Shown: piece by piece, positions 1 through 64,000 of the stretch
Numbering within the stretch: position 1 is the stretch's first letter
Layout: each line of letters starts with the position of its first letter
Assembly: GCF_000382245.1 (NCBI RefSeq)
Contig: NZ_KB907876.1
Coordinates: 1-64,000, forward strand
Length of the DNA: 64,000 bases
Reading direction: 5' to 3'
DNA from: Kushneria aurantia DSM 21353
GTDB lineage: Bacteria > Pseudomonadota > Gammaproteobacteria > Pseudomonadales > Halomonadaceae
The notes under the pieces: generated by a model
What the model was told of the DNA's origin: nothing
The model's input: the letters and a program-made list of their open reading frames with translations, nothing else
Databases searched by the model: none
Made by a program: the position numbers and the translations under genes

Positions 1-90
1 CGGGTGAGCGGCGAATGGACGCTGGTGTGCCTGGCGTGGAATCTGAAACGCATGGCCGTATTGCGCCCGACATCCGCCCGAAAGGCCTGA
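1..90 (+). CDS. IS1182-family transposase, C-terminal end only (cut by window edge)
   Basis: The frame is open from the first base and ends with TGA at 88-90, giving 29 residues. They contain GEWTLVCLAWNLKRMAVL, which matches the typical last segment of IS1182-type DDE transposases (a GEW..VC.A.NL..M pattern). Only the tail is visible, so intactness cannot be judged. The element's right end must lie between 90 and about 180, because group II intron sequence on the opposite strand begins there; I could not identify the terminal inverted repeat. The IS probably inserted into, and truncated, that intron. Confidence 0.65.
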   Translation, partial: RVSGEWTLVCLAWNLKRMAVLRPTSARKA

Positions 91-164
91 AAAGCGAGCG
101 GCAGGGCGCGTTTTCAGGATATTGGGCGTAAAAAGACGTCATTATGCGCCGCTGCGCACCATGG

Positions 165-501
165 TGGTGCAAAAATCTGCCGGGGGTAAGGCGCGCGACC
201 TTCCCGCTTATGCCTGTCGGATTTACGTCATGGCGTTCCGTGCAAGTATTGGGCTTTAGTGATTCGTGCCACCTCACCCCGCCATAACGCCTCATATCCG
301 CTTCCTGTTCGGCTAGGCGCCCCGTCGAGCCAGCGTTTTGCCTCAGGCTGCCTTCAGATTCCCCCTCGCGGGAGACACCCTTGCCGTCGGCCAGCACTTC
401 CCCTTGCCGGGCGTGCAGGGGACTTTAACCCCCAGGTCATCCTGGAGCACCACCCCCAGGAACAGCGCCAGTCACGGCGCTGCGCGCCATGCCTGGCGCA
501 C
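165..501 (-). mobile_element. Group II intron remnant, 5' part (domain I)
   Basis: Read on the minus strand, the sequence starts at 501 with GTGCGCC, fitting the GUGYG 5' boundary of group II introns. It then shows the domain I landmarks of a common bacterial type: TGAAAGTCC-like and GGCAAGGGTGTC segments, GAATCTGAAGG, GGCAAAAC, then AAGCCCAATACTTGC and GGGAAGGTC. About 335 bases are recognisable. There is no intron reverse transcriptase, domain V or 3' end, so this is a dead 5' fragment, probably cut by the IS at the left edge. An open frame across it on the plus strand is an artefact. The left boundary is approximate. Confidence 0.72.
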
Positions 502-504
502 ACG

Positions 505-537
505 AAAAAACGGGCCGGCATTGGTGAACCGGGCCCG
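505..537 (-). terminator. Rho-independent terminator of the aminotransferase gene
   Basis: On the minus strand CGGGCC pairs with GGCCCG (two more G-C pairs possible past a bulge) and is followed by six T. It lies 70 bases beyond the stop of the aminotransferase gene. The group II intron boundary is only three bases after the T-run. Confidence 0.7.
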
Positions 538-606
538 CTAGTGTCGGAGGTATCCTAGTACTGAAGATGCGTTGGCGCTGATGATCTCTGAATCAGATCG
601 CCGTGA

Positions 607-1815
607 TCAGGAGAGTGCTGCACATGCTTCGGTAATCTGTCCCATGGCGCGCTCGATGTCCTCACGGGAGAGGCCATAGGCGAGCCGTAGATAGGGCGCG
701 AGGCCGAAAGCGGTGCCCGGTACCACCCCAACCCCGGCCTCGCTGGCTAGATAGGCGGCTAGATCGACATCGCTTTCGAGCGCGTCACCGGCCGGCGTTC
801 GACGGCCCATCAATCCTCGGCAATCGACATAGACATAAAACGCACCTCCTGGTGTGTCACAGTCGAGCCCATCGATTGCCTTGATCGCGGCAACAACCAG
901 ATCGCGACGCTCGCGAAGTTCGGTCAGGCGCGGTTCTAGAAAGTCGAGCGAGTTCTCAAGTGCCACGCCGGCGGCGACCTGACACATGCTCGCTGCGCTG
1001 GTGGTGCTCTGCGACTGCAGCGTCGTCATCGCCTTGATCAGCCACTCGGGCCCCGCGGCATAACCGATGCGCCAGCCAGTCATGGCATAGAGCTTGGAGA
1101 CACCGTTGACGGTCAGGATGCGCTCGGCCAGATCGGGCCGGCAGGCGACGGGTGAGATACCCGGCATCTCGTAAGTCAGGTGCTCGTAGATGTCGTCGGC
1201 AAGTACCAATATGTTGGGAAAATCGTCGAGCACATCGAGCAGTGCCGAGAGTTCGTCCCGAGAATAGACCGCGCCAGTCGGATTGTTCGGCGAGTTGAGG
1301 ATCAGCCAGCGCGTGTTGGTGTTGAGCGCCTCCCGAAGCCCCCAAGGCGTCAGCTTGAATCCTTGGTCGCGATCACACTCGACGATCACCGGCGTGGCCC
1401 CGGTCAAGCGTACGATGTCCGGATACGACACCCAGTAGGGCGCCGGAATCACGACCTCGTCGTCGGCATCGAGTGTGGCCAGCATGGCATTGAAGATGAT
1501 CTGCTTGCCGCCGGAAGCGGCGATGATCTGCTCCTTGGCGTAATCGACGCCGCTATCGCGGGAGAGCTTGAAGGCGATGGCGGACTTCAGTTCATCGATG
1601 CCGGTGACTTCGGTGTATTTGGTGAAGTCGTTCTCGATCGCCTCGATGCCTGACCGCTTGACGTAATCCGGAGTCGAGAAGTCGAGTTCGCCCTCGCCCA
1701 GATTGATCACCTTCCGACCCTGCTCTGCCAGTTCGCGCATCAAGCTGGAAACAGCGGCGGTAGGGGAGGGTTTGACGGCAGACATGCGTGGTGCAAGGTG
1801 CGTGGAAGTAACCAA
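607..1815 (-). CDS. Pyridoxal-phosphate aspartate/aromatic aminotransferase (class I)
   Basis: This encodes a 402-residue fold-type I PLP aminotransferase that should move the amino group of aspartate or a similar amino acid to 2-oxoglutarate in the cytoplasm. Visible motifs are NSPNNPTG near 174-181, the DDIYEHL segment near 207-213, the PLP-binding lysine K241 in SKLYAMTGWRIGY, and the substrate-carboxylate arginine in YLRLAYG near 378. The length is normal. The start is TTG at 1815, with AGGAG 11 bases upstream; a downstream ATG at 1785 has no Shine-Dalgarno sequence. The gene is monocistronic, with its own terminator and a palindrome upstream. Exact substrate cannot be read from sequence. 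Confidence 0.88.
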   Translation of the reverse strand: MVTSTHLAPRMSAVKPSPTAAVSSLMRELAEQGRKVINLGEGELDFSTPDYVKRSGIEAIENDFTKYTEVTGIDELKSAIAFKLSRDSGVDYAKEQIIAASGGKQIIFNAMLATLDADDEVVIPAPYWVSYPDIVRLTGATPVIVECDRDQGFKLTPWGLREALNTNTRWLILNSPNNPTGAVYSRDELSALLDVLDDFPNILVLADDIYEHLTYEMPGISPVACRPDLAERILTVNGVSKLYAMTGWRIGYAAGPEWLIKAMTTLQSQSTTSAASMCQVAAGVALENSLDFLEPRLTELRERRDLVVAAIKAIDGLDCDTPGGAFYVYVDCRGLMGRRTPAGDALESDVDLAAYLASEAGVGVVPGTAFGLAPYLRLAYGLSREDIERAMGQITEACAALS

Positions 1816-1843
1816 GATGACAACGACTCCTGTTCCTGTGTTT

Positions 1844-1876
1844 ATTTTGTACTTTATAAATCATATCGTACAAAAT
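1844..1876. promoter_or_regulatory. Long inverted repeat upstream of the aminotransferase gene (candidate operator)
   Basis: ATTTTGTAC at 1844-1852 and GTACAAAAT at 1868-1876 are perfect 9-bp inverted arms around a 15-bp AT-rich centre. The site is about 30 bases upstream of the aminotransferase start, where a repressor or activator would bind. No cognate regulator gene is adjacent. Confidence 0.45.
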
Positions 1877-2053
1877 GGACGATGCCTATGGCGTCAGCAC
1901 CAACGCTGCGGGTCCGCGGATATTCAATCAACGGCTGGTAGTCCGCCTTCAGAACGTCCGAGGGGCGAGCGGAGAGAGTCATATGCTCACTGATATCCTG
2001 TGAACCAGAGCACCAGCCCGATCCGTCTTCGCCAACTTTTGCCTGACCTAGCG

Positions 2054-2206
2054 CTATGTCCCATTTATAAATTTGCATATTTTTTTGATCTTGCTGATGA
2101 TCGAATCAGCAGTAGCCGTCCATGCAAAAGGCTGGGCGGTAAGATTGTAATGCTCGGTGTACTGCTTGATACGCCCCACCAGGTCTGGAACGCTCTTGAA
2201 CCCGCC
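2054..2206 (-). pseudogene. IS630-type transposase fossil, C-terminal end
   Basis: On the minus strand, a frame ending with TAG at 2054 encodes VPDLVGRIKQYTEHYN followed by QPFAWTATADSI, the usual C-terminal end of IS630-family DDE transposases. The frame is closed by a stop just upstream (2207-2209), so only about 50 residues survive. A neighbouring frame may carry a little more across a frameshift, but I cannot match it. This is debris, not a gene. Confidence 0.65.
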
Positions 2207-2477
2207 TTATTCATGAGGGCGGCCTGAAAACGAAGATAGCGGATGGTATTCTCTAGAGAAATCAGTACGTTCCAACAAGAACCTGACTCCAGAGGACCAT
2301 CCGCCATGGGTGAAAGCCTATCTCCCTGGATTCCGTCCTGCAACGGGTCCATCCGCGTTGAGCTCGACGGCCATCGCACCACCAGCGACAATGCCTGCGC
2401 CAGCGATCATGCCTGCTCGACGGTCAGCTCACCGAAAAGGCCCAGCGCTATGCCGATGAGAGCTCCATGATCCAGCT
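2207..2477. other. Intergenic stretch between the IS630 fossil and the tRNA fragment
   Basis: No gene is recognisable on either strand; short open frames have no family resemblance or ribosome-binding site. It probably represents what is left of an integrated element between a transposase tail and an attachment site. Confidence 0.3.
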
Positions 2478-2530
2478 TGAAATCCCTCGACCGTATGGTC
2501 GTGCCGGTTCGATTCCGGCTCCGGGCACCA
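2478..2530 (+). other. 3' fragment of tRNA-Leu(UAA): likely attachment-site remnant
   Basis: The 53 bases match the 3' half of a bacterial tRNA-Leu(UAA): the anticodon-stem 3' strand (AAATCCCT), a long variable arm (CGACCGTATGGTCG), the T-arm with GGTTCGATTCC, and an acceptor strand ending CCGGGCACCA at 2530. The D-arm and 5' acceptor strand are absent; upstream bases do not pair with the acceptor end. A tRNA gene cut inside the anticodon arm is the usual product of integration by a tyrosine recombinase, so this is best read as an attR/attL-type scar. No integrase is in the window. Confidence 0.7.
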
Positions 2531-2649
2531 GTTTCACTCCCTCTGTCTTTTTCACCGGGACTTGCCATTCAGGGCATCAGCCGGCCTGATGGACGCTATA
2601 ATCCAGCACTCAAACCTCTTACTCTCCGTTTTCGCAAGGCCATGCTGCC

Positions 2650-3588
2650 ATGGACGAGAAGTATCCTCTTGGCCGACTACAAGGCCCGCTGGCCCTCTGC
2701 GCACCGGCCAGCGCACTGCGTGAAGGCGACCCACAGGCGACCTGCGAGGCCCTGCGTGCGCTGGGCTACCAGCCGCTGGTGACCGATAATGCCAGCGCCC
2801 GCCACCGCTACCTGGCCGGCACGGTGGCACAGCGTGTCGATGATCTCTATCAGGCGTTCAATATCGATGAGGTGGCGGCGGTGTGGTGTTTGCGCGGTGG
2901 CTATGGTGCGGCGCAGTTGATCGAGGCGGTCGACTGGTCGCGCCTTCCCGAGGCACCGCTGCTGGGCTACTCCGATATCAGCGTGCTGCTCAGCGCCTTT
3001 CACCGCCGTGGCCGCGACGCGATTCACGCACCGGTCGCCAGCGAGCTTTTGAAAATCGAACACGCCAGCAATGCCGAGGAGATGCGGCTGCGCCAACAGA
3101 GCATGAACGCCATCGCTGACGTATTGAACGGCAGAAGCGGCGAGATGGCGGCACAGTATTTCAGTGGCCCGCAAAAAGTCGTCGAAGGAGAAATGATCGG
3201 CGGCAATTTGACCACCCTGGCCAGCCTAGCCGGCACGAGCGCAGCACTGTATGTGCCCGAACGCAGCCTGCTGCTGCTGGAAGACGTCGGCGAGGCGCCC
3301 TATCGGCTCGAACGCAGCCTGTGTCAGTTGCTGGGGAGTCTGCCTACCGAGCGTCTCACAGCCGTGTGTCTTGGCAGCTTTATCGGCTGCGGCGAACAGG
3401 GCGAAGCGGTTATCGCCGAGGTGGCCGCCGAGTGGCTGGCGCCACGACAGATACCGCTCTATCACCGGCTACCCTTCGGCCATGGCGCACTCAACATGCC
3501 ATGGCCAGTGGGTCGCTGGGCCCGAGTGGGCGAAGAACGGCTGACGTGGGCACGGCGTCCTGCCGGCCCGTGTGGCGCCCTGCGCTGA
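2650..3588 (+). CDS. ldcA: LD-carboxypeptidase (peptidase S66)
   Basis: This is a cytoplasmic serine peptidase that removes the terminal D-alanine from murein tetrapeptides during peptidoglycan recycling. The 312-residue protein has the S66 hallmarks: LRGGYG near 81-86, the nucleophile S108 in GYSDIS, GGNLTTL, the glutamate segment LEDVGEAPYRLER, and the C-terminal histidine motif GHGALNMP. Length is normal, and no signal peptide is present, as in Escherichia coli LdcA. The start is the ATG at 2650, with a weak AAGG upstream. It is the first intact gene right of the mobile-element debris. Confidence 0.9.
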   Translation: MDEKYPLGRLQGPLALCAPASALREGDPQATCEALRALGYQPLVTDNASARHRYLAGTVAQRVDDLYQAFNIDEVAAVWCLRGGYGAAQLIEAVDWSRLPEAPLLGYSDISVLLSAFHRRGRDAIHAPVASELLKIEHASNAEEMRLRQQSMNAIADVLNGRSGEMAAQYFSGPQKVVEGEMIGGNLTTLASLAGTSAALYVPERSLLLLEDVGEAPYRLERSLCQLLGSLPTERLTAVCLGSFIGCGEQGEAVIAEVAAEWLAPRQIPLYHRLPFGHGALNMPWPVGRWARVGEERLTWARRPAGPCGALR

Positions 3589-3593
3589 CGGCT

Positions 3594-4022
3594 TCAAGAG
3601 ACTGCGCCGTTGTCAGGGCTGGTTTGCGCTTTGCGGTGCGCCATCAATGCCATACGCAGTTGGCGAAAGTCGTCTTCGCCCAGCGCATCGAACCAGATCG
3701 CATGACGCTGACCGTCGAGGCGCAGCTCGACGAGCCACGGCCCCAGCCGATCAAGATGCAGTGTAATCGGCTGCCACTGCCCGTGGCGCCGGCACTCCCA
3801 GCGCCCCTCCCCCATACAGCGCAGAGGTGGCGGCAGGCGCTTTCTGTCATGAAAGATGAAAGCTGTCATCAGCGACACTACCGCCAGCCCCCACCAGAGA
3901 TTCAACCAGCGCATACAGGCCAGCGCGATTGCCACGACCAGCGCTGTCTGCACCAGGGTTGCAGTGCGCGACGCCGAGAAGCTCGCTTCAAAAGCCGGCC
4001 GCTGGCTAGAGAGGGCGGACAT
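3594..4022 (-). CDS. CptA/YgfX-like inner-membrane protein
   Basis: A 142-residue protein with two adjacent hydrophobic segments around residues 22-38 and 42-57, followed by a soluble tail. Its position directly downstream of sdhE, overlapping it by 17 bp, and its layout match the YgfX (CptA) family. In E. coli, YgfX was described as the toxin partner of YgfY/CptB acting on the cytoskeleton, but SdhE is now known to be a flavinylation factor, so a toxin role is uncertain. Sequence in this family is poorly conserved; I rely on synteny and topology. Confidence 0.7.
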   Translation of the reverse strand: MSALSSQRPAFEASFSASRTATLVQTALVVAIALACMRWLNLWWGLAVVSLMTAFIFHDRKRLPPPLRCMGEGRWECRRHGQWQPITLHLDRLGPWLVELRLDGQRHAIWFDALGEDDFRQLRMALMAHRKAQTSPDNGAVS

Positions 4023-4311
4023 CGCCGGTATGGGTCTGTTCGGCGAAACGAATGATCTCGAGGACGATCGGCCCGAGCGTGTCGTCGGCGGGAATGTCGC
4101 GACGCATCAACCAGCTGAAAAGGTCTTGATCCTCCTGAGCCAGCAATTGGCGATAAGCCTCTTTCATGGGCGCCTCGAGCGCATCGAAGCGGTTCTCGAA
4201 AAAGGGCACCAGCATTAGATCCAGCTCCCACATACCGCGCCTGGAATGCCAATAGAGCCGACGACGATTGACATCATCAATGCTCTGGCGGTGATCGATA
4301 GCGTTGTCCAT
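4006..4311 (-). CDS. sdhE: FAD assembly factor SdhE
   Basis: This small protein (101 residues) promotes covalent attachment of FAD to the succinate dehydrogenase flavoprotein. The diagnostic N-terminal RRGMWELD (RGxxE motif, used for flavinylation) lies near residues 20-27, and the short all-alpha fold length fits. I chose the ATG at 4311 because GGAGGG lies six bases upstream in the minus strand; a longer frame to 4392 adds non-conserved residues. It overlaps the ygfX-like gene, so the two are cotranscribed, as in E. coli. Confidence 0.92.
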
Positions 4312-4410
4312 GGTGCCCTCCGCAAGGTTGTGCCACGCATGATAACAGGCGCTGCCGTGAAGCGTATGGCAACACATTGCGACCGATATCATAAGCTTTG
4401 TTGTAGCGCG

Positions 4411-4439
4411 TTGTTTTATCTCGAATTGGCCGCTATTCT
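4411..4439 (+). promoter_or_regulatory. Candidate sigma-70 promoter for ihfB
   Basis: TTGTTT at 4411-4416 and TATTCT at 4434-4439 are separated by 17 bases and lie 50 bases before the ihfB start. Confidence 0.4.
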
Positions 4440-4488
4440 GGATTCAACAACAAGACCTGATCGCTCTTGCCCGAGGTGGAGAAAGCAG

Positions 4489-4785
4489 ATGACGAAGTCC
4501 GAATTGATCGAACAGATTGCCATGCGCCACTCCGAACTCTCTCTCAAGGAGGTCGAGTCGGCAGTACGCCAGATTCTTGACGACATCACCGACACGCTGG
4601 CCGATGGGGGGCGCGTCGAGATCCGCGGATTTGGCAGTTTTTCCCTGCACTATCGCGAGCCCCGCACCGGTCGCAACCCCAAGACCGGCGAGTCGGTCAG
4701 CCTCAGCGGCAAGCATGTCCCGCATTTCAAGCCGGGCAAGGAGTTGCGCGAGCAGGTCGATGCCAGCCGCGAACAGGGCTATTGA
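4489..4785 (+). CDS. ihfB: Integration host factor subunit beta
   Basis: Encodes the beta chain (98 residues) of the DNA-bending heterodimer IHF. It begins [11 protein letters not shown], carries [10 protein letters not shown], and has the beta-arm segment [10 protein letters not shown] with the intercalating proline, all typical of IhfB. The real start is the ATG at 4489, preceded by GAGGTGGAG; an in-frame extension to 4246 overlaps sdhE and is not conserved. The gene is followed by lapA-lapB, a common arrangement in gammaproteobacteria. Confidence 0.97.
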
Positions 4786-4886
4786 CGCGAGATCACTCCC
4801 GCCAGCGGGTCCGGCGTCTCTGTCGCTGCCCCTGCGGGCGAGTGATACACTGAATGCCATAAACACGGGATGAAGGATCTGCCATC

Positions 4887-5192
4887 ATGCGCTGGCTCAA
4901 GGGTGTCGTAGTCGCTGTACTCACACTGATCATGCTGATACTGGGCATGCTGTTTGCCGTGCGTAATCAGCAGACCGTTCCGCTGGATATCATCTGGGCT
5001 CAGCTGCCTCCCGCCTCTCTCTCGCTGTGGCTTTTGACGACCCTGGTAGTCGGTGTGCTGCTGGGCATGATCGCCATGTCAGGGCTTTACCTGCGCCTGC
5101 GCACGGCGCTGATGCGTACTCGCCACGACAACCAGCAGCAGCGCAAGGAGCTTGATCGGCTGCGCGTTCAGGAGCTCAAGGAATCCCCCTGA
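4887..5192 (+). CDS. lapA: Lipopolysaccharide assembly protein LapA (DUF1049)
   Basis: A 101-residue inner-membrane protein with two transmembrane segments (about 3-24 and 44-66) and a basic coiled C-terminal tail. The NQQTVPLDIIWAQLP region between the helices is the DUF1049 signature. LapA works with LapB to regulate LpxC turnover and LPS synthesis. Its stop codon is immediately followed by the lapB start, so they form an operon behind ihfB. Confidence 0.92.
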   Translation: MRWLKGVVVAVLTLIMLILGMLFAVRNQQTVPLDIIWAQLPPASLSLWLLTTLVVGVLLGMIAMSGLYLRLRTALMRTRHDNQQQRKELDRLRVQELKESP

Positions 5193-6386
5193 ATGCCTGA
5201 TCCCGGGCTGCTTCTCATTTTAGTGGCAGCCATCGGCATCGGCTGGTGGCTGGGTCGCATGGAGCGCCGGCACTACCGCTACCACGGGCGCCGGCTGCAC
5301 CGTGCCGATCAGCTCTCGCGCGACTATTTCGTGGGCCTCAACTTTCTGCTCAACGAGCAGCACGACCGCGCCATCGAAACTTTCGTACAGGCGCTTGAAG
5401 TCAACGGCGATACCATCGATACCCACATTGCGCTGGGCAATCTTTTCCGCATGCGCGGCGAAGCCGACCGGGCCGTGCGCATCCACCAGAATCTGCTCGC
5501 CCGACCGGCGCTCAGCATCGAACAGAGTGAGCAGGTACAGCTGGAACTGGCGCAGGATTTCATGCACCTGGGCGTTCTCGATCGGGCCGAGCGATTGCTG
5601 GCATCGCTGAGCGCTGACTGCGAAAACGATCAGACGCGCAATGCTGCGCGCCGGCTGATGGTCGATCTTTTCGAACGCGAAAAGGAGTGGCAGGCGGCGC
5701 TCAACGTCGCCCTGCCTCACCTGATTCGCCATCACAGTACGCTACGCAGTGCCGCCGCGCACTGGCTGTGTGAGCTGGCCGAGCAGGATATCGAACAGGG
5801 CAGCCCCGGCGGCGCCCGCAAACGCCTCAAACAGGCCATGTCCATCGATGCCGGTTGTGTCAGAGCCAACTGGCTCAATGCCGACATCGAGCACCGCGCC
5901 GGCCACTATCGCGCCGAAATCCGCTTTCTGGGTCGCATACGCGAGCAGGACAGTGACATGGTGCCGATTACGCTGGCACCCATCGAACGCGCCTTCGACC
6001 TGCTCGAGGATGAACAGGGGTTGATCGACTTTCTTCGCGAGCAGCTGGCGCACGCCCCCTATGTTTCCTTTGTTCTGCTGCTGGCTGAGCGACTGCGCCA
6101 GCGTGAGGGGGCTGCCAGCGCCACAGCGCTGGTCAGCGAGCAGCTTCAACGCCACCCCAGCCTGCGCGGCATTGATTACCTGATGGACCTTTACCTGCAG
6201 CAGGCCGTCGATGACGAAGTGGCCCATCTGAGTTTGCTCAAGCGCCACACCGAGCAGTTGATGGCGCAACGCTCGCGCTTTCGCTGCAAAAGCTGCGGTT
6301 TTCAGGGCGATCGGCTCCACTGGCACTGCCCCAGCTGCCGCCGCTGGGGCACGATCAAGCCAATTACCGGGCTCGAGGGCGAATAA
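5193..6386 (+). CDS. lapB: Lipopolysaccharide assembly protein LapB (YciM)
   Basis: Encodes a 397-residue protein with a single N-terminal transmembrane helix (residues 3-17), a long array of TPR helices (about 35-350) and a C-terminal rubredoxin-like zinc site, CKSCGF...CPSC, near 368-388. LapB adapts LpxC for degradation by FtsH and so balances LPS with phospholipid. The DYFVGLNFLLNEQHDRAIE segment after the membrane anchor is typical. The start ATG abuts the lapA stop. Confidence 0.95.
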   Translation: MPDPGLLLILVAAIGIGWWLGRMERRHYRYHGRRLHRADQLSRDYFVGLNFLLNEQHDRAIETFVQALEVNGDTIDTHIALGNLFRMRGEADRAVRIHQNLLARPALSIEQSEQVQLELAQDFMHLGVLDRAERLLASLSADCENDQTRNAARRLMVDLFEREKEWQAALNVALPHLIRHHSTLRSAAAHWLCELAEQDIEQGSPGGARKRLKQAMSIDAGCVRANWLNADIEHRAGHYRAEIRFLGRIREQDSDMVPITLAPIERAFDLLEDEQGLIDFLREQLAHAPYVSFVLLLAERLRQREGAASATALVSEQLQRHPSLRGIDYLMDLYLQQAVDDEVAHLSLLKRHTEQLMAQRSRFRCKSCGFQGDRLHWHCPSCRRWGTIKPITGLEGE

Positions 6387-6423
6387 CCGCTTCACGCCCC
6401 GACGCTACAAGCGAGCTCAGCCG

Positions 6424-7119
6424 CTACTCGCCTGACAGCTCCTGTTCAATCCGTTCCAGCGCCACCATGGGATCATCGGCACGGGTAATCGGCCGACCGA
6501 TCACCAGGTGAGTGCTACCCGCCGCCATCGCGCTGGCGGGCGTCATGATGCGACGCTGGTCATCCTGAACAGCGAAGGCGGGACGAATGCCGGGCGTCAC
6601 GCGCAGGAAATCGTCGCCGCAGTGAGAGGCCACCTCGCTCGCTTCCTGCGCCGAGCAGACCACGCCGTCCATACCGCTGTCAGCGGCCAGCTGCGCCAGC
6701 GACAACGCCTGCACTGCCGCCGCAAGCGTCACGCCCACCTCTTCAAGCGCGGCATCGTCCATGCTGGTCAGCACGGTCACCGCGATCAGCCGCGTCGTCA
6801 GATTGTGACGCGCCAGCACATCGCGCGCCGCACTCATCATCTGCCGACCGCCAGCGGCATGCACGTTGACCATCCAGACGCCCTGATCGGCAGCCGCATG
6901 TACTGCAGCCGCCACCGTGTTGGGAATGTCGTGAAACTTGAGGTCAAGAAATATCTCGAAGCCGCGCTGCTGCAGTGCCGCTACCGCCTGGGGTCCCTCG
7001 CGTACAAACAGCTCCTTGCCCACCTTGAGTCGACAGCGCTGTGGATCAAGCTGATCGACCAGCGGCAGTGCCGTCGCAAGGCTTGCGTGGTCGAGAGCAA
7101 TAATCAGGGGAGTAGACAT
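6424..7119 (-). CDS. pyrF: Orotidine 5'-phosphate decarboxylase
   Basis: This TIM-barrel enzyme (231 residues) converts OMP to UMP in the last step of de novo pyrimidine synthesis. The catalytic network [10 protein letters not shown] supplies D59, K61 and D64, and the phosphate-binding end [10 protein letters not shown] is present near the C-terminus. The ATG at 7119 has AGGAG upstream. It is convergent with lapB; in many gammaproteobacteria pyrF follows lapB on the same strand, so here it has been inverted or re-sited. Confidence 0.97.
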
Positions 7120-7278
7120 GGGCGCTCCTGTAGTGAACCGGCGCCATTATAAGGAAATGTGGCATGACATGGTGTGGCAAGAGCGAATCGTGAGAGGCAG
7201 GGCGATCTAAAGGCCGCTTCGACATGGCCGATGAGATCAGTGCAGGTTCCGCATATAAATCACAACAGGACGGGAAAA

Positions 7279-7542
7279 ATGAAAAAAATTCTGGCTACAA
7301 CACTGCTGTTAACCGCCATGTCGCTTGCTTCACCGCTGATGGCAGAAGAGGCGCCGATCAATATCAACACCGCTTCAGCGGCGGAGCTTACCGAGCTGAC
7401 CGGCATCGGTGAAAGCAGAGCAGCGGACATCGTCGCCGATCGCGAGGCCAACGGTCTCTACGAACAGCTCGACGACCTGACCCGCATCAATGGCATCGGT
7501 GAGGCTACCGTCGAATCGCTGCGCGACCAGGCAACCCTCTGA
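7279..7542 (+). CDS. Small secreted helix-hairpin-helix protein, ComEA-like
   Basis: The 87-residue product has a clear signal peptide (MKKILATTLLLTAMSLASPLMA) and then a double helix-hairpin-helix: ININTASAAELTELTGIGES and a second RINGIGEATVESLR. This matches ComEA/YbaV-type periplasmic DNA-binding proteins, which in competent bacteria hold incoming DNA; many non-competent gammaproteobacteria keep this short form and its role there is unproven. I chose the ATG at 7279 (AGGACGG upstream), because the longer frame to 7174 lacks conservation and places residues before the signal peptide. Confidence 0.85.
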   Translation: MKKILATTLLLTAMSLASPLMAEEAPININTASAAELTELTGIGESRAADIVADREANGLYEQLDDLTRINGIGEATVESLRDQATL

Positions 7543-7675
7543 CCGCAACCTTACGGCGCCACCAACCGGTGGCGTCGTGGCAAGCCACGCGCCTGCCTTT
7601 CACCCGCCCACCCTCGAATCGGCAGACGTATACGTCACCGTGCCGACATGCCATGATTTGTGCCGACTATACTAA

Positions 7676-7834
7676 GGAAGCGCTGAATAGATCGACGAGC
7701 GAGATGAAGCGCAAGGCGCGTGGAACGCAGAAAACGAGACATAACATGAGATCAGGTGAGTTTTCGACCGAGCTGGCGCACCACTACCACGCACCGCAGC
7801 GATTCACTCGCGCCGGCATTGACGCAGCGTTTCC
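7676..7834. mobile_element. 159-bp MITE, copy 1 (IS5-like ends)
   Basis: A non-coding element of 159 bp that aligns without gaps to 59997-60155, with 27 mismatches by my count (about 83% identity). Its left end is GGAAGCGCTGAATAGATCG, and its right end is a degenerate inverse of that (complement GGAAACGCTGCGTCAATGC). It is flanked by CTAA on the left and CTGA on the right, a slightly decayed 4-bp target duplication. It is too short to encode a transposase and is presumably moved in trans by an IS5-group enzyme. Confidence 0.75.
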
Positions 7835-7900
7835 CTGAAGCGAATGCGCCTGACGGGCGCTACGCCATGCCTTTACAACAACCGGTACCGTGGAGAAATC

Positions 7901-8383
7901 ATGCCCATTTTGCTGCCCATCGGCTTCTTTTTGTTGCTGGATCTGATTTCGATCTTTGTGCTGGGCCAACTGATTGGCGCCTGGGTGCTGCTGGTGATCG
8001 TGATCGCGGCCTTCATCGGCATTAACCTGGTACGCCGTCAGGGGCTGGACGCCTTTCGCAAGGCGCAGGCCAAAATGACCAGCGGCGAGTTCGCCAGTGA
8101 CGACCTGCGCCGCGGTGCCGCGATCATGCTGGCCGGTGTCCTGCTGTTGATGCCCGGCATACTGACCGACATCCTTGCCATATTCTGCCTGCTGCCCGTC
8201 TCCCGCAGCGCCCTGCTGGCACGTTTCGTAAAGGGCAACGAGCACGTTCAGCGCTATCGCCCGGGGCGTCATCAGCGTGGCGAAACCTTCGACCAGACGA
8301 CTTCGTCGACCCGCGAAGAGAGAAGCGATGGCGAAACCCTGGAAGGCGACTACATCGAACACCGCGACGATCGTCGCCAATAA
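7901..8383 (+). CDS. fxsA: FxsA family membrane protein
   Basis: Encodes 160 residues with four hydrophobic stretches (about 2-22, 25-45, 70-90 and 92-108) and a hydrophilic tail rich in charged residues. The N-terminal pattern, the EF..D..RRG..IM.AG.LL..PG..TD cluster and the length fit FxsA (YjeG), an inner-membrane protein that in E. coli relieves F-plasmid exclusion of phage T7; its cellular role is unknown. It commonly sits upstream of groES-groEL, as here. The ATG at 7901 is preceded by GGAG; an in-frame start at 7844 would overlap the MITE flank. Confidence 0.88.
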   Translation: MPILLPIGFFLLLDLISIFVLGQLIGAWVLLVIVIAAFIGINLVRRQGLDAFRKAQAKMTSGEFASDDLRRGAAIMLAGVLLLMPGILTDILAIFCLLPVSRSALLARFVKGNEHVQRYRPGRHQRGETFDQTTSSTREERSDGETLEGDYIEHRDDRRQ

Positions 8384-8432
8384 TCTCCCCGCAACCCTCA
8401 TCCACCCTTCCTGCCACGACATTGCCCACCCC

Positions 8433-8742
8433 GGATGGCGGGTGTACAACATCGTCGGGAACGATTTTGAACGCCGCGCAGCGGCGGCCCGGAGGGCACC
8501 CGCCAGGGATGGCGGGTGTACAACATCGTCGGGAACGATTTTGAACGCCGCGCAGCGGCGGCCCGTAGGGCACCCGCCAGGGATGGCGGGTGTACAACAT
8601 CGTCGGGAACGATTTTGAACGCCGCGCAGCGGCGGCCCGTAGGGCACCCGCCAGGGATGGCGGGTGTACAACATCGTCAGGAACGATTTTGAACGCCGCG
8701 CAGCGGCGGCCCGTAGGGCACCCGCCAGGGATGGCGGGTGTA
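8433..8742. repeat. Tandem array: four 74-bp palindromic units plus a partial fifth
   Basis: Four direct repeats of exactly 74 bp occupy 8433-8506, 8507-8580, 8581-8654 and 8655-8728, followed by the first 14 bases of a fifth. Units differ by only one base or so. Each unit junction forms a perfect stem CACCCGCC-AGGGAT-GGCGGGTG, and each unit contains a second hairpin GCCGC-GCA-GCGGC. The array fills the fxsA-groES gap. It resembles REP/BIME-type palindromic repeats; frames that read through it on either strand are artefacts. Confidence 0.9.
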
Positions 8743-8760
8743 AAATTTTCCCTCTCCCCC

Positions 8761-8789
8761 CTTGAAACAGCGCATTGAGCCCGCATTAA
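8761..8789 (+). promoter_or_regulatory. Candidate sigma-32 (heat-shock) promoter of groESL
   Basis: CTTGAAA at 8761-8767 is a perfect heat-shock -35 element, and CCCGCATTAA at 8780-8789 approximates the CCCCATNT -10 element, with 12 bases between. It lies 117 bases before groES and just after the repeat array. Confidence 0.6.
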
Positions 8790-8905
8790 TTCGCCACGTC
8801 GTGATATCGACCCTGACAGGCCGGCACAGCCGGAACCGGGTCCGCCCAATCCGGGTGGCGGGTGCCTCCGGCCCGTTCATGTAACCATTTAGGGAGAACG
8901 TGAAA

Positions 8906-9199
8906 ATGAACATTCGTCCTTTGCACGATCGTGTCGTCGTTCGTCGCGTGGAAGAAGAACAAAAGACCGCTGGCGGTATCGTGCTGCCGGGCAATGCGCA
9001 GGAAAAACCGACTCGTGGTGAAGTCATCGCCGTCGGCAAGGGCCGTATCCTTGAAAGTGGCGAAACCCGTCCGCTGGATGTGCAGGTCGGCGACAAGGTG
9101 ATCTTCAAGGAAGGCTTCGGCGTCGAGAAGCAGAAGGTCAACGGTGAAGAAGTGCTGATCATGAGCGAGTCCGACATCCTCGGCGTGCTCGAAGGCTGA
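8906..9199 (+). CDS. groES: Co-chaperonin GroES
   Basis: The 97-residue lid of the GroEL chamber. It begins [14 protein letters not shown], has the mobile loop [16 protein letters not shown] near residues 17-32, and ends in the usual ILGVLEG-like strand. I chose the ATG at 8906, with AGGGAG at a normal distance; a GTG two codons earlier is less likely. It forms an operon with groEL, 52 bases downstream. Confidence 0.98.
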
Positions 9200-9224
9200 T
9201 ATTTCCTCTCATCTTTCTCACTAA

Positions 9225-10901
<1,677 letters not shown>

Positions 10902-10964
10902 GCCCCCTTCCCGCGTCCACCATGACCTCGCCACAAGGCGAAGGGCTCATGGGATAGACTGAGA

Positions 10965-10988
10965 GGCCCCGCTACGGCGGGGCCTTTT
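10965..10988 (+). terminator. Rho-independent terminator after groEL
   Basis: A perfect 8-bp stem (GGCCCCGC / GCGGGGCC) with a TACG tetraloop is followed by TTTT. Confidence 0.9.
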
Positions 10989-11032
10989 CACGTTCAAAAC
11001 AGGCTTCATTACCCAACAACAGGGACCCACGC

Positions 11033-11524
11033 ATGAGAATTACCGTACGCCCAGCCATGCCCGCCGATACCGCCACCATCCTGCGCTTCATTAACGAATT
11101 GGCGAGCTTTGAAAAGGCCGCCGATCAGGTGGTTGCCACCGAGGCCCGGCTTGCCAAATCCCTGTTCGGTGACGACGCCGTGGGCCATGCGCTGATCGCC
11201 GAGCGCGGCGGCGAAGCTATCGGTCATGCCATCTACTTCTTCAGCTACTCCACCTGGCTGGCCGGTCCTCAGCTGTGGCTGGAGGATCTTTACGTCACTC
11301 CGGCGGCGCGCGGCCAGGGCGCGGGACTGGTATTGATGCGCGAGGCTGCCGGCATTGCAGCAAAGCGCGGCTGTCTGAGGATGGACTGGCAAGTACTCGA
11401 CTGGAACACGGCAGCCATCGATTTCTACCGGGCAATTGGCGCGCAGGAGCGTAGCGAGTGGCTCGACTACCGACTGGAGGGCGAGGCGCTCAAGCGATTC
11501 GCTGAAGGCGTACACCGTGACTGA
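11033..11524 (+). CDS. GNAT family N-acetyltransferase
   Basis: A 163-residue single-domain acetyltransferase. The acetyl-CoA loop is LWLEDLYVTPAARGQGAGLVLM (R/QxxGxG/A pattern near 96-106), followed by MDWQVLDWNTAAIDFYRAIGAQ, the segment typical of the diamine (spermidine/spermine) acetyltransferase-like branch. A small-amine substrate is possible but unproven. The 3' end overlaps the trmJ start by eight bases, so the genes are translated together. Confidence 0.82.
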   Translation: MRITVRPAMPADTATILRFINELASFEKAADQVVATEARLAKSLFGDDAVGHALIAERGGEAIGHAIYFFSYSTWLAGPQLWLEDLYVTPAARGQGAGLVLMREAAGIAAKRGCLRMDWQVLDWNTAAIDFYRAIGAQERSEWLDYRLEGEALKRFAEGVHRD

Positions 11525-12272
11525 AGCGCATGATGCTCTCGACAACATCCGCATCGTGCTGGTGCAGACCTGGCACCCCGGCAACATCGGCGCCGCCGCC
11601 CGCGCGATGCGCACCATGGGGCTGTCCGGACTGACGCTGGTCGCGCCGCGACAGTTCCCCGATGCCGAGGCGACGCGCATGGCAGCCGGCGGTGAAATAC
11701 TGCTGGAACGGGCCCGAGTGGTCGCAGGGCTCGACGAGGCGGTCGCCGACTGCGGCGCGGTGGTGGGGCTTTCGGCACGGCTGCGCGGGCTGGCACTACC
11801 CTGCTTCGAGGAGTCCGACGAGATGGCCCGCGAGCTAATCGCGCTGGCGCGCGAGATGCCGGTGGCGCTGGTGTTCGGCCGCGAACGCTCGGGACTGACC
11901 AACGACGAGATCGCCTGCTGCACGCATCAGCTGAGCCTGCCGGCCAACCCGGACTATCCGGTACTCAACCTCGCCCAGGCGGTGCAGGTGTGCGCCCATG
12001 AACTGTTTCGCGCTCATCGGCGTCAGCACGATACGACCGCTACCTTGCCGGGCAGCACGAACTCAAAAGCGCTACCGCCCAGCCGTGAACAGATGCAGCA
12101 TTTTCAACAGGCGCTGGCGGAGGCGCTCGGCGAGGCCGGCTTTCTCAACCAGCCTCACGCCCGCACCCTCGAACGGCTGCAGCACTTCTATCAGCGCGCC
12201 GCGCCGAGCCGCAAGGAGCTGTCGCTGCTGACCGGCGCCCTGAAGGCACTGCGCAATGGAAAATCATCCTGA
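11517..12272 (+). CDS. trmJ: tRNA (cytidine/uridine-2'-O-)-methyltransferase TrmJ
   Basis: A SPOUT methyltransferase (251 residues) that methylates the ribose of nucleotide 32 in tRNA anticodon loops. It shows the TrmJ/TrmH features: IRIVLVQTWHPGNIGAAARAM at the N-terminus, the motif 2 segment VALVFGRERSGLTNDE near 117-132, and the knot motif 3 LSLPANPDYPVLNLAQAVQV near 140-160. The GTG at 11517 overlaps the stop of the acetyltransferase gene. The C-terminal extension of about 80 residues is the dimer-stabilising tail seen in TrmJ. Confidence 0.92.
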   Translation: MTEAHDALDNIRIVLVQTWHPGNIGAAARAMRTMGLSGLTLVAPRQFPDAEATRMAAGGEILLERARVVAGLDEAVADCGAVVGLSARLRGLALPCFEESDEMARELIALAREMPVALVFGRERSGLTNDEIACCTHQLSLPANPDYPVLNLAQAVQVCAHELFRAHRRQHDTTATLPGSTNSKALPPSREQMQHFQQALAEALGEAGFLNQPHARTLERLQHFYQRAAPSRKELSLLTGALKALRNGKSS

Positions 12273-12275
12273 AGC

Positions 12276-12968
12276 TCAGCCGCTCACCCGCGGCGCGTTA
12301 CGCGCCATGCCATCGAACAGGTCGAGCATGCGCTCATGCCAGCCGTGCGCCGCGTCGCCCTCCTCGAGTAGCGGCTGCGGGCGTACCACACGCGGCAGCA
12401 TGAACATGCCGAAGGCGAGGTAGTCGGCGCCGCCCGGACGCTCGCCGTCGATGAAGGGCGCATCTTCCAGCTGAGCGCGCAGCGGCTTGAGCGCCGCGTC
12501 GAGCAGTCGCGCCCCCTCCTGCGCGTCCTGAAAATCCTCCAGCCGGCTACCGAGGCGTTGCTCGCGGCTTTCGCGGAAATAGTCGCGGTCCTTCGGATCG
12601 ATGGCGGCGAACACATCGAGAATGGCGATCTTCATGATGGCTGGCGCCAGCGCACCCTCCGCCCAGTGTTTGATAAAACGGGCGCGACGCTGTGCTTCAC
12701 CCTCTCCCAAAAGGCTCACAACGGGGTACTTGTCATCCAGCCACGCCATGATATCGAAACTGTCGACGATCACCTCGTCATCCTCGTCGACCAGCACCGG
12801 CACCTTCTGCTGGCCGGAAAAGGCGATCGCCTGCTTGTCGGTGAAATGCCAGGCGCGGGTCTCGGCCTCGAGCCCCTTATGGGCCAGCGCCAGACGCACG
12901 CGCCAGCAAAAGGGAGAAAAGCGCAGGCGCTGATCCGCCCCGCACAGGTCAAACATGGTGCGTGTCAT
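12276..12968 (-). CDS. Glutathione S-transferase family protein
   Basis: Encodes 230 residues: an N-terminal thioredoxin-like domain (1-80) with SPFCWRVRLALAHKG and the KVPVLVDEDDEVIVDSFDI glutathione-contact region, then an all-helical domain with FIDGERPGGADY. The SPFCWRV motif suggests a cysteine-type (omega/beta-like) enzyme. The substrate is unknown. I chose the ATG at 12968, with AGGAG upstream. The gene is convergent with trmJ, only three bases apart. Confidence 0.88.
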   Translation of the reverse strand: MTRTMFDLCGADQRLRFSPFCWRVRLALAHKGLEAETRAWHFTDKQAIAFSGQQKVPVLVDEDDEVIVDSFDIMAWLDDKYPVVSLLGEGEAQRRARFIKHWAEGALAPAIMKIAILDVFAAIDPKDRDYFRESREQRLGSRLEDFQDAQEGARLLDAALKPLRAQLEDAPFIDGERPGGADYLAFGMFMLPRVVRPQPLLEEGDAAHGWHERMLDLFDGMARNAPRVSG

Positions 12969-13143
12969 TGCAGCTCCTGATATCGGTTCGAACGGCACAG
13001 GGCAACGACCCTGCCGATGCCACCACTATAGCAGCCGGCCTGCGCTTTCACCGCCCTCTTCAGCGCCGCCCCGACGGTGAAAAATGCCTTGTCGTGCTAG
13101 ACTTTGCTCCTTTCGTGACCGACCCGTGGGAGCCACCAGCAAC

Positions 13144-14709
13144 ATGTCGATCGATGATCTCCATCTCAACCTTCGCAACCTCGAGCCGGAGGATTATCCC
13201 AGGCTCAAGGCCCTGATGGACGCTGTGTACAACGACATCGGCGGGGCGTGGGAGAAACACACCATCGATCGCCTGATCGCCGAGTTTCCCGACGGCCAGA
13301 TCCTGATCGAAGATGACGACCGCATCGTCGGCATCGCGCTTACCGTGCTGGTGGATTACGAAACCTTCTCCAATCCGCACAAGTACGACGACCTGATCGG
13401 CAACCGCGAGATCATTCTCAATAACGCCGAGGGCGATGCACTCTACGGTCTGGATGTGCTGATCGATCCGGCCTACCGCGGCTATCGGCTGGGCCGGCGC
13501 CTCTACGAGGCGCGCAAGGATCTGTGTCGCTCGATGAATCTGCGCGCCATTCTCGCCGGCGGCCGCATCCCCAACTACTACGAGCACGCCGACGAGCTGT
13601 CGCCCACCGAATACATCGAGCAGGTGTCGCGCAAGGAGATCCACGACCCGATTCTCTCCTTTCAGTTGGCCAACGACTTTCTCGTCAAACGCCTTTTGAA
13701 GAAGTACCTGCCCGAAGACGAGCGCTCCCAGGGCTATGCCACCCTGCTGGAGTGGAACAACATCCTCTATGAGCCGGTCGAGCGGGTGCTTCACTCGCGC
13801 AAGACCCAGGTGCGCGTCGGCGCCGTGCAGTGGCAGATGCGCGAGTTCGCCTCGGTCGAGCAGGTGCTGCAGCAGGTGGAGTTCTACGTCGATGCCATGG
13901 CCGACTATCAGAGCGACTTCGCCGTCTTTCCCGAGCTTTTCAATACGCCGCTGATGGCGCTCACCGACCAGTCGGATCAGCGAAAGGCGATCCACTTTCT
14001 GGCCGGCTTCACCGAGCGTTTTCGTGCCGAAATCTCGCGCATGGCGGTCTCCTACAACATCAACATCATCGCCGGCTCGATGGTCGAGGAGGATGACGAA
14101 GAGCGCCTCTACAACGTCTCTTATCTGTGCCACCGCGACGGCAGCGTCGAGCGTCAGGCCAAGCTGCATATCACCCCCCAGGAGCGGCGCGACTGGATCG
14201 TCGAGGGCGGCGACGAACTGCAGGTGTTCGAGACCGACGCCGGGCGGATCGGCATCCTGATCTGCTACGACGTCGAATTTCCCGAACTGCCGCGGCTGCT
14301 CGCCGAGCAGGACATGGATATTCTGTTCGTGCCCTTCTGGACCGACACCAAGAACAGCTATCTGCGGGTGCGTCACTGCAGCCAGGCGCGCGCCATCGAG
14401 AACGAGTGCTACGTGGTGGCCTGCGGTAGCGTCGGCAACGTGCCGTCGATCGAGAACCTCGACATTCAATACGCCCAGTCATCGGTGTTTTCACCCTCCG
14501 ACTTCGCCTTCCCCCACGACGCCGTGATGTCGGAGACGACCCCCAACACCGAGATGGTGATGTTCTCCGATCTCGACCTGACCCGGCTGCGGATCGTGCG
14601 CAGCGAAGGCTCGGTCACCAATCTCAAGGACCGGCGCAAGGACCTGTTCGATCTGCGCTGGCGCGACTGGTCGTGGAAGTCCGGCGCCTCCAGCCAGGAT
14701 AGTGTCTGA
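13144..14709 (+). CDS. GNAT acetyltransferase-nitrilase fusion (carbon-nitrogen hydrolase)
   Basis: A 521-residue two-domain protein. Residues 1-180 are a GNAT domain with LYGLDVLIDPAYRGYRLGRRLYEARKDL; residues 215-500 are a nitrilase-superfamily amidase with the full catalytic triad E264 (FPELF), K340 (AKLHITPQE) and C374 (ICYDVEFPE). This fusion is a known family in proteobacteria; the substrate is not established, and coupled amide hydrolysis and acetyl transfer is only inferred. The ATG at 13144 follows GGGAG; the upstream frame to 13084 is not conserved. mtfA follows 24 bases downstream. Confidence 0.9.
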   Translation: MSIDDLHLNLRNLEPEDYPRLKALMDAVYNDIGGAWEKHTIDRLIAEFPDGQILIEDDDRIVGIALTVLVDYETFSNPHKYDDLIGNREIILNNAEGDALYGLDVLIDPAYRGYRLGRRLYEARKDLCRSMNLRAILAGGRIPNYYEHADELSPTEYIEQVSRKEIHDPILSFQLANDFLVKRLLKKYLPEDERSQGYATLLEWNNILYEPVERVLHSRKTQVRVGAVQWQMREFASVEQVLQQVEFYVDAMADYQSDFAVFPELFNTPLMALTDQSDQRKAIHFLAGFTERFRAEISRMAVSYNINIIAGSMVEEDDEERLYNVSYLCHRDGSVERQAKLHITPQERRDWIVEGGDELQVFETDAGRIGILICYDVEFPELPRLLAEQDMDILFVPFWTDTKNSYLRVRHCSQARAIENECYVVACGSVGNVPSIENLDIQYAQSSVFSPSDFAFPHDAVMSETTPNTEMVMFSDLDLTRLRIVRSEGSVTNLKDRRKDLFDLRWRDWSWKSGASSQDSV

Positions 14710-14733
14710 AACCGATAGCGAAGGCAGGAGCTG

Positions 14734-15522
14734 ATGGGCTGGTGGCAGGAGCAAAAATGGCAGCGCTGGCGCAAGCGCCATCCGCTGCCTCTCGAGGCCT
14801 GGCAGCGTGCGCAGGTGCGACTGCCGATCATCGACGGGCTGAGCGATGCGCAGCTCGAGCGGCTGGGCGAGCGCAGCTGGCGACTGGTTCATGCGTTGCG
14901 CATCGTGCTGCCCGAGGGGGTCGAGTGGTCGGACGAGAACCGGCTGGTACTGATGGCGCAGATCGCCCTGATGACGCTGGCCTGGCCGGAGCAGCGCGCA
15001 CGCCGGGCGCTGCTCGACGTGCGCGAGATTATCCTGGTGCCCGGCGCCTTTCGCCGCCACGTAGAGGAGATGGACGACGCCGGCGTGATGCACGAGTTCG
15101 AGGATGAGCGTGCCGGCGAGACCTCCTGGCACGGCCCGGTGGCACTGTCGCTCGAGGAGCTGGAAGCCAATGGTGACTGGCACGGCACCAATGTCGTGAT
15201 TCACGAATTCGCTCACAAGCTCGACATGACCGGCGACATGACGGTCAACGGCATGCCCGGCCTGCACGGCGACATCACATCAAGAGAGTGGTACGACACC
15301 TTCATGCAATGCTGGCAGGCGCTGCAGGAGAGTCTCGAACGCGGTGAAGAGCCGCCCATCGACGACTATGCGGCGACCCATCCGGCGGAGTTTTTCGCCG
15401 TGATCTGCGAGTACTTTTTTACCGCGCCGGATATCCTCGATAACGTCTGGCCCGATCTCTACACCCTGCTGGTGCGCTATTTCGATCAGGACCCGCTGAG
15501 ACGACTGCCCAGGGCTTGTTGA
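14734..15522 (+). CDS. mtfA: Zinc-dependent peptidase MtfA (M90)
   Basis: This cytosolic metallopeptidase (262 residues) in E. coli binds the glucose repressor Mlc and so affects ptsG expression. The zinc motif HEFAHKLD gives H157, E158 and H161, and the downstream ATHPAEFFAVICEYFF supplies the third ligand glutamate. Length matches E. coli MtfA. Its 3' end overlaps the end of the convergent LysR gene by 37 bp. Confidence 0.93.
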   Translation: MGWWQEQKWQRWRKRHPLPLEAWQRAQVRLPIIDGLSDAQLERLGERSWRLVHALRIVLPEGVEWSDENRLVLMAQIALMTLAWPEQRARRALLDVREIILVPGAFRRHVEEMDDAGVMHEFEDERAGETSWHGPVALSLEELEANGDWHGTNVVIHEFAHKLDMTGDMTVNGMPGLHGDITSREWYDTFMQCWQALQESLERGEEPPIDDYAATHPAEFFAVICEYFFTAPDILDNVWPDLYTLLVRYFDQDPLRRLPRAC

Positions 15523-16397
15523 ACAGCCGGCTCATCCGCCTCGGCAACCAGCCACTGCCACAGGGTTGACGCCGACGCCGACAGTGCGCGCCCGCGCGGA
15601 TGCACCAGCCAGAACGCCTCAGAGGCGGCGATCGAACCTTCAAAGGGGGCCACCAGCGCCTGGCTATCTTCGGTCAGCCGACGCTGCGCCAGTGCCACAC
15701 CACAGCCGCTGGCCGCCAACCGCAGCGTCATGATGCGGGTATCGCACACCAGCCGGCGAGCGCGATGTTCGACCCCGTCGGCACCGAAAGCGCGCAGCCA
15801 CGCCGGCCAGCCGGTGGTAAAACCGGTGGCGTGCAGCAGCGTCTCGCCGGCCAGATCGTCGATATGTTTCAAACGTCGGGCCAGTGCCGGAGCGCACAGC
15901 GGCGACAGCTCCTCCCGGCCCAGCGAATGGCCTTCAACCTCCGGCCAGTCGCCGACGCCATAGCGAATCTCCAGGTCGGCATCGACACCGCCGAACTGCT
16001 GCGACCAGATGGCAGTGACGATGTGAACCTCGATATCCGGATAGCGCTGATGGAAACGACACAGCCGTTGCGCCAGCCAGTACTGCTGGACGCCGGGCGT
16101 GGCGCGCAGCGTCACCGAGGCACGCCCGTCCGGCCCGAACACCTCGGCGGTGCCCTGAGCCAGCCGCATGAAAGCCTCCTGCACGCTGGGCAGCCAGGCA
16201 CGTCCGGCATCGCTCAACGACAGACTGCGGGGGTGGCGAATAAACAGCGACTGACCGACGCGCGCCTCCAGCAGCCGAATGCGCTGGCTGATCGCCGCCT
16301 GCGACACCCCCAGCTCCTCGCCGGCGGCGGTAAAATTGAGATGGCGGGCGGAGGCTTCAAAGGCCTGCATCCAGGCCAGCGGCGGCAGTGTGCTCAC
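15486..16397 (-). CDS. LysR-type transcriptional regulator (GcvA-like)
   Basis: The 303-residue protein has an N-terminal winged helix-turn-helix (FEASARHLNFTAAGEELGVSQAAISQRIRLLE near 12-43) and a periplasmic-binding-like effector domain (about 88-300). The LPPLxWMQAFEASARHLNFT opening is the GcvA-like subgroup. I chose the GTG at 16397, with GGAG eight bases upstream; the longer frame to 16424 has no ribosome-binding site. It is divergent from the VTT-domain gene, 170 bases away, its most likely target besides itself. Effector unknown. Confidence 0.88.
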   Translation of the reverse strand: MSTLPPLAWMQAFEASARHLNFTAAGEELGVSQAAISQRIRLLEARVGQSLFIRHPRSLSLSDAGRAWLPSVQEAFMRLAQGTAEVFGPDGRASVTLRATPGVQQYWLAQRLCRFHQRYPDIEVHIVTAIWSQQFGGVDADLEIRYGVGDWPEVEGHSLGREELSPLCAPALARRLKHIDDLAGETLLHATGFTTGWPAWLRAFGADGVEHRARRLVCDTRIMTLRLAASGCGVALAQRRLTEDSQALVAPFEGSIAASEAFWLVHPRGRALSASASTLWQWLVAEADEPAVQQALGSRLSGS

Positions 16398-16566
16398 TCG
16401 GCTCTCCAGAGATGGATGAATCACAATTCGGTACAGAACACGGCGGTAACGACGTTGAGGCTACAAAAATTCGACATTTTGATGACAGGCGCTGTTGAAG
16501 CCCCTTGATGGCCTCTCTAGACTCAAGGACCCTCGAATCTGTTGTCTCTGCTATGGAAAGCGCTCG

Positions 16567-17244
16567 ATGAATCGCCGTCTCTGGCTTGTCATTATCGTCA
16601 TCACCCTCATGGCGGCACTGGGTGGCTTCTGGCAGTGGCTGGTTATGGGCGACAGCCTCAACGCCGAAAAGCTGGAGCAACTGCTGAGCGAAACCATCAG
16701 TCTGCGCCACACCTGGTGGGCACCGCCGCTGCTGATGGTCATCTACCCGGTCGGTAGTCTAGTGCTCTTCCCACTAACGATTCTGGTGGGCGCCACCGGC
16801 CTGATCTTCGGGCCCTGGTGGGGGCTTTTTTACGCCGTAGCGGGCACCATGGTTGCCTCCAGCGCCACCTGGCTGCTGGGACGAATGCTGGGCCGCGACC
16901 TGCTGGAGAAATATGGCGGCGAGCGCATTCGCAAGCTTGCCGACAGCATCTCGCGTTACGGCATTCGCACCATGATCCTTTTCAACCTTTTACCCCTGGC
17001 GCCCTTTACCTTCACCAACATGATCGCCGGCGCCGCGCGCATGCCCTACGCCACCTACATGATCGGCTCGCTGATCGGCATTCTGCCGGGACTGGCAGCG
17101 GTCACCATCGCCGGCAGCCGTCTCGGCGAGCTGCTGCGCAGCCGCAGCATGGGCGATCTGCTGTGGCTGGGAGTGGCGATAGCGGCGGTTATCGGCCTTG
17201 CAGCGCTGACGCGCTGGATCATGTCGCGCCGTCAGCGCCTTTAG
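16567..17244 (+). CDS. TVP38/TMEM64 (VTT-domain, DedA-superfamily) membrane protein
   Basis: Encodes 225 residues with about five to six transmembrane segments. The VTT core is visible: PLTILVGATGLIFGPWWGLF...GTMVASSATWLLGRMLGRDLLE, then RYGIRTMILFNLLPLAPFTF and NMIAGAARMPYATYMIGSLIG. Relatives act as lipid scramblases or in membrane homeostasis; the substrate here is unknown. The ATG at 16567 has GGAAAG upstream. The longer frame starting 16495 has no such site. Confidence 0.88.
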   Translation: MNRRLWLVIIVITLMAALGGFWQWLVMGDSLNAEKLEQLLSETISLRHTWWAPPLLMVIYPVGSLVLFPLTILVGATGLIFGPWWGLFYAVAGTMVASSATWLLGRMLGRDLLEKYGGERIRKLADSISRYGIRTMILFNLLPLAPFTFTNMIAGAARMPYATYMIGSLIGILPGLAAVTIAGSRLGELLRSRSMGDLLWLGVAIAAVIGLAALTRWIMSRRQRL

Positions 17245-17277
17245 ACCAGAGTGCCTGCACTCGACCGGGCAGAGCGT

Positions 17278-18729
17278 TCAGCGCGCCTCGGGCTCCTGGT
17301 CGGTATCATTTTCAGTCGGCTTCGGCATCGTCAACGCCTGATCGTCAGCCACCAGCCGTGGTCGGGCCAGCGCGGTCAGCGACAGAATGCGTGGAGACTC
17401 GCCGGGCGTCGCCTGGCCGCTTTTCAGCGGCGTCGACTGTAGACGCGGCTCGGCGCGGCTGGAACCGCCGAATACCCGGCGCAGCACCGTACCGCGATGA
17501 CAGAGCAGATTCCACTCCGCCTCCAGCCGCGCACGGGCCAGCTCCCAGCCGCTGCGGTGGTTGTCTTCACTGTGTGAAAGCCGCGCACGATGCTCATCGA
17601 GCAGCTGCTGATAGACCGCCAGACAGCGGTCGGCGCATTCACAGCTGTCGAAATGGCGTGCCGTCTCCAGCGCCCCCTCACGCAGCGTGTCACAGCGCTG
17701 CGGCTCGGCGATACGCTGCAGCGCCGCGGCGAACGCCTGTTCATCCTCATCCTGCAGCAGCAGGCCATTGCGTTCATGCGCCAGCACCTCGCGCACGCCG
17801 CTGGCATCCAGCGCCACCACCGGCAGACCGGCGGCCATCGCCTCGACCACGACCATTCCCTGGGTCTCGCTGTGCGAGGCAAAGGCGAAGCTGTCCATGC
17901 CGTGATAGGCATCGATCAGCGCCTGATCCTTCTGTACTCCGGTGAGATGGACCCGCTCGGCAACGCCGGTGCGCTCTGCCTCATCGAGGATGGTCTGACG
18001 CTCGTCGCCGTCGCCGACCACCATGAAGTGCAGATGCGAGTTCTGCGACAGCGCCCGGCACACGGCGCGGGCCAGAAAAGCGAGGTTCTTCTCCTGCGCC
18101 AGTCGTCCGACATGGCCGATCACATGGGCGTCATCGGCGATATCGAAATGTCCACGCCAGCGGCGGCGCTCGCCGTGGGCAAAGTGCTCGGTATCGACGC
18201 CGCTGGGCACCACCCGCAATTCGGTCTCGACACCGCGCTCGCGCAGCGTGTCGCGAATGCTCTCGCTGGGAGCAATCACGACGTCGCAGAGATCGGCATA
18301 GCCGTTGGAGAGCGCCAGTGCAAAGCGACGCATCACCGGCGAGTCGCCCGGCACATAGTGAGTGTAGTGCTCGTAGAGGGTATGGTGGGTAAAGACCAGC
18401 GGCAGCCCGCGCCACTGGGCCACCCGCACCGCGGTATCGCCGAGCAGAAAGGGGTGGTTGGAGTGGACGATATCGGGATCGAAATCGCGAATCGCATCGT
18501 CCAGCGAGCCGGGCACGGTGACCGGCAGTGAGAAGTCGCTGCCGTTGAAGCGCTGCATCGCCGGTACGCGAATCACATCCTTTTCATCTTCCGGCTGCCC
18601 CTTGAGCGTGGGGGCGACGACCAGCACGCGATGCCCCGAGCGCCGGAAACACTCGACGAACCGCTGCACTGACTCACTGACCCCGCCCACGATGGGGCTG
18701 TAGGTATTAGTGAACATCAGGATGTTCAA
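17278..18729 (-). CDS. Glycosyltransferase family 4
   Basis: A GT-B glycosyltransferase of 483 residues. The N-terminal domain starts NILMFTNTYSPIVGGVSESV, the typical acceptor-side glycine-rich opening of the alpha-glucosyl/mannosyl-diacylglycerol and sulfoquinovosyl-type GT4 branch; HVGRLAQEKN marks the second Rossmann domain, and SHSETQGMVVVEAM carries the EX7E nucleotide-sugar site. About 100 C-terminal residues are basic and disordered, outside the family core. TTG at 18729 with GGGAGG six bases upstream is the best start; an extension to 18915 is not conserved. It probably builds a glycolipid, but the acceptor is unproven. Confidence 0.85.
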   Translation of the reverse strand: MNILMFTNTYSPIVGGVSESVQRFVECFRRSGHRVLVVAPTLKGQPEDEKDVIRVPAMQRFNGSDFSLPVTVPGSLDDAIRDFDPDIVHSNHPFLLGDTAVRVAQWRGLPLVFTHHTLYEHYTHYVPGDSPVMRRFALALSNGYADLCDVVIAPSESIRDTLRERGVETELRVVPSGVDTEHFAHGERRRWRGHFDIADDAHVIGHVGRLAQEKNLAFLARAVCRALSQNSHLHFMVVGDGDERQTILDEAERTGVAERVHLTGVQKDQALIDAYHGMDSFAFASHSETQGMVVVEAMAAGLPVVALDASGVREVLAHERNGLLLQDEDEQAFAAALQRIAEPQRCDTLREGALETARHFDSCECADRCLAVYQQLLDEHRARLSHSEDNHRSGWELARARLEAEWNLLCHRGTVLRRVFGGSSRAEPRLQSTPLKSGQATPGESPRILSLTALARPRLVADDQALTMPKPTENDTDQEPEAR

Positions 18730-19113
18730 ACCCTGCCTCCCGGCGCCGCCCTGTGAGGCTTGCCTGCGCCCTGTACGAATATCGAAGTCCGTTTTCAACA
18801 GAACCGTTATAGATGGCAATAGACGAATCGAGGTCAAAAACCGCATCGCATATGGCAGGGATTCTAACAGAAGGCGCTGTTTGCGGGCATATTCAGGGAA
18901 ATCCACAAGGACCACGAGACACAGCGCCTCGGCCGCGATTACCGCAGCGAAATGGAGCGCCTCGACAGTTAATATTCGTGAGGTTTCACAGTGCAGGAGA
19001 CTCAGAGGGTTGTCGTGTATGCCAGCCCGCCATCGAAAATCGCAGATTTTTGATCATTGTCGCGTGTTATGGTCAAGCTTTCTACGCAAATGGCATTTTC
19101 AGGGAGTAGCGCC
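18730..19113. other. Intergenic region between divergent genes
   Basis: This 384-bp stretch separates the glycosyltransferase (minus) from the dehydrogenase (plus) and should hold both promoters. I found no convincing gene, RNA, repeat or paired -35/-10 boxes. Confidence 0.3.
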
Positions 19114-20193
19114 ATGACCTACAAAATCGCCGTCATTCCAGGCGACGGCATCGGCAACGAGGTGGTCCCCCAGGGCGTGCGGGCGCTGGAGGCCGCCGCC
19201 CGCCGTTTCGATCTATCGCTCGATTTCATCGACTGCGACTTTGCCAGCTGTGACTACTACGAGCGCCACGGCCGGATGCTGCCCGACGACTGGCGCGAGC
19301 AGCTCGGCACCATGGACGCGCTCTTTTTCGGCGCCGTCGGCATGCCCGAACGGGTGCCGGACCACATCACCCTGTGGGGCTCGCTGTTGCAGTTTCGCCG
19401 CGTCTTCGATCAGTACATCAATCTGCGCCCCTGTCGCCTCATGCCCGGCATCAAAAGCCCGCTGGCCGGGCGCAAGCCGGGCGATATCGACTTCTACGTG
19501 GTGCGCGAAAACACCGAGGGCGAGTATTCGAGCGTAGGCGGCAAAATGTTCGAGGGCACCGAGCGCGAGGTCGTCATCCAGGAGACGGTGATGAGCCGCA
19601 CAGGCGTCGACCGGGTGCTGAAGTTCGCCTTCGAGCTGGCCATGACGCGGCCGCGCCGCAAGCTCACCTCGGCGACCAAATCCAATGGTATCTCCATCAC
19701 CATGCCGTGGTGGGATGAGCGGGTAGCCGAGATGGCCGGCCACTACCCCGAGATCAGTCTCGACAAATTCCATATCGATATTCTTGCCGCCAATTTCGTG
19801 CTGCATCCGGACTGGTTCGACGTGGTGGTGGCAAGCAACCTGTTCGGCGATATTCTCTCCGACCTGGGGCCGGCCTGCACCGGCACGATTGGCGTGGCGC
19901 CATCGGCCAATATCAACCCGGAAAAGACCTTCCCCAGCCTGTTCGAGCCGGTACACGGCAGCGCACCGGATATCTTCGGCAAGGGCATCGCCAACCCGAT
20001 CGGTCAGATCTGGTCGGCGGCAATGATGCTGGAGCATCTGGGCCACCAGGACGCCGCAGACGCCGTGGTCAGGGCGATCGAGAAGGTGCTGGCCGCCGGC
20101 CCCGACGAAGCACCGCTGACGCCGGACCTGGGCGGTCGCGGCATCACCGATGAGCTGGGCAATGCTATCGCCAACGCCATCAAGGCGTCATGA
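19114..20193 (+). CDS. Tartrate dehydrogenase / D-malate dehydrogenase (beta-decarboxylating)
   Basis: A 359-residue member of the isocitrate/isopropylmalate dehydrogenase superfamily, using NAD and a divalent metal. IAVIPGDGIGNEVVPQG opens the protein, FYVVRENTEGEYSSVGG carries the substrate loop, and NLFGDILSDLGPACTGTIGVAPSAN and EPVHGSAPDIFGKGIANP are the metal/NAD motifs. The IKSPLAGRKPGDIDF and WGSLLQFRRVFDQYINLRPC segments fit the TtuC/DmlA/YeaU branch rather than LeuB. The ATG at 19114 has AGGGAG; an upstream frame is not conserved. Substrate choice between tartrate and D-malate is open. Confidence 0.88.
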   Translation: MTYKIAVIPGDGIGNEVVPQGVRALEAAARRFDLSLDFIDCDFASCDYYERHGRMLPDDWREQLGTMDALFFGAVGMPERVPDHITLWGSLLQFRRVFDQYINLRPCRLMPGIKSPLAGRKPGDIDFYVVRENTEGEYSSVGGKMFEGTEREVVIQETVMSRTGVDRVLKFAFELAMTRPRRKLTSATKSNGISITMPWWDERVAEMAGHYPEISLDKFHIDILAANFVLHPDWFDVVVASNLFGDILSDLGPACTGTIGVAPSANINPEKTFPSLFEPVHGSAPDIFGKGIANPIGQIWSAAMMLEHLGHQDAADAVVRAIEKVLAAGPDEAPLTPDLGGRGITDELGNAIANAIKAS

Positions 20194-20196
20194 ACG

Positions 20197-20230
20197 CAAA
20201 AAACCCCGGGGCCTGAAACGACACCGGGGC
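20197..20230. terminator. Terminator between the dehydrogenase and chemoreceptor 1 genes
   Basis: CCCCGG and CCGGGG form a stem flanked by six A on the left (six T when read on the minus strand). It serves the chemoreceptor gene ending at 20257 and may also stop the convergent dehydrogenase transcript. Confidence 0.75.
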
Positions 20231-20256
20231 TCACCATTCGCTACGACCAATGACGC

Positions 20257-21891
20257 TCAGATCGAAAAGCGCGACACCGACTGATAGAGACGGCTCGCCT
20301 GATCCTCCAGCGAAGAGGCCGCTGCGGCAGCCTCTTCCACCAGCGCCGCGTTCTGCTGGGTCACCTGATCCATCTGGGTTACCGCCTGATTGACCTGCTC
20401 GATACCGTTGCTCTGCTCCTTCGAGGCGGCGGCGATCTCGCTCATCAGATCGTTGACCCGGCGGGCACTCTCGGCGATGCGGTTGATGCTGCTGTCGGCC
20501 TCTGTCACCAGCTCGCTGCCACTTTCCACCTGAGAGACCGAGCGGCCAATCAGTTCGCGGATCTCGCTGGCCGCACTGGCGCTGCGGCTGGCCAGATTGC
20601 GCACCTCGCCGGCCACCACCGCGAAGCCGCGGCCGTGCTCGCCGGCGCGCGCCGCCTCCACCGAGGCGTTGAGCGCCAGCAGATTGGTCTGAAAGGCGAT
20701 GCTGTCGATCATGGTAATGATCTCGTTGATCCTGCCCGAGCTTTCGCGGATATCCCCCATGGTCGTCACCACCCGACCGATCACCTCGCGACCGCTTTCC
20801 ATCTCCTCCAGCGCCTGGCCGGAGAGCTGCGTGGCCTGGCCGGCATTGTCGGCGTTCTGACGCACCGTAGAGGTCAACTCTTCCATGCTGGAGGCGGTCT
20901 CCTCCAGTGAGGCGGCCTGCTGTTCGGTGCGCGAGGAGAGATCATTGTTGCCGGCAGCAATCTCCCGCGAACCGGTATCGATCGACTCGCTGGCGCTGCG
21001 GATATCGGCAATGGTGGCCGCCAGTTGGGCACGCATGCTTTCGATATGGAACAGCAGGCTACTGCGATCATTGCCGCGCAGTGTCATCTTCCGGTCGAAA
21101 TGACCCTCGGCGATTTCCCGCACACGCTCGACGGCGTAGTTTGGCTCACCGCCCAGGCTGCGGCTGATACTGCGATAGAGCAGCACGAAAGCGAGCGTCA
21201 CGAAACCACCGATGATCACCATAAGTGTCAGATAGAGCATCAGAGTGTTCCGGAAAGCATTACGAATATCGTTGACCTTTACGGAGGCGGCGAGGTTGAC
21301 CTGCCAGGGCGCGAAGCGCTCGACATAAGCCAGCTTATAAACCGTGTCACCGGTTTCCGGGTCAGGGGTATCATCGGCATAGTTGACAAAGCCGCTACCG
21401 CTGGCCATTGCCTTTTCGCCGAGCACGCTATAGATATTGCCGACAGCACCGTCGCCGGTAGACGACATGTCTTGACCAACCTCACGACGCGGGTGGTAAA
21501 GAATCTTAAGCTCGTCGTCGAAAGCGAAAATATAGTTCTGCAGATCATTACCAAAGCGCATCACCGACAGCGCATCCAGCGCTCGGGTCAATCCCGACTC
21601 CTGACTGAACGGATCGTCCGCCGCGCGCTCATGAAAGCCGGCAAACAGGGTTTCGGCCATCGCAACGGTGGCCCGCAGCTGCTTCTCACGCTCCTCGAAT
21701 ATCGTGTTACGAGCATTCCACGCCATCATGGCGGTCAGCAGCAGCATACCCGCCCAGATCAGTGCCAATAGAAGATACATACGTCGCTTCAGACTCCAGT
21801 CACCGAATCTGAAACGCCGCCTGTTCTCTGCCCCCTTTTCTCTTTCGTCATGGGAGGTTCCATGCTCCAAACCACTGGCTTGTAAAGTCAT
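20257..21891 (-). CDS. Methyl-accepting chemotaxis protein with single-Cache sensor (copy 1)
   Basis: A 544-residue transmembrane chemoreceptor: cytoplasmic N-terminus, TM1 near 38-58, a periplasmic sCache_2-type domain (about 60-190, with [19 protein letters not shown]), TM2 near 200-225, HAMP, then the signalling domain with the conserved tip [29 protein letters not shown]. No C-terminal CheR-binding pentapeptide. Cache_2 receptors often sense small organic acids; the ligand is unknown. ATG at 21891 is eight bases after GGAG and is preferred over 21957. Its signalling half is almost identical to the neighbour's. Confidence 0.93.
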
Positions 21892-21988
21892 CCCCATTTC
21901 TCCCCAATAAGAGTTATCCAAATAAAACTTTGCTATTTTAGGAAGTTTGCATAGCATTTCTTTATATCGGCGCTTCTGATCACAAACT

Positions 21989-22026
21989 TAAAAAGCGCCA
22001 CCACCCTGAACGGATGATGGCGCCTC
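21989..22026 (-). terminator. Terminator after chemoreceptor 2
   Basis: On the minus strand GCGCCATCAT pairs with GTGGTGGCGC (including G-U pairs) and is followed by five T. Confidence 0.7.
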
Positions 22027-22054
22027 TGAAGTGGCCGGGCTACCGCTGCCTTGA

Positions 22055-23692
22055 CTAGATCGAAAAGCGCGACACCGACTGATAGAGACGGCTCGCCTGG
22101 TCCTCCAGCGAAGAGGCCGCTGCGGCAGCCTCTTCCACCAGCGCCGCGTTCTGCTGGGTCACCTGGTCCATCTGGGTTACCGCCTGATTGACCTGCTCGA
22201 TACCGTTGCTCTGCTCCTTCGAGGCGGCGGCGATCTCGCTCATCAGGTCGTTGACCCGGCGGGCACTCTCGGCGATGCGGTTGATGCTGCTGTCGGCCTC
22301 GAGAACCAGCTCGCTGCCACTTTCCACCTGAGAGACCGAGCGGCCAATCAGTTCGCGGATCTCGCTGGCCGCACTGGCGCTGCGGCTGGCCAGATTGCGC
22401 ACCTCGCCGGCCACTACCGCGAAGCCGCGACCGTGCTCGCCGGCACGCGCCGCCTCCACCGAAGCGTTGAGCGCCAGCAGATTGGTCTGAAAGGCGATAC
22501 TGTCGATCATGGTGATGATCTCATTGATTCTGCCCGAGCTTTCGTGGATCTCGCCCATGGTCGTCACCACCCGGCCGATCACCTCACGACCGCTTTCCAT
22601 CTCCTCGAGCGCCTGGCCGGAGAGCTGCGTGGCCTGGCCGGCATTGTCGGCGTTCTGACGCACGGTAGCGGTCAGCTCCTCCATACTGGAGGCGGTCTCC
22701 TCCAGCGAGGCAGCCTGCTGTTCGGTGCGCGAGGAGAGATCATTGTTGCCGGCAGCAATTTCCCGCGAACCGTTATCGATCGACTCGCTGGCACTGCGGA
22801 TATCAGCAATGGTGGCCGCCAGTTCGGCACGCATGCTTTCGATATGGAACAGCAGGCTACTGCGATCATTGCCGCGCAGGGCCAGCGGCCGGTCGAAATG
22901 ACCCTCGGCGATTTCCCGAACCCGCTCGATGGCGTACTTCGGCTCCCCTCCGAGGTCGCGGTAGATATTGCGGTAGAGCAGCACGAAGGCGAGTGTCAGA
23001 ACAGCGCCGATGACCAACAGTATCAGTCCGAACGTGATCAGCTTCTCGAGAAAGGCCTCGCGAATATCGTTGGTGTAAACGCCAGCGGCCAGGTTGACGC
23101 CCCAGGGCGCGAAGCGTTCGACATAGGCCAGCTTGGGCAGCAATGGGCCACCCTCCGCACCACGGGCGGCACGGTAATCGAGAAACCCGCTGCCACTGGT
23201 ACGAGTGATGTCGACAAGTTCGCTGTAGATCGCCAACCCATCGGGATCGGTAAAGCCCGACATGTCCTGGCCACGTTCACGCCGCGGGTGATACAGGACG
23301 CGCGACTGGTCATCGAAAGCGAAAATATAATTGTCGCCATCAAAACGCATACCGCTCAGCGCGCCCAGTGCCCGATCGAGCCCCTCCTCGCGGCTGAACT
23401 CGCCGGCCTCGACGCGTTCGGCATAACGCTGAAACAGGCTGCTCGCCATGCTGACGATATCGCGCAGCGACGCCTCGCGCTCTTCATAAAGCGTCGCGCG
23501 AGCGCTCAACGACATAATTACCACCAGCGCGATCATCCCCAGCCACATCAGTGCGAGGATGGCGTACATCCGGCGTCTCAGACTCCAGCTACCCAGCGCG
23601 AAGCGGCTGCGTCCGGCGGGCTTGGCCAAAACGGCGCCTGATTCACCGTAAGAGGATTCTGCTGGGGCAATACCGCCGGTCCTTGAGGTCAT
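22055..23692 (-). CDS. Methyl-accepting chemotaxis protein with single-Cache sensor (copy 2)
   Basis: A 545-residue paralogue with the same architecture: TM1 near 40-60, sCache_2 domain ([19 protein letters not shown]), TM2 near 210-232, HAMP and the MA signalling domain. Over the last 275 residues only about six positions differ from copy 1, while the periplasmic domains differ widely. That implies distinct ligands feeding the same signalling output. The ATG at 23692 has AAGGAG upstream. Each gene has its own terminator, so they are separate transcripts. Confidence 0.93.
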
Positions 23693-23855
23693 CTGCGACT
23701 CCTTGCGACACTCGAAACACTACCTCGGCACTTCGTTTATGAAGCACCTCTAATTCATTAACGGCATCAAAAGAAAAGACTTTATAAGGGCAAAACTGCC
23801 CGCCGGGTCTACTCTTCTCGAGCATTCTTTTTCTGGGTCGCTCGATGCGGCATCT

Positions 23856-24437
23856 TCAAGCGCACAGACCCGCCCACAGCACACGCCACACGCCGGCCAG
23901 CCGCCGATCGAACTCATCTCGCGAGTAGAGAAAGCTCTCGCTGAAAAGGCCGTCGATCACACAGTAGAGAGCGCTTATAAAATCTCGTTCGCCGAGATCG
24001 GCGCGCAGCTCACCGCACTCGATGCCACGCCGCCAGCAGTCGCGCAGCGGTGCATCGATGGCCGTCTCGCTCTGTCGGTTGATGCGCTGCAGCTCATCCC
24101 GCAGAGCGGGCGGCGGAAAAAGCAGAAAGCGCTTATAGAACACCCCCTTGCCGGAATCGAATATAAAGTCGCTCATTGCCGCCAGCAGGCGCTCGAGCTG
24201 CTGCTTGACGCTGTCGCCGTGTCGGGCATCGAGGCTCTGGTGAATAAGCGCCAGCACTTCCTGCTCCACTTCGCTGACCAGCGCCAGAAACAGCGCCTCC
24301 TTGCTGGCGAAGTGGTTATAGAGAGACGGCGTGCGGATGCCGACTTCGGCCGCGATGGCGGAGAGCGGCGTGGCCTCGTAGCCCTGGCGGGCGAAGAGGC
24401 GCAGCCCCGCTTCGCGGATGCGACGGGAGGTGCTCAT
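23856..24437 (-). CDS. TetR/AcrR family repressor
   Basis: A 193-residue regulator with an N-terminal helix-turn-helix (PLSAIAAEVGIRTPSLYNHFASKEALF near 25-51) and a variable ligand-binding core. It is divergent from the paired SMR exporter genes with a perfect operator-like palindrome between them, so it most likely represses that pump and itself until a toxic cation or similar inducer binds. The ATG at 24437 begins MSTSRRIREAGLRLFARQGY; a longer frame to 24506 runs toward the operator and lacks conservation. Confidence 0.88.
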   Translation of the reverse strand: MSTSRRIREAGLRLFARQGYEATPLSAIAAEVGIRTPSLYNHFASKEALFLALVSEVEQEVLALIHQSLDARHGDSVKQQLERLLAAMSDFIFDSGKGVFYKRFLLFPPPALRDELQRINRQSETAIDAPLRDCWRRGIECGELRADLGERDFISALYCVIDGLFSESFLYSRDEFDRRLAGVWRVLWAGLCA

Positions 24438-24517
24438 AACATCACTCTTGCTGTTCTGATCATGGTTGCCCTGCGCTTCCGGATTGCCACCGCCCAATTT
24501 CATCATTAGAATAGCTA

Positions 24518-24533
24518 ACTAACAATCGTTAGT
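24518..24533. promoter_or_regulatory. Operator palindrome for the TetR regulator
   Basis: ACTAAC-AATC-GTTAGT is a perfect inverted repeat with a 4-base centre, located 25-40 bases before the exporter start and 80 bases before tetR. Size and symmetry suit a TetR dimer. Confidence 0.75.
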
Positions 24534-24557
24534 CTTGCAGTTTCAGGAGGCCTTATG

Positions 24558-24881
24558 ATGTCACGCTGGTGGTTGATGGTCCCTGCCGCCCTGCTGGAGA
24601 TCGGCTGGGCGCTGGGCGCCAAATACGCCCAGGGGGCACTGGAGTGGCTGGCAACGCTTGCGATGGTGTTCGCCAGTCTCGCGCTGGCCACCCACATGGC
24701 GAAGACGCTGCCAACCAGCACGGTCTACACCGTCTTCGTGGGGCTGGGCGCGGTCGGCACGCTGACGGTCGATATTCTCTTTCTGGGGGCCGCCTTCAAC
24801 CTGCTGACGATTGTATTGGTGGCCACGCTACTTATCGGCGTCGCCGGGCTCAAACTGCACAGCGAGGAAAGGGAGGTATAG
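24558..24881 (+). CDS. Small multidrug resistance (SMR) subunit, YkkC-like
   Basis: The 107-residue, four-helix SMR protein carries the essential glutamate E14 in LLEIGWALGAKYAQG and the packing motif LPTSTVYTVFVGLGAVGT near 55-72. It is most like YkkC of paired SMR pumps. Such pairs act as obligate heterodimers exporting cationic drugs or guanidinium-type compounds. Two ATGs are adjacent; the second (24558) has AGGAGG at seven bases and puts the glutamate at position 14. The partner gene follows after three bases. Confidence 0.87.
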   Translation: MSRWWLMVPAALLEIGWALGAKYAQGALEWLATLAMVFASLALATHMAKTLPTSTVYTVFVGLGAVGTLTVDILFLGAAFNLLTIVLVATLLIGVAGLKLHSEEREV

Positions 24882-24883
24882 CC

Positions 24884-25201
24884 ATGTACTGGCTGGCACT
24901 GATCGCCTCGGGGCTGATGGAGGTCGTGGGCGTCACCGGCATCGAGAAGATCAACCGTGGCTCGCGGCCGCTGGGACTGGCGTTGCTGGTCGTGGGTTTC
25001 GGAATGTCGCTGGCGCTGATCGCCTTTGCCATGCGCGATATCCCGCTGGGCATCGCCTACGCCGTGTTCACCGCCATTGGCACCGTCGCCAGCGCCACCC
25101 TGGGCATGCTGTGCTGGGGCGAGCCGCGTTCGCCGGCACGGCTGGGCTATATCGCCCTGATTATCGCCTCGGTGGTAGGGCTCAAGCTGGTTTCCGCCTG
25201 A
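24884..25201 (+). CDS. Small multidrug resistance (SMR) subunit, YkkD-like
   Basis: A 105-residue partner SMR subunit with the conserved glutamate in GLMEVVGVTGIEKINRG and the motif IPLGIAYAVFTAIGTVASA. An extra acidic residue in TGIEKIN is unusual compared with the lysine/asparagine usually seen there. GGGAGG lies just upstream of its ATG. It forms an operon with the YkkC-like gene and probably inserts in the opposite orientation to make a heterodimer. Confidence 0.87.
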   Translation: MYWLALIASGLMEVVGVTGIEKINRGSRPLGLALLVVGFGMSLALIAFAMRDIPLGIAYAVFTAIGTVASATLGMLCWGEPRSPARLGYIALIIASVVGLKLVSA

Positions 25202-25204
25202 GCA

Positions 25205-26458
25205 TCAGGCCACCCCGTCCCGCGCCCGAGCCAGCAGCGGCCGGGTTCGCGCGTGCATGTCGAGCCGCGCCCCCAGTCGCACCATGTTCCAGTAGTGGCC
25301 GTTAAGGGTACGCGACAGCAGCATGGTATCCGCCGGCGGCTGCAGGCGATCCATTGCCGACCACACCTTCGGGCTGATTTCGCGCAGCCGATAGTGAATG
25401 CGGGTATCGGCAAAATCCTGCTCGCCGGGAGCGAACAGCGGCCGGATCGCCGCTGCCGATTCGCTATAAAGCGCCAGCGGCGCGCCCTCGCCCTGACGCC
25501 CGCCCATCGAGCGCAGCGCCGCGTCCATACCCATCGGGTCGTCGTCCAACGCCGCGCCCAGCAGTTGCATCATGGCACGCAGGCGAGCTTCCGGCACCGC
25601 GATGACGGCCCCCAGATCGTAGACGATCAACCGCCCCTCGTCGTCGGCGGCGAAGTTGCCGGCGTGGGGGTCGGCGTGCAGTTCATGGTGGGTAAACAGC
25701 TCTTCGGTGAGCCAGTCGGCGAGGTTGGCCGCCAGCCGCTGTCGCAGGGCCTCTTCGGCCTGTTCCATATCGCGCATCGGCGTGCCGGGCAGGTAGCGCA
25801 TCGCCAGCACCCGCTCGCCGGACCACTCGGCCAGCGGCTCGGGAAAACGCACGCCGTCAAAACCGGCATAGCGGGCGCGATAACGCGCCAGCGCCTCGAA
25901 CTCGGCGCGGTAGTCGAGCTCGCCGCGCAGGCTGTCGGCAAACTCCTCGAACATCGCATCCAGCCGCGCCTGTGGCACTTTCATCCAGCGCATCAGACGC
26001 ATCATGCGGCGCACCTGTACCAGGTCCTGCTCCAGCACCTGCTCGAGCCCCGGATACTGCACCTTGAGCACCAGCGTCTCGCCGTCCGGCGTCACCGCGC
26101 GGTGCACCTGGCCCATGGAGGCGCTGGCAAAGGGCTCGGTTTCGATGCTCTCGAAGGCGGCGTCGAGATCGCCGAAGCGCGCCACCAGGGTGCGCCGGAT
26201 CTGCGACCAGGGCATGGGGCGCGCCTGACGCTGCAGGCGGGCGAGCTGCTCGGCCAGCGCCGGCGGCAGCAGATCGTCCCACTGCGCCATGATCTGCGCC
26301 AGCTTCATCGCCGGCCCCTTGAGTTCGGAGAGCTCATCGAAAAGCTGCTCGCCGAGACGCTCCCAGCCGGCGTCGCGGCCCATCCGCGAGCGCAACATGG
26401 CACCGCCGGTACGCGCCCCCATCCCCAGCATCCTGCGGGTTCTGCCTTTTTCACGCAT
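25205..26458 (-). CDS. ABC1/UbiB-family atypical kinase
   Basis: Encodes 417 residues of the ADCK/UbiB protein-kinase-like family. The KxGQ-type N-lobe motif is KGPAMKLAQIMAQWDDLLPP near 47-66, ASASMGQVHRA is the nucleotide loop, LKVQYPG carries the lysine, and ELHADPHAGNF plus YDLGAV are catalytic/metal segments. Like other short ABC1 proteins it lacks the C-terminal membrane helices of UbiB, so a role in lipid or quinone metabolism is only an inference. It ends three bases from the convergent SMR operon. Confidence 0.85.
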   Translation of the reverse strand: MREKGRTRRMLGMGARTGGAMLRSRMGRDAGWERLGEQLFDELSELKGPAMKLAQIMAQWDDLLPPALAEQLARLQRQARPMPWSQIRRTLVARFGDLDAAFESIETEPFASASMGQVHRAVTPDGETLVLKVQYPGLEQVLEQDLVQVRRMMRLMRWMKVPQARLDAMFEEFADSLRGELDYRAEFEALARYRARYAGFDGVRFPEPLAEWSGERVLAMRYLPGTPMRDMEQAEEALRQRLAANLADWLTEELFTHHELHADPHAGNFAADDEGRLIVYDLGAVIAVPEARLRAMMQLLGAALDDDPMGMDAALRSMGGRQGEGAPLALYSESAAAIRPLFAPGEQDFADTRIHYRLREISPKVWSAMDRLQPPADTMLLSRTLNGHYWNMVRLGARLDMHARTRPLLARARDGVA

Positions 26459-26570
26459 TCCTGTACTCCTGCCTCGACCGCCGCCCTCTCAGTCCTGAAA
26501 TAAAAGACAATGCAGGGGTAATGCCCACCAGGATAAGGTAGATCATCACAACACCAGCGAGGGACACTGC

Positions 26571-27566
26571 GTGTCACTAAGCGACTATTTCGCCGATTTC
26601 ATCGCCCCCGAAGGGCCTCATCAGGTGGTGGCGCTGCGCCTGCCCGGGGTGCGGGTCAGCGAGTACGCCCCCGGCGTGGTGGCGCTCGAACCGGCCGCAG
26701 CGATCGAAGCCGGCGCCCCTACTATCATCTCGGCCGGCATCCACGGCGACGAGACCGCGCCCATCGAACTTTTCGGCGAACTGCTGGCGGCGCTCGACGC
26801 CGGTCAGCTGCGCGTCGGCGCGCCGGTTCTGCTGATTCTCGGTAACCGCCGGGCGATCGTCGCCGGCCGACGCTATATCGACACCAACCTCAACCGGCTG
26901 TTTCAACGCGACAGTCTGACGCTCGATGACGACCGCTTCGAGGCCGGCCGGGCGCGCGAACTGATGAGCGCGGTGGATCGCTTCCTTGCCGAGCACGGCG
27001 CGCAGGCGCTGCACCTCGATATGCACACCGCCATCCGCGACAGCCGCTATCCGCGCTTCGCCGTCGAACCCTTCAGCGACACCCCCACGCCGGCCCGGCT
27101 GTGGCGCCAGCTGAGCGCCGCCGGCCTGCAGGCGGGGCTCAGCCAGCACTGCCACAGCTGGACCTTTTCGCACTACAGCCGCCACTACCACGGCGCGCTG
27201 GGCTTTACCCTCGAACTGGGCCGGGTCGCCCCCTTTGGCGCCAACGATCTCGAGCCGCTGGCGCCGATGTTCGATCTGCTGCGCAGCCGGGTGGCCGGGG
27301 TAGCGCCGCAGGAAACCAGCGATAGCGGCCTGATACGCTTTACCGTGGTCGAAGAGATTCGCCGCCAGGGCGATGATTTCAGTCTCGCCTTCAGTGACGA
27401 TATCGCCAACTTCACCCGCTTCGAGCCCGGCGAACTGCTGGCGCGCGATAGCGAACAGGGCGAGCATCGGGTCGGCGACGAGGCGGTACATATCGTCTTT
27501 CCCAACGCCGCCGTGGAGCGCGGCGCGCGCGCGTTGCTGCTGGCAAGGCCACTGGCGACGGCGTAA
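26571..27566 (+). CDS. astE: Succinylglutamate desuccinylase
   Basis: This zinc carboxypeptidase-like enzyme (331 residues) performs the last step of the arginine succinyltransferase pathway, releasing glutamate and succinate. GIHGDETAPIE supplies zinc ligands H58 and E61, LDMHTAIR the third histidine near 150, and the C-terminal TLELGRVAPFG glutamate segment is present. The start is GTG at 26571 with GAGGGA upstream. It lies apart from the rest of the pathway (40.4-46.6 kb) but directly before the arginine-type ABC transporter. Confidence 0.93.
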   Translation: MSLSDYFADFIAPEGPHQVVALRLPGVRVSEYAPGVVALEPAAAIEAGAPTIISAGIHGDETAPIELFGELLAALDAGQLRVGAPVLLILGNRRAIVAGRRYIDTNLNRLFQRDSLTLDDDRFEAGRARELMSAVDRFLAEHGAQALHLDMHTAIRDSRYPRFAVEPFSDTPTPARLWRQLSAAGLQAGLSQHCHSWTFSHYSRHYHGALGFTLELGRVAPFGANDLEPLAPMFDLLRSRVAGVAPQETSDSGLIRFTVVEEIRRQGDDFSLAFSDDIANFTRFEPGELLARDSEQGEHRVGDEAVHIVFPNAAVERGARALLLARPLATA

Positions 27567-27736
27567 GGTAGCAGGCGTCAGACGCGCAGACGACGCTCTC
27601 TCCTGCTATCATGCGCCGCCATCGAAGGTCGGGAGAGCATCCGCTGCAGGTCGTATACGACCTCTCCTGTCACCAACAACAACAGGCCAGTGCCTTGTCC
27701 CTCGGGACAACGGCGGCCGGATTCAGGAGTTTTCCC

Positions 27737-28510
27737 TTGACCGATGAGCCCATCCCGCTGCATGTCAGCGGCATCCACAAGAAATTCGGCGATACCGAAG
27801 TGCTCAGAGGTATTTCGCTGGAAGCGCACAAGGGTGACGTCATCACCCTGATCGGCGCTTCCGGCTCCGGCAAGAGCACTTTCCTGCGCTGTCTCAATCT
27901 GCTTGAGCGCCCCGACAGCGGCGAAATCAGCGTGCACGGCGAGTCGATCCGCTTTCGCATGACCCGCCGCGGCCGCGAGCCGGCCGACCGCAGCCAGCTG
28001 GAGCGCATCCGCACCCGGCTGGCGATGGTGTTTCAGAACTTCAATTTATGGGCCCACATGACGCTGCTCGATAATGTCATCGAGGCACCGATCTACGTGC
28101 GTGGGGTGCCGCGCAAGGCAGCTCGCGAACAGGGTATGGCGCTGCTCGAGCGGGTCGGACTGACCGAGCGCGCCCACGCCTATCCCGCCCAGCTTTCCGG
28201 CGGCCAGCAGCAGCGCGGTGCCATCGCCCGCGCCCTGGCCATGGACCCGGAGGTGATGCTGTTCGACGAGCCCACCTCGGCACTCGACCCCGAGCTGGTC
28301 GGCGATGTGCTGGAGGTGATGCGCGAGCTGGCCGCCGAGGGTCGCACCATGGTGGTGGTCACCCACGAGATGGACTTCGCCCGCGACGTCTCCAATCACG
28401 TCATGTATCTGCACAAGGGTCAGGTCGAGGAGCAGGGCAACCCCGCCGAGGTGCTCTCACACCCCGAGTCGGAGCGACTGCGTCAGTTTCTCGCACCGCG
28501 CGGACGCTGA
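27737..28510 (+). CDS. aotP: Basic amino acid ABC transporter ATPase (AotP/HisP-like)
   Basis: A 257-residue ATPase with Walker [10 protein letters not shown] near 41-49, the signature [15 protein letters not shown] near 154-168, Walker [15 protein letters not shown] and the H-loop [12 protein letters not shown]. The short insert [20 protein letters not shown] after the first lobe is typical of HisP/AotP-type arginine, ornithine or histidine importers. The start is TTG at 27737, with AGGAG at the right distance. It heads a four-gene operon (ATPase, two permeases, binding protein); the aot assignment rests on the neighbouring astE. Confidence 0.88.
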
Positions 28511-28524
28511 AGGGGCTCGACATC

Positions 28525-29229
28525 ATGATCGATTTCATGGGATACGGCCCGCGGCTGCTGGAGGGGGCACTGCTTACCGCCCAGCTCGCCGTACTGTCGC
28601 TGCTGCTGGCACTGGTGCTGGGGCTGGCCACCGCCAGCGCGCGGCTATCGCAAAACCCGCCGCTGCGCGCCATCGCTGTCGTCTACACCGTGGCCATCCG
28701 CAGCGTACCGGACCTGGTGCTGATGATGCTGTTGTTCTACGGCGCCCAGATCGGCCTCAACCAGATCACCGATGCCATCTATAACCACTGGGGCTACGAT
28801 ATCTTTATTACCATCGACCCCTTCGCCGCCGGCGTGGCAACCATCGGTCTGATCTTCGGCGCCTACATGGCCGAAACCTTTCGCGGCGCCTTTCTGGCCG
28901 TCGACCGCGGCCAGATCGAGGCCGGCGCCGCCTACGGCATGAGCCGCTGGCTGGTGTTTCGCCATATCCGCTTTCCGCTGATGATGCGCCACGCCCTGCC
29001 CGGGCTGGGCAACAACTGGATGGTGCTTTTGAAAACCACCGCGCTGGTGTCGATCATCGGCCTTTCCGACATGGTGCGGATCGCCGCCGAGGCCACCCGC
29101 GCTACTCATCAGACCTTTCTGTTCATGATTCCCGTCGCGCTGGGCTATCTGGTCATGACCTCCGTCTCCGAGGTGATCTTCGGCTGGCTGAGCCGACGCT
29201 ACAACGCCGGTTTCGAGGAGCAGCACTGA
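28525..29229 (+). CDS. aotQ: Basic amino acid ABC transporter permease (AotQ/HisQ-like)
   Basis: A 234-residue inner-membrane permease with about five transmembrane helices. SVPDLVLMMLLFYGAQIGLN and the coupling EAA loop (GQIEAGAAYGMSRWLVFRHIRFPLMM) identify the HisMQ family, and the FPLMMRHALPGLGNNWMVLLKTTALVSIIGL segment matches HisQ. Its stop overlaps the next start (TGATG), so it pairs with the second permease. Confidence 0.9.
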   Translation: MIDFMGYGPRLLEGALLTAQLAVLSLLLALVLGLATASARLSQNPPLRAIAVVYTVAIRSVPDLVLMMLLFYGAQIGLNQITDAIYNHWGYDIFITIDPFAAGVATIGLIFGAYMAETFRGAFLAVDRGQIEAGAAYGMSRWLVFRHIRFPLMMRHALPGLGNNWMVLLKTTALVSIIGLSDMVRIAAEATRATHQTFLFMIPVALGYLVMTSVSEVIFGWLSRRYNAGFEEQH

Positions 29230-29954
29230 TGCAGGAACTGCTGCAGTCGATCGCCCCCTGGCTTGCCGACAACGCCATCTTCACTCCGCAGACGCTTGCC
29301 CAGTACTGGGAGGGCTTCGTCAACACTGTCCAACTGGTTTTCATCTCGCTGGTGCTGGGACTGATACTCGCTCTGCCGCTGTCGATCGGTCGCGCCAGTC
29401 GGCTGAAACCGCTCAGTCTCGCGATCTGGGTGTATACCTGGGTCTTTCGCGGCACGCCGCTGCTGGTGCAGCTCTACATTGCCTACTATGGGCTGGCCTT
29501 CATTCCCGGCATCCAACAGAGCATTGTCTGGCCGCTGATTCGCGACCCGCTCTATCCGGCACTGCTGGCCTTCATGCTCAATACCGCCGCCTATACCACC
29601 GAGATCTTCTACGGCGCCATCAAGGCCACGCCGCGCGGTGAGGTAGAAGCCGCACGCGCCTACGGCATGTCATCGCTGATGGCCTACCGCCGCATCATTC
29701 TGCCCAGCGCCCTGCGCCGCGCGCTGCCGGCCTACGGCAACGAGGTCATCTTCATGCTCCATGCCAGCGCCATCGCCAGCGTGGTAACCATTACCGACCT
29801 GACCGGGGTGGCCTATAATGTCTATGCGCGTTTCTACGCGCCCTTCTCGGCTTTCATCTTCGTGGCGCTGTGCTACATGGTATTGAGCTTCGCCATCCAG
29901 GGCGCTTTCAAGCTGCTCGAGAAACGTATGCTGGTGCACCTGCAGCCCGCCTGA
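29229..29954 (+). CDS. aotM: Basic amino acid ABC transporter permease (AotM/HisM-like)
   Basis: A 241-residue partner permease. It has FRGTPLLVQLYIAYYGLAF, the HisM-type insertion between helices (PGIQQSIVWPLIRDPLYPAL), and the EAA loop GEVEAARAYGMSSLMAYRRI. It forms the heterodimeric channel with the preceding permease, coupled to the ATPase encoded upstream. Confidence 0.9.
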   Translation: MQELLQSIAPWLADNAIFTPQTLAQYWEGFVNTVQLVFISLVLGLILALPLSIGRASRLKPLSLAIWVYTWVFRGTPLLVQLYIAYYGLAFIPGIQQSIVWPLIRDPLYPALLAFMLNTAAYTTEIFYGAIKATPRGEVEAARAYGMSSLMAYRRIILPSALRRALPAYGNEVIFMLHASAIASVVTITDLTGVAYNVYARFYAPFSAFIFVALCYMVLSFAIQGAFKLLEKRMLVHLQPA

Positions 29955-30065
29955 AGGACGACAAACTTGCATTGCGTTACCCTCTCGTGTTCATAATCGG
30001 CTGCACGCTATGGCGTAACCCTCTGTTACCGACGATTTCCATCAACACCAACAAGAGAGACAACC

Positions 30066-30857
30066 ATGAAAAAACTGCTGACGATCTCCCTGCTGAGCGC
30101 CGCCGTGGCCGCCGGCTCGGCGCAGGCCAGCGACGACAATACGGTGCGCATCGGTGTCGACGTGCCCTACGTACCCATGGAGTATCGCACTCCGGACGGC
30201 GAACTGACCGGCTTTGACATCGAACTGGGCAACGCCCTCTGCGAGCAGGCCAAACTCCAGTGCAGCTGGGTCGAGCAGGGCTGGGACGGCATCATCCCCG
30301 GGCTGCTGGCGCGCCGCTATGACGCCATCATGTCGTCCATGACCATCAACGACGAACGTCGCCAGCAGGTGCTGTTCTCCGACCCCTACATCGTGCCGCC
30401 GTCTGCCTGGTTCGTGCCCGACGACAGCAGCATCACCGGTACCTCGCAGCAGGACATGGAAGGGGCCAACATCGGCGTGCAGCGCGGTACCGTGCAGGAC
30501 AGTTACGTCACCGACAACTATGGCGATGTTGCCAACATCCAGCGCTACGCCAGCGCCGACGACGTGGCCGTCGATATGGATACCGGCCGTCTCGATGCCG
30601 CCTTCCTCGACTATCCCACCGGCGAAGCGGCACTGGTCGATGAGGGCAACTACAAGACCATTGGTGAAATGCTCACCGAGCCGAAGGAGTACTTCGGCGA
30701 AGGTTTTGGCATCGCCTTCCGCCAACGCGACGAAGCCCTGGCCGACAAGTTCAACCAGGCGCTCGAAACACTGCGCGACAACGGCACCTACGATCAGCTG
30801 CACGACAAGTACTTCGGCGGCGGCGGCGGCGCCCCGGAACCCGCTTCCGGCAGCTGA
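30066..30857 (+). CDS. aotJ: Periplasmic basic amino acid-binding protein (AotJ/HisJ-like)
   Basis: A 263-residue solute-binding protein with signal peptide MKKLLTISLLSAAVAAGSAQA and a family 3 fold. VRIGVDVPYVPMEYRTPDGELTGFDIELGNALC is the usual ligand-cleft start, and IIPGLLARRYDAIMSSMTIN follows. The conserved ligand-carboxylate arginine lies in the NIGVQRGTVQDSY region. A glycine/alanine/proline-rich tail after the last helix is slightly unusual. The gene is last in the operon and is followed by a 19-bp-stem terminator. Confidence 0.9.
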   Translation: MKKLLTISLLSAAVAAGSAQASDDNTVRIGVDVPYVPMEYRTPDGELTGFDIELGNALCEQAKLQCSWVEQGWDGIIPGLLARRYDAIMSSMTINDERRQQVLFSDPYIVPPSAWFVPDDSSITGTSQQDMEGANIGVQRGTVQDSYVTDNYGDVANIQRYASADDVAVDMDTGRLDAAFLDYPTGEAALVDEGNYKTIGEMLTEPKEYFGEGFGIAFRQRDEALADKFNQALETLRDNGTYDQLHDKYFGGGGGAPEPASGS

Positions 30858-30895
30858 TAACAGCGCCACGCCCCGAACGCCAGGGTACTGGTACT

Positions 30896-30937
30896 CGACA
30901 AAACAACGCCCCGCTGATGCGGGGCGTTGTTTTGTCG
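30896..30937. terminator. Strong bidirectional terminator after the aot operon
   Basis: A perfect 19-bp stem with a TGAT loop has A-rich and T-rich ends (AAAACAA/TTGTTTT), so it can stop transcripts from both sides. Confidence 0.9.
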
Positions 30938-30961
30938 GGGGTATCGTGGTTATAAACCTTG

Positions 30962-30988
30962 AAAGGGCCCCGCAGTGCAAGGCCCTTT
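30962..30988. terminator. Second hairpin between aot and cstA
   Basis: AAAGGGCC and GGCCCTTT form an 8-bp stem with an 11-base loop, just beyond the end of the convergent cstA. A weak T-run (GGTTTT) follows on the plus strand. Confidence 0.5.
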
Positions 30989-31011
30989 GGTTTTCAGCAG
31001 GCGCGCTGCCC

Positions 31012-32481
31012 TCAGGTCATGGCCGCATTGGCCAGCGAGGCGTCGCGCGAAGCCGGTTCTGCCGGCTCGTCGACTGCAAAGAGGCCACCGGAGAGCCGCC
31101 GCACCCGCTTGATGAACAGCGCCAGCGCCACCGCCGTACCCAGCGCCGCGACCACATAGGCAATATTCAGCGGCAGGCCGAAGCCGATCGGCGCCCAGGC
31201 GATATAGGTGAACGTCGCCATGGTCATGAACAGCGCCGGCAGCAGCGTCATCCAGTACGCTTTTTTGGCCAGAATCAGGTACATGGTGGCCACCCACAGG
31301 GCGATGACCGCAGTGGTCTGGTTGGCCCACGAGAAGTAGCGCCACAGCAGACTGAAGTCCATGTGGGTCAGCCCCCAGGAGATCACGAACAGCGGCGCCG
31401 CCACCATGACGCGCTTGACCAGCTCGACCTGATTGACGCCCAGATAGTCGGCAATGATCATGCGCGCGCTGCGAAAGGCGGTATCGCCCGAGGTGATCGG
31501 CAGCACGATCACCCCCAGCACCGCCAGGGTGCCGCCCACTGCGCCCAGCAGCGTCGTCGATACGCTCTGCACCACGGCCGCCGGGCCGCCGTTGGCCAAA
31601 ACCCGAGAGAGCGAACTGTCGCCGTGGAACAGGCTCATCGCCGCCGCGGCCCAGATCATGGCGATCACACCCTCGGTGATCATCATGCCGTAAAAGATCC
31701 TGCGGCCGTTGTTTTCGTTACCCGTGGTGCGCGAGATGATCGGCGTCTGGGTAGCGTGAAAGCCCGACAGCGCACCGCAGGAGATAGTCAGAAACAGCAG
31801 CGGGAAGATCGGCGCGCTGTCCGGATGCATGTTAGCAAGGCTCAGCTCCGGAATCGGCGCGCCGCGCACGATCAGCATGATGCCGATACCGGCGGCGCTG
31901 AACAGCAGCAGCGCGCCGAACCAGGGGTAGATACGGCCGATCACCTTGTCGATCGGCAACAGCGTGGCCAGCAGGTAGTAGACGAAAATCGCCAGCGTGA
32001 TCACGGTCACCGACAGCGGCAGGATATTGGCCAGAAGCGCCGCCGGTGCGGTGACGAACACCGTGGCTACCAGCAGCAGCAACAAAATGGCGAAGACGTT
32101 GACCACGTGTTTCATCACCCTGCCGAGAAACTTGCCGGCCAGCTGCGGCAGATGGGCGCCGTGGTTGCGAATCGAGATCATGCCGGTGAGGTAGTCATGC
32201 ACCGCGCCGGCGAAAATGCAGCCGGCGACGATCCACAAAAAGGCCACCGGGCCGTAGAGCGCCCCCAGAATGGGGCCGAAGATAGGCCCGACGCCCGCGA
32301 TATTGAGCAACTGAATCAGCGAGTTGCGCTTGGTACCCATGGGCAGGTAATCGACATCGTCGCGCAGCGTATAGGCCGGCGTGGGGCGGCGCTGATGGGT
32401 CTCGAAAACGCGCTCGACGAACTTGCCGTAGGTGAAATAGCCCACGACGAGCAGCACGATGCCCGCGATAAAGGTCATCAT
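31012..32481 (-). CDS. cstA: Carbon starvation protein CstA-family transporter (short form)
   Basis: A polytopic inner-membrane protein of 489 residues with 13 or more helices. GPIFGPILGALYGPVAFLWI with the preceding NIAGVGP, GALSGFHATQTPIISRT and SGDTAFRSARMIIAD are CstA landmarks. E. coli CstA and BtsT import peptides or pyruvate; this shorter version lacks part of the C-terminal region, like many CstA proteins outside enterobacteria. Substrate unknown. The start ATG-ATG at 32481 follows GGGAG. Confidence 0.9.
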   Translation of the reverse strand: MMTFIAGIVLLVVGYFTYGKFVERVFETHQRRPTPAYTLRDDVDYLPMGTKRNSLIQLLNIAGVGPIFGPILGALYGPVAFLWIVAGCIFAGAVHDYLTGMISIRNHGAHLPQLAGKFLGRVMKHVVNVFAILLLLLVATVFVTAPAALLANILPLSVTVITLAIFVYYLLATLLPIDKVIGRIYPWFGALLLFSAAGIGIMLIVRGAPIPELSLANMHPDSAPIFPLLFLTISCGALSGFHATQTPIISRTTGNENNGRRIFYGMMITEGVIAMIWAAAAMSLFHGDSSLSRVLANGGPAAVVQSVSTTLLGAVGGTLAVLGVIVLPITSGDTAFRSARMIIADYLGVNQVELVKRVMVAAPLFVISWGLTHMDFSLLWRYFSWANQTTAVIALWVATMYLILAKKAYWMTLLPALFMTMATFTYIAWAPIGFGLPLNIAYVVAALGTAVALALFIKRVRRLSGGLFAVDEPAEPASRDASLANAAMT

Positions 32482-32584
32482 GATTCAGGCACTCCCGGCT
32501 TGTGGCCACGGTCGGTTTTATAACGTACGGCTGGAGCGTGCAGCGTACGCAACCGATTGATGCACTAACAGATCGACCTTGGTA

Positions 32585-33553
32585 TTAGCCCGCAGAACCG
32601 CTGCCTGGTGAAAGCGCCGTTCGCAGCCAGGCGCCGCACTCCTCGATCGCCTGATCCGCCTGGCGGTGCTGGCCCAGCCGCCGCACGAAAGCGTGAATCA
32701 TGCCGAAGTAGCGGCTGTGGCGCACCGTGACGCCCTGCGCCGCCAGTCGCTCGGCATAACGCACGCCTTCATCGCCCACCGGATCGTACTCGGCGGTCAG
32801 CACCAGCGCCGGCGCCACGCCGGCCAGATCGTGACGCGACAACAGCGTATTGAAGGGGTGATCGCGCGCCTCGTCGTCGACAAGATACTGCGACAGATAC
32901 CAGTCGCGCATGGCGCGGGTATAGCCGTGGCCCTCGGCGAAGCGCTCAAGCGATGCCAGCCCCTGCGGGCTGGCATCGAGCTGCGGATAGAGCAGACACT
33001 GCCCCATCACTGCCGGCCCGCCCTCGTCGCGGGCGCGCAGCGCGGTCAGCGCCGCCAGTTGCCCTCCGGCGCTATCCCCGGCCAGCGCAATGCGCGTGGC
33101 GTCGCCGCCGAACGAGCCGGCGTTGTCGCCCACAAAGCGCAGCGCCGCCAGCGCATCCTCGGCGGCAGCGGGAAAGGGGTGCTCCGGTGCCAGCCGGTAA
33201 TCCACCGATACCAGAATACTTTTCGAGGCGCGACACAGCGCCCGGCAGATCACGTCATAGGTCTCGACGGAGCCGGTGACAAAGCCGCCACCGTGGTAGA
33301 AAACCGTCACCGGCCGCGTACTGCGGGTCCCGTGCACCGTGGGATGATAAATCCGCACGCCGATCTCGTGGCCATCGCATTTGAAACGCCGCTCCTCCAC
33401 GTCGGCGACCGAGTATTCAGCCGGGTCGGTCTGAAGCGCGAGATTGCCGCGATCGGCGATCCTGCGCCGCTCCTGTACGCTCAAACCGCTGACATCGGGG
33501 GCATTGGCGGCGGCCTCTTCAAGCCAGTGGGCGAACTGCGGATCCAGTGTCAT
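32585..33553 (-). CDS. Alpha/beta-hydrolase esterase of the hormone-sensitive-lipase family
   Basis: A 322-residue cytoplasmic esterase. It has the oxyanion motif YHGGGFVTGS near 82-91, the nucleophile elbow GDSAGGQL near 157-164, the acid in TAEYDPVGDEG and the histidine in MIHAFVRR: a complete family IV (HSL) set. It probably cleaves short-chain esters. I chose the ATG at 33553, with AGGAG upstream. The gene is monocistronic and divergent from apbE. Confidence 0.9.
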   Translation of the reverse strand: MTLDPQFAHWLEEAAANAPDVSGLSVQERRRIADRGNLALQTDPAEYSVADVEERRFKCDGHEIGVRIYHPTVHGTRSTRPVTVFYHGGGFVTGSVETYDVICRALCRASKSILVSVDYRLAPEHPFPAAAEDALAALRFVGDNAGSFGGDATRIALAGDSAGGQLAALTALRARDEGGPAVMGQCLLYPQLDASPQGLASLERFAEGHGYTRAMRDWYLSQYLVDDEARDHPFNTLLSRHDLAGVAPALVLTAEYDPVGDEGVRYAERLAAQGVTVRHSRYFGMIHAFVRRLGQHRQADQAIEECGAWLRTALSPGSGSAG

Positions 33554-33676
33554 GCGGCAACTCCTGATCAGTGTCGTGAACAATAATTTTCAGCCTGGGC
33601 CGTGGCAGCAGGACTGGCAAGCCGGGACACCGGGCGGGCACAATAACGTTTCTGTTTTCAGCAGGCCGACACCTCC

Positions 33677-34729
33677 ATGCTTCGCACGCTCACTCTGCTG
33701 CTGGTGCTACCGCTGGCGATCGCCGGCTGCGACCGCAGCCCCGAAAGGGTCACGATAGAAGGCCAGGCCCAGGGCACCAGCTATCACATCAGCTGGTGGC
33801 GCGACGGCGGCAATCAGCTGCCGGCGGTGCGCGCCGACGTCAGCCGGACGCTGACCGCCATCGACCGCGAACTCTCCACCTACCGCGACGACTCCTGGAT
33901 ATCGCAGTTCAACGCCAGCCGCAGCACCGACTGGCAGCCGGCCCCCGAATCGGCGCTTCACCTGCTCGCCATCGCCAGGCAGATCAACGCCCGCTCCGAC
34001 GGCTGCTATGACCCCACCATTTCGCCACTGTTCCGGCTGTGGGGCTTTCAGGAGCACGACTTCCGCGTGCCGACGCAGGCCGAGATCACCACCGCGCTGG
34101 CCGATATCGGTCTTCAACATCTCGATATCGACCCCGAAACCGGGCGCATCCGCAAGGAGATCGCCACGCTGTCGCTGGATCTCTCCTCGATGGGCGAGGG
34201 CTACAGCGTCGACCGCCTCGCCGCTGATCTCGAGGCGCGCGGTATTCACAACTACCTGGTGGAGCTGGGCGGCGATATGCGCATTCGCGGCAGCAAGCCC
34301 GATGGCACCCGCTGGCGGGTCGGCATCGAAGCACCCACCAGCGGCGAGCGCCGCCCGGGCACCATCGCCACCATCGAGGATGTCGAGGGCATATCGATCA
34401 ACACCTCCGGTACCTATCGGCGCTACTTCGACGACAACGGTCAGGTGTATAGCCATATTCTCGATCCGCGCAGCGGCCGCCCCGCCGAACACAATCTGGT
34501 GTCCTCCACCGTATTCGGCCATGAGGCAGCGCGCAGCGACGGTTGGGCCACCGCCCTGCTCTGCCTGGGGCCGGCGGAGGGCATGGCGACCGCCGAGCGC
34601 GAGGGGCTTGCCGCCCTGCTGATCCAGCGCCCGGGCGAGGATCAATTCGAAAGCGATGAAAGCCCGGCACTGGAAAGCAGCGAGCGGCTGAGGCTTCAAC
34701 GCCAGGGGGATCAACATCAGGATACATGA
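33677..34729 (+). CDS. apbE: FAD:protein FMN transferase (ApbE lipoprotein)
   Basis: A 350-residue periplasmic enzyme that attaches FMN to threonines of proteins such as NqrB/NqrC and RnfG using FAD. It has a lipoprotein signal (MLRTLTLLLVLPLAIAGC) with Cys18, the GTSYHISWW start of the fold, LSLDLSSMGEGYSVD and the C-terminal HILDPRSGRPAEHNLVSSTVF metal/FAD motif. In other Halomonas-like genomes it travels with nqr; no nqr gene is in this window. Confidence 0.93.
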   Translation: MLRTLTLLLVLPLAIAGCDRSPERVTIEGQAQGTSYHISWWRDGGNQLPAVRADVSRTLTAIDRELSTYRDDSWISQFNASRSTDWQPAPESALHLLAIARQINARSDGCYDPTISPLFRLWGFQEHDFRVPTQAEITTALADIGLQHLDIDPETGRIRKEIATLSLDLSSMGEGYSVDRLAADLEARGIHNYLVELGGDMRIRGSKPDGTRWRVGIEAPTSGERRPGTIATIEDVEGISINTSGTYRRYFDDNGQVYSHILDPRSGRPAEHNLVSSTVFGHEAARSDGWATALLCLGPAEGMATAEREGLAALLIQRPGEDQFESDESPALESSERLRLQRQGDQHQDT

Positions 34730-34861
34730 CGGCGGCACGACGACCGAACTGATGCCGGCCTGAAAAGTGCCCCTGGTGACGAGAAAATTTTCCCTGCCGT
34801 CGGGATACTGCATGTTGAGACAGTCGCCTTCGCGCGGCGCCACAACATTGCACAGGGAGAA

Positions 34862-35305
34862 ATGGCCGTGATGGAGACCATTACCATCGGCGGGCTGACG
34901 CTCGATTTCTATCAGAGTCGTCACACCACCCATGAGCAGCTCGATCTTTTTCGCATGACCGTCATGCCCGGCGCTCGTATGCCGGTGGCCCACTACCATG
35001 ACAGCTGGGACGAGACAGTGCTGGGGCTGGCGGGGCGACTCGACTTTCGCGTGGACGGCGAAAGCGTCGCTATTACCCCCGAGTCGTCGCTTTTCATTCC
35101 GCGTGGCGCAGTACACGGCTTCGACAACACCTCAGATGCGCCGGCCAGCTGTCTGTGCATGCTGACGCCGGGCGCACTGGGTCCGGACTACTTCCGCGAA
35201 CTGGCGGCACTCGTCGCCGAAGGCCCGCCCGACCCGGAGCGCATGAAGACGATCATGTCGCGCTACGGGCTGATCCCCGCGCCCGAAGGTAATCGACAGC
35301 ACTGA
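34862..35305 (+). CDS. Cupin-domain protein
   Basis: A 147-residue single cupin. The metal motifs are visible: VAHYHDSWDETVLGLAGRLDF (two histidines and a glutamate) and the second motif SLFIPRGAVHGFDNTS with its histidine. An iron or other metal is likely; the function is unknown. GGGAG sits just before the first ATG and also at a better distance from an in-frame GTG at 34868, so the start may be two codons later. Confidence 0.8.
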   Translation: MAVMETITIGGLTLDFYQSRHTTHEQLDLFRMTVMPGARMPVAHYHDSWDETVLGLAGRLDFRVDGESVAITPESSLFIPRGAVHGFDNTSDAPASCLCMLTPGALGPDYFRELAALVAEGPPDPERMKTIMSRYGLIPAPEGNRQH

Positions 35306-35332
35306 CTCCGGAGCCAATAACGCCTGTGGCGC

Positions 35333-36052
35333 CTAACGCGCCATGCCGATGCCTTCACGCATGAAGTTGACGATCCAGCGTGCCATGACGTGATCGTCCA
35401 CCGGCGCCGACAGCGTCGCCATGCCTTCACGGCGGCGGCGATCCGGCATCTGCCCGCTCCTGCCGGCCATCAGGTCGGCGCTGCACGCTTTGGTGAACTC
35501 CGGGTGACCCTGCACGCTCATGGCGGCGTTACCGTAGTCCAGCATGTAGTAGGGACAGAAGGTGCTTTCAGCCAGCACTGCGGCGCCTTCGGGCGGTTCG
35601 ATAACCTGATCCTGATGGCTGACGATCAGATCCAGCCCCTCCTGCCAGGGCATCATCCAGCTGCGGCGCTCGTTGACCGTATTGAAGGAGACACCCACTC
35701 CCCAGCCGCGATCACTTTTGGCAGCGCGCCCGCCCAGCGCCTGGGCGATCGCCTGATGGCCAAAACAGATGCCCACCAGCGGCCGCTGCTCGGCGTGCAG
35801 ACGTCGAATCAGCGCCAGCAGCTCGGCAATCCAGCCGTGGGCCTCGTAAACGCCGGCCTTGCTGCCCGAGATCAGCCAGCCGTCGACATCGTCGAGGCTG
35901 CCCGGCAGCTCGCCGTCATGAACCCGCCAGGTCACGAACTCGAGCGTGGGGTCCACGGCCTGCAGAAGCCGCGCGTAGAGTTCAGGGTAGTTGCCGTGCA
36001 CCTCGGCCAGGTGCGGCGCCAGATCATCACACTGCAGCAGCCCGATCTTCAT
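35333..36052 (-). CDS. Class I glutamine amidotransferase-like hydrolase
   Basis: A 239-residue stand-alone GATase1 protein. The nucleophile is the cysteine in VGICFGHQAIAQALGG near 93-108, and the histidine-glutamate pair is in SVQGHPEFT. There is no synthetase domain, so it may act as a gamma-glutamyl hydrolase. It lies directly downstream of an ethanolamine-type permease gene on the same strand (46-base gap), which suggests removal of gamma-glutamyl from a glutamylated amine; that is inference. The upstream GAGGGAAG supports the ATG at 36052. Confidence 0.82.
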   Translation of the reverse strand: MKIGLLQCDDLAPHLAEVHGNYPELYARLLQAVDPTLEFVTWRVHDGELPGSLDDVDGWLISGSKAGVYEAHGWIAELLALIRRLHAEQRPLVGICFGHQAIAQALGGRAAKSDRGWGVGVSFNTVNERRSWMMPWQEGLDLIVSHQDQVIEPPEGAAVLAESTFCPYYMLDYGNAAMSVQGHPEFTKACSADLMAGRSGQMPDRRRREGMATLSAPVDDHVMARWIVNFMREGIGMAR

Positions 36053-36098
36053 CTCTTCCCTCTTGCCCGGGGTTAATCACAACGTGCCACCCGGTGGC

Positions 36099-37532
36099 TC
36101 AACCGAGCTCCGACTCGGCGCTCTCGATGGCATCGAATTCCTCCTCCGGCGCCTGCGCCACCAGGTGGTGACGGCTGTAGAAGCCGAACCAGGCCAGCAT
36201 GATGGCATAGAACACGCCCGCCCACAGCGCCGCCACAAGGCTCACCACGAAGGTGGAGAGAAAGGCGATTACCGCCAGCCCCAGCGCCAGCGCGGAGGTG
36301 AAACGCCCGCCGGGAGTGCGAAACGGCCGCGCCAGGGCGGGCTCACGCGTGCGCAGCAGCAGATGCGAGAGCATCATCATGGCGTAGGAGATGGTGGCGC
36401 CGAACACCGCCATGGTAATCATCAGATCCCCCTGGCCGGTCAGCGACAGCAGAAAGCCGATCACACCCGGCACCACCAGCGCCAGCGTCGGCGCCCGGCG
36501 ACGGTTGGTAACCGATAGGGTGCGCGGCAGGTAGCCCGCCCGCGACAGCGCGAATACCTGCCGCGAATAGCCGAAGATGATCGAGAAAAACGACGCAATC
36601 AGGCCGAAAAGGCCCACCACGTTGACGAATGCCGCCGCCGCACTGCCCTCGCCATAGACCGCCTGCAGGGCGTCCACCAGCGGCGCCGCCGAGGTACTCA
36701 TCGCCTGCGCGCCGGCACCGCCGGGAGCGAGCAGCAGCATGCAGATGGCAAACAGCAGCAGCAGCGCCATGGCAGCGATGATGCCGCGCGGCATGTCGCG
36801 CCCCGGTTCGCGACTCTCCTCCGCCGCCAGCGGCACCCCTTCGATGGCGAGAAACAGCCACATGGCGAAGGGGATGGCACTCCAGATGCCCAGATAGCCC
36901 TCGGGCAGGAAGCTCGATGCCCCCACGGCGTCGCTGACCGGCATATCGAACAACCTGGCGGCGTCGAAGTGCGGCAGCATAGCGAGGATAAACACCACGA
37001 GTGCAATCACCGCCAGTGCCGTAATCCCCATCATGATGCGCAGCGCCTCGCCGGCGCCCCATAGATGAATACCCACGAAAACGATATAGAAGGCGGCGTA
37101 CACCAGCGGGCCGTCGAGCCCCACCAGCGAGTCGACATAGCCGCCGATGAAGATGGCGATCGCCGCCGGTGCAATGGCGTACTCGAGCAGGATGGCCGTG
37201 CCGGTAATGTAGCCGCCCCAGGGACCCAGCGCCCGCCGCGCGAAGCTGTAGCCGCCGCCGGCGGTGGGCAGCGACGAGGAGAGTTCGGCCAGCGACAGCA
37301 CCATCGCCGAGTACATCACCGCCATCAGTACGGTAGCGATCAACATGCCACCGAAACCGCCGGTGCCGATACCCAGATTCCAGCCGGCGAAGTCGCCGGA
37401 GATCACGTAGGAGACCCCCAGGCTGGCGAGCAGTATCCAGCCCGCCGCGCCCTGTTTGAGCTGGCGTTTCTGCAGATATTCGCTGTTGGCGGCACGCGAT
37501 CCGGCGCCGCCCGGGGAGGATTCGCGGGTCAT
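36099..37532 (-). CDS. APC-family permease, ethanolamine permease-like
   Basis: A 477-residue 12-helix amino acid/polyamine/organocation transporter. The opening YLQKRQLKQGAAGWILLASLGVSYVISGDFAGWN is typical of the ethanolamine permease (Eat) group, as are SLAELSSSLPTAGGGYSFARRALGPWGGYITG and FAMWLFLAIEGVPLAAEES. It probably imports ethanolamine or a related amine in symport. Ammonia-lyase genes (eutBC) are not here, so use may run through glutamylation with the neighbouring amidotransferase. Confidence 0.87.
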   Translation of the reverse strand: MTRESSPGGAGSRAANSEYLQKRQLKQGAAGWILLASLGVSYVISGDFAGWNLGIGTGGFGGMLIATVLMAVMYSAMVLSLAELSSSLPTAGGGYSFARRALGPWGGYITGTAILLEYAIAPAAIAIFIGGYVDSLVGLDGPLVYAAFYIVFVGIHLWGAGEALRIMMGITALAVIALVVFILAMLPHFDAARLFDMPVSDAVGASSFLPEGYLGIWSAIPFAMWLFLAIEGVPLAAEESREPGRDMPRGIIAAMALLLLFAICMLLLAPGGAGAQAMSTSAAPLVDALQAVYGEGSAAAAFVNVVGLFGLIASFFSIIFGYSRQVFALSRAGYLPRTLSVTNRRRAPTLALVVPGVIGFLLSLTGQGDLMITMAVFGATISYAMMMLSHLLLRTREPALARPFRTPGGRFTSALALGLAVIAFLSTFVVSLVAALWAGVFYAIMLAWFGFYSRHHLVAQAPEEEFDAIESAESELG

Positions 37533-37658
37533 GGCAGAGCCTTTTATTGTTGTTGAAAGAGCAGTGTAGCGATTGTCTCGAGTGGATATCGCCGCAACGC
37601 TACGGTTTCATCATGCGCGCAGTGTCTGCATGATGCGAACACTTATTGCCGCCGCGCA

Positions 37659-38615
37659 TTACCTCGTCGCCCGACTCAGCTCATCGCGGCGCGGCAGATC
37701 CGGCCCGCGCCTTGTGCAGGTGCGCCCGGCCGCGCTCATCGCAAAGCGCACCATGGCCTCGCGCTGTGCGCCATCCAGCCGTGCCGGGCCGTCGGGTGTC
37801 GCCAGCCCCTGCTCATCGAGCCAGCACAGCAGCGCCGCCATGAAACTGTCGCCGGCGCCCACCGTATCGACCACCTCGACGCGCTCCGGCATGAAGGCGT
37901 CACTGTCGTCCTGATAGTGATAGAGCGTCACCCCTTCGCCGCCCCGCGTCATGATTACCAGCGCACAGCGCTCACTCAACCAGCGCCTCACTATCCTTTC
38001 GGGATCATCTTCGGGATAGAGCAGCGCGAGGTCTTCGTCACTGACCTTGATCAGATGGGCATGGGTCGCGAAGGCGTCCACGCGCTCGCGCCAGCGCGCC
38101 ACGTCGGGTTCGACCATCAGCCGCACGTTGGGATCGAGGGTGATCAGGCAGCGCTCGCGCTCACGTTTGACCAGCTGCTCCAGCGTCTCGCCGGTGGGCG
38201 ATACCACCAGCGCATAGGAGCCGACATGTACCGCCGTCAGCGCATCATCGGGCGCCGGCAGGTGGTGCGGCGCCAGCATGCGGTCCGCGCCGCGCTGGTT
38301 GTAGAACATGTAGCGCGGCGAGCCGTTGTCATCCAGCGTCACCATCGCAAGGGTAGTAGCGCCATCGTCGATATCCGCCACCCGCTCGATATCCACGCCC
38401 TCGCTGCGCAGCACCGCGCGCAGCCGCTCACCGAGGGCGTCACGCGCCAGACCGGTAAAAAAGGCGCTACGCCTTTCAAGCCGCGCCAGACCGATCGCCA
38501 CGTTCATCGGCGAGCCGCCGGCCACGGCATGAAAATCGATGGCGCTGGCGTCGGGCGCCACCCGGCTCTCGTCGCCGAAAAAATCAAACAGCGCCTCGCC
38601 ACAGACCAGAAACAT
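37659..38615 (-). CDS. PfkB-family carbohydrate kinase (fructokinase-like)
   Basis: A 318-residue ribokinase-superfamily sugar kinase. N-terminal GGSPMNVAIGLARL and C-terminal VDTVGAGDSFMAALL (catalytic aspartate and anion hole) are the two PfkB signatures; MTRGGEGVTLYH lies between. The MFLVCGEALFDFF start fits bacterial fructokinases. I chose the ATG at 38615, with GGAGGG upstream. A polyol dehydrogenase is encoded nearby on the same strand, so the pair could convert a sugar alcohol to a ketose phosphate, but a transporter is not present. Confidence 0.86.
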   Translation of the reverse strand: MFLVCGEALFDFFGDESRVAPDASAIDFHAVAGGSPMNVAIGLARLERRSAFFTGLARDALGERLRAVLRSEGVDIERVADIDDGATTLAMVTLDDNGSPRYMFYNQRGADRMLAPHHLPAPDDALTAVHVGSYALVVSPTGETLEQLVKRERERCLITLDPNVRLMVEPDVARWRERVDAFATHAHLIKVSDEDLALLYPEDDPERIVRRWLSERCALVIMTRGGEGVTLYHYQDDSDAFMPERVEVVDTVGAGDSFMAALLCWLDEQGLATPDGPARLDGAQREAMVRFAMSAAGRTCTRRGPDLPRRDELSRATR

Positions 38616-38783
38616 AACCTGCCCTCCAAATGATCCCGAAGGTGGCAAGCCTGCCACAGTTCGCTCATCGGGTGGGAGACAAGGGTAAAGAAAGCGCCTT
38701 CAGACGGCGCGCGAACGGCCGATACAGTGTTTTAACCTCCCCCTCCCTGCTCAGGCACTCCAAAAGCAACAAGGAGAAATCCC

Positions 38784-39194
38784 ATGCTACCGCGCCCTAC
38801 CGTCAGGCTGAGACTGATCGCCACACTGAGTGCCTGTGTGCTGACCGCCGTTATCCTCGGCGTTTTCGCGTTTCAGGCGCTGAGCAATGCCAATAACGCC
38901 CTTCGCGACGTCTATCAGCGCAACGTGGTACCCATGCAGGCAGTGCTGGAGATGCGCGACGTGATTCTCGATATGCGCGGACGAATGCTACTGCCGGCGC
39001 TGCTGGCCAGCGAGGAAGAAACAGCCGAACTGCAGCAGGAGTATGCCGGCTTTGTGCAGATGATCGACAGTGACTGGACGCTGTTTCGCGTCGAGTCCCA
39101 CCAATCCGAGGCAGCCGCTGCCCGGAACGCCGTACAGAAAGCGCACGAGGAGCACAGCAGCGGCGCGGCATTGATCGGTGCTTCACCGGCATAG
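38784..39194 (+). pseudogene. Truncated methyl-accepting chemotaxis protein (N-terminal third)
   Basis: The 136-residue product begins like a chemoreceptor: a basic start, TM1 (about 11-31, LIATLSACVLTAVILGVFAF), and a four-helix-bundle sensor start with NALRDVYQRNVVPMQAVLEMRDVI. It stops with TAG before helix 3 completes; TM2, HAMP and the signalling domain are absent. The next gene lies 60 bases away on the other strand, so the rest was deleted. A ribosome-binding site (AAGGAG) remains, so a membrane stub may still be made. Confidence 0.8.
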
Positions 39195-39222
39195 CGGGAC
39201 GATACCCTTCGGGCAGCGAGCA

Positions 39223-39245
39223 GCAGGCGACGAACCGTCGCCTGC
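39223..39245. other. Perfect hairpin between the chemoreceptor stub and the polyol dehydrogenase
   Basis: GCAGGCGACG and CGTCGCCTGC form a perfect 10-bp stem around AAC, between two convergent gene ends. There is no T-run, so it may be an mRNA 3'-stabiliser rather than an intrinsic terminator. Confidence 0.5.
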
Positions 39246-39255
39246 CGGATGCGGC

Positions 39256-40305
39256 TCAGGCCGACGCCATCCGAATCTGCAGCTTGATGTCGTTCGGACG
39301 CGCCTCGGCGGCACGCTCGAAGGCCTCGACACTCTGGTCGAACTCGAAGGTGTGGGCGATCAGCGGATTGAGGTCGACCTTGCCGGCGGCAATGATCTCC
39401 AGCGCACGATCGAAGACGTGGGCGTAGCGAAAGATGCTCTCGACGCGCACCTCCTTGACCTGGGCGGCAACCACGTCAAACGCTACCTTCTCCGGTGGCA
39501 TGCCCACCAGCACCAGTACGCCACCGGGGCGCACGCAGGCCAGCGCATCGTCGAACACCTTCGTGCTGCCGCTCGCCTCGAACACCGCATCGGCGCCCCA
39601 TGTCTCGCCAACATGGTTATCCAGCACTTCGCGCAGCGACTCGCGCGCCACGTTAACCGGCACCAGACCTTCATAGCCGCGCGCGACCGCCAGTTTTTCA
39701 TCGACCACGTCGGAGATCAGAATACGGCTGGCGCCCGATGCCCGCGCCGCCAGCGCCACCATCAGGCCGATAGTGCCACCGCCGGTCACCACGCAGGTAC
39801 TACCGGGCTCGAGCCGGGCCTTTGCTACCGCGTGAACGCCCACCGCAAAGGGCTCGATCATTGCGCCTTCGGCGTACGATACCGCATCCGGCAGGCGAAA
39901 GGTGAAAGCGGCGGGATGCACGACCTGCGGCGTCAGGCAGCCGTGTATGGGCGGCGTCGCCCAGAAGCGCACCGCCGGATCGACGTTGTAGATGCCCATC
40001 CGCGCGGCGCGCGAGTCAGGATCGGGAATGCCCGGCTCCATGCAGACGCGGTCGCCGGGTTTGAGATGGGTGACATTATCGCCCACCTCGCGCACCGTGC
40101 CGGAGGCCTCGTGGCCCAGCACCATCGGCTCGCGCACCACAAAATCACCAATGCGCCCGTGCGTATAGAAGTGGATATCGCTGCCGCAGATGCCGACGGT
40201 GTGGATATCGATGCGCACGTCATCGTCGCCCATTTCGCCGGGCAGGTCGATCTCGCGCAGGTTCAGTTCATGAGGCTTTTCCAATACCAGAGCTCGGGCT
40301 TTCAT
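39256..40305 (-). CDS. Zinc-type polyol dehydrogenase (xylitol/sorbitol dehydrogenase-like)
   Basis: A 349-residue medium-chain dehydrogenase. The catalytic zinc site is present ([15 protein letters not shown] with Cys and LGHEASGTV with His-Glu), as is the NAD fold [13 protein letters not shown]. The four cysteines of the structural zinc lobe are replaced in [21 protein letters not shown]; this is a trait of one xylitol-dehydrogenase subfamily, also marked by [20 protein letters not shown]. It oxidises a polyol to a ketose. GGGAGAG precedes the ATG. Confidence 0.87.
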
Positions 40306-40322
40306 CGGATCTCTCCCAGGGG

Positions 40323-40348
40323 CAAAAAGAGCGGCGCGATGGCCGCTC
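40323..40348 (-). terminator. Terminator of the aru/ast operon
   Basis: On the minus strand GAGCGGC pairs with GCCGCTC (loop CATCGC) and is followed by five T. It lies 67 bases after the astB stop. Confidence 0.85.
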
Positions 40349-40414
40349 GAGTTACTCCTATCGCGCCCTTAATGCTGCCAAAAGCCAATGCGACATTAGG
40401 CGTAGGCGCGCTGC

Positions 40415-43335
<2,921 letters not shown>

Positions 43336-44376
43336 TCAGGTCTCCAGCAGCCGCAGGCTGTCGCCTTCGGCCACCTGTAGACGCTGCGCCTCTTCAGGGG
43401 TCAGGCGAATGTCGTCGCCCTCCGGGCCGCGCCCCAGCCAGGCGGCGCGAAACGCCGTCGGCGAGCTGGCGGTAGCGGCCAGCCAGGCGGGGCGCGCGGC
43501 GCGCTCGACGCTGTCGTCGAGGCGCACCCGGGCGCTGCGGGTATGGCGTATCGAGTGTACGTCATCGATATAGGCCTCGACGGTCGGGCCGCCGTCGAAG
43601 AGATCGATATAACCTTCGAAGCGCAGGCCATCGCGGTTGAGCATCGCCAGCGCCGGCCGGGTCTGATGGTGCACCTGGCCGATACAGTCGCGGGCGCTCT
43701 GCGGCAGAAAGGAGGTGCAGATGGGGTGGCGCGGCATCATCTCGCCGATGAAGCTCTTCTCGCCCATACCGGTGAGGTGATCGGCACGCTGAAACTCGAT
43801 GGGCAGGAACTTCTGCCCCAGCGCCTCCCAGAAGGGGCTTTTGCCGTCGTCATCGAAGCGCCCGCGCATCTCCGCCAGTACCCGCTCGGGGAAGCGACTG
43901 CGAAAAGCGGCCATGAACAGCCAGCGCGCCCGCGACAGCAGGGTGCCGTTGCGGCTGTTGCGATGTGCTGCGCCGCGCCAGGGCTCACGCAGATAAAGCG
44001 AGCAGACCTCCGCGCTGCCGGTATGATCGGAGCAGAGAAACAGCGTATCCAGCGTCCGGTGCAGCCCCAGTCGGCTGGAGGAGTGCGCCAGCTGACCGAT
44101 GCGGTAGTGGTAGAAGGGAGCGTCGAGCCCCACCCGCGCCTCGATGGCACAGCAGCCGGCCAGCCGCTCGGCGCGCTCACCGGGCTGCTGGTCGTCTTCC
44201 AGCACGAAAAAATAGAGCGCATCCTCGGCCTCGCCGGCAAGGCTTTGACGCGCGTGGTCGATCTTGTCAGCGAGAAAATCACGGTTGTCAGGCAGCGAAG
44301 TGAAGCCGGGGCCGGTCTCCACGGCAATCTCGCGCAGGGCGTCGATATCCGCCGTTTCAACGGGTCGAATCAGCAT
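43336..44376 (-). CDS. aruG: Arginine N-succinyltransferase, beta-type subunit (AruG)
   Basis: A 346-residue GNAT-fold enzyme that succinylates arginine (and ornithine) using succinyl-CoA. MLIRPVETADIDALREIAVETGPGFTSLPDNRD and FYHYRIGQLAHSSSRLGLHRT are typical AstA/AruG segments; CSLYLREPWRG follows. The ATG at 44376 is eight bases from AGGAGG and is better than the GTG at 44382. It overlaps the end of aruF, and the two polypeptides form the heteromeric enzyme of pseudomonads. Confidence 0.93.
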   Translation of the reverse strand: MLIRPVETADIDALREIAVETGPGFTSLPDNRDFLADKIDHARQSLAGEAEDALYFFVLEDDQQPGERAERLAGCCAIEARVGLDAPFYHYRIGQLAHSSSRLGLHRTLDTLFLCSDHTGSAEVCSLYLREPWRGAAHRNSRNGTLLSRARWLFMAAFRSRFPERVLAEMRGRFDDDGKSPFWEALGQKFLPIEFQRADHLTGMGEKSFIGEMMPRHPICTSFLPQSARDCIGQVHHQTRPALAMLNRDGLRFEGYIDLFDGGPTVEAYIDDVHSIRHTRSARVRLDDSVERAARPAWLAATASSPTAFRAAWLGRGPEGDDIRLTPEEAQRLQVAEGDSLRLLET

Positions 44377-45401
44377 GCGCACTCCCTCCTTTCCAGCACC
44401 AGCAGCGGCGTATCGTTGTCGACGCCAAGGCGCTGCGCCCGGCCGGCATCGACCACGCAGCGCCCCTGTTCATCCAGCGTCGCGCCGGTACTCAGCAGGG
44501 CGCGAAAACCGCCGTCGCGTTGACTGGCGAGCAGCATCTCGCCCTCGCCACGCTCGGCCGGCTGGTCACGCAGGCGCGCCGGACAGCGCCGTGGGCGCGG
44601 CAGATGATCCCGCCCGGCCTCCAGAAGCGGTCCACCATCAAGCAGATCGACGTGGCGCGAGGGGGTAAAGCCCTCGCGCTGCCAGCCCTCGAGCGCCTCG
44701 CTGTGCAGCGGATGTACGCGGCCGATCGCGTCGCGAGCGGCGTCATCGAGCAGCGGCTGATACAGCGGGAAGGGGGGCATCACCTCACCGATGAAGCTTT
44801 TCGAGCCAAGACTGGCGGCGCGATGCACCTCCTCGAACTCGCGGGAGAAGAAATGGCGCCCGACACCTTCCCAGAAGGGGCTGCGCCCGCCGCTCTGATA
44901 ACCCGGCAGGGCCACGAACAGCAGCGGCGCGAAACGCTCCGGAACAGCCGCCACCAACGCCAGCCGGGCGGCGCGCAGCAACCGCTTGATCTCGCCGCGA
45001 GCGGGATGATCGCGGCGGGTGGCCAGCGCACACAGCAGCGTGGCGTGGGACATCTCGTGGGAGATCGACAGGATATCCACTTCGCGGCGCACGTCGAGCT
45101 GCTGCGAAGCGTGAATCAGGGTTTCGCGACGGTAGGTGTAGTAGACCTCGCGACCGCCGGCGAGGGGCTTGAGAGTCGCCGTTCCCAGCACCTCACCGTC
45201 ATCGTCTTCCACCACCAGCGTCAGCGCCACATCCTCGGGGGCGGTGGCCTCGCTCTGAAAGGCACGACTGCTGGACTCGAGCCGCGCCGCCAGTCGCTCG
45301 CGATCCGGCGGCAGATTGGTCAGCGCCGGCGACGCGTCCTGCGCCAGCGCCAGCAGGGCATCGAGATCGTCCAGCGTCGCGCTGCGGGCAAGCAGTGTCA
45401 T
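44370..45401 (-). CDS. aruF: Arginine N-succinyltransferase, alpha-type subunit (AruF)
   Basis: A 343-residue paralogue of aruG with LARSATLDDLDALLALAQDASPALTNLPPDRE, then EVYYTYRRETLIHASQQLDV and FIGEVMPPFPLYQPLLDDAARDAIG. Both chains are needed in Pseudomonas aeruginosa. It starts four bases after the aruC stop, so the order is aruC-F-G-D-B, as in Pseudomonas, minus aruE, which here is at 26.6 kb. Confidence 0.93.
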   Translation of the reverse strand: MTLLARSATLDDLDALLALAQDASPALTNLPPDRERLAARLESSSRAFQSEATAPEDVALTLVVEDDDGEVLGTATLKPLAGGREVYYTYRRETLIHASQQLDVRREVDILSISHEMSHATLLCALATRRDHPARGEIKRLLRAARLALVAAVPERFAPLLFVALPGYQSGGRSPFWEGVGRHFFSREFEEVHRAASLGSKSFIGEVMPPFPLYQPLLDDAARDAIGRVHPLHSEALEGWQREGFTPSRHVDLLDGGPLLEAGRDHLPRPRRCPARLRDQPAERGEGEMLLASQRDGGFRALLSTGATLDEQGRCVVDAGRAQRLGVDNDTPLLVLERRECAC

Positions 45402-45405
45402 GGGC

Positions 45406-46707
<1,302 letters not shown>

Positions 46708-46783
46708 TCAGCCAGGCGAAAGCAGGGCCCTTGCGACACTTGAGCCCTGCGACAGGATGGTTCGCGGGTGATCAATGCACGTA

Positions 46784-47986
46784 TCAGGTCAGATCAACGA
46801 CATCGAAATCGACCTTCGGATTGACGTCGACGTCGTAGTCCACATCGTCGCGGTCAAAGCCGAACAGTTTGAGAAATTCGTGCTTGTAGCCGGCGTAGTC
46901 GGTCAGCTCATGGACGTTGTCGCTGGTCACCTGCGGCCACAGCTGCTTGCAGGCGCTCTGTACATCGTCCTGCAGCTCGAGGTCATCAAAGCGCAGGCGG
47001 CCGGCCTCATCGGTCTCGGGCGTCGAGTCGTCGGACAGATAGTCGTGAAAGAGGCGGTTGAGCTGTTCGATAGTGCCTTCGTGAAGCCCTTTCTCCTTCA
47101 TGATGCGATAGACGATGGAGATGTACAGCGGCATGACGGGAATCGCCGCACTGGCCTGGGTAACCACCGACTTGAGCACCGCGACACGAGCATGGCCGCC
47201 GCGGGCCGAGAGGCGCTGGTGAATGGCCACGGCCGCACGGTCGAGATCCTCCTTGGCACGGCCGAGGGTACCGTGCCAGTAGATCGGCCAGGTGATGTCG
47301 GTGCCGATGTAGCTGAAAGCCACGGTTGCGGCGCCTTCAGCCAGCACGTCGGCACGCTCCAGCGCCTCCATCCACAGCTCCCAGTCTTCGCCACCCATCA
47401 CCTTCACGGTGTTGGCGATCTCCTCGTCGCTGGCCGGCTCGACCACGGCCTCGGTGATACGGTCGCGGTTGGTATCCAGCGCGGTGGCACGGTACGTCTC
47501 ACCAATCGGCTTGAGCGCAGATTTGACCACTTCGCCGCTGTCGGGAAGCTTGCGTACCGGCGAGGCAAGCGAATAGATCACCAGATCGATCTTGCCGCCC
47601 ATTTCGTTTTTGATCATCTCGATCGCCCTGTCACGGGTTTCGTGGGCGAAGGCATCGCCGTTGATCGAGCGGCTGTAGAGACCCTCCTCACTGGCGAAGC
47701 GGTCGAAGGCGGCGGCGTTATACCAGCCCGCCGAACCGGGGCGGGTTTCGGTGCCGGGCTTTTCGAAAAACACGCCCAGGGTATCGGCACCGCTGCCGAA
47801 GGCAGCACTGATGCGCGCCGCCAGTCCGTAGCCGGTCGAAGCGCCGATCACCAGCACCTTTTTGGGACCGTTGTCGATGCGGCCACGTCGGCGCGTCACA
47901 TCGATCTGTTCGCGCACGTTGCGGGCGCAGCCGACCGGATGGGTGGTGGTACAGATGAAACCGCGAACCTTGGGATGGATGACCAC
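46784..47986 (-). CDS. fabV: Trans-2-enoyl-CoA / enoyl-ACP reductase FabV
   Basis: A 400-residue NADH-dependent reductase that completes each cycle of fatty acid elongation. It has the long FabV version of the short-chain dehydrogenase fold: [18 protein letters not shown] at the start, [22 protein letters not shown] for NADH, and the YX8K catalytic pair Y236/K245 in [17 protein letters not shown]. FabV is naturally insensitive to triclosan. GTG at 47986, behind GAGG, gives the family length; the frame to 48175 is too long. Confidence 0.95.
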
Positions 47987-48148
47987 ACTGACCTCGCTGA
48001 AACCTTGTGAATGACGACCCGCCGCCAGCGGCAGGCGTTTATGGCGACCGTTGCGCCACCGACGATCACTGCATTTTAGCTGCTGGCTGCGACGCTGTCC
48101 GCCCACGGCTACACTGAGGGCTTCACTTGCCCTGACGTAGACGACACC

Positions 48149-48559
48149 TTGTCCGAGCACGACACCGACTCCCACCCCCAGCAGCTACTCGATCATCGCC
48201 GCGAGCTATGGCTGGTGCTGGCGCCGCTGTGGCTCGACCGCGAGCCGGGCGAACGCGACTATGCCCACATGGCGGCAGTGATCGAGCGCTACGATTTCAG
48301 CGACGCCGAGCTCGAACGGCTCTACCGTGTGGAAATGTCACCGGTGCTGGCACGCCATCAGCTATCACTGGCGGGTGAGTGGCGCCAGTTCGACGAAGAC
48401 CGCCTGCTGCGCCAGCTGACCTGGCATGTCTGGCGGCTGACCCCCAACCGGCGGCGCTGGTGGATGCTGATTTCGGGACTCACCACCATGATGACCCGTC
48501 ACCGCTTCAATATGCTGATGGACGTGGTGCTGACGCGGCGCGGCGACGGCATCAGCTGA
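48149..48559 (+). CDS. DUF7079-like small protein
   Basis: A 136-residue soluble protein with [35 protein letters not shown] and a middle [25 protein letters not shown], resembling small proteobacterial proteins I associate with DUF7079. Function unknown. The C-terminal 45 residues, rich in Arg/Trp ([17 protein letters not shown]), differ from the family core. The start is probably TTG at 48149 with only a weak ribosome-binding site. It lies between divergent fabV and a terminator of the mscS gene. Confidence 0.65.
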
Positions 48560-48571
48560 GCGGGTATTGAC

Positions 48572-48596
48572 AAAAAGGGCGCCATGCACGGCGCCC
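48572..48596 (-). terminator. Terminator after the mechanosensitive channel gene
   Basis: On the minus strand GGGCGCC-GTGCAT-GGCGCCC is followed by five T; it may also act on the convergent DUF7079-like gene. Confidence 0.85.
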
Positions 48597-48621
48597 CTGA
48601 AAACTTCACCAGCTGACGACA

Positions 48622-51147
48622 TCAGCGTGGCGCATCGCCGCCATCGCCGGCGTCGTCATTGTCGGCATCGGGTTTTTTCTCGTGCTCGCTGAGGCGGCGC
48701 TCGTCGCTGCGGCGGCGGGCGTCACTCGCGTTATCGTCCCGGCTGGCATCGTCGCTGGCGCGCTGCTCCTGCTCGCCCTCGATAACGCTGTCATCGAACA
48801 TGCGAACCCGCGCCGGCGGCGCACTGCCGTCCTTCTCCTGGCCGAAGAAGAGCGTGGTGTGCGGGAAGGGAATCTCGATGCCGGCGGCATCAAAATGCTT
48901 CTTGACCAGCCGGTTGAAGGCGCGTCCCACGCCCCACTGGGTGCCGGGCTTGACCTTGATCATGATACGGATATTGACCGAGCTGTCGGCCAGCGCGATC
49001 ACGCCCGGTACCGTCATCTCCTCCAGCACGTTGTCCTTCTGCTCCTCGTCCTCCAGCAGTTCGGCGAAGGCCTGGTGCAGATGGTGAATGGCGTCGTCGA
49101 CATTTTCACGGTAGGCGATGCCGTACTCACCCACGTGGTAGGCGAAATCACGCATGTAGTTGGAGACGGTATCCACCGACGAGAAGGGAATGACGTGGTA
49201 GGTGCCATTCAGCGCGCGCAGCCCCACCGAACGGATGGTGATCTTCTCGGCGGTACCGGTCAGCCCCGCCACGCCCACGACATCGCCGGTGTTCATGGCA
49301 TTTTCAAGCTGAATGAAGACACCGGTAATGATGTCCTGCACCAGCTTCTGGGCACCGAAGCCGATCGCCAGGCCGATGACACCGGCACCGGCAATCAGCG
49401 GCCCGATATTGATGCCGATCTGCGACAGCACGATCAGAAGCGTCATGGTCACGATCAGTATCAGCACCGCATTGCGAAACAGCGACAGCAGGGTCTGCTC
49501 CCGCGCGCTGGGTGCCGAGGCAGCGCTCAGGCGGTGCTCGATGAAGCTCGCCACCACTGTCCAGATCAGGGTAGCGATGCCGAGGATGATCGCCACGTGC
49601 ACGATCATACTGATGACAAGCGCACCGCTGTCGGAGGCCAGCCAGCCCGGCAGATCGAAGACGCTCCAGGCGTCCAGCACCACCAGCACCACGAAAATGC
49701 TGAGCAGGATGCGCAGCCCCTTGAGAGCCTTGGGCACATAGGAGTTGACACGATTTTCCAGCATCGGCAGGCGCTCGCTCAGGCTCGACGAGAGCCGGAT
49801 ACGCCGGGCCAGCGCAATGGTCAAAAGCGACGACAGCAGAATGCCGATACCGATCGCCAGCAGCGTCTGCAGGGTGGCATGGGCCATAAAGGGCAGCGCC
49901 TCGGCGGGCTGCAGCTGGCTGACCAGCAGCAGCACGGTAAAGTAGGCGATCGCCAGCACATGCCAGATGCGGCCCAGCAGACGCAGCAGTGTGCCCAGGA
50001 AGGCAAAATTGGTGCGATCGGCACGGGCGTCCAGAGCGTCGCGCAGCACGGTGCGGTGTTTGATGATAAAGCGCACGGCGTAGATATAGACCACCAGCAT
50101 GACCACCAGGCTGAGCAGTTGTCCCGCCGCCGGCGACAGCATGGCGTTGACCATGGGCACCGCCACCAGCAGGCCGTAGCCGGTCACACCCACCACGATC
50201 GCCAGCCAGCGGTTCCAGCGCGCCGCCGTGCTACGGCTCATCTCGAAAAGACGCAGCGAGTCATAGCGGGTAGAGAACACCATCCTGATCAACGCCTTGA
50301 CCACCTCGACCATCACGAAGGCGTTGATAAAAAGGGATTCGGTGCGCCCCACCTCGCCCGCCTGCCCGGAGAAGAACAGGCTCACCATATAGCCCACTGC
50401 GCCGGCCAGCAGCACCAGGGCGACATCGATAATCAGCGCCCCGATAACAACCGCGCAGCGCTTGAACAGCGCCCCGGCCGCCGTGGCATTGCGCTTTCTC
50501 TCACGCTCTTCGAGCTGTTCGCTGTCGTCGCCGCCGGCCATCGGCCGTACGCTGTCCTCCAGAGCAGGATCATTATCATGCGCGGCGGCACCGACGCTTT
50601 CGCCGGTCGCGGTATCCAGCGGCGCCGGTTTGGCCGCGGTCCAGCGGTCAAAGCGGCTGTAGATCGGCGACACCATCGCGCGCAGAAGCAAAAAGGCCAC
50701 GACCGTGGAGATCGCGGCAAAGGCAAAAGCGATCAGAATACGGCTCCACTCGGCCCACGGCAGGCCGGCACCCTGGCCACTACCGGCGCTGCGAAAGGCT
50801 GCGACAGCGTTGCTGACGGTGTCTCCCACTTCGCCGGCAAAGCTCTGGGTAATCTCGGCGATCTGGCCGCCCAGCGAGGCCGGCGGTTCACTCTCCTGCG
50901 CCGGCTCCGAACTGCCTTCAGCCGAGGGCGCCTCGCCCTGGGCGATGGCGCGCAGCTGTTCGATCAGTTGATTGCGCGTCTGTTCGTTCGACAGCATGTC
51001 GGCCAGCGCCGCCGAAGAGACCTGCGGCGACGCCTGGCCACTGCCCTCCCCCGACTGCGACTCGGCAAGCGCCATCGCCGGCAGAGCGGTGATCAGTAGA
51101 ATCAAAAGCGGTAGACGACACCATCCTGCGAGCCTGAGCAAAGCCAC
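48622..51147 (-). CDS. Large MscS-family mechanosensitive channel (YbiO-like)
   Basis: An 841-residue channel with a signal peptide (LPLLILLITALPAMALA), a periplasmic stretch, about ten transmembrane helices and the C-terminal MscS core: the pore helix region GPLIAGAGVIGLAIGFGAQKLVQDIITGVFIQLEN, then the beta domain VVGVAGLTGTAEKITIRSVGLRALNG and VIPFSSVD. It should release solutes on osmotic downshock. The last 70 residues are highly charged. GTG at 51147, seven bases after GGAG, starts the signal peptide; a longer frame overlaps the glutathione peroxidase gene and is spurious. Confidence 0.9.
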   Translation of the reverse strand: MALLRLAGWCRLPLLILLITALPAMALAESQSGEGSGQASPQVSSAALADMLSNEQTRNQLIEQLRAIAQGEAPSAEGSSEPAQESEPPASLGGQIAEITQSFAGEVGDTVSNAVAAFRSAGSGQGAGLPWAEWSRILIAFAFAAISTVVAFLLLRAMVSPIYSRFDRWTAAKPAPLDTATGESVGAAAHDNDPALEDSVRPMAGGDDSEQLEERERKRNATAAGALFKRCAVVIGALIIDVALVLLAGAVGYMVSLFFSGQAGEVGRTESLFINAFVMVEVVKALIRMVFSTRYDSLRLFEMSRSTAARWNRWLAIVVGVTGYGLLVAVPMVNAMLSPAAGQLLSLVVMLVVYIYAVRFIIKHRTVLRDALDARADRTNFAFLGTLLRLLGRIWHVLAIAYFTVLLLVSQLQPAEALPFMAHATLQTLLAIGIGILLSSLLTIALARRIRLSSSLSERLPMLENRVNSYVPKALKGLRILLSIFVVLVVLDAWSVFDLPGWLASDSGALVISMIVHVAIILGIATLIWTVVASFIEHRLSAASAPSAREQTLLSLFRNAVLILIVTMTLLIVLSQIGINIGPLIAGAGVIGLAIGFGAQKLVQDIITGVFIQLENAMNTGDVVGVAGLTGTAEKITIRSVGLRALNGTYHVIPFSSVDTVSNYMRDFAYHVGEYGIAYRENVDDAIHHLHQAFAELLEDEEQKDNVLEEMTVPGVIALADSSVNIRIMIKVKPGTQWGVGRAFNRLVKKHFDAAGIEIPFPHTTLFFGQEKDGSAPPARVRMFDDSVIEGEQEQRASDDASRDDNASDARRRSDERRLSEHEKKPDADNDDAGDGGDAPR

Positions 51148-51371
51148 GGGCACACTCCATGTTGTGTTGGATGAGGTTTGATAGGCGAAGCGCAACCCTG
51201 TCGCGCGCCATGGACAGTCATCAAGCGACAATATGCCCATTATGGATGCCAGCCAATATAGCCTGGCGTTTCGGTCTCGACCTGAAAAAAGCCGGGGACG
51301 GTACGACGACCGTTGTCGGCGCCGATTTTGCCTGCACCAAAACCGTGATGCCAGCCCTGTGACGTCCTGCT

Positions 51372-51866
51372 TCAGGCCGAGAAGTGGGTATCCAGCGCCC
51401 TGCGAATGGGCGCTTCCAGCGCGCTGGCACCGGCTGAGGGGCCGTAGCGGGCGATCACCTGGCCGTCGCGACCGACGAGGAACTTGGTAAAATTCCACTT
51501 GATCGGCGTTGAGCCCAGCACGCCGGGCGCCTGCCGGCGAAGCAGACGGAACAGCGGATCGGCGTCGCTGCCGTTGACCCGCACGCGCGCCATCAGCGGA
51601 AAGGAGACGCTGTATTCACGCCGGCACCAGGCCTCGATATCGCGGGCCGGAGCGGGCGCCTGACGAGCAAACTGGTTGCAGGGAAAGCCCAGTACGGTGA
51701 AGCCCTGATCGCGATGGGCACGGTAGAGCTTTTCGAGCCCGGCCAGCTGTGGCGTGAAGCGACACTCGGTGGCGATATTGACCACCAGCAACACCTGCCC
51801 GCGCAGAGCGCGCAGATTGAAGGGTTCACCGTTGCAGTCCCGACAGTCCTGTTGATAGATATGCAT
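51372..51866 (-). CDS. Glutathione peroxidase family protein
   Basis: A 164-residue thiol peroxidase. The catalytic cysteine C35 sits in VNIATECRFTPQ (canonical VNVASxCGFT), glutamine is in LGFPCNQFARQ and tryptophan-asparagine in IKWNFTKFLV, so the tetrad is complete. The Gly after Cys is replaced by Arg, and the Cys-Asp-Cys near 8-11 is unusual. It reduces peroxides with thioredoxin or glutathione as donor. Confidence 0.9.
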   Translation of the reverse strand: MHIYQQDCRDCNGEPFNLRALRGQVLLVVNIATECRFTPQLAGLEKLYRAHRDQGFTVLGFPCNQFARQAPAPARDIEAWCRREYSVSFPLMARVRVNGSDADPLFRLLRRQAPGVLGSTPIKWNFTKFLVGRDGQVIARYGPSAGASALEAPIRRALDTHFSA

Positions 51867-51997
51867 GGCTTTGGACCGAATGGTGCGATTGGCAATGTTT
51901 TAACATAGTCGATAACCCGGTCGTCACATCAAACCCGGCGCTGGGCAGCGATATAACGATTGGGCACCATGGTCACCCGACTGCCGTGGAAAGTGTC

Positions 51998-52885
51998 ATG
52001 AAACTGCGTCACATCGAAGTGTTTCACGCCCTGATGCGCTGCGGCAGCGTCAGCGCCGCCGCACGCCATCTCAACGTTTCGCAGCCCAGCGTGACCCGCG
52101 TACTGGCACATGCCGAGGCAAGCCTTGGCGTGCGCCTTTTCGACCGCCATGCGCGCGGCATGACGCCGACACCGGAAGCACAGCGACTGTGGCCGAACAT
52201 CGAATCGATGGTCGGCCAGCTCGATGCGCTGGAGCAGCTCGGCCAGCAGCTGCGCCACGGCGTCGACCGCCACCTGCGCCTTGGCGCCTCCCATACGCTG
52301 GGCCTGTCGATACTGCCGCAGGCGGTCATCGATCTGCAGCGCGAAATGCCGGCGCTGCACATCGAACTGGCCACCTCGCACTTCTCGACCCTGTGCGAAG
52401 AGCTCGTGACCCATCGCCTCGATCTGGCCCTGGCCTTCGAGCAGCCGCTACCCACCGGCATTGCCGGAGAGCCGCTGGCACAGGCGCCGATGCAGGCCCT
52501 GGTACCGCGGGAGATGACCGCACCGGCGAGCGTCAGCCTCGCCTGGCTGCACCGCCGCGGCCTGATCGCCATGCCCGGCGACGATCCGCTGGGGCGGCGG
52601 CTCGACGAGGCGCTGACGGCTGCCGGTCTGGATGATACCGCGCCCCGGCTGCGGGTCAGAACCTATAGCCTGATCGCCGAACTGGTGATTGCCGGCGGCG
52701 GTACCGGGGTCGTCGACCCACTCACCGCCGAGCGCTACCGGGAGCAGGTACAGATTGTACCGCTCGACCCACCGCTGGAGATGAGTGTCACCCTGCTACA
52801 CGCCGAGCACACGCCGCTCTCCCATCCCGGTCAGCGGTTGCGCGAGCTGCTGTATCAGCGCCTGAGCGTTCGCGACGAGGTATAG
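51998..52885 (+). CDS. LysR-type regulator of the D-glutamate locus
   Basis: A 295-residue LysR protein: DNA-binding domain MKLRHIEVFHALMRCGSVSAAARHLNVSQPSVTRVLAHAE (1-40) and an effector domain. It lies 99 bases upstream of dgcN-dgcA on the same strand. An equivalent LysR gene (called dgcR) sits with dgcN-dgcA in marine proteobacteria and activates them in response to D-glutamate; the role here is inferred from context. ATG at 51998 is preferred over an upstream GTG. Confidence 0.87.
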   Translation: MKLRHIEVFHALMRCGSVSAAARHLNVSQPSVTRVLAHAEASLGVRLFDRHARGMTPTPEAQRLWPNIESMVGQLDALEQLGQQLRHGVDRHLRLGASHTLGLSILPQAVIDLQREMPALHIELATSHFSTLCEELVTHRLDLALAFEQPLPTGIAGEPLAQAPMQALVPREMTAPASVSLAWLHRRGLIAMPGDDPLGRRLDEALTAAGLDDTAPRLRVRTYSLIAELVIAGGGTGVVDPLTAERYREQVQIVPLDPPLEMSVTLLHAEHTPLSHPGQRLRELLYQRLSVRDEV

Positions 52886-52984
52886 CCTCGGGCTATACCC
52901 TCTGGACGAATCGGCATTCGAAAGCATGAGGGTTTTGTCGGAGACTGAATGGATATCCTGCTCACTTTGGCATTCGGAGCCTCC

Positions 52985-54019
52985 ATGACGACCCCTGACT
53001 ACCGTCCCGCCGAGATTCATGCCCCCTATCTGCTCTTTCTGGGCGATATCGAGGACAGCGTGTCGGCCAAGATGGCCCGCGCCGTGGTGACCTGGCGCCC
53101 CGACAAGGCAGTTGGCCAACTGCGCATGACCGGATCGACCGTCAGCGTCGGTATCGAGGATCTGAGCATTGCAGAGGCAGTCGCGCGCGGCGCCCGCACC
53201 CTGGTGATCGGCGTGGCCAACTCCGGCGGCAAGCTGCCGGGCCACTGGCGCGACGTCATCGTCGAGGCGATCCGCCACGGCATGGATGTCGCCAGCGGCA
53301 TGCACCAGCGCCTGACCGCCATCGAAGGCGTTAACGAACTGGCCCGCGACAAGGGGGTGACGCTGCACGATATCCGCCACAGCCACCCGCCGCTCGAGGT
53401 GGGCAACGGCGAACGGCGCCAGGGCACCCGGGTGCTGACCGTGGGCACCGACTGCTCGCTGGGCAAGATGTTCAGCTCGCTGGCGATCCAGCGTGGCCTT
53501 GAAGAGGCCGGCGTGCGTGCGCGCTTTCGCGCCACCGGCCAGTGCGGCGTACTGGTCGCCGGTGAAGGGGTAGCGATCGACGCCGTAATCGCCGACTTCA
53601 TCGCCGGTGCGGTAGAGTGGCTGAGTCCCGCCGGCGATGACGACCAGTGGGATATCATCGAAGGCCAGGGATCGCTCTTTCACCCCGCCTATGCCGGTGT
53701 CAGTCTCGGCCTTCTGCACGGCGCCCAGCCCGACTGGCTGGTGATGTGCCACGAGCTGGGACGCCCCCATATGCGCCACCTGCCCGGCCGGCCAATGCCG
53801 GAGATGAGCGCCTGTATCGAGGCCAACCTGTGGGCAGCAAGGGTCACCAATCCCGACGTGCGACTGGCGGGCTTCTCGGTCAACACCTCGAACGTCGACG
53901 AAGAGACCGCCAGGCGTGAATTGAAGACGCTGGAGGAGCGCTTCGGCGTACCCGCCACCGACCCCATTCGCTTTGGCATCGCGCCCATTGTCCATGCTCT
54001 GACCGGAGGCCGCACCTGA
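52985..54019 (+). CDS. dgcN: DUF1611 protein DgcN (D-glutamate N-acetyltransferase)
   Basis: A 344-residue DUF1611 protein with a P-loop-like GTDCSLGKMFSSLAIQRGLEE near 150-170 and EGQGSLFHPAYAGVSLGLLHG. Proteins of this type coupled to a dipeptide-epimerase gene were reported as DgcN, which acetylates D-glutamate before racemisation; older annotations call it NAD-dependent epimerase or hypothetical. ATG at 52985 follows GGAG. The stop overlaps the next start (TGATG), giving tight coupling. Confidence 0.85.
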   Translation: MTTPDYRPAEIHAPYLLFLGDIEDSVSAKMARAVVTWRPDKAVGQLRMTGSTVSVGIEDLSIAEAVARGARTLVIGVANSGGKLPGHWRDVIVEAIRHGMDVASGMHQRLTAIEGVNELARDKGVTLHDIRHSHPPLEVGNGERRQGTRVLTVGTDCSLGKMFSSLAIQRGLEEAGVRARFRATGQCGVLVAGEGVAIDAVIADFIAGAVEWLSPAGDDDQWDIIEGQGSLFHPAYAGVSLGLLHGAQPDWLVMCHELGRPHMRHLPGRPMPEMSACIEANLWAARVTNPDVRLAGFSVNTSNVDEETARRELKTLEERFGVPATDPIRFGIAPIVHALTGGRT

Positions 54020-54990
54020 TGCGCACCCTCAAACGCTACAGCCGTAGCTGGCTGCTCGACCGCCCCTTCGTCATCGCCCGCAGCCGCAGTACCGAAATCG
54101 AAGTCGTCCGCGTCGAACTGCATCAGGACGGCATGGTGGGCGTCGGCGAGAGCAAGCCGACATCGCGCTACGGTCACTCGATCGAATCGATTCTGGCCGA
54201 GATCGACGACATTACTGCCGAGATCGAGGGCGGACTCGACCGTCAGCAGCTGCTCGAGGCCCTGCCGGCCGGGCCTGCGCGCAACGCGCTCGACTGCGCC
54301 CTGTGGTCGCTGGAGTGCGCTCTGGAAGGCACAACGCCCACCGCACGGCTGGGACCAGTGCCGGGTAGCGCCATCGTCACCGCCCATACCATCTCGATTG
54401 CCACCCCCGAGGAGATGGCCGACGCGACGCGACGCGAACTGGCCGGCGGCGCACGACTGCTCAAGATCAAGCTCGACGACGACCGGGTCATCGAACGTAT
54501 GCAGGCAGTGCGCGCGGCGGCGCCCGAGGCAAGGCTGATTATCGACGCCAACGAGGCCTGGCCGGCATCGCAACTCGAGGCCTGGTGTCACGCCCTGGCC
54601 GAGCTGGGCGTGGAGATGATCGAACAACCGCTGCCCGCCGGCGAGGATGCAGCGCTTGCGACCTTTGCTCACCCGGTACCGATCTGCGCCGACGAGAGCT
54701 GCCACACGCGCGACGATATCGAAGCGCTCGGGGATCGCTACGACATGGTCAATATCAAGCTCGACAAGAGCGGTGGGCTGACCGAGGCGCTGGCCATGGC
54801 AGCGCTGGCCGCCGAGTGCGACATGGCCATCATGGTGGGCTGTATGCTGGGCACCTCGATGGCGATGCGCGCCGCTCTGCCGGTAGCCGCGTACGCCTCG
54901 ATCGTCGACCTGGACGGCCCTATCTGGCTGGCCGAGGATGACGAGCCGGCGCTCGACTACAGCGACGGCACCGTTCGCGAGACGACCTGA
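54019..54990 (+). CDS. dgcA: Enolase-superfamily racemase DgcA (N-acetyl-D-glutamate racemase / dipeptide epimerase)
   Basis: A 323-residue muconate-lactonising-enzyme subgroup member. KIKLDDD carries the catalytic KxK lysine(s), DANEAW the first metal aspartate, MIEQPLP the glutamate, ICADESC the aspartate, and NIKLDKSGGLTEAL the second-face lysine KLDK: the full dipeptide-epimerase set. With DgcN it would turn D-glutamate into N-acetyl-L-glutamate. An L-Ala-D/L-Glu epimerase role is the alternative. Confidence 0.88.
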   Translation: MRTLKRYSRSWLLDRPFVIARSRSTEIEVVRVELHQDGMVGVGESKPTSRYGHSIESILAEIDDITAEIEGGLDRQQLLEALPAGPARNALDCALWSLECALEGTTPTARLGPVPGSAIVTAHTISIATPEEMADATRRELAGGARLLKIKLDDDRVIERMQAVRAAAPEARLIIDANEAWPASQLEAWCHALAELGVEMIEQPLPAGEDAALATFAHPVPICADESCHTRDDIEALGDRYDMVNIKLDKSGGLTEALAMAALAAECDMAIMVGCMLGTSMAMRAALPVAAYASIVDLDGPIWLAEDDEPALDYSDGTVRETT

Positions 54991-55001
54991 CCGACGCTGC
55001 G

Positions 55002-55502
55002 CTATGCCGCAATCCACCCCCGCTCGATCAGCAGGGCGAGCGCCTGGCGCGAGTCGGGGGTGGCGTCCTCGACGGCCAGCGCCGCCTGCGGCGCCAGCCA
55101 CTCGACGCTCTCCACTTCGCTGGCCTGCAGGTGCAGCGATTGCCCCTCGTAATGGGCCAGATAGACACTACCGAAGGCGTTCATGCCGTCAGCGAAACGC
55201 TGCTCGCCGCAGTACGTGAGCGGCAGCTTCAGCCCCAGCTCCTCGGCCAGTTCCCGCGCCGCCGCCTGATGAAAGCTCTCGCCGGCATCCACCACGCCGC
55301 CGGCGCACAGATCGCGATAGCCGGGAAAGATGTCCTTGATGGTCGTGCGCCGCTGCACGCAGAGCGCGCCCTCCGAATTCAGCACGAAGATATAGACGGC
55401 GCGGTGCCACATGCGTAGCCGCCGCATCTCGCAGCGTCGTGCAGTTCCGACCGGTTGGTTGCGGGTATTCACCAGCTGAACGCGCACATTGGCAGGCATC
55501 AT
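55002..55502 (-). CDS. Nudix hydrolase, YfcD-like
   Basis: A 166-residue hydrolase with a complete Nudix box, GGVVDAGESFHQAAARELAEELG, near 76-98. VQLVNTRNQPVGTARRCEMRR and the LHRAVYIFV-like strand (MWHRAVYIFVLNSEGALCVQRR) place it with the YfcD/IPP-isomerase-like branch. Substrate unknown. I chose the ATG at 55502, with GGGAG six bases upstream; the frame to 55706 is not conserved. It is convergent with dgcA. Confidence 0.88.
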   Translation of the reverse strand: MMPANVRVQLVNTRNQPVGTARRCEMRRLRMWHRAVYIFVLNSEGALCVQRRTTIKDIFPGYRDLCAGGVVDAGESFHQAAARELAEELGLKLPLTYCGEQRFADGMNAFGSVYLAHYEGQSLHLQASEVESVEWLAPQAALAVEDATPDSRQALALLIERGWIAA

Positions 55503-55868
55503 GACACTCTCCCTGTCGTGGAAAATACAGCCCGGGAGGTGAGCCACCCGGTGCCCATCGATAATCACGGCTACTGCCGATATTCGCTCAAGGTTTCGAG
55601 CGTCAGCGGATTCTCTCGCAGCGGCCTCGGGATAGCCGCCTGCAAAGCGGTAGAAGGCGCCACATTCATCGTACCAGACGGAGACCACCGGAAGGCTGTG
55701 CAACATTCATGGTCGCAATGGCAGGTCGACAGACGTATCGCGTCGATTATCGACAATATCCTTTTGGGTATACCATGACCGCCTGGCGCCGCGTTTTGCC
55801 TGTTTCGGCGTTCAGGATGTATTTCCTTTACCACCCGATCATTACGACAAGGCACAAGTCGGATAGAT
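55503..55868. other. Intergenic region before the SNF2 helicase gene
   Basis: This 366-bp stretch should hold the divergent promoters of the Nudix and helicase genes. I see no gene, RNA or repeat; it is somewhat richer in AT near 55730-55870 than the flanking genes. Confidence 0.3.
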
Positions 55869-58800
55869 ATGGCGCATAACTTTGGACGTACCTGGTGGGG
55901 CCAGCAGTGGCTGGCGGCTTTTGATGGCATCGACCACAGCAATCGGTTGCCACGGGGACGGCGTTACGCCAATAACGGCTCGGTACGCTCGATCCATATC
56001 GACAATGGCGCGACAAGCGCCCGCGTCAAGGGTTCGAGGTCCGCACCCTACAAGGTCCATATTGCCCTGCCGGCCTTTTCCGATGCCGAGCAGCGGACCG
56101 TGCTGGACACGGTAAAAGCCGACCCGGTGCTATTATCGCGACTGCTCAACCGCCAGTTGCCGCCACAAGTATCAAGCCGGCTCGAAACGCAGCGGATTTG
56201 GCTGTTTCCGCGTTCGTGGCGCGATCTGAAGGCGAAATGCTCCTGTCCCGACGGCGCACTCCCCTGCAAACATATCGCGGCGGTGATCTATCTGATTGCC
56301 AATGAAATCGACAAGGATCCGTTTCTGGTCTTCACCCTCCATGGTCTGGATCTGGTCGACAGACTGACGGCCCAAATGGCGCTGGCGCCCGCAACACTGT
56401 CGACGCTGCCGGTATTGTCGCAGGGTTGGTCGACAACACCGTCCAACACTGACAACCAGCCGCCATCGATCGAAGCCCTTGGCGCTATCGACTGGTCTCA
56501 TATCCCGCCGCTCGAATCGCGGATTTTTACGATCCTCTCGGCAGAGCCGCTGTTTCACGACAAGGACTTTCGCCAGATTCTGGCGGCCCAATACCAGCGC
56601 ACGCGCCGCGCCGCTCGACGTTTCAACCAGGCGACCACGACTGTCTGGCAGAAGTTCGAGAAGCTGACGGATCTGACGGCCATTATCGACGATAGTGGCC
56701 AACTGATCGAGATGCGTGCCAGCAATCGCCAGGGCGGCGAGGTCGTCCGCCACAGCCACCCGCCGAGTGCGCTGCAGGACCTGCTGGCCGGGCTGCACCT
56801 GCTGCCTGCCGAGCGCGAGCCACGACTCAGCCCCGGCGTGGCACTGTGGCGCATATTGCTGCGTTGCGCGCTCGGGTTGATCGAGCAGGGGGCATTCATA
56901 CCGATGGTGGCGACCAATGTCCGGGAAGAGACGATCATTGTCTGGCAGCCGGCACGTCTGGCCGAACCGGTCGAGACCCTGTTCGAGCAGCTGTGCGCAC
57001 TGTGTCCGTCGGCATTGGTGCAGCAGCGCGCCAACCCGCAGGGAGGCGGCAAAAACGATGCCTGTGCCGAAGCAGCAACACAGATCACCGCCGCACTGAA
57101 CCTGCTGCTCGGCCTCTTTATCCGCATCGGCTTCCATAGCAATGCCGAATCGCGCCGCGACGATCCGGTCCAACAGCTGTTTTTCAACGCCCGCCCGCTA
57201 CGTTTCGAGACTTTCGAGACGCGCCGAACGCCGCAGTTGATCGCTCATTGGCTACGCCGCCTGACGCTGGGCGAGCGCGCCCATCGGCTGAGCCTGATGG
57301 TCGAGGAAGCCGACGATGACCGCCTGGCCGTGACCCTGGCGGTCGAGCATCAGGGCGGCTACCAACCCATCGCGAGCTGGCTTGCGGCTGATGAAAATCG
57401 CCTGGCCAGGGCCGATGTGCTGGCCGATCTGGCGGTGCTGGCGGACTATTTCCCGGATGTCGAAGAGCTGTATGCCGGCCAGCATGGTGCGGCAGCCGGC
57501 AACCGCGAGTTACGCTTCACGCTGGCAACCTTCACGCCCATCATCCGTGATGTGCTGCCGGCGCTGCGCATGCTGGGCATCAATGTCATGTTGCCCAGAG
57601 CGCTGCAGCAGTTGGCCCGCCCACGGGCGAGCCTGTCGCTGTCGGCTTCGGACAGTGACAGCGCAGTAAGTTATCTCAATCTCGAACAACTGCTGGCGTT
57701 CGACTGGCAGGTAGCCATCGGTGACCAGCATGTCTCGATCGACGAATTCCGCCAACTCGTCGACAACGCCACAGGTCTGGTGCGGATCAGGGATCGCTAC
57801 GTGATGATTGACGCGGGCGAGGTCCGCCAGTTGCTCGACAGACTGGAGACGCCGCCGGCCCAACTGTCGCGCGTCGAACTGCTGCAAGCCGGTCTGAGCG
57901 GCGAACTCGACGACGCTGAAGTCACCACGAACAGGGACGCCAGAGCGCTGTTCGATCAACTCATTCGGCCTCAATCGCCACCGCCGCTACCGACGACCCT
58001 CACCGCTCGCCTGCGGCCCTATCAGCAGCGTGGCTTCGAATGGCTGGCTGACAATGCCCGGCTGGGCTTTGGCGCCCTGCTGGCCGACGACATGGGGCTG
58101 GGCAAGACCCTGCAACTGATCGCACTGCTGGCCCATCTCAAGGCGACGCAGCGTCTCGCCTCGGGCGCCCTGATCGTCGTGCCCACGCCGCTGTTGACCA
58201 ACTGGCGCCACGAGTTCGAACGCTTCGCAGCGGACCTGACAGTGCAGGTTTATCACGGGCCCGAGCGCCAACTGGCACGCCACGATCACGACGTTATCCT
58301 GACCAGCTACGGACTGGCGCGCACGGACGCCGGCAAGCTGGCCAAACCGGTCTGGACACTGGTCGCCATCGACGAGGCACAGAATATCAAAAACCCGGCG
58401 TCGGCCCAGGCCAAAGCGGTCAAACGTCTCAAGGCCTATACCCGCATCGCGCTCTCCGGCACACCGGTGGAAAACCGCCTGCGCGAATACTGGTCGGTGT
58501 TCGATTTTATCAATCCCGGGTATCTCGGTACCCAAAAGCGGTTTGCCAGGACGTTCGCCACGCCCATAGAGCGCGATCGCGATCAGGCCACGCTGGACAG
58601 GTTTCGCGCCATTACCGCGCCCTTCATCCTGCGCCGACTCAAGAGCGACACCTCGATCATCGCCGACCTGCCCGACAAGATCGAAGCCAACCGCTACTGC
58701 ACGCTGAGCGCCGAACAGGCGTCGCTGTACCAGAGCAGCGTGGAGACGATCATGGCCAGCCTGGCCAGCAGCGAAGACGGCATCGAACGGCGCGGTATCA

Positions 58801-59408
58801 TCTTTAAACTGCTCAACGCCCTCAAACAGATCTGCAACAGCCCGGCCCAGTTTGCCGGTCGCAAGACGGCGGATGTCGAGGGTTCCGGCAAGCTGGCGGC
58901 GCTCATCGGTATCATGCGCGAGGTCGACGCCGCCGACGAAAAGGCACTGATTTTCACTCAGTACACCACCATGGGCGAGTTGCTCGGCACAGCACTACGC
59001 GATGAACTCGATCTCGAAGCCCCTTTCCTGCACGGCGGCCTCACCCGCAAGCAGCGCGACGACATGGTCGAGGCCTTCCAGGGCGACGCCGGCCCACGCG
59101 CCCTGATCGTCTCTCTCAAGGCCGGCGGTACCGGCCTCAATCTCACCGCCGCCAGCCAGGTGATCCATTACGACCTATGGTGGAATCCGGCGGTCGAAGC
59201 CCAGGCCACCGATCGCGCCTACCGGATTGGCCAGCGTCGCAATGTCACTGTCCACCGCCTGATTACCGAAAACACCTTTGAAGAGAAGATCGACGCCATG
59301 ATCCGTTCCAAAAGAGAGCTGGCCGATCTGACTGTGGCCAGCGGTGAACAGTGGATTAGCGAGCTGTCCGACAGCGAACTGCGGGATCTGGTGGCGTATC
59401 AGCCGTGA
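55869..59408 (+). CDS. SWIM zinc-finger / SNF2-family helicase fusion protein
   Basis: A 1179-residue protein. Domains in order: an N-terminal FGRTWWGQQWLAAFDGID block (about 4-21) and GSRSAPYKVHI segment typical of stand-alone SWIM proteins; a SWIM zinc finger CSCPDGALPCKHIAA (about 124-138); a long SNF2-associated middle region (about 200-690); the SNF2 ATPase with Walker A DDMGLGKTLQ (about 740-749) and DEAQNIKNP (about 836-844); and the helicase C lobe with LIFTQYTTMGELL and QATDRAYRIGQRRNVTVHRLI (about 1026-1130). It should be a DNA translocase/remodeller. It stands alone between a nudix gene and mobile debris; cellular role unknown. Confidence 0.92.
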   Translation: MAHNFGRTWWGQQWLAAFDGIDHSNRLPRGRRYANNGSVRSIHIDNGATSARVKGSRSAPYKVHIALPAFSDAEQRTVLDTVKADPVLLSRLLNRQLPPQVSSRLETQRIWLFPRSWRDLKAKCSCPDGALPCKHIAAVIYLIANEIDKDPFLVFTLHGLDLVDRLTAQMALAPATLSTLPVLSQGWSTTPSNTDNQPPSIEALGAIDWSHIPPLESRIFTILSAEPLFHDKDFRQILAAQYQRTRRAARRFNQATTTVWQKFEKLTDLTAIIDDSGQLIEMRASNRQGGEVVRHSHPPSALQDLLAGLHLLPAEREPRLSPGVALWRILLRCALGLIEQGAFIPMVATNVREETIIVWQPARLAEPVETLFEQLCALCPSALVQQRANPQGGGKNDACAEAATQITAALNLLLGLFIRIGFHSNAESRRDDPVQQLFFNARPLRFETFETRRTPQLIAHWLRRLTLGERAHRLSLMVEEADDDRLAVTLAVEHQGGYQPIASWLAADENRLARADVLADLAVLADYFPDVEELYAGQHGAAAGNRELRFTLATFTPIIRDVLPALRMLGINVMLPRALQQLARPRASLSLSASDSDSAVSYLNLEQLLAFDWQVAIGDQHVSIDEFRQLVDNATGLVRIRDRYVMIDAGEVRQLLDRLETPPAQLSRVELLQAGLSGELDDAEVTTNRDARALFDQLIRPQSPPPLPTTLTARLRPYQQRGFEWLADNARLGFGALLADDMGLGKTLQLIALLAHLKATQRLASGALIVVPTPLLTNWRHEFERFAADLTVQVYHGPERQLARHDHDVILTSYGLARTDAGKLAKPVWTLVAIDEAQNIKNPASAQAKAVKRLKAYTRIALSGTPVENRLREYWSVFDFINPGYLGTQKRFARTFATPIERDRDQATLDRFRAITAPFILRRLKSDTSIIADLPDKIEANRYCTLSAEQASLYQSSVETIMASLASSEDGIERRGIIFKLLNALKQICNSPAQFAGRKTADVEGSGKLAALIGIMREVDAADEKALIFTQYTTMGELLGTALRDELDLEAPFLHGGLTRKQRDDMVEAFQGDAGPRALIVSLKAGGTGLNLTAASQVIHYDLWWNPAVEAQATDRAYRIGQRRNVTVHRLITENTFEEKIDAMIRSKRELADLTVASGEQWISELSDSELRDLVAYQP

Positions 59409-59426
59409 ACCGAAACACCGCCAGAC

Positions 59427-59603
59427 TCAGGCCTTTTTGACGAATTCGGACTTGAGTTTCATGGCGCCAATGCCCTCGATTTTGCAGTCGCTATCATGAT
59501 CGCCTTCGACGAGGCGGATGCTCCTGACCCTGGTGCCTATCTTGACGACCCGAGTCTAGGTGTATGGTGAACCGCATTGCGGACAGAGGGGAAGCTGGCT
59601 CAT
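59427..59603 (-). pseudogene. phnA: phnA (yjdM) pseudogene with internal deletion
   Basis: The minus strand starts MSQLPLCPQCGSPYT, the exact N-terminal zinc-ribbon half of PhnA/YjdM, then meets TAG, and in the same frame continues [20 protein letters not shown] and [21 protein letters not shown], its C-terminal domain. About 50 central residues (including the second zinc CxxC) are missing compared with the usual length of about 110, and the stop lies at the junction. A ribosome-binding site (GGAAAC) remains. The function of YjdM is not established despite the alkylphosphonate name. Confidence 0.85.
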
Positions 59604-59996
59604 ATCGGTTTCCACGGTAAATAAAGGCGCAGGGTGACAAAATCCGCAGCATGATAATCGCAAACGGCACGCCATCCCGGCTCCAGCCTGTCCGGGGCAG
59701 GTGCGGAACATCATCTTGTGGAAGGACGCAGTAGTGGGACAGAGCAGCTTACCGGCATTACCACCCTTGTATAAAAAAAGGCTTCGCAAGCGAAGCCCGA
59801 AAGAAAGCCATCACGATGAAATGAAAGGAACAGCCGGACGGCTCGGCAAGCGACGAGCCCAACGTCCTGCTGTCTATCCATATTCTGCCAGCTGTAAAAG
59901 AATTGTCCAGTTTTCAGGGGCTATCGTGCTGATTTATTTTACAATCACCCTGATAGAAATCGGGTCGTGCACAGCACCTGCTTTACTGTACATTAG
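59604..59996. other. Non-coding stretch between phnA remnant and MITE copy 2
   Basis: Apart from the hairpin at 59773-59797, I see no gene. Short frames lack family resemblance. It has the look of decayed sequence, AT-richer than the surrounding genes toward 59890-59990. Confidence 0.35.
59773..59797 (-). terminator. Orphan intrinsic terminator
   Basis: On the minus strand GGCTTCG-CTTG-CGAAGCC is followed by seven T. No minus-strand gene lies upstream within the window that it would serve, so a gene was probably lost here. Confidence 0.65.
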
Positions 59997-60155
59997 GGAA
60001 GCGCTGAATAAATCGCCGAACAAGATGAAGGGCAAGGCGCACGGAACGCAGAAGACGAGACATAACATGGGGTTAGGCGAGTCTTCGACCGGGCTGGCGC
60101 ACCAGTACCGCGCAACGTAGTCATTCGCTCGTGCAGGCATTTATGCAGTGGTTCC
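59997..60155. mobile_element. 159-bp MITE, copy 2 with intact target duplication
   Basis: Same length as copy 1 at 7676. The left end GGAAGCGCTGAATAAATCG and right end (complement GGAACCACTGCATAAATGC) are imperfect inverted repeats. It is bounded by TTAG at 59993-59996 and TTAG at 60156-60159, a 4-bp direct duplication of the YTAR type used by the IS5 group. Confidence 0.82.
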
Positions 60156-60307
60156 TTAGCTGTACTCCTGACAGCGTTATGGTCACAAACCCATCAGCCC
60201 CTCGAAAAGCACAGGCTGGCTGACTACGCTTTCAGATTGATATGACCCGATTCGACATCGGCCGATGCCGCTGTCGCTGCGCTACCCACGTCAACGGAGG
60301 ACCATCC

Positions 60308-60658
60308 ATGGGTATATTTTCTTCTTCCAACGAACAAAAAGTGCGGCGCCGACTCAAGGACTACGAGTCGGAGCTGAACCGTCGCGGAGCGCAGGCACTG
60401 GCACGCTATGAGGACGAACTGGAGAGCAGCGGTCGACGTATGCGCGACCGCGTGCGCAGCGCCGGCGACGACGTCAGTAAACACTGGAACCGTACCCGCG
60501 ACCGCCTCGGCGACGAAGGTCAGCGCGCCTGGGCGATGACGGAAGAGAGCGCACGCGATATTGATCGCCATGTGCATGAAAACGCCTGGGCCTACATCGG
60601 TGCCGGTGTGGCTGTCGGCGTGGTTGCCGGTGTGCTGCTGGGACGCGGCAAATTCTGA
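60308..60658 (+). CDS. DUF883 family (ElaB/YqjD-like) tail-anchored protein
   Basis: A 116-residue protein: a long charged helical region (about 10-85, many Arg and Glu) and a C-terminal membrane helix (ENAWAYIGAGVAVGVVAGVLLGRGKF, about 91-116), the layout of DUF883 ribosome-associated inner-membrane proteins linked to stationary phase in E. coli. The ATG at 60308 follows GGAGG. Confidence 0.83.
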   Translation: MGIFSSSNEQKVRRRLKDYESELNRRGAQALARYEDELESSGRRMRDRVRSAGDDVSKHWNRTRDRLGDEGQRAWAMTEESARDIDRHVHENAWAYIGAGVAVGVVAGVLLGRGKF

Positions 60659-60680
60659 CCTCCCCCGCACCAACCACTCA

Positions 60681-60702
60681 TCCGCCGCCCCCGGGCGGCG
60701 GA
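60681..60702. other. GC hairpin after the DUF883 gene
   Basis: TCCGCCGCCC and GGGCGGCGGA face each other around CC. No T-run follows, so terminator activity is doubtful. Confidence 0.4.
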
Positions 60703-60845
60703 TAGCGCTCTGCCGCTATACAGGCACACTCGCAGCGACATCATGACTCTCCCACTCGGGCCACGGCCGAAGCTCGATGTTTTATACTGTTAGTGCAGGA
60801 TACGAATACCTTTCAATCTGCCCGACAGAGAAGAGGAGACGTCTC

Positions 60846-61283
60846 ATGTATCGTTCAATGCTCGTTGCCATCGATGGTTCGGGTAACGCCAACAAGGCGC
60901 TGGAAGTCGCCCTGCAGCTGGCGCGTGGTTCCGGCGCAAAACTCTATCTGATACATGTGCCCTCGCATCTGCCCGCCGAGGATGCACTGGGGCGCCAGAC
61001 CGGGGCCAGCAGTATCAACGAGACGCCGGAGAGCTTTCGCGAAGCCGGCCTGCAGATCGTCAACACCGCTATTGGGACACTTGATCTTGCCGGCATCGTC
61101 ACCGAAACACTGATCGTCGACGGTAAACCCGCCGAGGCCATCCTGGATCAGGCCAGGCGACATGATGTCGACGCTATCGTCATGGGCCACCGCGGCCTCG
61201 GCCATGTGGCGGAAATGATGGGTGGCAGCGTATCGCGATATGTTAATCATCACGCCGCCTGTCGCGTCATTACGGTGAGCTGA
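60846..61283 (+). CDS. Universal stress protein (UspA family)
   Basis: A 145-residue single-domain Usp. MYRSMLVAIDGSGNANKALEVALQLAR starts the fold and the ATP-binding motif GHRGLGHVAEMMGGSVSRYVNHHAACRVITV (G-2x-G-9x-G-S) is intact, so it probably binds ATP. Such proteins accumulate under stress or growth arrest. The ATG at 60846 follows GAGGAG; a longer frame is not conserved. Confidence 0.92.
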   Translation: MYRSMLVAIDGSGNANKALEVALQLARGSGAKLYLIHVPSHLPAEDALGRQTGASSINETPESFREAGLQIVNTAIGTLDLAGIVTETLIVDGKPAEAILDQARRHDVDAIVMGHRGLGHVAEMMGGSVSRYVNHHAACRVITVS

Positions 61284-61310
61284 TCAACGTGGCCTCGAAA
61301 GGGGTCTGAC

Positions 61311-61445
61311 TCAATGGCGCTGGTGGCGTTCCTTCTGCCAGCGCCGGAAGGTCTTCCAGCCGATCATCACAATCAGCGGGAAGAACAGTAGCGTCAGAAT
61401 GGCGCCGGAAGTGATAAAGAAAAACTGCAGCACACCCTCGCTCAT
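61311..61445 (-). CDS. Small single-span membrane protein (44 residues)
   Basis: The product MSEGVLQFFFITSGAILTLL... has one long hydrophobic helix (about 7-31) and a basic tail (KTFRRWQKERHQRH), so N-out/C-in by the positive-inside rule. GGAG six bases before the ATG at 61445 supports translation. I do not recognise a family. It lies 46 bases downstream of a Crp/Fnr regulator gene on the same strand and may share its transcript. Confidence 0.55.
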   Translation of the reverse strand: MSEGVLQFFFITSGAILTLLFFPLIVMIGWKTFRRWQKERHQRH

Positions 61446-61491
61446 GAATGACTCCACTTGATGAATCAGGAATGAATAACGGCCGGCCGGG

Positions 61492-62202
61492 CTACATGCG
61501 CAGATAACTGCCGTCGAAGTCGGCAAAACCGATCAGCCGGTCGAGATCGGGAATGGAGACCTGGTGGCGATCACGATAGACCAGCCCCTTCTCTCGCAGC
61601 TGGGTGAAGACCCGACTGACGTGTACCGGGGTCAACCCCATGGTGTCCGCCAGCATTTGCTGTGAAAGGGGCAGACGGAAGTCCTTCTCGAGATCGGGGT
61701 TGGTGCGGGAGAGCCGGCTTCGCATTTCGCAGATGAAGTGGCTCAACCGTGTCTGGGCGCTGCGTCGACCGAGGTTGATCATGCGCTCGACCAGCATCGA
61801 CTGCTGTGTTGCGGCAATGGAGAAAAAAGTGTGGGTCAGACGCGGCGAGTTTTCGAAGATGTCATCGAGATGGCGCAGCGGAAAGCGACACAGGGTGCAT
61901 TCGGTGACGGTTTCGACATTGGCCTGATGCGTTCTGGCCGAGAACTCGCGTAGACCGATCACATCGCCGGGCAGAAAGATATCAAGAATCATGCGACTGC
62001 CATCTTCCAGCGTGTAGCTGCTGAATGCCCAGCCCTTGCTGAGTACCGCCATCTCCTCGGAGGGATCGCCCTCCTTCCACATCAACTTGCCGGCCGCCAC
62101 CTTTTCGGGCGATTTTTCCAGCGCTGACAGTAAATCGACCTCGAGCTGACCGAGCCTGGTGAAATACTGAAAATGCCGAACCATGCAGCTCTTATGCGCC
62201 AT
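61492..62202 (-). CDS. Crp/Fnr-family transcriptional regulator
   Basis: A 236-residue regulator: cyclic-nucleotide-binding-like jelly roll (about 15-130, with FLPGDVIGLREFS), a dimer helix and a C-terminal winged helix-turn-helix PLSQQMLADTMGLTPVHVSRVFTQLREKGLV (about 180-210). The N-terminal cysteine cluster of FNR is absent, so it is not an oxygen-sensing Fe-S protein. Its signal is unknown. An internal ATG at residue 7 is a possible alternate start. Confidence 0.88.
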   Translation of the reverse strand: MAHKSCMVRHFQYFTRLGQLEVDLLSALEKSPEKVAAGKLMWKEGDPSEEMAVLSKGWAFSSYTLEDGSRMILDIFLPGDVIGLREFSARTHQANVETVTECTLCRFPLRHLDDIFENSPRLTHTFFSIAATQQSMLVERMINLGRRSAQTRLSHFICEMRSRLSRTNPDLEKDFRLPLSQQMLADTMGLTPVHVSRVFTQLREKGLVYRDRHQVSIPDLDRLIGFADFDGSYLRM

Positions 62203-62340
62203 TGGGACTGCCCCCGGAAATTTATATCAGTTATCAGGTCATATTATGCTGGCACCCTGATAGCCGGGGTCACAATCGCTGGCAACGAGCAGGAAAGCAA
62301 GCAGGACGTCAGTAGCGGGAACCGACGCTTTTCGAAGCGC

Positions 62341-62428
62341 TGGTGCCGGTGGTCGGACTCGAACCGACACGGAGTATTAGTCCGGCGGATTTTGAATCCG
62401 CTGCGTCTACCAATTTCGCCACACCGGC
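62341..62428 (-). tRNA. tRNA-Leu(CAA)
   Basis: The 88-nt minus-strand gene folds as a type II tRNA: acceptor GCCGGTG/CACCGGC, D-arm with AAATTGGTAGACGC, anticodon loop TTCAAAA (CAA), a long variable arm (CGGACTAATACTCCG), T-arm GTCGGTTCGAGTCCGAC, and an encoded CCA end at 62341. Confidence 0.96.
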
Positions 62429-62540
62429 CGGCGCCTGATGCGCCACGTATTATACGAGGCGCCATCGACACGTCAATGACGCCGCCAAACGTCCCGGGTA
62501 TCATGCGCCCTTCTTTAACTTCATCTCGCTTCGGACTTTC

Positions 62541-64000
<1,460 letters not shown>

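Follow-up and report, generated by a model that had tools for sequence, protein, structure and literature searches.

The SWIM-SNF2 gene and its protein

In the 64,000-nt window of Kushneria aurantia DSM 21353 analyzed here, one intact ORF of 1179 aa without internal stops was found to encode a protein that carries a SWIM zinc finger and a SWI2/SNF2 motor, and it was followed by a broken phnA copy, a terminator-like hairpin and a MITE-like repeat (Table 1). Pfam detected SWIM (residues 118–141), DUF3670 (547–674), SNF2-rel_dom (718–992) and Helicase_C (1008–1121), all four above their curated cut-offs (28.7 bits compared to 19.6 for SWIM, PF04434). With both PF00176 and PF00271 exceeding the cut-off, the two-lobe SNF2-type motor is complete. 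The zinc-finger pattern CxC..CxH was located at residues 124–135 of the same chain as the motor, in which the motifs ADDMGLGKT (739–747), DEAQ (835–838), SGTP (863–866), and DRAYRIGQ (1115–1122) were whole. C124, C126, C133, H135 and residues 739–747 were invariant among 46 fused homologues, and the remaining motor-motif residues were invariant or almost so. ORF, Pfam domains and motifs therefore bear out the preliminary description of SWIM and SNF2 parts in one 1179-residue chain with all ATPase motifs.

Table 1. Features of the SWIM-SNF2 locus (positions in the window).
Feature	Position	Strand	Basis
SWIM-SNF2 fusion gene	55869..59408	+	One open ORF; Pfam domains
SWIM module, N-terminal, residues 1–170	55869..56378	+	Pfam SWIM; ligands C124, C126, C133, H135
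Middle domain, residues 171–545	56379..57503	+	No Pfam family
DUF3670, residues 547–674	57507..57890	+	Pfam PF12419, E 5.1e-30
SWI2/SNF2 motor, residues 700–1179	57966..59405	+	Pfam SNF2-rel_dom and Helicase_C; SsoRad54 match; Foldseek top match
DNA absent from congeners, approximate	55540..59765	.	Flank spacing and shared terminator; edges uncertain by at least 100 bp
Broken phnA relic inside inserted DNA	59427..59602	-	Similarity to intact phnA (G000:C6)
Intrinsic-terminator-like hairpin	59779..59798	-	Like sequence in 6/7 congeners tested
MITE-like repeat, separate insertion	59994..60158	.	Imperfect inverted ends

Residues 1–545 were confidently predicted to fold as a single unit (AF2 model; pLDDT 88.7, pTM 0.90), and no solved relative of this half was found by sequence at E up to 10. 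A Pfam scan of the 46 front halves at E 0.01 detected SWIM as the sole family. The SWIM module matched separate SWIM proteins by profile (hhalign 100%, E 2.5e-50, 163 columns), and its AF2 model showed a weak 3D match to ZSWIM8 (Z 6.2, rmsd 3.0, 92 residues). Profile comparison matched the middle domain weakly to the N-terminal end of separate helicases (E 5e-4, probability 32%); searched as part of residues 1–545, the middle domain gave no convincing fold match.

Insertion site and flanking DNA

All nine congeners compared were without the SWIM-SNF2 gene, and their corresponding site was 4.1–4.4 kb shorter, the flank matches lying 636–699 bp apart compared to 4.8–5.1 kb in K. aurantia. The gene was found in three of 201 sampled Halomonadaceae genomes, K. 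aurantia included. These counts agree with the accessory-like setting proposed in the preliminary description, for which a syntenic core gene across Halomonadaceae would have been contrary evidence; such a core-gene reading is ruled out by the shorter site and the genome surveys.

The segments 55560–55868 and 59409–59765 were without a clear match to the intergenic DNA of the seven of nine congeners tested (best z 2.2), and 55488–55560 matched some of these seven only (z 1.2–8.5). Likewise, 59820–59900 and 60159–60290, which are outside the supposed insertion, gave no clear match in these seven congeners. The argument for an insertion is thus based on the length difference and the shared terminator and not on the missing match. 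E. coli genomes gave no match to 55500–60300, and a tRNA was the sole match in an Rfam scan.

The neighborhood had been described as decayed, with a broken phnA, an orphan terminator and a MITE. The broken phnA was confirmed as a second copy in two pieces, 59427–59552 and 59557–59602, which were 84% (126 bp) and 76% (46 bp) identical, respectively, to the intact copy elsewhere in the genome. The MITE-like element was confirmed as well; its 31-nt imperfect inverted ends are 71% complementary, it was found at at least 28 further places in the K. aurantia genome, and none was among the matches listed in the nine congeners (with scoring limited to 30 candidates per genome). The terminator-like hairpin is not orphan debris, since a like sequence is present in the intergenic DNA of six of seven congeners; it is ancestral and forms the right-hand bound of the insertion.

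Distribution, origin, and fused versus split forms

The gene was patchy in all three families surveyed (3/201, 4/17, and 30/120 genomes), and fused homologues were found in several phyla. Patchiness, together with copies in plasmid and phage records, is more characteristic of defense or mobile-element genes than of repair genes. The nearest kin of the fusion protein were found outside its own family, in Salinisphaera (73% identity to the protein of Salinisphaera orenii L103 over 1175 columns), and a topology joining it to Salinicola, a fellow member of Halomonadaceae, was rejected (p-AU 4.9e-5). From these two results, together with the shorter site in congeners and the family survey, the SWIM-SNF2 gene is concluded to have been acquired by horizontal transfer, vertical inheritance within Halomonadaceae being ruled out by the AU test. 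Alien codon use was not seen: the codon-use distance was 0.088 within a range of 0.060–0.220 across 34 long ORFs including this gene. Uniform codon use, which the preliminary description had named beside core-gene status as contrary evidence, was hence found; this points to no more than amelioration of the gene or a compositionally similar donor.

A complete fused ORF was present in 76 of the 85 loci read, which had been picked by similarity to the front half. The underlying contig scan was seeded with N-terminal patterns and limited to the best 80 of 557, and is therefore no measure of the fused-to-split ratio; two loci (L069 and L106) were one contig. The fusion is thus not new but is one member of a known family with a patchy spread, and its proposed value as a sign of an uncharacterized system was not upheld. 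No experiment on a fused SWIM-SNF2 protein was found in the open-access papers searched.

The comparison of fused and split forms suggested in the preliminary description separated the two. In a quick tree search without bootstrap, 50 fused proteins fell on one side of a branch and 13 helicases with a separate SWIM gene fell apart from them (SH-aLRT 100), and the same grouping was obtained with and without the split rows L200 and L215. The two genes were adjacent in all 13 split loci read, in the order helicase then SWIM, which is the reverse of the fusion. This adjacency suggests that the SWIM and SNF2 modules act together.

Neighboring genes

Clustering of 659 neighbors of the 85 loci (82 of which had any) revealed no neighbor family in more than nine loci, which supports the earlier view of a solitary gene. 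The widest clusters were a histidine-kinase-like family (nine loci) and an AAA-type ATPase (eight loci), both at varying positions. A probable RmuC family was found in six loci, four of which were related MAG loci (L118, L119, L120, and L162) with fused proteins 93–96% identical, and most remaining clusters came from these four. No recurrent specific partner gene was found; the recurring families were either broad and at varying positions or derived from the four MAG loci.

For the defense scan, 124 of 232 near and 124 of 181 far neighbor ORFs, the scanned sets coming from 47 and 34 loci, were compared, sampled as the first 150 ORFs below 900 aa from which mainly long proteins and doubtful ORFs were removed by hand. 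At E 1e-10, near neighbors matched 60 PADLOC families and far neighbors 48; these counts refer to families and not to proteins, many of the matched models duplicate one another within broad families, and the ORFs from GC-rich loci include some spurious ones. Among the 25 families listed, 18 were matched by two or three immediate neighbors, compared to all 25 by one distant neighbor each. The enrichment near defense genes that the preliminary description had proposed to check was thus not clear.

Relatives of the motor

The best solved relative was the SsoRad54 core 1z63 (454 bits, residues 708–1175), and the SsoRad54 core was also the top Foldseek match (E 7.9e-38, 44% identity). The nearest NCBIfam helicase family, the equivalog NF058637, was matched with 653 of the 1200 bits needed, a shortfall that weighs against a translocase acting in repair. 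The second-best match was a 'pilus expression-regulating Snf2 family helicase' (367/1100 bits). Cut-offs were also missed for DrmD of DISARM (92/950 and 70/610 bits) and DpdE of Dpd (59/500 bits), and the RapA model gave 55/576 bits. The motor matched the PADLOC models ZorD, DpdE, and DrmD; its similarity to ZorD of Zorya speaks against a repair role. The 50 matches listed from a viral structure library were mostly helicases and SNF2-type proteins.

Proposed function

The best explanation, to which we assign a probability of about 0.5, is that the gene encodes a solitary, horizontally acquired dsDNA translocase of the SsoRad54 type, most likely serving recombination or repair. The two RecA-like lobes (700–1179) would hold the DNA duplex and use ATP hydrolysis to advance along it. 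Such a motor need not unwind the duplex, and bound proteins may be pushed off or remodeled; a passage of PMC5512222 describes SWI2/SNF2 ATPases as moving along dsDNA without separating the strands. The SWIM module and the middle domain (1–545) may contact DNA or a partner protein and would probably gate the motor. In line with reports on the archaeal Rad54 relative, the most likely use would be as an aid to homologous recombination and to mending or restarting damaged replication forks. Rad54 is named among the helpers of RadA strand invasion in a passage of PMC6555300 that credits Haseltine and Kowalczykowski (2009). A part of PMC5552922 places a Deinococcus deserti SWIM zinc finger gene, a possible relative of the Kushneria SWIM module, among the most radiation-induced genes and marks a radiation-response motif for it.

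A patchy, solitary and horizontally moved gene is also what single-gene defense would predict, with the translocase patrolling DNA under guidance of the SWIM and middle domains and blocking or dismantling DNA-protein complexes of invading phages or plasmids. The motor matches to the PADLOC models and to the ZorD structure, the type I restriction-like genes read by eye downstream of the fused gene in Salinisphaera orenii L103, and the families matched by two or three immediate neighbors point the same way. However, the PADLOC matches of the fusion protein stem from the common SNF2 motor, with the ZorD, DrmD, and DpdE cut-offs of NCBIfam all missed, Pfam found no nuclease or other effector domain in the protein, and the near and far family counts show no clear enrichment. 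Defense is therefore considered possible but rather improbable. A broader proposal, which we regard as unlikely, is that the fused proteins form a widespread one-polypeptide immune or genome-surveillance system, passed from phylum to phylum and taken up by plasmids and phages, in which the SWIM and middle domains sense foreign or damaged DNA and translocation alone acts.

Service to plasmids or phages, by protecting or remodeling incoming DNA, would leave the chromosomal copy as a stranded remnant, with or without a use for the host. Matches covering 80% or more of the protein came from nine plasmid records (Aeromonas, Cupriavidus, and Persicobacter) and one Wolbachia phage WO record, a single IMG/VR contig was also recovered, and according to a passage of PMC5512222, SWIM-associated SWI2/SNF2 ATPases are widespread in mobile systems. 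We judge this helper role quite unlikely, as bacterial genome contigs supplied 79 loci (best 80 of 557) compared to one viral locus in collections of different size, no integrase or transfer gene was recognized by eye beside the insertion, and three of the four copies in Salinisphaera sit at a common locus. A RapA-like action on RNA polymerase or nucleoid proteins, altering gene expression, would fit the match to the pilus-regulating family and a Caulobacter SWIM gene on a biofilm-screen list (in part of PMC13001252); such links of other bacterial SWIM and SNF2 genes outside repair also count against a repair role. However, SsoRad54 is the best relative, RapA scored far below its cut-off, and Pfam and fold searches identified no RNA-polymerase-binding region, which makes this remodeling role very improbable.

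The Kushneria copy, intact, solitary and at a site that is empty in close relatives, represents a clean natural experiment in which repair and defense could be told apart without a confounding partner gene. If the role is defense, a single translocase protein equipped with a zinc sensor would make up the whole system; if the surveillance proposal is true, the reversed module order would be a second solution for coupling a zinc sensor to an SNF2 motor.

Comparison with known systems

SsoRad54/SSO1653 (PDB 1z63, 1z6a, and 1z5z) has the same kind of motor as the Kushneria protein; its crystallized chains are the motor core or the C-terminal part, whereas the Kushneria motor is preceded by the SWIM module and the middle domain. 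ZorD of type I Zorya (8qy7) has a motor of like fold (Z 28.7, 448 residues, rmsd 9.8), but the Kushneria protein reached only 283 of 1500 bits for the ZorD family NF041790, and no other Zorya genes were recognized by eye among the ORFs of 50000–64000. The split pair, putatively of SCO1167/SCO6262 type (NF058637), shares the DUF3670 and SNF2 block and the SWIM module with the fusion, but consists of two genes, helicase then SWIM, whereas the Kushneria protein is one chain, SWIM then helicase, which falls below the NF058637 cut-off and into a tree group separate from the split helicases. The same full-length architecture was found in the fused 'SNF2-related protein' WP_042468249.1 of Aeromonas salmonicida plasmid pS121-2 and in fused homologues of Salinisphaera, Salinicola, Marinobacterium, Endozoicomonas, and Bacteroidota, which showed approximately 35–73% identity to the Kushneria protein over the best segment.

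Domain Organization and Predicted Structure

The gene for the fused protein was shown to be an uninterrupted frame of 1179 codons, and its SWIM zinc finger, DUF3670 and complete SWI2/SNF2 motor all exceeded the Pfam cut-offs. In an alignment of 46 fused homologues, motif I (739–747) and the four zinc-binding residues (C124, C126, C133, and H135) did not vary, and motifs II, III, and VI varied little or not at all. The ORF, the Pfam matches and the conserved motifs support the preliminary description of SWIM and SNF2 ATPase in one 1179-residue chain with a full motor. Mean conservation peaked in the SWIM part (0.70) and both motor lobes (0.69–0.70) and was lowest in the middle domain, residues 171–545 (0.32–0.38). 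The same genome encodes a second helicase-like protein (open frame of 970 aa) showing 36% over residues 1019–1173 of the fused protein.

AlphaFold2 gave a mean pLDDT of 83.7 and a pTM of 0.60 for the whole chain, and a pLDDT of 88.7 and a pTM of 0.90 for residues 1–545 modelled alone. From these values, the front half is predicted to be a well-formed unit whose position relative to the motor is uncertain. The best Foldseek match of the motor was 1z63, the Sulfolobus solfataricus SWI2/SNF2 core (VIA-align Z 30.0, rmsd 14.9 over 453), and INO80 was aligned with Z 32.2 (rmsd 9.5 over 435); we read these large rmsd values as reflecting lobe orientation. Residues 10–153 matched ZSWIM8 at a Z of 6.2 (rmsd 3.0 over 92), which is under the trust level advised for the tool and consistent with the SWIM call from sequence. 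Sequence and structure searches with the middle domain as part of residues 1–545 gave no convincing solved fold.

Features of the fused-gene locus and related features in the same genome (G000, the source genome of the window)
Feature	Location	Remark
Fused gene	window 55869–59408 (+)	
Second phnA, broken	window 59427–59602	internally deleted; inside inserted DNA
Terminator segment	window 59765–59820	
MITE-like element, 165 bp	window 59994–60158; another copy 7673–7834	31-nt imperfect inverted ends
Intact phnA	G000:C6 66445–66786	elsewhere in same genome
Second helicase-like protein	G000:C5 15494–18961	

Distribution, Insertion Site and Transfer

The best 79 of 557 loci found in genome contigs came from Salinisphaera, Salinicola, Marinobacterium, Endozoicomonas and relatives, many Bacteroidota, and a few others. 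Adding plasmid, phage and IMG/VR loci and one whole-genome match gave 85 loci (L069 and L106 being one contig), of which 76 had a closed ORF across both halves, seven ran past a contig end, and one (L117) lacked its start at a contig edge. The remaining locus, a Wolbachia phage WO copy (L101 7992–10832; MN180251.1, a record marked unverified) ends at about residue 950 without Helicase_C, reflecting either a truncated gene or a fault in the record. One gammaproteobacterial MAG contained a tandem pair of full-length fused genes with approximately 74% mutual identity (L120 9908–17346). Another copy adjoins an IS5-like transposase gene on a conjugative Aeromonas salmonicida plasmid of 70 kb (L098 11989–15477; NZ_CP022171.1), where AbiEii-type and Hok/Gef genes lie no more than 10 kb away.

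In the whole-genome surveys the gene was present in 3 of 201 sampled genomes of the window's family, which we equate with Halomonadaceae, where the taxonomy of the tree tool places Salinicola. It was found in 4 of 17 genomes of the Salinisphaera family, all four within one genus of 14 genomes, and in 30 of 120 genomes of the family of a Saprospiraceae MAG, where one match spans just 27 residues and a few others are fragmentary. The gene is thus patchy across the families surveyed. Three of the four Salinisphaera copies share a common locus, beside genes that we take, from translated ORFs viewed by eye, to be argB, dut, coaBC, and radC.

The locus flanks are 636–699 bp apart in all nine congeners versus 4.8–5.1 kb in the window, a difference of 4.1–4.4 kb to which the 165-bp MITE-like repeat contributes. 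The inserted DNA contains the fused gene and the broken phnA; the phnA match in congeners lies outside this locus. The terminator segment was common to six of seven congeners compared (z 5.3–10.1; L183 had no match) and therefore marks the right-hand limit of the main insertion. Intergenic pieces both inside and outside the insertion were mostly unmatched in congeners, so its edges are uncertain. The MITE-like element was found in at least 28 further places in the genome (79–98% alike) and in none of the nine congeners among the candidates scored (up to 30 per genome), which looks like a species-level burst. Of the decayed surroundings described previously, the broken phnA and the MITE-like repeat stand, and the terminator, being common to most congeners compared, is no orphan.

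In the careful tree, the fused protein grouped with Salinisphaera orenii and genome G597 (100/100). Grouping with Salinicola, of the same family, was rejected (p-AU 4.9e-5), as was a single group of the four Salinisphaera copies (p-AU 1.2e-4), these values being somewhat weakened since we defined the groups once the quick tree was already known. Apart from the gene, the Salinicola copy compared (L198) has just two short, distant stretches of DNA in common with the window. The fused gene is accessory and transferred: its rarity in the family and the short site in every congener confirm the proposed accessory setting. The opposite case, a syntenic core gene with uniform codon use, fails on its first part, while codon use showed no departure from the host.

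Possible Role

SWI2/SNF2 ATPases are described as moving along dsDNA without strand separation (PMC5512222, excerpt), and archaeal Rad54 is named among the factors that assist strand invasion by RadA (PMC6555300, excerpt). The fused protein may likewise translocate on dsDNA, and its front half would recognise a substrate or partner and gate the motor. We consider repair or recombination its role with a probability of about one half. Weak pointers to a damage role come from two possible relatives: a Deinococcus deserti SWIM zinc finger gene among the most radiation-induced (PMC5552922, excerpt), and Bacillus thuringiensis yqhH, described as SNF2-family, whose loss lowered UV survival at 30 but not at 60 min (PMC10054049, excerpt). 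A Caulobacter SWIM gene, however, appears in a list from a biofilm screen (PMC13001252, excerpt), which points away from repair.

The neighbourhood offered no recurrent partner, no neighbour family occurring in more than 9 of the 85 loci, in agreement with the earlier view of a solitary gene. Recurrent neighbours were broad families at varying positions or were confined to four related MAG loci; a probable RmuC family was nearby in six loci, four of them these MAGs. PADLOC families (E 1e-10) numbered 60 in 124 near neighbours versus 48 in 124 distant ones, the former including restriction, AbiE and candidate-system matches and the latter Kiwa and candidate-system matches; we see no clear enrichment in this difference. 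Single-gene defence is a tentative second reading, well behind repair or recombination; a helper of mobile elements is unlikely, and a role in transcription is more doubtful still.

Comparison with Split and Annotated Forms

Twenty of 369 genomes sampled across the class of the window matched residues 1–700. Two of these, the genome of the window and Salinisphaera japonica, carry the fused form; in the remaining 18, the match at the front was limited to residues ~1–177, the SWIM part, and 13 of these genomes also matched region ~500–674. All 13 split loci examined at full length (10 of the class and three on plasmids) showed a helicase gene followed by a SWIM gene on the same strand, an order also found in annotated records, which bears out the suggestion that the two are adjoining genes elsewhere. 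In the fused protein this order is reversed, SWIM preceding the helicase. Residues 5–170 and the separate SWIM proteins are one and the same module (hhalign E 2.5e-50), and the middle domain weakly resembles the N-terminus of separate helicases (E 5e-4, probability 32%). A tree from a quick search, without bootstrap and with some long branches, separated 50 fused proteins by a branch (SH-aLRT 100) from 13 split and five other SNF2 proteins. The simplest reading is that the fused form arose once, through a rearrangement that could have run in either direction.

The acronym SWIM refers to SWI2/SNF2 and MuDR, and the name reportedly comes from a 2002 paper by Makarova. One fused copy is already annotated as 'SNF2-related protein'. 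We assign what had been put forward as a candidate uncharacterised system to a known kind, of which this accessory, transferred copy is useful for a clean functional test.
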